Assembly (NCBI GenBank): GCA_943704415.1
Contig: CALSCO010001589.1
Location: forward strand, 1-31,017
Length of the DNA: 31,017 bases
Source: Parvularia atlantis
Taxonomy: Eukaryota > Opisthokonta > Rotosphaerida
Reading direction: 5' to 3'
Shown here in pieces: positions 1 to 31,017 of the stretch (the stretch's first letter is position 1; the number at the start of each line of letters is the position of its first letter). The notes beneath the pieces are model-generated. The model saw only the letters and a list, made by a program, of their open reading frames with translations, ran no database searches and was not told the origin of the DNA. The translations under genes were made by a program, and so were the position numbers.

Positions 1-1335
1 ACCGGGTGCTTGTGGCCGACGTGCACGGCGAGGCCGCGCTCGGTGTCGAAGGCGCGCTCGCACTGGCGACAGCAGAACGACGCAGCAGTAGAAGGGGCCG
101 CGTCAACCTTCGCCGCCATGTTCCGTGCCCCTCCAGCAAAAGCTTCTTTGCCGCTCTTCGGCCCTTACGCCGCGCGCGCTTGACACGCTCAGCGCCACCG
201 TCCGGCTCGCGCCCTGCGCGCCGGTGCACCGCCAGCTCGTCTCGCCGCCGCTCGAGCAGCTCCGGCGTATTTTGGGTGCTGTCGGGCGCCGAGCCGAGCC
301 GGCGCGCGTGGTCATCGTCCGCTCGGGACGGCGCGTCAGCTCGCAGGCCCTGCTCGTCGAGGCGGCGCCGCAGCGACTCGGCCGGCACGAGCTGCGCGGT
401 GGTCATTGGGGCATTGGTGAAGGGGTCCGTGGCGCGCTCACGCAGGTGTCGCATCGCTGTGCGGGGGGTCAGGCAGTACGAATGCATGCTCCTGCCGCGC
501 ACCCGTTGAGCGGTCGACGACGTGGCCCGACGGCAGGATGACGGGGTCACGCATACGCTCGTGCGTGATCTCGTCGAGCATCAATGTCTCGTCGGCGGGG
601 TGCGGCTGTGTCGGCTGCTCTGGCGCGACGGCCGACGGCGACGCCGGCCTGGCGACGGCGACGTTGCGCACTGGCCCGAGCATGTGGCCGAGCAGCTTCA
701 CGTGGCTGATCGCGAGCGAGCGTGAGTCGAAGGCTGCACCGGCCGCGTCAGTGCTGGTGCGCGGCCGCAGCGTGCGCACGCCACCGCGGTGTAGGCGCAG
801 CACGACGCGGCGCACGCGGTGCAGCGCGCGCAGGTTGCCGTCGAACGCGCGTGTCCGCAGCGTGTCCGGCTGGTGCGTGCGCGTCTGGATGAGCAGCGTG
901 CTCAACCCGCGCACTGCGTCAGCGCACCGCGACGCCGAGCAGCTCGGCGACGTGCGCGGGCGAGCCCAGCCGCGGCTGGCTCCACACGAGCAGCGCGTCC
1001 TCGTCGTCGCGGCCCACTTCCCACCGCCCGACGCACTGCAGCCGCTGGTGCACGTCTGGCGCGACGTGCACGCTGACGGTGCGCGCGCCCTGGGCGCCGA
1101 TCCGCGCGCGCCACGCGACCGCGACCAGATCGGCGACGTGCTCGAGGTGCAGCGTCACGTCCACGGGCGGTTTGACGAAGCGCTCGGCGATGAACCCGCG
1201 CGGCCCGCCAGCAGCCCATCCCGGTGCGGCCGCGTTGACAGTCGACGTCGCGAGGCAATGCCACGGCTCGGCTCCATCGACTGCGGGCGCCGACGCGACG
1301 ACGTCTGTGGCCCGCAGCGGCCGTGCGGACTGCAT
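1..1335 (-). CDS. UBOX5: UBOX5/RNF37-like U-box E3 ubiquitin ligase with C-terminal C2H2 finger (3' partial)
   Basis: Likely E3 ubiquitin ligase. Exon 1 (1335-928) encodes GFIAERFVKPPVDVTL, which resembles GFRTEYFIKPPVYVTV of animal RNF37/UBOX5, about the same distance from the start. Exon 2 (884-503) ends in the first half of a U-box (LDEITHERMRDPVILPSGHV). Exon 3 from 456 completes it (ATDPFTNAPMTTAQL). The two clear introns are 43 and 46 nt, both with GTGCGC donors. Between about 230 and 100 a further frame change is needed; several GT-AG pairs fit and I could not choose. The last visible exon carries a canonical C2H2 finger (C-x2-C-x12-H-x4-H, CRQCERAF...HVGHKH), where animal UBOX5 has a RING. 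The gene runs off the left edge. ATG 1335 is chosen because it gives the family's N-terminal length; an ATG at 1481 would need another intron. UBOX5 assignment is firm; the finger's membership depends on the unresolved intron. Confidence 0.8.
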
Positions 1336-1479
1336 TCCTCTAGCCGGTCGACGAGGAGCAGCTCGCAGCCGTGCGACCTCCGCGGCTTCGCCAAGCGCGT
1401 CCTCAGCGAGCTGCTCGTGCGCGAAGTGAATCGGTGCCCCTCCAACGGCGGGCTGTCATAGTATCGAAGGTCGACGGTC
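1336..1479. promoter_or_regulatory. Divergent spacer between UBOX5-like gene and FLCN
   Basis: This 144-bp spacer lies between head-to-head start codons and must hold both promoters unless they extend into coding sequence. No TATA box is evident. It stays GC-rich and open in one minus-strand frame, so a longer UBOX5 5' end cannot be excluded. Confidence 0.5.
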
Positions 1480-4200
1480 ATGAACGGGCTGCTCGCGCTG
1501 TGCCACTTCTGCGAGCTGCACGGGCCGAGCGTCGTGTTCTGCACGCAGGCGTTCCACCTGCATCCGGCTGGGCCCGCACACGAGGCCGCGAGCGCCGAGA
1601 GCAGCGGCTACGGCTCGGCGCCGCCGCCCGAGGTGCGGCTTGGCGCGATGACGCGTGATCTGCTGACCCCCAATGCGCTCGCAGGGCTTCACGACCGTCG
1701 GCGCGGCCGGGTGCGCGCCGCTCGTGATCGCCCGATGCGCGCGTGCTGACGATGTGCCGCAGCGGCGTTGACTTGTCCACGCCGCCGCGCAGCGCAGGGC
1801 TCGGCCTGAGCAGCATCGAGGGCGACGGGGCAGACTCGGCTGGCGGTGGCGGCAAGGCGCCCGTGTGCAACTCGTGCGCGTCGCTGCCCGAGCACGAGCG
1901 CGGGTGCGTGGCGGACCGTGCGAGCATGCGCGCCGTTGAGCGGGGCGGCAGGTACGTCACAAACGACTACGAGACGCACACGACGTACCTGTCCACGCGC
2001 AACCCGATCAACTCGAAGCTGTACTCGATCGTGCGCCAGGCCTGCGTGCAGAGGCGCGCTCGGTCACGGCCCACACGACTGCTGGACTGACGCGCCGCAC
2101 GCAGCCTGTCGTGCGAGATCAACCCGGGGCGCGAGGGCCCTGTCATGTTTGGCGACGAGCAGAACGGGTACGTGCTGTCGTACATGTTCAAGATCCGCGA
2201 CAGCCAGGTGCGCCGCACCCATGCTTGCACGCACGCGCGCTCACTGTGTGTCTGCAGGCACGCGGGATGACGCGGCACTACTCATTCATCCTGCTCATGA
2301 CCGACCGCATTTTCCTCGTCGCGTCGTGGCCGTTCCTGGTTGGGTGCGCGCAGCAGGCGCCTTACCGCTCGTGTGCGGCCGGCTGAGGGTTCACCGCACG
2401 CACAGCAACTTTCGCCAGATCGCCGTCGACATCCAGCAGCGTGCCGAGCGCACGTACGACCACGAGATCTCGCAGAAGCGTAAAGAAGGTTTGTCACAGC
2501 ACTGTCGCGCTGGCTGCACGCTCACGCAGGCGCGCGTGCGCACGTTGTGGCAGCGGCCAGCACCACTGGCTTCAACAGGATAGCGCCGATCTACTCTGGT
2601 GCGCCGTCGCACCGGCTACAGTCGCGGCGCCGAAGCGCTCACGCTGCCGTGCGCGCAGACCAGTTCATTCGCCGGCGATCCGGGCAGAGCCTGCGAACGC
2701 TGCTGAACCTGATGGGGTCGCAGGTGCGCATGCACACGCATGGGGGGTGCCGTCCGCGGCTGATCGCTTTGCGACGCGCGCAGGACTTTTTCGCGCAGCT
2801 GCACGCGTGCTGCAGCTGGATCCTGCGCTCGTCCGGCAGCCGCCTGTACGAGAAACAGCTGACGGGGCACCCGCTGGTGCGCTGCGTGCGCTGCATGCGG
2901 CGAGACGCGCGCGTGACTAGGGGCGTGGTTCGCGCAGGTGGCCACGGCGCCGTCCAGCCGCGACGAGCTGCCGAGCAGCGCGACCGCCTCGCGCAGCCTC
3001 TCGTCCGAGGGCAGTGTCATGAACGACAGCAAGCAGTTCAAGTTGTTCCCAGGGCTTCAGTTTGACAGCCTGATGGTGTGTGCGAGTGCGGTGCGTGCGA
3101 TTCGGGGCGCCATCTGAATCGGTGCCGGTAGGAGCTGCGCCGGATCCTGCGGCCCGACGGCTTCGGCACGCTCGTGTACAACGTCGTCGTGGGCAACCAG
3201 GTGATCGTGCGCGGCGAGGCGCCGTCGGTCGTCGAGTCGATCCTGCGACTGCTGAGGGTGCGAGCGCGACGAGACTGGCTGGGTGCGGCGCGATCTGACC
3301 CTGCGCGCAGGAGTTGATCCCACCCGCGTGCTGCAACATGCTGCTGTACGAGACCGCGTACCAGGAGTCGTACCGGTGCAACTTTCTCGGGCTGGCGCCG
3401 TCGGCAGAGGTGCCCGCGCACGTCGACCGCAACGCGTATGTGCTGCTCGGTGCGTGCGCATGCCCGCGGTCTGTGCACGCGCCGCGGGCTGATCGGGCCC
3501 GCCGTCAGACGTCAAGTACGACGCATACGACGACTACGTCGGCAACGTGAGCGGCCTGCACGTCAACTACGACCAGCAGATCGGTGCGCGGTGTGCGGCC
3601 GCGCGCGCATGCACGGGCAGCTCACACCGCGCGGCGGCAGAGCGCTTTCGGCAGTTCTTCTTCCTCGTGTCGTACGGGATACGCGGGCGCGCGGCGTCGG
3701 TGCGGCGGTCGGCGCCGGTGCTCGAGGTGTCGTACGCGTACTCGAGCAACTCGTTCACGACGCAGCTCGAGAGTGCGCGCGGCCGGAGCGGCGGCTGCCG
3801 TTGTTGCTGACGCGCACGTGCACGTGCACTCACGCGCAGGCATCATGGGCCTCAACCCGTCGCTGCAGATGCTCGACCTGCAGCTGATGATCCTCAAGGA
3901 GGACTGGATGGGGTGCGCGCACGCCGCGCGACGTTCCGCTGCACTGTGCGGCCTTGACGTGCGCTTTGGGACAGCAAAGCGAAGTTATTCTTCAAGTTTT
4001 CACGCTCGCCCGACGCCGAGGGCGACGACAAACTCAGGAAGTTTGTCAAGGTGCGTGTTGTTCGGTTGGCCGAGCTGTGCGCGCTAACAAGCGGCGCACG
4101 CGCACAGATCCTGGGCGTGAAGGAGAGCGACCTGCCGCTGCTGCGCTTCTGGATGTCTGGCCTGGACCGTAAGTTCCGCGCGCGCCTGCTGGCCATGTGA
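1480..4200 (+). CDS. FLCN: Folliculin (FLCN), longin/DENN GAP of the Rag GTPase pathway
   Basis: Folliculin with FNIP acts as a GAP for RagC/D at the lysosome and controls mTORC1/TFEB signalling. The N-terminus [20 protein letters not shown] is near identical to human FLCN. Other family blocks follow in order: [52 protein letters not shown] (its Arg matches the human arginine finger, Arg164), [68 protein letters not shown] and [12 protein letters not shown] count 16 exons and 15 introns. Exons 1-3 start at 1480, 1685 and 1763; exon 2 is a 26-nt microexon. Eleven of the 15 donors read GTGCG; one appears to be GC (2054). The stop is TGA 4198-4200. The gene looks intact. It is divergent to the UBOX5-like gene and convergent with VTI1, 103 bp away. 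Confidence 0.97.
2054..2104 (+). other. Candidate GC-AG intron in FLCN
   Basis: Joining at AG|GCGCGC and GCAG|CCTG gives QACVQ-SLSCE, which matches human QACVR-SLSCE without a gap. A GT donor at 2063 also keeps frame but adds three residues. The GC donor is therefore preferred, not proven. Confidence 0.55.
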
Positions 4201-4303
4201 GGCGTGAGGCGTCTGCGCAATCGTGTAGAAAGCACTGTGGCACACTTGTAATCGAGCAACACAACACGCGACGAATGCGTGTGCGCGCGCGCGGCGCGGG
4301 CAC

Positions 4304-5589
4304 TCAGAACAGCAGCGCTGCGAGGCTCGGCAGCACCGAGCCGGTGGGCGCGGTCGTCGGGGCGCTGGTTGGGGCGCTGGTGGGCGCGCTGGTCGGGTTC
4401 GAGTCGCCACCTGTGTGGCGCACGCGCGCGTGTGTGGGTCGGGGGCCTGTCTGCAAGCCAAGCGAAGCGCGCGCAAACCCTTCGGAATGACAAGGTAGAT
4501 GATGAGGCCAATGATGCCCAAGAGCACAAGGACGATCACCGCCGTGATCACCTTGTTGGTCGACATTCTGCGTGCGGGCGCCAACCACGTCGCGTGCGCG
4601 AGTGAGCACCAGCGGCCCCACTTGCACGGCGAATGCTGCAGAAGTTGCGTATGCGCGAATGGACATGCGGGGGTTGCGGTGCGGCGGTTCGCAGCGCGGG
4701 CGGCGGGTGGCAGAAGTGGGGCGGAAGGCAGAAGTGGGTGGCAGTGATCACCACAGCACGAACCGTCGGGCCATGCCAGTAAGGACGCGCGAGGCCGAGT
4801 CGACGTTGCCGTCGGCCTCGGTCAGGCGGGCGTCGGTGCGGATGATCTGCTCGCGCTGCGACTGGAGCGTGCCGAGCGTACTGGCGCCGACATCGACTAC
4901 GTGCGCATGATGTTAGCACGTGAGCAGGCCGGGCGAGGCGATCGCGCCACGCAACGGGTCTCCTCGGCCGTCCGTCGCGCGTTCTCGAGCACCTGCGTCG
5001 ACCGATCCATACGCGCGTTGGCGGCGAGGAGGCGGCCGCGCTGGTCCATCGAGGCCGAGTCGTAGTCGCTCGTGCCGCCTGCGCGTCGCACAGTTCAGTC
5101 ACGTGCGCTGAGACGGCACAAGGGGGGCGAACCGGCCATGAGCTCGTCGCGGTCGCGGTTGACCGACTCGACGCGCTGTAGGTCCTTCTTCAGCTTGGCC
5201 AGGTCGCTCTTGAAGTTGTTGTAGCGCGGCATTAGCTTGGCGCGCGTCGCACTTGGCAGGCCCTTGAGCTCGACCTCCATCTGCGAGAGCTGTGTGTGGT
5301 GCGGGCGCATTTGAGCCCTCGTTGCAAGTTGAGAGAGAAGTGAGAGAGACGAACGATCTCCTCGGCCTCCTCGATCTCGCGCTGCGCCGCACGCACGGCC
5401 TCCTTCTTCTGCTCTGCGCGTGGTGCGCGCCGTGCGCCGCGTGAGGCCGCGCCGTGGCATAGCGGGCGCGCGCGTACCGCCGACGTAGTTGGGGATCTGC
5501 GTCGTGATGCGCCGGCTGAGGGCCGCGCCGAGCGTGTTGTACTCGCGCTCGTACTCGTTGAAGATGTCGCTGCCGCCCGGCGTGCCCAT
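4304..5589 (-). CDS. VTI1: Vti1-family Qb-SNARE with unusual lumenal Thr/Ser/Pro tail
   Basis: Vti1 is a Qb-SNARE for Golgi-endosome and endosome-lysosome fusion. Seven exons encode an Habc-type N-domain (SDIFNEYEREYNTLG; EIEEAEEILSQMEVELKGL; SATRAKLMPRYNNFKSDL), then the SNARE helix (DYDSASMDQRGRLLAANARM ... LGTLQSQREQIIRT ... SASRVLTGMAR). A Gln sits at the zero layer in LQSQREQI. The membrane anchor is KVITAVIVLVLLGIIGLIIY. ATG 5589 starts MGTPGGSDIF, a typical Vti1 start. A last short exon (GGDSNPTSAP repeats, ending SVLPSLAALLF) adds about 35 lumenal residues; most Vti1 proteins end a few residues after the anchor. Without that splice the frame runs through intron sequence for about 110 codons. 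The intron before the anchor exon is longer than its neighbours, about 200 nt. Identity is firm; the tail is inferred from splice signals. Confidence 0.92.
4345..4395 (-). repeat. 12-bp tandem repeat coding TSAP units in VTI1
   Basis: About four diverged 12-bp units on the minus strand encode TSAP/TTAP tetrapeptides in the predicted VTI1 tail. Confidence 0.7.
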
Positions 5590-5593
5590 CGTT

Positions 5594-5633
<40 letters not shown>

Positions 5634-6103
5634 CGGCGCGCGGCGTGCGGCGCGCGGCGTGAGGGACGAATGACGTGCGCAGCGTCAACTGGGGGGGAAG
5701 AACCGCACGTCACGCGGCGCACGCGCGGCAGCCGGGGAGGGGCGAAAAAAGAGGCGGGCAGCGGCGAGCCACACGGCTGCGCGTCGCTCGCAGAGGGGCG
5801 TGGCGCGTGGCGCGCGTGGCCGTGCTGTGGAGAGGACGAAAGAGAAGTGTGAGCTTTCAACGAGCAGGTGCCCCTCGAGATTGACTGAACCCTGTTCCAC
5901 ACGACATCAGTCCTCTGGCAGGCCGAGGCCGGCTTCGGCACGTGGCCGTGCACGATGAACGAGCGCACGGTCGCGACGAGCGAGTCGTGCGGGTTGACGA
6001 GCGACGCGAGGCCGAACGAGCGCACAATCGACGTCACTCGGTTGCGCACGGCAACGGCGGTGGCGATCGCGTCACGTTTCCTCGCGGCCACGCTGGCAAG
6101 GCC
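5590..6103. promoter_or_regulatory. 514-bp divergent region between VTI1 and MAP3K
   Basis: This is the longest gene-free stretch. Next to VTI1 it holds a CTGG repeat (5595-5633), then a G-rich, irregular stretch to about 5880. From about 5885 to 6100 the minus strand reads open with coding-like codon use (RNRVTSIVRSFGLASLVNPH; SLVATVRSFIVHGHVPKPAS) but has no ATG start and no family I recognise. I treat it as promoter/5' UTR with an unexplained coding-like segment. Confidence 0.45.
5595..5633. repeat. CTGG tetranucleotide repeat beside the VTI1 start codon
   Basis: About 39 nt of perfect CTGG repeat (CCAG on the coding strand) begins six bases upstream of the VTI1 ATG, so it lies in its leader. 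Confidence 0.95.
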
Positions 6104-6203
6104 ATGTCCAGTGCGTCGATGCTCGGCGGCGGCGGCGGCGGCGGCCCGAGCGGCGGCAGCCTGGCCAGCATCGGCAGCATCGGCAGCATCGGCAGCATCG
6201 GCA

Positions 6204-6234
<31 letters not shown>

Positions 6235-7976
6235 GACGAGCACCGGGACGATGCTGCGCATCAAGTGCCTGCTGGGCGACGAGCTGCGGTGCTGTCTGTC
6301 TGTCTGTCTCGCAAAGCGCGCTTGCGGGCTGAGCATCGGCCGCCGGCGTGCGCGCAGCGTCCTCACCGTGCCCGGCAACGTCAGCTACGTGCAGCTGCAG
6401 CTGCGCCTCGCTGACATGTATGGCTTCGCGGTCGACGTCTCGTTCGAGGACGACGAGGTGCTCGCGGATGGATCGCGCGGCGCCGCATCGACCTGAATCT
6501 GCGCTGCCCAGGGCGACATGATCAGCATCAAGAGCCAGTACGAGGTCGACGAGGCGTTTGGCCTCTTCCGCCGCCAGACCGGCAACCAGTCGCTGCGGCT
6601 GTACCTCGCGCGCGCAGCGGCGGCGGGCGGTGGCGGCGATGACGACGACGGCGGCGGCGGTGGCGGCAATGGCGGGATACCGATGCCCGGCGGCGTGCAC
6701 GCGCTGGACGAGCCCGGTGCACGCTGTCACGTGCACTGACCGACGTGGCCTGACGCGGCCTGACGTGCGCGCAGAGGCCGACATCTTCAGCGAGAGTGAG
6801 CAGCGCGCTGACGACGAGTTCACCGAGCCGATCGAGTACGTGCGCGGCGCGGTGTTGGGTGCGGGCGCGTACGGGCAGGTGCGCGGCGTCACAGCGATGG
6901 TCTGTCGCGGGTCGCACCGACGCGCGTGCGTGTACCGCAGGTGTTCCTCGCGCTCAACGCCAAGACGGGCGTGCTCATGGCCGTGAAGGAGATCAAGCTC
7001 ATGGCCGCGTCCAAGCACGCCGAGAAGGACATGGAGCTGCTCAAGGAGGAGATCCGCACGTTCTCGTCGCTGCGGCACCCGCACGTGGTGCAGTACCTGG
7101 GCGTGCAGATCGTCGACGACGCGTTCTGCATCCTGATGGAGTATGTAGCAAACGGGTCCATCGCGTCGCTGCTGCAGTCGTTCGGCCCGCTGAGCGAGGT
7201 GCACGCGCGACGCCCGCACGGCCGCGCACGACCTTATTGGCGGTGACCGCGCAGCCCGTCGTGCGCCGGTACACGCACCAGATCCTCGTCGGCCTCGAGT
7301 TCCTGCACGAGAACCGGATCGTGCACCGGTGCGCCGCCGGGACGCTGCACGGCCCGGCCGCCGACTGACAGCGTACCGGCAGCGATATCAAGGGCGCCAA
7401 CATCCTGATCGACGCGCAGGGCGTCGTCAAGCTGGCCGACTTTGGCGCGGCCACGCGCCTCCAGAGCATCGCCAACGCGTCCATGCTCAAGTCGGTCAAG
7501 GGCACACCGTACTGGATGGCGCCCGAGGTCATCCAGCAGTCCGGGCACGGGCGCAAGTCCGACATCTGGTGCGCCCACCACCTGCGCTACTCGGCGCGCA
7601 CTTACGCATGCGCAGGAGCGTCGGCTGCACGGTGTATGAGATGCTCACGGGCAGGTGTGCCGCGCTGGCCGCGCGTGGACGCGCACATCGTCGCTGAGCG
7701 CCGCGCCCGTGCAGCCCGCCGTGGTCGCACCTCGAGCCGATGGCCGCGCTTTTCCACATCGGCACGACGACGCAGCCGCCGGCCATCCCCGAGCACGTCT
7801 CGGCGGCCGCGAGCGACTTCATCCTCGCATGCCTCAGCCGGTCTGTGCAGCTGCCCACCGCACGTCATTGCTCACGCGCCTGTGCCGCTCACAGCGACGC
7901 CGACCGACGGCCCTCGGCCGAGGAGCTGCTCTCGCACCGCTTCCTGCTGCTGCCTGATGAGGGCGCGCGGGGCTAG
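6104..7976 (+). CDS. MAP3K (MEKK/STE11 family) with N-terminal PB1 domain
   Basis: Ser/Thr kinase at the top of a MAPK cascade, of the MEKK2/3 layout. After a Gly/Ser-rich start lies a PB1 domain ([52 protein letters not shown]), then an acidic Gly-rich linker. The kinase domain has a Gly loop ([12 protein letters not shown]), VAIK-type lysine (MAVKEIKL), catalytic loop ([12 protein letters not shown]), DFG (LADFGAATR), activation segment ([12 protein letters not shown]), [16 protein letters not shown] and a final [15 protein letters not shown]. Ten exons; introns interrupt PB1 twice and split HR|D and DIW|S. All catalytic residues are present. ATG 6104 is the first ATG in frame with PB1; the frame stays open upstream only via non-ATG codons. 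The stop is TAG 7974-7976. It converges on AKT. Confidence 0.95.
6167..6202 (+). repeat. Four 9-bp units (SIG) between GGC-run glycine tracts in MAP3K
   Basis: Perfect AGCATCGGC units encode repeated Ser-Ile-Gly, bordered by GGC runs near 6124-6145 and 6203-6234 that encode polyglycine. The tract is expected to vary in length between alleles. Confidence 0.9.
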
Positions 7977-8205
7977 CTTAACGTGCTACAAGTGTGATTG
8001 TTCTTTCCGACCGCGCCCGGCATCTTGTACGCGAACAACCAATCGTTCAACACAACGCAGGAGGGGTCAGGAGGGGTGAGACAAGCATCGTTACGTCAAA
8101 GGGAGGGAGGGCAAGCTGGTGAACGGTGTGGGTGGACGAGTGACGGGCGAAGAGGTGCAGGGGGCGACACGCAGACCGACGACCGGCGCCGCGCCTGCGC
8201 TGCGC
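7977..8205. other. Convergent MAP3K/AKT 3' region
   Basis: A 229-bp gap between stop codons of convergent genes. It contains a short direct repeat of GGAGGGGT near 8060 and no recognisable RNA gene. It presumably holds both 3' UTRs; no AATAAA-type signal is visible. Confidence 0.4.
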
Positions 8206-10596
<2,391 letters not shown>

Positions 10597-10855
10597 CGCT
10601 GCCGGGGGGTGGGCTGCGGGCCGTCAACCAAACGACCAAAACAGACCCCTGTTTGTCCCCCTCGTGCGCCGCCTTCGCCCCGCCTCATGCACGGCGCGCC
10701 CCACTCCGCCCTCGTCTCCCGCACCCGCCATGCTGCCCCACGATCAGTGCGCGGCACGGCAGCGCGCCCGCGACGCGCCAACGGCGACCAGACGCACAAG
10801 CCGGCCGGAATAGGAAACAGGAAGCGAGCCCCTAGGTCCGCCGGTCACTTTTCCC
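10597..10855. promoter_or_regulatory. AKT upstream region / MEST-like 3' end
   Basis: A 259-bp tandem spacer. The half next to the AKT start is the least GC-rich part (runs near 10620-10655) and is the likely AKT promoter. No defined element is recognised. Confidence 0.4.
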
Positions 10856-12234
10856 TCATGCGCCCCCAATGTGAGCGAGGACCGGCGCGGCCCAGGCGTC
10901 GGGGCTCTGCAGCATGCCAAAGTGGCCCACGCCCGCGAGCCAGCCCACGGGCGTCTGCACGGCCTTCGGGATGAGCGCTGCGCGAACGGCGCGCCGTCAG
11001 CCGACGCCGTCCGATGGGCGAGAGCGCGCACACTCGAGCGACGCCGGGATGGTCAGCGGCGAGACGTCGTCCGAGTCGGACCACCACAGCAGCACGGGCA
11101 CGTCCAGCCGCGACAGCGCGTCCACCCAGCGCGAATCCCAGACGCGCCGCTCGGGCAGGTACGACACAAGCTGGTGCAGCCGGTACAGGCCGCCGTTGTG
11201 CCTGCGAGCCCAGCCCCTTCGCGGTCACGGCGCAGCAGCGACAGCGAGCCGCGGGGGACGCCACGCACCGCGTCACGGCGTACATGTCGTTCAGCGCCTG
11301 CTCGCGCACGGCCTCGGCCGCGGTGTCGCCGCGAGCGACCGGCCACAGCTTGCGGATGCCTGCGTTGCGCCAGTCAACCGAGCGTGGCCGGCGAGCCGAG
11401 CGTGCGCGCACTTGAGCGGTAGACGCGGCCGCGGCTGTCGACCGCGCCGAACGCCGCGACGTAGCGGCCAATGAGCGAGTTGACGAGCACGAGCTGGCCC
11501 CTTGGGGGGCGCGCACGGGCTCAGGCGGCAGGCAGGACGCGCGATCACACGAGCGCCGCACCACTGGAAGTTGATCAGGTGGTAGCGCATGCCGCCGTTG
11601 GTGAACGTGAGGCTGCGCACGACGTTCTCGAGGCCGCACGGGAGCAGGCCGCGGTCGCGCCGCGCAACTATCTCGGTCAGCACCGAGTCGCCCATGTCGT
11701 CTGAGACGAGCGAGCGGCGCGTCAAGGCATGCTGCGCCGACCCTCAGGGAGCTGCGCACGCGCGACAAAGTGCGCCCGCGTCACGTTGAGCGCGGCGAGC
11801 AGGTGCAGCACGTTGTCGGCGTGGTCCATCAGGCTGTAGCCGTACTCGGCCGGCTTGTCGCTGAGTCCGAAGCCGACGTGGTCGAACGTAACGACGCGCG
11901 CGCCCGTGCGCTCAAACAGCGGCAGGACGAGGTGGAAGTCGTGCCTTTGCGCGCGCGATCATGAGCAGGAGCACGGCTGCGGGGTGCGTGCGCACGAGCT
12001 CGTCGGGAAGCCGTGGATGAGCACGACGACGTCGTCCGACGCCGCGTCGCCCGCCTCAAGCACAAACATCTCATGGCCCTGCGGCACCGCGAGCATCCGG
12101 CCGCGCGCGCGCCACGCCTGCAGATGCGGCGGCAGCGGCGCGTTGACGTGCGTCGCCGGCTCGGCCAGCAGGCGCTGCGCCGCGAGGAGCGCCGCCGCGA
12201 GCGCGACCGCGACCACCGCCGTCGTCGTCAGCAT
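10856..12234 (-). CDS. MEST-like alpha/beta hydrolase (epoxide hydrolase superfamily)
   Basis: Predicted membrane-anchored alpha/beta hydrolase close to animal MEST/PEG1, whose substrate is not settled. An N-terminal hydrophobic segment (TTAVVAVALAAALLAAQRLL) would anchor it in the ER. Family blocks: VVLIHGFPTSSHDFHLV (oxyanion HG), VVTFDHVGFGLSDKPAEYGY, FVAHDMGDSV with Asp as the nucleophile as in MEST HDYGD, LTFTNGGMRYHLINFQ, a second acid near LLWWSDSDDVSP, and catalytic His in GVGHFGMLQSPD. Seven exons. The stop is TGA at 10856-10858. ATG 12234 keeps the anchor; a downstream Met would remove it. Its start lies 11 bp from the divergent neuferricin start. Family sure; substrate unknown. Confidence 0.88.
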
Positions 12235-12245
12235 GATTCAGGCAA
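12235..12245. promoter_or_regulatory. 11-bp gap between divergent start codons (MEST-like / neuferricin)
   Basis: The two ATGs are only 11 bp apart, so transcription start sites and 5' UTRs must overlap the partner's coding sequence, or an upstream 5' UTR intron is used; CAG at 12239-12241 could be an acceptor for the plus gene. Confidence 0.6.
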
Positions 12246-13157
12246 ATGGTGTCGTATCGGGCGGCCGCGCTTGCGGCGCTCGTGGCGCTGGCCGCTGGCG
12301 TGCTCGTGGGCGTGCTCGTGCGCGTCGAGTCGCCTTCACCCGCTGTACCGGCACCGGCACCGGCACCAGCATCGGCATCGGCATCGGCACCGGCACCGGG
12401 CACGACCGTCTTCACGCTCGCGCAGCTCGCCGCCTACCGCGATCCGGCCACAGGGCTGCGCCTGGCCGTGCTCGGCTCGGTCTTCGATGTGACGCGGGGC
12501 GCGCGCCACTACGGCCCCGGCGGCTCGTACCACTTCTTCACGGGGCGTGACGGGTCGCGCGCGTTCGCCACCGGCGAGTTCACGGACGAGGGCCTGCGCG
12601 ACGACGTCGACGGGCTCACGCCGGCCGAGGTCGCCGAGATCGAGCGCTGGCGCGCGTTCTACGTCAAGGACTACGCGCAGGTCGGCGTGCTGCACGGGCG
12701 CTACTACGACGCCGAAGGGCGGCCGACGGACGCCCTGCGCGACGTCAAGCGCCTTCTGCGCCAGGCCAAGCTCGACCAGGCCGCGGCCGAGAGCGAGACG
12801 CGGCGCTACCCGGCGTGCAATACGCGCTGGTCGCAGGCCAACGGCGGCTTCATCTGGTGTGAGCCGAGCCTGCTGACGGTGTGCGCGCGTGGAAGGGCAC
12901 GCGGTCGCCTCTCACGCGCTCGACAGGCGGCCGACTACGACCCCAACAAGGAGCCGCTCGTGCCGCGCCAGTACTTTACGCAGACGACGCGCCAGAAGTG
13001 CTGCGCCTGTGTGCGGCTGTCCGAGGTGCGCGCGTGCGCTCGTGCGGCGCGACGGCTGCTCACCACAGCGTGCGTACAGGCGACGGCGGCCGCGGCGGGG
13101 CGGTTCGAGCTGTACGACGGGTGCGCGCCCACGGCGTCCATGTGCAAGACTACGTGA
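12246..13157 (+). CDS. CYB5D2: Neuferricin (CYB5D2), MAPR-type cytochrome b5-like haem protein
   Basis: Membrane-associated-progesterone-receptor family haem protein of the secretory pathway. A hydrophobic N-terminus (AAALAALVALAAGVLVGVLV) is followed by a Pro/Ala/Ser linker made of imperfect repeats. The b5-like domain then begins (FTLAQLAAYRD; LAVLGSVFDVTRGARHYGPG; YHFFTGRDGSRAFATGEF), with the MAPR Tyr of HYGPG. The C-terminal neuferricin region keeps YPACNTRWS, FIWCEP, KCCACVRL and FELYDGCAP with matching cysteines (human PPCNAEWS, RLWC, RCVCVR, YTGCPP). Exons 12246-12878, 12927-13025 and 13080-13157; introns of 48 and 54 nt. Both introns are multiples of three with no stop, so unspliced RNA would also read through. 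It ends 27 bp from the MGAT1 stop. Confidence 0.95.
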   Translation: MVSYRAAALAALVALAAGVLVGVLVRVESPSPAVPAPAPAPASASASAPAPGTTVFTLAQLAAYRDPATGLRLAVLGSVFDVTRGARHYGPGGSYHFFTGRDGSRAFATGEFTDEGLRDDVDGLTPAEVAEIERWRAFYVKDYAQVGVLHGRYYDAEGRPTDALRDVKRLLRQAKLDQAAAESETRRYPACNTRWSQANGGFIWCEPSLLTVCARGRARGRLSRARQAADYDPNKEPLVPRQYFTQTTRQKCCACVRLSEVRACARAARRLLTTACVQATAAAAGRFELYDGCAPTASMCKTT

Positions 13158-13184
13158 GCTGTACAAAAAGCGCGCGGCCGGCGC

Positions 13185-14804
13185 TCAGATATCGAGTGTG
13201 CTGTACCCGCCCCAGTTGCGTGGCGGCGCGAGGAAGACGCGGTGGCCCTTGCTCTTGAACTCGACCACGCCCTTGTACGCGCACCGCGGCACGCCCGACT
13301 GCGCGAGGGCCCCGTCAGCACGCCGCACCCGCTGTGCACGTGCGCGTGCGCACCCGGATGTCGCTCATCAGCTGGAAGACCCGGGCGAGCGTCTCAAACT
13401 CCTTGCGGTCGCGGTACGTCAGGCGGTACAGCCCGCGCGGCGCGTCGGGCTCGCGCTCGCGCAGCACCTTGATCTGTCCGCGCGCCGGTCAGGTGCTGCG
13501 CACGGTGCCACCCGCCCTGCGCACCCGCCCGGGCTCGACTTCCTCGGCCTGCTCGTAGACGGTGCGCAGGAAGGCCGCGTCGTAGGCGTCGTGGTGCAGC
13601 GTCGCGAGGCTCTCGTCCGTGCGGAAGTCGACCGGCACCGTGTTGAGCACGATAAACTGCAGGTGTTCCTTCCAGTACTGCCCGACGCTCGCGCCGCGCT
13701 CGCCAAAGGTGTACGTGCGCGAGATCTCGGGCTGGATGCACGACCTTTCCGCGCGCGCGGGTGACGCGTCAGCATGCGCGCAGCATGGCATAAGCACAGC
13801 CTCCTGCGCCGCACCGGTCCTGGCGCTGGTCCGCGTGCCGCAGCCAGTCGTCCCAGAACGCGGCCGGCCACTTTGGCTTGAGCTCGGTCCAGATTTCGCG
13901 CGTGAGCATCCACCCGAGCCCCGGAAAGAAGTCGGTGCGGCGCACGGCGGCTGTGCTCACACGTCAGAAGCGACCGCGCTTCACGCGCGCACACAAGACG
14001 CACCCGGGTCGTCGATTAGCTGCGCCTTGCCGTTGTCGTTCCACGCTGAGACGCAATACAGCGTCGGATCGGCGCGCAGTACGGGCAGCATCGCCTCAAA
14101 GTAGGCGAAAAAGTCGGGCGCGATCTCGAGGTCGTCTGTGCTCGCGCGCTCGTGTGAGCCACAGCAGCACGCGTGCGCGGCACGCGCGCACACCCTCGAC
14201 AATGATGATCTCGTCAAACATGAGCACGTCAAACATCTCGGTCAGCGCCCACTTGTAGTGCCGCGAGATCTTGTAGTAGTTGATGAAGCGGTCGTGGTCG
14301 GGCGGGACGTTCTCGATCGGGCCGAGGTTGGGCTGCTGCAGGTGGATCAGCCGGTCTTCGTACGGGTCGATCGCGCCGGCCGTCGTCTGGTCGCCGCAGT
14401 CCTGGCTGACGACGATCGGGAAGCCGTGGCTCGGGCGGTACCTGTGCCGCGCGAAACGTCAGCGAGCACAAACGCGCGCGCGGGCGCGGGACGCACTTGA
14501 GCAGCGAGTCGATCGCTCGCCGTACCTCGACGCGGTTGCACGCGATCAGCAGCACGCCGATCCGCGGGCGCGCCTCGGGCGCGGCCGGCGCACCCGCCTC
14601 GACTACGCGCTGCGGCACAGCCGTGGCGGCCGGCGCATCGTCGTCGGCGTCTGGCGTCCTCCGCTCGACCGCATCGCCGCTGCTCACGCCCACGTCACGG
14701 CCGCGCGCATCGTCCGCACCGCCGCGCCCCGGCAGGCTGTACACGAGCAGGCACAGCACAAGCGCGCCAAGGACGAGCGCTGCGACATTCGCCCTTCGTG
14801 GCAT
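13185..14804 (-). CDS. MGAT1: Alpha-1,3-mannosyl-glycoprotein 2-beta-GlcNAc transferase (GnT I, GT13)
   Basis: Golgi type II enzyme that adds the first GlcNAc to Man5 N-glycans and so opens hybrid and complex glycan synthesis. The N-terminal anchor is NVAALVLGALVLCLLVYSL, followed by an acidic Ala/Pro stem. The catalytic domain matches human MGAT1 in order: IGVLLIACNRVEVRRAIDSL, FPIVVSQDCGDQTT, PPDHDRFINYYKISRHYKWA, the metal-binding EDDLEIAPDFF, LYCVSAWNDNGKAQLIDD, RTDFFPGLGWMLTREIW, KWPAAFWDDWLR, SCIQPEISRTYTFG and final SGVPRCAYKGVVEF ... LAPPRNWGGY. Seven exons with phase-consistent joins; one acceptor reads AAAG rather than CAG. ATG 14804 places the anchor at the N-terminus. It lies 41 bp downstream of the TatD gene. 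Looks intact. Confidence 0.96.
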
Positions 14805-14845
14805 CGCTGTCACCAAAGCATGCCCGCGGACATTGTGATGAGCGA

Positions 14846-15787
14846 TCACCGCCCGCGAAGCCACGCCCACGCGTTGCGCGTCGTCCGCTCGGCCGTCTCG
14901 GCCGCCGTCCAGCCCTTGACCTCGGCCACGAGCGCGCACATCTCGGCCATCTCGGGCGCGATCGGCTCCACCGACGCCCGGTCGCTCTCGAGCAGGATGC
15001 GCTCGTCGTGTACGCGTGCGATCGTCTCGCGCGTCTTGTCGGCCGAGCGCAGGCAGATGCACAACGAAAAGCCAAAGAAGACGCGCTCGCCGACGGCCCC
15101 CGCGGTCTGCAGCGCCTTGACGATCTCGGGCGACCTGCGCTCGCGTGAGACCAGCAGGAGCTGCTGCTGCGAGCTGCGAGCCGCGCGCGCGAACGCACCC
15201 AGTGCACGAGTGGACGGCGAGCCGTGGCGGGAACGCGCGCCCGTCCGCGGCACGCACAACGTCGAGCAGGTGGCCGTACGCGCGCACGCAGTGCACCGAC
15301 GCAGGGCGCCCGAGCCGCGCAGCCAGGGCGAGCTGCGCGTCGAAGACGGGCAGCTGCAGCGCAAACTCGTTGCGGCCGGTCTCGGGCGTGCGCGCGACCT
15401 TGTCCAGGCCGATCTCGCCAATGACGGCGCGCGGGTTGGCCAGCAGCCGGCGCTCCAGCTCGGCCAGCCACGCGCGCTCGCTGTCGTGCGCGAAGCGGTG
15501 CGCGTGCCACGGATGCAGCCCGTACGCGGCGACGACGTGCCCCGCCGGCCCCACGCCGCTCAGCCGCTCGACCGCGGGCCTGCGCTGCGCTGCCGCGAGT
15601 GAGAACCGCACGCGCCGCGCCGCGCGCCGCACCAGTCGCTCGGCTGCGTGCCCATCAGCACAAAGTGCGTCGTCGCCCGCCCGGCCCCGCCCGCCGTGCC
15701 CTCCGTGCCCGCCACGGCGGCAAAGTGCGCCACAAGGGCTCCTTCCGCGCCCGGATCGTCGTGAGGATGGCCGTGCGTGTCGAACAT
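14846..15787 (-). CDS. TatD-family metal-dependent hydrolase (Scn1-like)
   Basis: TIM-barrel metallohydrolase related to TatD DNases and the fission yeast Cut9-interacting protein Scn1. It starts with the classic MFDTHGHPHDD metal site at residue 1, which fixes ATG 15787. Then come AAYGLHPWHAHRF, GEIGLDKVARTPE (bridging Glu), LARLGRPASVHCVRAYGHLL, LAVHSCTGSPEIVKAL, VFFGFSLCICLRSADKTRET, ERILLESDRAS (last Asp) and a terminal NAWAWLRGR. Three exons. The order Asp/His, Glu, His, His, Asp is complete, so it is probably active. The exact substrate is not deducible. It is head-to-head with EMC5, with 27 bp between start codons. Confidence 0.92.
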
Positions 15788-15814
15788 CGAAGTGTCACGC
15801 TCTCAGGGCCCGGC
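15788..15814. promoter_or_regulatory. 27-bp gap between divergent start codons (TatD / EMC5)
   Basis: Both starts are strongly supported by conserved N-termini, so the bidirectional promoter must overlap coding sequence or leaders must be a few bases long. No motif is recognised in the 27 bp. Confidence 0.8.
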
Positions 15815-16338
15815 ATGGCGTCGCGCGGCCTCGTTGGCCTCGGGCTGCTGCTGCTGCTGCACGCGGCGTACAGCGTGAGCGAGTGTGCGTGCGGGAGGGG
15901 CGGGCGTCGCCGTCGTCGCGCACGAACCCTGACGTGTGCTGCGCCCGCGCAGACCGCAGCTATCTCAGCCTGCTCGACCGCGGCGTGACGCAGCTGCCCG
16001 TCGACGTGCGCTGCCCGCCGCCGTTGCGTGTCGTCCACCGCGCGCTGACGCGGACGCTGCCCCACCCTGCGCCTTGCGGGCACGCAGATCGTCGTCGAGG
16101 CGCTCGCCGGGCTGCTGGTGGCCACGCTGGGCGTCGTGCTGCTCGCGGGCGCGTTCCGGCCCATCGCCCTCAGCGCTGCGGCCAACCGCAAGTGCGCTCG
16201 GCACTCCGCGTGGCCCTGCGCCCCACGCACCGCTGATGCACGCCGCGCCGCAGGGCGTTCGACCACGAGGACTACCCGGCGTCGTTCCGCGTGTTTGCGC
16301 ACCGCGGCAACCGCCTCGTGCAGCCGGCCGCGTCCTAG
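15815..16338 (+). CDS. EMC5: ER membrane complex subunit 5 / MMGT1
   Basis: Small two-helix subunit of the ER membrane protein complex, which inserts tail-anchored and polytopic proteins. Four exons (15815-15884, 15953-16005, 16088-16191, 16254-16338) sum to 312 nt, 103 residues. Family blocks: GLVGLGLLLLLHAAYS, YRSYLSLLDRGVTQLPVDIV, ALAGLLVATLGVVLLAGAF and the C-terminal SFRVFAHRGNRLVQP, matching human HRSYMRL, LPIDIV and SFYVFNHRGRVLFRP. It stops just after this motif and lacks the longer polar tail of human MMGT1 (131 residues). All joins keep phase. The same strand continues into RCE1 100 bp later. Confidence 0.95.
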
Positions 16339-16340
16339 AC

Positions 16341-16358
16341 AGAGAGAGAGAGAGAGAG
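16341..16358. repeat. AG dinucleotide repeat
   Basis: Nine AG units start two bases after the EMC5 stop, in a purine-rich 3' UTR. Confidence 0.95.
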
Positions 16359-16438
16359 GGAGAAAGAGGCCCGTGCGGCATGCGTGCAGCAGGGCCGGCG
16401 TAGCCGTGTGTACAGTCAGAGGCGCAAGCAGTTTACAG

Positions 16439-17794
16439 ATGATGCCGGCATCAGCATCCGACGTGCTCGCGCTGCAGCGCCTCAGCGGCCTGCTGTCGCC
16501 ATCCGAGGCCGTGGCCATGTGCATGCTCTGCGCCGTGCTCTTCGTCGCGGGCTTCTTTTTGCTCAACGTAAGCGTGGCGGGCTGTGCGGTGGCCCGCTCG
16601 TGCTCACGCGGCAGCGGCGGTTGCGGCAGGAGGATCCGCGGCTCACGCACGACGACCCCAAGATCATCCGGCAGCGTATGCTCTACGTCGGCGGCGTGAC
16701 CGTCATCTGCCCGGCGCTGCTCGCGCTGCTGCTGCTGCTGCGCGTGGGCGGTGGGCCGCCGGTGCGCCCCGCCGCCTGTGCGCGCAGCCGCCTGCTGAGC
16801 GCGGCGCGGCGCGGCAGGGGATCGACGTGCTGCTCTGGTTCTGCCTGCGGCTCAACGGCATCCTGCCCGCGCTCGTGCTGCCACTCCTGCTCACTGTGAC
16901 GCTCTTTCTCGGCCCGCTCACGCTCTCGTTCTACGACGAGGAGCTGCCGGGGCAGCGCAATTTCTCGTTCCGGACCGACGTCGTGCAGACGATGACGTCG
17001 CTGGTCGGCGTGCGCAACTTTGTCGTCGTGCGTGCGCGGCCCGCGTGGCCCGTGTTGCGGCCGTGCTCACGGCGCTCCCGCCCGCGTGTGCTGCCCAGGC
17101 CCCGATCGCCGAGGAAATCGTCTTCCGCTCGTGCTGCGTCGCGATCATCAGCCTCGCCGGCTTCTCGCGCCCGACCGTCATCCTGCTCACGCCCGTGTTC
17201 TTTGGCATCGGTGCGGCCGCCTCCCGCGCCCAGCGCCCGCACAGCTCACCCGGGCCCGTCCAGCGCACTTCCATAAGGTCCGTGACATCCGCAAGCGCGC
17301 CCAGATCCACGGCAAGCGCGACGACAGCATCTACCCGGCGCTGCTCAGTGCCCGTGCGTGCGCCGCATGAGTGCGTGTGCGCGCTGCTCACGCCGCGGGC
17401 CGCGCCAGTCTTGCAGTGCCTGTACACGACGCTCTTTGGGTGGTTTGCGACGTTTGTGTTCCTCCGGACAGGCGCGTGCCGCAACGCGCCCCACCCGCAC
17501 GCCCGCGGCCCACCCGTGACCGCGCGTACAGGGCACGTCGTCGCGTGCATCGCCTGCCACGCCTTCTGCAACGTCATGGGGTTGCCGGCCTTTGAGCGCA
17601 TCGGCGAGCACCGCGGGCGCGAGTGGCGTGCGTCCGCTCGTCGCGTCCGGGCACGACACCGCTCACGCCCCTCGCTCGCTCATGCAGTCATCTGGGCGGC
17701 GTTCGTCGTCGGCCTCGTCGCGTTCGGCGCGCTGCTCTTCCCCGCCACCGAGCCCGCGCTCTACGACAGCGCGCTGTGGAACGCGTGGCGGTGA
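16439..17794 (+). CDS. RCE1: CAAX prenyl protease 2 (RCE1)
   Basis: ER intramembrane protease that removes -AAX from prenylated Ras-like proteins. Multi-spanning N-part: AVAMCMLCAVLFVAGFFLLN; VTVICPALLALLLLLRVGG; LNGILPALVLPLLLTVTLFL. The CPBP/ABI catalytic motifs are complete: APIAEEIVFRSCC (catalytic Glu), TPVFFGIAHFHKV (His), and HVVACIACHAFCNVMGLP (His, Asn). The last helix is IWAAFVVGLVAFGALLF. Eight exons. Intron 17472-17531 needs a GC donor to give FVFLRTGHVV as in human FLFIRTGHLI. ATG 16439 (MMPASASD) opens the frame. The stop TGA is 45 bp before the SUV3 start, so the SUV3 promoter probably overlaps RCE1 coding sequence. Confidence 0.95.
17472..17531 (+). other. GC-AG intron in RCE1
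   Basis: CAG|GCGCGT ... ACAG|GGCACG restores FLRT-GHVVACIACH without a gap. A GT eight bases in is out of phase with the acceptor. Confidence 0.8.
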
Positions 17795-17839
17795 AAGGGA
17801 TGCGAGTGGCTGTCACACTTCCCGTCGGCCACGTGGTCC

Positions 17840-20800
17840 ATGCGGCGAGCCGCGTCGCTGCTGCGCCCGGCGCTGTTGCTGCGCTCGCCGCTGTCGGCGC
17901 CACCGTCGGCGCTGCTGCTGCGGCGGCACGCGCGCCCGGCCGCGATGACGTCGTCCGCGCGCTGGATGAGCGACGCCGCCGCGCCGATCGAGATGCCGGA
18001 TGCGCGGCCCGACGCGCCACTGGCCGCGCGCCCGCTGCCGCAGACGGCGTACGGTGCGCGCGCGCGTGGCACGCGGGGTCTGCGCGGCCGCCGATCGCTT
18101 ACGATGCGCGCTCACGCAGGGTCCTGGCGCACGGTCTGCCGCGCATTCGGCGCGCACGAGGACACGCCCGCGTTCGCCGACAGCCTGTACGTGGCCAAGG
18201 CGATGCAGCCGCGGGTCATGAGCGTGTTGCTCAAGTGGGGCCGCGAGCACGCGGACGAGGTCGTGCCCGTGCTGGCGGCGTACGAGCAGCGGCGCGGTGC
18301 GCGGCTGACGGACGGCGTCGGCGATGCGCGCGTGGCTGACCGCGCGCCGCAGACTATATGCCGCTCATGCGCGAGCTGTACCAGCGCTGTGTTGCCCAGG
18401 AGTTCCACACGGAGACGAGCAACTTCCGCGTGCTCAAGGAGAACAGCGATATGCGCCTGCCGCACCAGTGGTACCCCTTGGCGCGGGCCATCCGCGTGCG
18501 TGATGCACCGGCTGCGTGCTTGACGTCTGCCCGCGGCTCACGCCCCAATGCAGCGCCGCATCATCTACCACATGGGCCCGACCAACAGCGGCAAGACGTA
18601 CCAGGCGATGCAGAGCCTGCTGCTGGCCGACCGCGGCATCTACTGCGCGCCGCTGCGCCTGCTCGCGCTCGAGGTGTACGAGAAGCTGAACCAGCAGGGC
18701 GTGCACTGCAACCTGGTGACGGGCCAGGAGATGCGCGAGACCCCGGGTGCCGTGCGGCAGCGCTCGCGCATACGCTGCTGACACGGGTGCGAAAGGCGCC
18801 GCTCACCTGTCGTGCACGGTCGAGATGATCGCGACGACCGTCAAGTCGATGAAGCTGCACAACGTCGCCGTGCTGGACGAGATTCAGGTGCGCGTTCACC
18901 ACGGCGCGGCCACCCGCCGGGGCCTCACGGTGCTGCGCGCAGATGATCGGCGACACCGAGCGTGGCTGGGCGTGGACGTGCGCCTTCCTAGGCATGCACG
19001 CGTACGAGGTGTGCGCGCGGGCTGGCCGGGTGCGCGCGGCATGTACCAACTAGGCGCGCGCGCACGCAGATCCACCTATGTGGCGACCCATCAGCGCGCG
19101 AACTGATCACGCGCCTGTGCGAGTCAACGGGTGACGACCTCGAGTTCCGCGAGTACGAGCGGCGCACTGAGCTGAGCGTCTGTCCGCCGCCCGCGAACGG
19201 CTTCAAGGACATCGAGAAGGGTGCACGCGTGCTCGTGCTTTGTGCACCCCTGCGCTGACGGCTCTGTGCCAGGCGACTGTGTCGTGGCGTTCCGGCGCAA
19301 GGACCTCTTCGCGCTGAAGGCGACAGTCGAGACCGTGACGCAGTACCGCGCTGCGATCGTCTACGGCAAGCTGCCGCCGGAAGTGCGCTCTGAGCAGGTG
19401 CGCGGTGACGGCGATGGCGGTCTGGTGCAGCACGGCTCACGTGACCGGCAGGCGCGCCTGTTTAACGAGGAGAACAGCTCGTACGACGTGCTCGTCGCGA
19501 CCGATGCCATCGGCATGGGGCTCAACCTGTACGCGCGGCTCGTGCAGGGGTGTGCCGTCATGACTGACCGTCGGACAGCAACATCCGCCGTGTCATCTTC
19601 TCGAGCATGCGCAAGTTTGACGGCACCGACCAGCGCCTGCTGCACCCGTCGGAGATCCGCCAGGTGCGCCTGTCGCTCGTGCTGCGCGCCCCGGTGCTCA
19701 TGCTTGAGCGCGCGTGCGCAGATCGCTGGCCGCGCCGGCCGCGCCGGCTCGCGGTACCCGGACGGCCTGGTCACCTGGTGCGACGCGCTGCGCCCGTCTC
19801 ACGCTAGCACTGAGCACACGCCACGCAGCATGGAGCCGATGGAGCTGCCGGTGCTCGTGGAGGCCCTGCGCACGCAGCCGGAGCAGACCGAGAAGGCCGG
19901 GCTGCTGCCAAGCATCGAACACATCGAGACGTTCTCGCGCATCAACCCAAACATGAAGCTGTCGACGCTGATGGCACGCGCGCGCTCGCTCGATTGACGG
20001 CGGCTCACGCGACGCGCGCGCACAGCAATACATCGAGTCGCTGGCGCAGATCGGCGGCAACTTTTTCCTGTGCAACGCGAGCGGCTTCAGCGTGCGTGCG
20101 CCGCGATGGCGACCGTGCGCGCTGCAGCACGCTGACGCGCCGCTCCGCCATAGACGCTGGCAGACCTGATTGAGGGCATCAAGGAGCTGACGGCCGCCGA
20201 GCGCTACCTGTTCTGCATGTCGCCCGCGCTGCTCAACTCAAACTTCACAAAGCGCTACTTTGTGCAGGTGTGCTCACAGCCCGGTGCTGGTTGCAGCTGA
20301 CACGCGGGCACGCGCAGTTTGCGCAGATGTACTCGGTCGCGCGCGAAGTGCAGTGCCTGCTGCTCAACGAGCGCCCGCTCGTGATCAGGAGCGACGTCGA
20401 CCTGGCAAAATGTGAGGAGCGCCTCAACGTGATGGAGACGTACCTGTGGCTCTCGTACGTAATGCGCGCCCCTTGAGGCTTGCGTGCGCAGCGCTGACGC
20501 GCGGGCGCAGCGAGCGCCTGGTCGGCTTTGTCGACAAGGAGCGCGTGGTCGAGGAGCGCCTCAAGGTACATGATGCCGCGCGTAGTTGCGTGGCTGCTGA
20601 CATCGCCTTGCTCCGGCCGCCAGCTGATTGAGCAGATGAACACGGCCCTGCGCGCGCACTGGAGCCTGCGCGGCCGTGGCCAGCTGGGCGACGAGCGGCC
20701 ACGCGACAGCGACCGCACCAACAGCCGGCTGCAGCGAGGCGGCCAGGAGCAGCCGCGCCCTCGGCACCGCAGCGGGCACCGGCATGCGGGCTACACGGAG

Positions 20801-20872
20801 CACCGACCCCATTACCGACAGCGCAAGGAGCAGCGCGAGGCGCCGACGCCGCAGCTGTCCATCCGCGCGTGA
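17840..20872 (+). CDS. SUV3: Mitochondrial ATP-dependent RNA helicase SUV3
   Basis: DExH-like helicase of mitochondrial RNA turnover, partner of PNPase or a 3' exonuclease. The N-terminus (MRRAASLLRPALLLRSPL) is Arg/Leu/Ser-rich without acids, typical of matrix targeting. Motifs: IIYHMGPTNSGKTYQAM (Walker A), GIYCAPLRLLALEVYEKLN, LVTGQEMRE, AVLDEIQMIGDTERGWAWT (DEIQ), VHLCGDPS-like segment, LVATDAIGMGLNL, IRRVIFSSMRKFDG, QIAGRAGRAGSRYPDG (motif VI). The C-terminal SUV3 region has FFLCNASGF, FAQMYSVAREVQCLLLNERP and ETYLWLS. A basic Arg/Gln/His-rich tail ends at TGA 20870-20872. About 17 exons, all phase-consistent; intron 19974-20025 uses GC. Stops 25 bp from the stop of the convergent fusion gene. 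Confidence 0.96.
19974..20025 (+). other. GC-AG intron in SUV3
   Basis: ATG|GCACGC ... ACAG|CAATAC gives KLSTLM-QYIESLAQIGG, equal in length to human TLSNLIDIFVDFSQVDG. There is no GT dinucleotide between the exon end and the acceptor, so a GT donor is excluded here. Confidence 0.85.
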
Positions 20873-20897
20873 GCTGTACATGGCACAGGCAAACTGA

Positions 20898-23330
20898 CTA
20901 CGCGTCGTCTGCTTGTGCGTTCGCGTCTGCGTCGACGACGGCGTCGGCCGGCGCGGCGTCCGCGGATGCATCTGACTGCGAGTCGGCCTGCGCGTCTGCG
21001 TTCCAGTTGAGTTCGACGACGTCCACGGCCACGGCTGCTGGCGCGTGCTGCTCAGTCTTGGCGTCCTCGCGGGCTGCACTGACGGCCCAAGCATCGGCGA
21101 CCTCGCCGTCTGCCGCGTCCGCGCTCATCCGTAGAGGACCGGTGCCGTTGCGCCGCGTCAGCACCAGCGGGCCGCGCTCGGCGTCGAGCAGCCGCGGCAG
21201 CCGCGACCTGTTTACACTCGAGCAGGTCAGCGGCCACCGTCCCGGGTAGTCCTGGGCGACGCGACCCGCGTGCAGCAGCTTGACGCCGGCGTGGACGAGC
21301 ACGGGCGTCATGCCGAGGGTGAGGCGCAGGTTGTACTCGGGTGCGAGTGTCAGGACGCGGATGTCGCGCACGAGCATAGCCGCCGCAAGCGCATCGCTCA
21401 GGCCCGCGGTGGCCTTGTCCGCCGCCTCGTAGTCACTCAGCCAGGCACGCAGGAGGCCGGTGGTGCGCTCGTTGCGCTTGACCAGCAGCACACCAACGTT
21501 GTAGTGCGTCAGGTTGCCGAGCGCGGGCTGCTGCGACGGCTGCTGCAGCGGCGACAGCTCGAGCGCCGCGGCGACGTCGTGGTGGTCGAGCAGGCCAAAC
21601 AGCACCGCCGGGTCCTCACACACGACCACGCCTGTGTCCAGCAGGAGCGTGCGCTCGTACGGCGAGCGCAGGAGTGCGCGGATGCGGTCGCTGCCGGGCA
21701 CCTGCGCCGGTCGCGCGTCAGCGTCGGACATAGTGCGTGTGCAGCGCGCACGGTCGAGGTGCCGATCACGCGCAGATCGTTGACGCCGTCGAGGGCGTCG
21801 CTCGACAGGGCCGCGTCCTTGTCGATCATGACCGCCAGGGGCAGGTCCGCGTTGACCGTGCGAAGAGACGTGACCAGGCGGCGCAAGCGGCTCGGCCCGT
21901 CGGCCGGCCTGCGAGTGCAACAGCGGCGTCAGACAGGCGCCCCGCTCTGCGCAAAAGACGCACTTGCGCGCTTCTGGGCCAAAGGAGACTACGATGCCGC
22001 TGCTGTAGGGCTCGTCCGTCGTGTGCAGGCCGTCGAAGCAAGTGCTGGCGGGCTCGCTGGGGGTCGGGCAGGCGGCGCACTTGGGGCACTCGCACGGCGG
22101 GCAGACGACGCCGACCTGCGACGCGACAAAGTTGACGCCGACGCCGCGCGGGTCGCACGGTGCGCAGAGGTTGCGCTCGGTGCCACCGGGCACGTCGTGC
22201 ACGCGGCGCGCCCCGTCCGGCGCCGTCGAGACGATGCCGATGCTGTGGTACACCACGTAGAAGACAACCGCGGCCAGTAGTAGTCGTGCGACGAGCGAGG
22301 TGTGCGGGAGCCAATGCTGCCTGTCGAGACCGGTCCTCTGGAGCGGCGGCGACGGCAGCGATGGCGACGGCGATGCGGCAGCGGGCGTGCTCTCGCGCAG
22401 GTACGCTGCCGCAAACATGACGAGGCCGACGGCGACGATGACGGCGCCGGCCGACGCGCGGGTCACGTACGCGGCCGGGCGCGGCGCCGTATAGAGCGCG
22501 TCGCTGTCGCCGAAGACGAGCAGGCCGACGACGACCGTGAGGCACGCTCGCGCGTGGCAGACGATTTGGTACAAGACCGGCGAGCTCCTGATGATGGCAA
22601 AGGCGTAGAGGCCGGCGGTGACGGTGAGCACGCACGAGAGCGCGAGCATGACCGCGTCCTGCCCTGCGACGCCGAGAGCGCAGATCGCCCGCAAGGCGTC
22701 GGGCTCGAGCACGGCGGCACAGGCAGCGACTAGTACAAAGGCGTACGGCGCGATGACGGCCATCGTCTGGACCGATTTAAGGCCGTGGCGCGCCTGCAGC
22801 TGGTGCACGGCCACCTGCAGCACGACGTCGTGAGTGGGACGCTGCTGCGCGCACATGCGCGGAAACCAGCGCACCTGCGCGTACGACGTAAGCAGCACGG
22901 TCATCGCGTCGCGCCCGACGTTGACGCTGCCGCCGGCGACGCCGACACCGACGACGATGACGGCGAGCGCGGCGACGATCGCGCCCGAGACGCCACGGCC
23001 GAGCAGCAGCCACTGCAGCGCGACGACGGCGGGCGTGCAGAGCAGCTGGCCGAGCTCGTGCGCCGCGACAGTGCTGCTCGTCAGGCCCGCGCTAACGAGC
23101 GCGAGGCCGATGCCGAACGGGGCGGCGACGCGCACGGCCTCGAGCATCGGCACACGCTGCTGCTGCTGATCGGTCGCCGTCACGAGGCGCGCGAGCAGCC
23201 CGACGACGGCGCAGACGAGCAGCTGCAGCGCCGTGGCCGCGATCGGCCAGGCGAAGGCCGCCAGCAGCGCCCGGTCGACCAGCGCCAGCGCCGCGCCGCT
23301 CGCGACGGCACCCGCTGGTCCCAGCGCCAT
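20898..23330 (-). CDS. Fusion: nucleotide-sugar transporter (TPT/DMT) + extra helix + glycosyltransferase-like domain
   Basis: Four exons (23330-22875, 22814-21964, 21908-21752, 21701-20898) give 755 residues. Residues about 1-330 form a roughly ten-helix DMT/triose-phosphate-type transporter; recognisable parts are VNVGRDAMTVLLTSYAQVAV, HGLKSVQTMAVIAPYAFVLV and VLYQIVCHARACLTVVVGLL followed by VFGD. A Ser/Pro linker leads to an eleventh helix (LVARLLLAAVVFYVVYHSIG), then a stem with four CxxC pairs. The last 330 residues resemble nucleotide-diphospho-sugar transferases: SRLRRLVTSLRTVNADLPLA, IRALLRSPYERTLLLDTGVV, LTHYNVGVLLVKRNERTTGL, EYNLRLTLGMTPVLVHAG. The usual LDxD metal site reads LDTG. 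Three N-glycosylation sequons (NLT, NRS, NGT) lie in this half, fitting a lumenal position. An acidic tail ends it. Transporter family is clear; donor sugar and activity are unknown. Confidence 0.82.
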   Translation of the reverse strand: MALGPAGAVASGAALALVDRALLAAFAWPIAATALQLLVCAVVGLLARLVTATDQQQQRVPMLEAVRVAAPFGIGLALVSAGLTSSTVAAHELGQLLCTPAVVALQWLLLGRGVSGAIVAALAVIVVGVGVAGGSVNVGRDAMTVLLTSYAQVRWFPRMCAQQRPTHDVVLQVAVHQLQARHGLKSVQTMAVIAPYAFVLVAACAAVLEPDALRAICALGVAGQDAVMLALSCVLTVTAGLYAFAIIRSSPVLYQIVCHARACLTVVVGLLVFGDSDALYTAPRPAAYVTRASAGAVIVAVGLVMFAAAYLRESTPAAASPSPSLPSPPLQRTGLDRQHWLPHTSLVARLLLAAVVFYVVYHSIGIVSTAPDGARRVHDVPGGTERNLCAPCDPRGVGVNFVASQVGVVCPPCECPKCAACPTPSEPASTCFDGLHTTDEPYSSGIVVSFGPEARKCVFCAERGACLTPLLHSQAGRRAEPLAPPGHVSSHGQRGPAPGGHDRQGRGPVERRPRRRQRSARDRHLDRARCTRTMSDADARPAQVPGSDRIRALLRSPYERTLLLDTGVVVCEDPAVLFGLLDHHDVAAALELSPLQQPSQQPALGNLTHYNVGVLLVKRNERTTGLLRAWLSDYEAADKATAGLSDALAAAMLVRDIRVLTLAPEYNLRLTLGMTPVLVHAGVKLLHAGRVAQDYPGRWPLTCSSVNRSRLPRLLDAERGPLVLTRRNGTGPLRMSADAADGEVADAWAVSAAREDAKTEQHAPAAVAVDVVELNWNADAQADSQSDASADAAPADAVVDADANAQADDA

Positions 23331-23424
23331 CGTGTCACACTATCGGAACGATAGGAAGTCGACGGCACACACAGACAGGAGAACGGGTGCGGCGCTGCGG
23401 CTGCGCTGCGTGCAAGGGAGAGGG

Positions 23425-23443
23425 GAGGAGGAGGAGGAGGAGG
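23425..23443. repeat. GGA/GAG trinucleotide run
   Basis: About six GAG units in the 138-bp tandem spacer (23331-23468) between the epsinR stop and the fusion gene's start. The spacer must hold the fusion's promoter; nothing else is recognised in it. Confidence 0.9.
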
Positions 23444-23468
23444 ACAAGGAGAGACTGCGCGGGGCGGC

Positions 23469-25882
23469 TCAGAAGCTCCAGCCGTTCGGGTTGCTGTTGG
23501 CCGGGCGGCTCGTCGACGGGCCGAAGCCGCCGTTGGCCGTGGCTGCAAGAGCGACCGTCAGCGGTTGCGCTTGCAGGCAGCGCGCAAGACGCACTCTTCG
23601 GTGCTGCACTCATGCCGCCCATCCCGCCGTATGGCGCACCGTAGCCCGCACCGCCCATCGGCGGCGCCTTTCCGCCCATCGGTGCGCCGAAACCGGCACC
23701 GCCAAAGCCAGCACCGCCCATCTGAGGCGCGCCGAAGCTCACTCCGGCCATTGGAGGCGCGCCAAAGCCTGCGCCGGCCATCGGCGGAGCACCGAAGCCT
23801 GCAGGTGTCTCAGGGTCAGGCACGCTGCAACACACGCCGACGCCCGCGCGCACCCATCGGCGACGGGCCGCCCATGCCCGCGAGCGGCGGCATGGTCGAG
23901 GCCGAGTTGAGCGGCATGCCGGGCTTCATCGGCTTGTGCTCCTGCTTGTGCGCCGGCGACCCGGCCGGCTTCTTGAGGTTGTCGAGGTCGACCAGGCCAG
24001 CAGCGCCCCAGCTCTTGACCTGTGCGTGCACACCCGCGCGTCAGCCGACAGCGCGCGCGAGGGCGTGACGGGTTTGCGCGCCTTGTCGTCGACGGCCGCG
24101 GCGACCTTCGCCTTGCCGTTGGCCGAGTCCGGGACGAGCACGGGGCCGACAGGCACGGCGGCCGACTGCGGGTCAGCCAGTCAGTGACACCGCCGGCTCA
24201 GCTGAACAGACAGACGCACCTCGTGCGCAGGGATGTCGCCGAACGGGTCCAGCATCTGGTTCGAGGCGGGCGCGCGCGCACTGTGAAAGGGGCGGCGCGT
24301 TTTGTGTTGCGCCGCGACATGCAGCGCGCATGCACGCACCCCATCGGCGCGCCGCCAAAGGCCGCAAAGCCGTTCGACGCGGGTGCCATGCCGCCAAACG
24401 CGTTGAACGCGGGCGCGGGCGAGGCGACGACCGGCGCCGGCGCGGCGAAGGCGTCGAACGTCCCAAAGCCCGACGCGGCCGGAGCCGGAGCGGGCGCGTT
24501 GAAGCTGCATGTGTGCGACGCGTGAGCACGGCCATACACTACGTGTACGCGCACCCGCCGAACGCGTCAAAGCCCGTGGCGGCCGGTGCTGAAGCCGGCG
24601 GCGGCGCCGTGAAGCTCGTAAAGTCGTCAAAGCCGCCCGACGCTTTGCTCGCGGCCGGCGCGGTGCTCGTGGCCGCGGCCGACATCTTTACCTGGAACTT
24701 GGGCGCGGGCGCGGCGCCGCCCTGGAAGTCAGCAAAGTCGTCCGACTTGGCCTTCGACGGCGGATGACCGAGCGACGGGAAGCCGGCCTCAGCAGAAGGG
24801 GCGGACTTGGCCCTGCGCCGGCGCACCGTCAGGCAGAAACCCGCACGTCATGTAAGCCCGCAGGCGCAGGCGCACCGCGTGCTAGTGGCAGCGGCGCTGG
24901 CGGAGACGGCGCTGGCCTTGGCCTCGCCAAAGTCATCGTAGCGCTTGTTCGTGCGCTGTGTCCGGTCGTCGCTGAAGACGTCGTCATCGTCAAACTCGCT
25001 CCGCCGGCCGTTGCCGCTGCTGTACGAGTCGTACTGGCCTGTTGCGGCCGCGCATGCACGTAAGCAATGCAACGCGGCATACAGTCGCGAACGGCACCGA
25101 CGCGGTCCTCGGCGCTCACACCGACATACTTGTCACGCGACTGCTTGGCTGCGCACGCGACGGTTGGCTCGGCGCGCAGAGCAGCGGGCGCGCGGGCCGC
25201 AGAGCGCACCGACGCGGCGCGCCTCTTTGATGCGGTCGGTGTCGCCGAGGAGGACGACGATTTCGTGCGAGCGGTTGCGCACGTTCAGGCCCACGTCCTT
25301 GCCCTTCTCGTCGATGAGCTCGTAGTGCGCGAGTGCTGTGCGCGCGCGTGCGCGAGTGTGCGTGAGCATTGTGTGCGGTCACGCGGGGGCAGACACTGGC
25401 GGGCTTGCGCACCCTTGAGGTCGTACATGTGGTCGCGCGCGTACGTGACGCACTTCTCCGAGCCGTTCTTGATCAGGTACTCGAGCAGCGTCAGGCCCTT
25501 GTACACGTGACGCCACTGCTTGCCGCTCTCGTTGAGCTGCGGCGCGGCCTCGCTGTGAGCACGCGGTTGACGCGGCGCGGCACGGCGGCGGCGCGCACCC
25601 GCTTGTAGATCGTGTCCATCACCTGGCCAAACTCGTCCGGGTTATGCGTGGCCTGGGCGATCTCGGTCATGAGCTGCGCGCGCGGCGGCGGGAGGCGCCG
25701 TGGCGTGCGCCCGCGCCGTGAGCCTACGCGAAGGACGGGATGCGCGGCCGCACGCGCGCACGCACCGTGCCCGACGCGCCCCACGCGTCGTTGTTGGTCG
25801 CCTCGCGGACCTTGGTCTCGATCTCGGTGTAGTTCATCACGAAGTTGGTGGCCGTGCTCACGGCCGACTTGAGGAAGTCCAT
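23469..25882 (-). CDS. CLINT1: EpsinR/CLINT1-type ENTH-domain clathrin adaptor
   Basis: Clathrin/AP-1 accessory adaptor for TGN-endosome traffic. The ENTH domain is spread over short exons: TNFVMNYTEIETKVREATNN, LMTEIAQATHNPDEFGQVMD, WRHVYKGLTLLEYLIKNGSE, YARDHMYDLK, LAHYELIDEKGKDVGLNVRN and RDKYVGVSAEDRVGQYDSYS. These match human CLINT1 (VVMNYSEIESKVREATNDD; NKDKYVGVSS) better than classical epsins. The long low-complexity tail has acidic-Phe motifs (SDDFADF, GFDDFTSF) that fit gamma-ear/GGA binding, then FDAFGG/FNAFGG repeats. KSWGAAGLVDLDNL resembles CLINT1 STWSDPSVNISLDNL. Gly/Phe/Met-rich repeats (GFGAPPM) precede NSNPNGWSF and the stop (23469-23471). ATG 25882 starts MDFLKSAVS. About ten exons; joins in the tail are approximate. 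No UIM is evident. Confidence 0.9.
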
Positions 25883-26183
25883 CGTTGGGTGGGTTTGCCG
25901 CTCGTGGTTGTGGGGGCGCCGGACGCGGCGGGATGCGGACGGGAAGCGGGATGTGGCGCGCGCCGGCCTGCCACGTGCGCACGGGCGCGCGCACATTCGT
26001 GAGACGGCAGCAGCGAGCAGCAGCAGGCAGCGGGGCGCGGCCCACACGCCGGCGGCCGGGAGACAAGAGAGAAGGAGCGCACGCGGAACAGGTTTGTCTG
26101 GAAGCTTCTGAATGCGACCTGTGCTGTACGCACTCCGTAACCGTGTGCACGTGACCGCGCCGTCTGCGTCACGTGCGCTGCTG
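25883..26183. promoter_or_regulatory. Divergent region epsinR / Abitram with paired CACGTG boxes
   Basis: A 301-bp head-to-head spacer. CACGTG palindromes at 26148-26153 and 26170-26175, 22 bp apart, lie just upstream of ATG 26184; a third is near 25973. The stretch 26112-26183 is also open in frame with Abitram from an earlier ATG, so it may be leader or coding. Confidence 0.45.
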
Positions 26184-26915
26184 ATGGACGTCGAGGGCGC
26201 CGAGGGCGCGGCGCTGGTGGCGCCGGACGCGCACGTCGACTACGAGCGTGCGCGGCCGTGTTGTGCATCGGGAGTGACACGCGATCGCTGAAGCGGCTGC
26301 AGGCTTCGCGCGCGAGCTCGTGGACCCGACGAGGCCCTGGCCCGAGTACCGCAACATCGTCGACCGGACGTACGCGCGGCACTACAGCGTCGGCGGTGCG
26401 AGGCGGGAGGGCGTACGGTGCGCACGGTGCTGACGGGCGTGGCAGCAGACGGCGATCACGACCAGTACGTGCACCGACATCCGAACGGGCTGTGCGTCGT
26501 CGGGCTCGCGCCGTCGCACCCAATTGTGACGCGGCGGGGCGGCGTCGCGCGCGTCGAGCTGCTCGTCACGACCGCGACGCGCGGCAAGAAGAAGGCCGGC
26601 GCGCTCGCCGTGCAGCCCGCGACGGCGCTCGCACGCGTGACCTGCAGCGACGGCGCGACGTTTGACGTGCGCGCGGCCGTGCCCGGGCTCGTGCTTGAGT
26701 TGAACCAGCGGCTGGCGACGCACCCGGGCCTGGTCGAGCACGTGCGTGCGCCCGCTGTGTGTGCGTGAAGGCTACGGCTGATCGCGCGGCGCACCCAGCG
26801 GCCCGATACCGAGGGCTTTGTCGCAATCATCAAGCCACGCGACCGATGGGACCCGGCCGCGGCGCGCCTAATGCCGCACGAGACATACAAGCGCGAGCGG
26901 CTAGCGGCACTGTGA
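26184..26915 (+). CDS. ABITRAM: Abitram (FAM206A/Simiate) homologue
   Basis: Small protein with a biotinyl/lipoyl-like (GCVH-type) fold, reported in animals as an actin-binding transcription modulator; its role in protists is unknown. Four exons. Family blocks: PEYRNIVDRTYARHYSV (human LVDRYFTRWYKP), DQYVHRHPNGLCVVGLAPSH (human HCILQHSNRICVITLAESH), VTCSDGATFDVRAAVPGLVL (human YCSDGEEYTVSSCVRGRLM), ELNQRLATHPGLVE and TEGFVAIIKP (human TEGYIAVVLP). The end is HETYKRERLAAL and the stop is 26913-26915. ATG 26184 gives an acidic N-terminus (MDVEGAEG); ATG 26112 in the same frame is possible. It converges on the amidohydrolase gene, 56 bp away. Confidence 0.9.
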
Positions 26916-26971
26916 TGACTGGCACTGGCACTGATGCAACAACGAAAAGCAAACAACGGTTAGCGCGCGAC

Positions 26972-29016
26972 TCATAGCTCGTCGCGGCGCTGCGAGCGAA
27001 GCCGGTCGGCCACGTCGTCCAGCGTCGTGAGGCCGTCGGCCACGTAGACGAGCTCGCCGCCGATGGCCGTCGCCATGACCTTGGTGTCCTTAAGCGCCTC
27101 GTCTGATACGACCGTGATGTCGCGATCGATCACCACAAAGTCGCCGCGGCGCCCGGGCGCGATCGCCCCGAGCTCGTGCTCCTGGAACGACGCGTACGCG
27201 CCGTCGTACGTGAAGCCGCGGAGCGCCTCGAGCCGCGACAGACGCTCGTCCGCGAACCAGCCGCCGGGCGGCTCGCCGTGCTCGTCCTGCCGTGTCACGG
27301 CCGCGTACATGCCCTGCGTCCTGGTCAGGCGCCGCCAGTGCTGGGGCGCGCGCGCGCAGCCCAGCGCACCACGAACGGGTTGACGCGCTCGACGGGGAAG
27401 TCGCTGCCGAGCGGCAGCGCCAGCACGCCCGCGTCCAGCAGCTTGCGCCACGCGTACGAGCCCTGGATGCGCTCGAGACCGAGGCGCTCGACGGCGTAGG
27501 CCTTGTCCGACGTCGCGTGGGTCGGCTGAACGGACGGGAGGATACCGAGCACGCCGACCTGCGCCACGAGCACGTGCTACGAGCGTGAGCAATCGCGCTG
27601 CCGGCAGCCGGTGCGCAGACGCACGCGCTTAATGTCGTCGAGCGTCAGGTGCTGCGCGTGCTCGAGGCGCAGGCGCAGGTCGGCGTGGCGGCCGAGACGG
27701 TTGATCGCTTGCTCGAAGGCGTCGATGGCGATGCGGTTGGCCCGGTCGCCAATTGCGTGCGCGCAGACCTGAAAGCCCGCGTCGACCCACTGGTCCACGA
27801 CCGCGGGCAGGTCGGCCGGGTCCATGCGCAGGAAGCCTGCAGCAGTAGCGCGTGTGAGCGCCGCGATGAGCATGCAAGGCAGGCCGACGGCGCACCGTTC
27901 GTCGTCGACTTGTCGGTGTAGTTGGCGAGCATCGCCGCACCCCAGCTGCCCAGCGCGCCGTCGAGGTAGAGCTTGACACTGCGCACGGTCAGATGGTTGT
28001 CCCCGTACTGGTGCACGGGCTTGAAGTCGCAGAAGGTGTTGCGGGCGTCACAACTGAACATGGCGTAGTTGCGGATGTTGAACTCGCCGCGGTTGATCAT
28101 GTGCTTGTACAGGTCGATCACCTGCGCGCCGATGCCGGCCTCGTGCACGGACGTGATGCCGTGCGAGTTGCACGTGCGGATGGCCTGCTTGACGGCGTCG
28201 ACGAGCTTGGCCTGCGACGGCACCGGCGCGGCCTGCAACAGGATATCCATCGCGTTGTCGACAAAGACGCCCGTCGGCGCGCCATTGGCGCCACCGCGCA
28301 CTATCTCGCCACCGGGCACGAACGTCGGCAGGGGCGACGGCAATGCCGCGAGCAACCGCCCGTTGACCCACGCTGCGTGCACGTCCACGCGCACAAGCGC
28401 GATCGACACGGCCGCCAGCGACTGGTCCGCGTCCAGGTCGGCCGCAGTCGGGAACGCGCTCGTGCCCCATAGGTTCTGGTCCCAGCCCATGCCGAAGAGC
28501 CAGTCGTGCTTCGGGTCGAACTCGGCGTGGCTGTCGAGGTACGCGCTGCGCCGTGCGTTGTCAACCGACGCCGCAAGATAGCACCAAGGTACGAGCACCG
28601 CAGACGTTGCCGGACCTCGGCCACCGAGCGGCACCCGACGAGGTCTGCCGCCTGCTGCGCGAGCCCTGCGGTTGCGGGCAACGTCGGTGAGCGCACGCTC
28701 GCGACGTCTCAGCGCGGGTCGCACCAAGGCCGAGCAGGTGCGCGTGCGAGTCGATCAGGCCTGGGATGATGATTGCGCCGTGCATGTCGGTGACCGGGAT
28801 GCCGCGATTGAGGGCGTAGTCGCGGATCGGACCAGTGCGACCGACGATCATGAACCGGCCGTTCTCAATCACAAACGCTTCGAACGGCGTCGTGCGGGAG
28901 ATGGTCGCATGTGGGTCGGCCGAGTGCACGACCGCATTGACCACCGCGAGACTCGTGAAGGCGCGCGCGGGGGCCGGCGCCGCGGCCAGCAGCACCAGCA
29001 GCGCGACGAGCGGCAT
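26972..29016 (-). CDS. YtcJ-like amidohydrolase (Amidohydro_3), secretory with C-terminal RDEL
   Basis: Metal-dependent hydrolase of the YtcJ/N-substituted-formamide-deformylase group. The N-terminus [19 protein letters not shown] is a good signal peptide ending in A-x-A. Metal and active-site blocks: [19 protein letters not shown] (HxH), [96 protein letters not shown] and [18 protein letters not shown]. All expected His/Asp ligands are present. It ends [12 protein letters not shown], so the mature enzyme should be retained in the ER lumen by KDEL-receptor recognition. About six exons with GTGC donors. Substrate unknown; family confident. Confidence 0.92.
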
Positions 29017-29409
29017 CGCCGAACGTGCACGAAGAAATGGCGACCTGTCACATTTCTGTCCTTAGCGTGGCGCCAAGTTGCGCCTTCACCGCTGCCCGCT
29101 GCCCGTCTGCGCTCGCTCGTGCTTTCTGCGTGCCGGCTGCGGCGTTGCGCTCGCTCGCACGCTGTGGGGGCAGGTGGTCGCTGTGTGGGCGGGACGTGGA
29201 CGGCGCCAGCGTCGCTCGCCCCTTCTCCCTCTCGCGTGCGCACGCACACCACGCTTTCCCACCTACACGCGCGCGCACGCTGACCCTGCTCGTGCTGCCG
29301 CCGCGGTGCTGCCGCCGTGCCCGGGCGCGGCAGGCGGGGCGCGCGCTGCGCCGTGGGTCGCGCCACTCCCCGTTTGAATTTTTGGCGCCTGACGACGCAA
29401 TGATGACAG
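29017..29409. promoter_or_regulatory. 393-bp divergent region amidohydrolase / SANT gene
   Basis: Head-to-head spacer, GC-rich, with no recognisable exon or RNA gene. The plus-strand frames open across it read as Cys/Arg/Ala-rich noise. It presumably holds two core promoters. Confidence 0.4.
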
Positions 29410-30934
29410 ATGGACGAACGCACGCCGCGCCGCCTGCGCCTGAGCCTGTCGCAGTCGGGCGGCGGCTCGCAGCCGGCAACGTCGCAGTCGAGCAACGCGG
29501 ACGTGCCGCAGATCTCGGACGAGGACCTGATGGTGGCCGCGTCGACGACGACGACGATGGCGATGGCAGCGGTGGCTGTCGCGGCTTTGGTGCCGATGGA
29601 CGACGAGGACGCGGACGCAGCGGCGATGCAGGCCGCCGAGGCCGCCGAGGCGATCGACGTCGTCGCTGCTTCGGTCGCTGCGGCCGACGCGGTCGACGCG
29701 GTCGCTGCTGCGGTGAGTGAGCTTGTGGCCAAGCAGCAGCGCGAGCCCGCGACGCCCGCCGCCCCTGCGACGACCACAGCGGCCGCCGACACCGACGACG
29801 ATATGATGGCCGTTGTGACTTTGCCCACGCTTTCGCTCTGCTCGCCGCCTGCGACGCGCAAGACCGTCGCCGCGCCCGGCACCGCCCCAACGGCCGCAGC
29901 GGACGCAGAGACCGCGACGCCCGAGACCCCATCGAAGCGCGGCAGCAGCGAGCCGTCGTCGCCGGCCACGAAGCGCGGCGGTGCGCGCGGCAAGGGCGCC
30001 AAGAAGGACACATCCGAGACCGACGCCGAGACGCCCGCGCCTGTCGCCGCGCCCGCGGTCGAGCCTGTTGCTGAGCCCGTCGCCGCATCGACAGCCGAAC
30101 CCGTCGCCGCATCGACAGCCGAGCCCGTCGCCGAACCCACCCCGGCAGCCGAGCCAGCGGCCGAGCAACCGACGGCCACCGCAGCGGCACCCGCCAAGGG
30201 CAAGCGCGGCCGACCGCTAGCGAAGGCACAGAAGGCCCGCGAGACCGCCGCAGACGAGCCGGAGCACGTAGAGGCCGACGAGCAGACCGAGGACGCGCCA
30301 GGCGCGAAGAAGGGCCGCTGGAGCGACGCCGAGCGCGACCAGTTCATGAAGCTGCTGGTGCGCACATACTTGTGCACGGGTTGCCGCTCAACCTTGGCGC
30401 AGGAGTCGCACGGCACCGACTTTGCCAAGATCGCCGACGTCCTCGGCTCCAAGACCGTGACGCAGTGCAAGACGTATTTCAACAACAACAAGAAGAAGCT
30501 CGCGCTCGACAAGGTGGCCGTGGGACCAGACGGTGCCTGGCGCCCCGCACTGATCTCACACGATCGCTCGCGCGCAGCTCGTCGTCATGCCGGCCGTTGT
30601 CGGCAGGCGTGTGCGCACCAACTCGGTCTCGTCGGCCTCGGCTGTCGACTCGGACATGTCGGCACCGAGCGACGCCGATCCCACGAGCGAGCCTGCCAGC
30701 GACGCTGCCGCGCCCGCCTCGGCAGCGTCGACGCCGACGTCGACGAAGGCCAGCAAGCCGGCGCCCAAGCGCGCGCGCAAGACGCCTGCCAAGGCCGCGA
30801 CGAAGAAGGCACTGGTGAAGGACGACGAGAACGACGAGCAGAACGAGGCCGTTAAGAAGGCCAAGACGGCGCCGGCGCCGGCCGAGTTCTCGGTGCGGCG
30901 CGACCTGCCCTGCTGCGCACGCGCAGGGCACTGA
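29410..30934 (+). CDS. SANT/Myb-domain nuclear protein with AT-hook-like motif
   Basis: Probable chromatin or corepressor-type protein. A long Ala/Thr/Pro/Glu-rich, low-complexity N-part holds an AT-hook-like KGKRGRP. A single SANT domain follows (KGRWSDAERDQFMKLL, HGTDFAKIADVLGSKTVTQC, KTYFNNNKKKLALD), closest in pattern to NCoR/SMRT-type SANT repeats (AQCKNFYFNYKRR). A basic Ser/Pro/Lys-rich C-part resembles a nuclear-localising tail (KPAPKRARKTPAK). Two introns are clear (donors GTGCGC and GTGGCC); the first lies within the SANT domain. ATG 29410 starts MDERTPRRLRLS. The frame stops at TGA 30932-30934, but an acceptor-like GCGCAG at 30922-30927 means a further exon beyond the CA repeat cannot be excluded. 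No other domain is recognised. Confidence 0.78.
30073..30133 (+). repeat. 24-bp tandem repeat coding EPVAASTA
   Basis: Two and a half near-perfect 24-bp units in the SANT gene encode the octapeptide EPVAASTA. Confidence 0.9.
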
Positions 30935-30936
30935 CG

Positions 30937-30937
<1 letters not shown>

Positions 30938-31017
<80 letters not shown>
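30938..31017. repeat. CA dinucleotide microsatellite at window edge
   Basis: About 39 or more CA units run to the end of the window, directly after the SANT gene stop. The true length is unknown because the window cuts it. Confidence 0.98.

Follow-up and report, generated by a model that had tools for sequence, protein, structure and literature searches.

Golgi biology has yet to settle whether nucleotide-sugar carriers physically pass their cargo on to particular transferases. The evidence considered here comes from complexes of separate chains, and two reports (PMC6453868; PMC9368800) describe mammalian complexes of SLC35A2 and SLC35A3 with MGATs and of SLC35A2 with UGT8. The window analysed here, a stretch of 31,017 bp that makes up one whole contig of the Parvularia atlantis assembly, holds a frame in which a carrier-like part is followed by a glycosyltransferase (GT)-like part. 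It raises the question of whether the two form one gene and, if so, whether the carrier feeds the domain to which it is joined. The parts of the frame are:

23330-20898, minus strand: fusion gene, from the ATG at 23330 to the stop codon at 20900-20898; four exons, 755 residues when spliced
22875..23330, minus strand: exon 1, residues 1-152; start codon and candidate helices 1-6 of the DMT/TPT-like carrier (open frame, hydropathy, low-confidence model helices, profile alignment from residue 13)
23046..23048, minus strand: Gln95 in carrier helix 4; Lys, Lys, Lys and Arg in paralogues L001-L004
22874-22815, minus strand: intron 1, 60 nt, in frame; GTGCG..CTCAC..CAG signature
21964..22814, minus strand: exon 2, residues 153-436; candidate carrier helices 7-10, Ser/Pro linker, helix 11, Cys-rich stem and start of the GT domain
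22311..22388, minus strand: Ser/Pro linker, residues 295-320, expected to be cytosolic (sequence and helix borders)
22230..22310, minus strand: helix 11, residues 321-347, candidate membrane anchor (hydropathy up to 2.11 over residues 319-351; low-confidence model helix 341-367 unspliced, which is 321-347 spliced)
22038..22166, minus strand: Cys-rich stem, residues 369-411, with CxxC repeats and 8 Cys
21963-21909, minus strand: intron 2, 55 nt; signature and gain in GT-profile score
21752..21908, minus strand: exon 3, residues 436-488; first part of the GT-A domain, which aligns to homologues once introns 2 and 3 are removed
21751-21702, minus strand: intron 3, 50 nt; signature and gain in GT-profile score
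20898..21701, minus strand: exon 4, residues 489-755 and stop; GT-A core up to approximately residue 655, followed by a tail rich in Ala and Asp

Without splicing the frame stays open as well, for 813 codons counted from the upstream stop, so openness is in itself no proof of introns. A rule of GTGCG, then CTNAC, then YAG 5-25 bases further on, with a total length of 45-66 nt, matched 28 and 29 donor positions on the two strands of the window (five pairs share an acceptor), against a chance level of 3.5 +/- 1.7 matches in 30 second-order Markov copies, an approximately eightfold enrichment. Inside 20898-23330 the coding strand has exactly three matches to the rule, which are the 60, 55 and 50 nt introns, and the antisense strand has none. 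A branch-like A lies 16, 20 and 16 nt before the ends of introns 1, 2 and 3, respectively. With a GT profile built without the window sequence, the score was 101.3 bits when all three introns were removed and 85.6 bits unspliced. It fell to 4.5 bits (nine stops) when only introns 1 and 2 were removed, and to -2.4 bits (three stops) when only introns 1 and 3 were removed; of 1000 shuffled controls, 683 were reported, the best at 3.1 bits. Introns 2 and 3 are thus backed by homology, as the score collapses when only one of them is removed. For intron 1, a carrier profile in which paralogue L002 lacked one exon could not separate the spliced from the unspliced form (10.3 versus 11.1 bits), and this intron is predicted from its signature alone. 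The three introns of the initial annotation are retained on these grounds.

An alternative in-frame intron of 48 nt in helix 8, seen by eye from a GTGCG at 22635, was rejected because it has no signature match; its rough deletion changed the carrier-profile score from 10.3 to 9.8 bits, so that homology is hardly a test of it. Beyond this gene, one intron of the neighbouring helicase gene, read by hand, obeys the rule, and a second starts with GTGTG and lacks CTNAC. The compact signature GTGCG..CTNAC..YAG looks useful for gene finding across this genome, and the short introns in its genes mark the contig as eukaryotic.

Codon-position bias over the 755 codons is strong (GC at positions 1, 2 and 3 of 0.746, 0.513 and 0.89) in a window with 70% GC overall. 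Third-position GC is 0.73-0.97 in every 30-codon block, the linker included, and 0.80-0.97 across exon 2. Judged by its sequence, the fusion gene is intact and real, with four exons on the minus strand.

The junction between the carrier and transferase parts lies inside exon 2, where the stretch from Met285 to Met463 is free of stops, intron signatures and further start codons. Methionines are found at residues 1, 62, 143, 170, 208, 285, 463, 597, 619 and 680, and those two are the only ATGs in any frame of the coding strand in 22480-21750. If the transferase were a separate gene anchored by helix 11, it would thus need an additional upstream exon to supply a start codon. Gene density is high in this region: the helicase frame on the plus strand, traced by eye, ends at 20872, 25 bp from the fusion stop codon, and a carrier gene and a type II transferase gene might have been wrongly read together. 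However, stop, intron signature and start codon are all absent from the junction, and we rejected this explanation as extremely improbable. An assembly chimera uniting two loci is very improbable: the evidence does come from a single contig of a single genome, but the join is in frame within an exon, the codon bias runs across it unbroken, and each half was found only at this locus in protein searches of the genome. By the sequence evidence, the carrier and the GT domain belong to one gene. The order read by the initial annotation, from transporter through Ser/Pro linker, extra helix and Cys-rich stem to a GT-like domain, stands, with its parts present in that order and the junction in one exon.

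Several neighbours can be named. The plus-strand helicase gene (SUV3-like by eye; PF00271 on 19176-19997) appears to lie tail to tail with the fusion gene, with 25 bp between their ends (20872-20898). Just upstream of the fusion gene is an ENTH-domain (epsin-like) gene on the minus strand, with a match at 25285-25641 and a stop, placed by eye, at 23471-23469, approximately 140 bp before the fusion ATG. Approximately 6 kb from the fusion gene, a GnT-I (MGAT1-like) gene occupies about 13180-14820 on the minus strand (limits by eye), with a PF03071 match (E 8.6e-23) on 14099-14458; its presence suggests that this organism makes complex-type N-glycans. The contig ends, at about 30937-31017, in a long CA/AC repeat that is probably an assembly break.

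Sequence homology links the C-terminal part to a family of bacterial nucleotide-diphospho-sugar transferase-like proteins (the 101.3 bits given above), and a fold search with a member of that family returned the GT-A fold, with glycogenin, LARGE1 and LgtC as the nearest structures. The initial assignment of the C-terminus as nucleotide-diphospho-sugar transferase-like is supported. Protein searches gave two relatives of the GT half, and when one member, P0001, was used to query the whole 16.25 Mb genome (616 contigs), the exon 4 GT-A core was the sole match (E 3e-14). Homologous ORFs of this bacterial, archaeal and viral-contig family (P0001, P0002, L012-L039) are 222-559 residues long from stop to stop. 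P0001 matched three plasmid records and no phage, and no relative was returned for the A1 query among viral contigs or for P0001 among genome contigs. No Pfam GT family reached its cut-off; the only match was PF11051 (E 0.041, 13.7 bits versus a cut-off of 22). Searches of NCBIfam, PHROGs and PDB sequences gave no convincing match to the GT domain or the carrier, the weak ones being NF005436 (E 0.027) and 1n9s (E 0.77). In an Anaerolineaceae metagenome-assembled genome, five adjacent ORFs of this family (L016:2-3738) apparently form a tandem array.

In GT8 enzymes, two Asp of the DXD motif and a His hold the metal, and a D-Q pair lies at the sugar. The corresponding positions in the fusion protein, compared with 31 distinct homologues, are:

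21630..21638, minus strand: degenerate DXD motif, D510-T511-G512; first Asp in 31/31 homologues, second Asp in 31/31, Gly at the second position here
21396..21401, minus strand: lost D-Q/E pair, L589-S590; homologues have D (30/31) or E (1/31), then Q (26/31) or E (5/31)
21270..21272, minus strand: retained His632 of the LHG motif, 31/31 homologues

Also kept are the first DXD Asp at 510 (31/31), Asn 556 (29/31) and Asn 612 (30/31). The GT-A homology is thus shared with the family, including the first DXD Asp, Asn and His; LDxD is intact in all 31 homologues, whereas the fusion protein has LDTG and is joined to a carrier. To the GT8 enzymes glycogenin and LgtC, and to a GT-A domain of LARGE1, the sequence relation is remote, and the canonical metal site is not kept here. 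The title of PDB entry 1ss9 names Q189E as an active-site mutant of LgtC. L589-S590 was read from an ungapped alignment, in which a two-residue gap could bring Asp591 into the pair. The DXD change comes down to a single codon read in one assembly, which counts against regarding the domain as inactive; a base error is less likely as the full account because the D-Q/E pair is lost too. Nor is the loss of these residues proof of inactivity, since the fold-search list includes 4ayj (BoGT6a), titled a metal-independent glycosyltransferase, with the same kind of fold.

For the N-terminal half, family searches returned little. The cut-off of PF03151 (TPT/SLC35, DMT clan) was not reached, and the whole protein had no match to any carrier family at E <= 10. 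Four carrier pieces run against Pfam gave only DUF7248, with one piece (E 0.47, 10.9 bits versus a cut-off of 27). No Pfam or NCBIfam family passed its cut-off for the carrier, and the PDB sequence search found no solved relative. Among 7996 candidates scored, a word-based protein search, which is weak for remote relatives, found no carrier homologue at E <= 10, and the carrier paralogues used as queries found no relative among the viral contigs.

Against a profile made from four TPT carriers of the same genome (L001-L004, whose exons were joined by eye), residues 13-286 aligned collinearly with 14.3 bits, whereas 500 local shuffles had a mean of -8.0 (sd 2.8, maximum 4.2) and none scored as high as the carrier part by full or best-domain score. 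The reversed carrier scored -10.2, and a protease-like and a channel-like protein of the same genome, both named by eye, scored -0.8 and -0.6; two further carriers of the genome, L050 and L051, scored 10.1 and 22.9 bits. With the profile in which L002 lacked one exon, the carrier part's 10.3 bits compared with a shuffle mean of -8.9 (sd 2.7, maximum 3.9, n = 500), none being as high by full score and one of the 500 being higher by best domain (13.4 versus 9.0). The same reduced profile, used for the hhalign and intron 1 tests, gave an hhalign score of 29.0 versus 13.35 +/- 2.1 (maximum 19.6) for 60 controls, with a probability of only 13.2. PDB 5y78 was matched by the A3 profile (TPT/SLC35 carriers), and by eye the sequence may resemble SLC35E3.

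An AlphaFold model of the unspliced stretch, made without relatives, has ten long carrier helices and helix 11 at a mean pLDDT of 42.7. The same low-confidence model has an extra helix at 164-181, partly encoded by intron 1, and short pieces at 210-219, 276-279 and 372-375. Foldseek with the carrier model returned a best E of 0.95. The failed Pfam and NCBIfam cut-offs, the pLDDT, the empty fold search and the hhalign probability all count against a ten-helix carrier. The profile evidence moderately supports a DMT/TPT-like carrier as the N-terminal half. Because no family cut-off was passed, the model is poor and the hhalign probability is weak, we label it DMT/TPT-like and not a proven nucleotide-sugar transporter. 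Of the original call of a DMT/TPT nucleotide-sugar transporter, the likeness, well above shuffles, stood, but the Pfam cut-off was missed and the Lys/Arg of helix 4, which we take to be a substrate-contacting site in TPT/SLC35 carriers, is replaced by Gln. The helix 9 residue, Arg241, is as in L004, with Lys in the other three paralogues. Compared with TPT/SLC35 carriers, represented by L001-L004, the N-terminal half thus aligns collinearly but falls below the Pfam cut-off and has Gln in helix 4.

Losses in the carrier and GT halves alike might mean that the fusion gene is under relaxed constraint, heading for loss or strain-specific, with functional sites decaying in both halves while the frame is still open. 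Such decay fits the protein searches, which returned only two relatives for the GT half and none for the carrier half, but we consider it improbable: 755 open codons have a strong codon-position bias, linker included, and all three introns are intact.

TPT/SLC35 carriers have both ends in the cytosol. An eleventh helix added to such a carrier would place the stem and GT domain in the lumen, and a lumenal (Golgi or ER) position is moderately supported, by helix counting only. Of the earlier proposal that the eleventh helix turns the C-terminus into the lumen, a candidate helix at 321-347 bears out the first part, but the side of the membrane comes from counting helices. The stem contains CAPC and CPPCECPKCAAC; a scan of the 16.25 Mb genome for the DNA pattern of its CPPCxCPxC gave this one copy and no second exact one. 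NLT, NRS and NGT sequons are present in the predicted protein. The layout differs from that of Golgi type II proteins, with a single N-terminal signal anchor, a stem and a lumenal domain, in that anchor and stem are internal, behind the carrier hydrophobic segments.

Among the loci of this genome that were examined the fusion stands out, as the resolved GT loci are type II and the resolved TPT paralogues have no extension. Three (L041, L043 and L044) of six PF03407 loci have, by eye, one hydrophobic segment before the GT part, and paralogues L001, L002 and L004, which lack the C-terminal extension of the fusion protein, end within approximately 50 residues of the last helix. Another locus, L045 (G000:C570:23307-26732), is a 1240 aa open frame with a Nucleotid_trans match and, by eye, more glycosyltransferase-like regions in a row. 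A word-based search, of limited sensitivity for remote relatives, found no fused relative at E <= 10 among 7999 candidates scored (415-1321 residues), and this is no proof of absence because such searches are weak for remote relatives. The initial annotation knew of no description of such a fusion, and we agree: no natural carrier-transferase fusion appeared among the literature matches listed, which comprised titles and abstract openings, with subscription papers mostly outside their scope. The parts are known, and their covalent join is apparently new.

We consider the most probable reading, at roughly 0.45, to be a single secretory-pathway membrane protein in which a DMT/TPT carrier holds a tethered, non-canonical or inactive lumenal GT domain. 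The order of the parts is read directly; helix number and topology are predicted. A ten-helix SLC35-like carrier would be followed by the cytosolic Ser/Pro linker, helix 11 as an internal signal anchor, the Cys-rich stem and the lumenal GT-A domain. Most likely, a type II glycosyltransferase gene with its anchor, stem and catalytic domain was joined in frame behind a carrier gene. Given that the GT domain keeps the first Asp, the Asn and the His but has lost the D-Q/E pair and the second Asp of the metal site, it would most likely lack canonical metal-dependent catalysis and instead bind a glycan, a nucleotide sugar or a partner transferase. Its role may be that of a tether or chaperone keeping a working transferase or a substrate beside the carrier, and the loss of the helix 4 Lys/Arg suggests that the substrate of the carrier may have changed too. 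COSMC is an inactive GT chaperone with a lumenal GT-like domain that lacks DXD and aids another transferase; it differs from the fusion protein in belonging to another family, in having a type II layout and in lacking a fused carrier.

The initial annotation had proposed that importer and user of the same donor sugar are tethered. That the two halves share and use one donor sugar was not supported, since the second DXD Asp, the D-Q/E pair and the helix 4 Lys/Arg are lost. The domain order and predicted helices would suit an active chain that imports one nucleotide sugar and channels it to its own lumenal transferase, and metal-independent GT-A enzymes exist, going by the title of 4ayj. PMC6453868 and PMC9368800 offer a precedent in mammalian transporter-transferase complexes, alike in that a carrier is held beside a lumenal transferase; the chains there are separate, whereas here a single covalent chain carries a non-canonical GT domain. 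Against channelling, the GT domain is without its second DXD Asp and D-Q/E pair and the carrier without its helix 4 Lys/Arg, and we regard it as rather unlikely. The more specific form, in which the donor sugar would be imported and then handed to a GT-A domain working without the canonical metal site, giving covalent channelling across the Golgi membrane, is a little more doubtful still. We prefer the tethered non-canonical or inactive GT domain; a covalent coupling of importer and user is the less likely reading.

A gene fusing carrier and transferase would give direct evidence that their partnership matters, and would provide a ready construct for channelling tests. If the GT domain is inactive, the gene would illustrate instead how a transferase fold can be co-opted on a carrier as a lumenal tether or chaperone.
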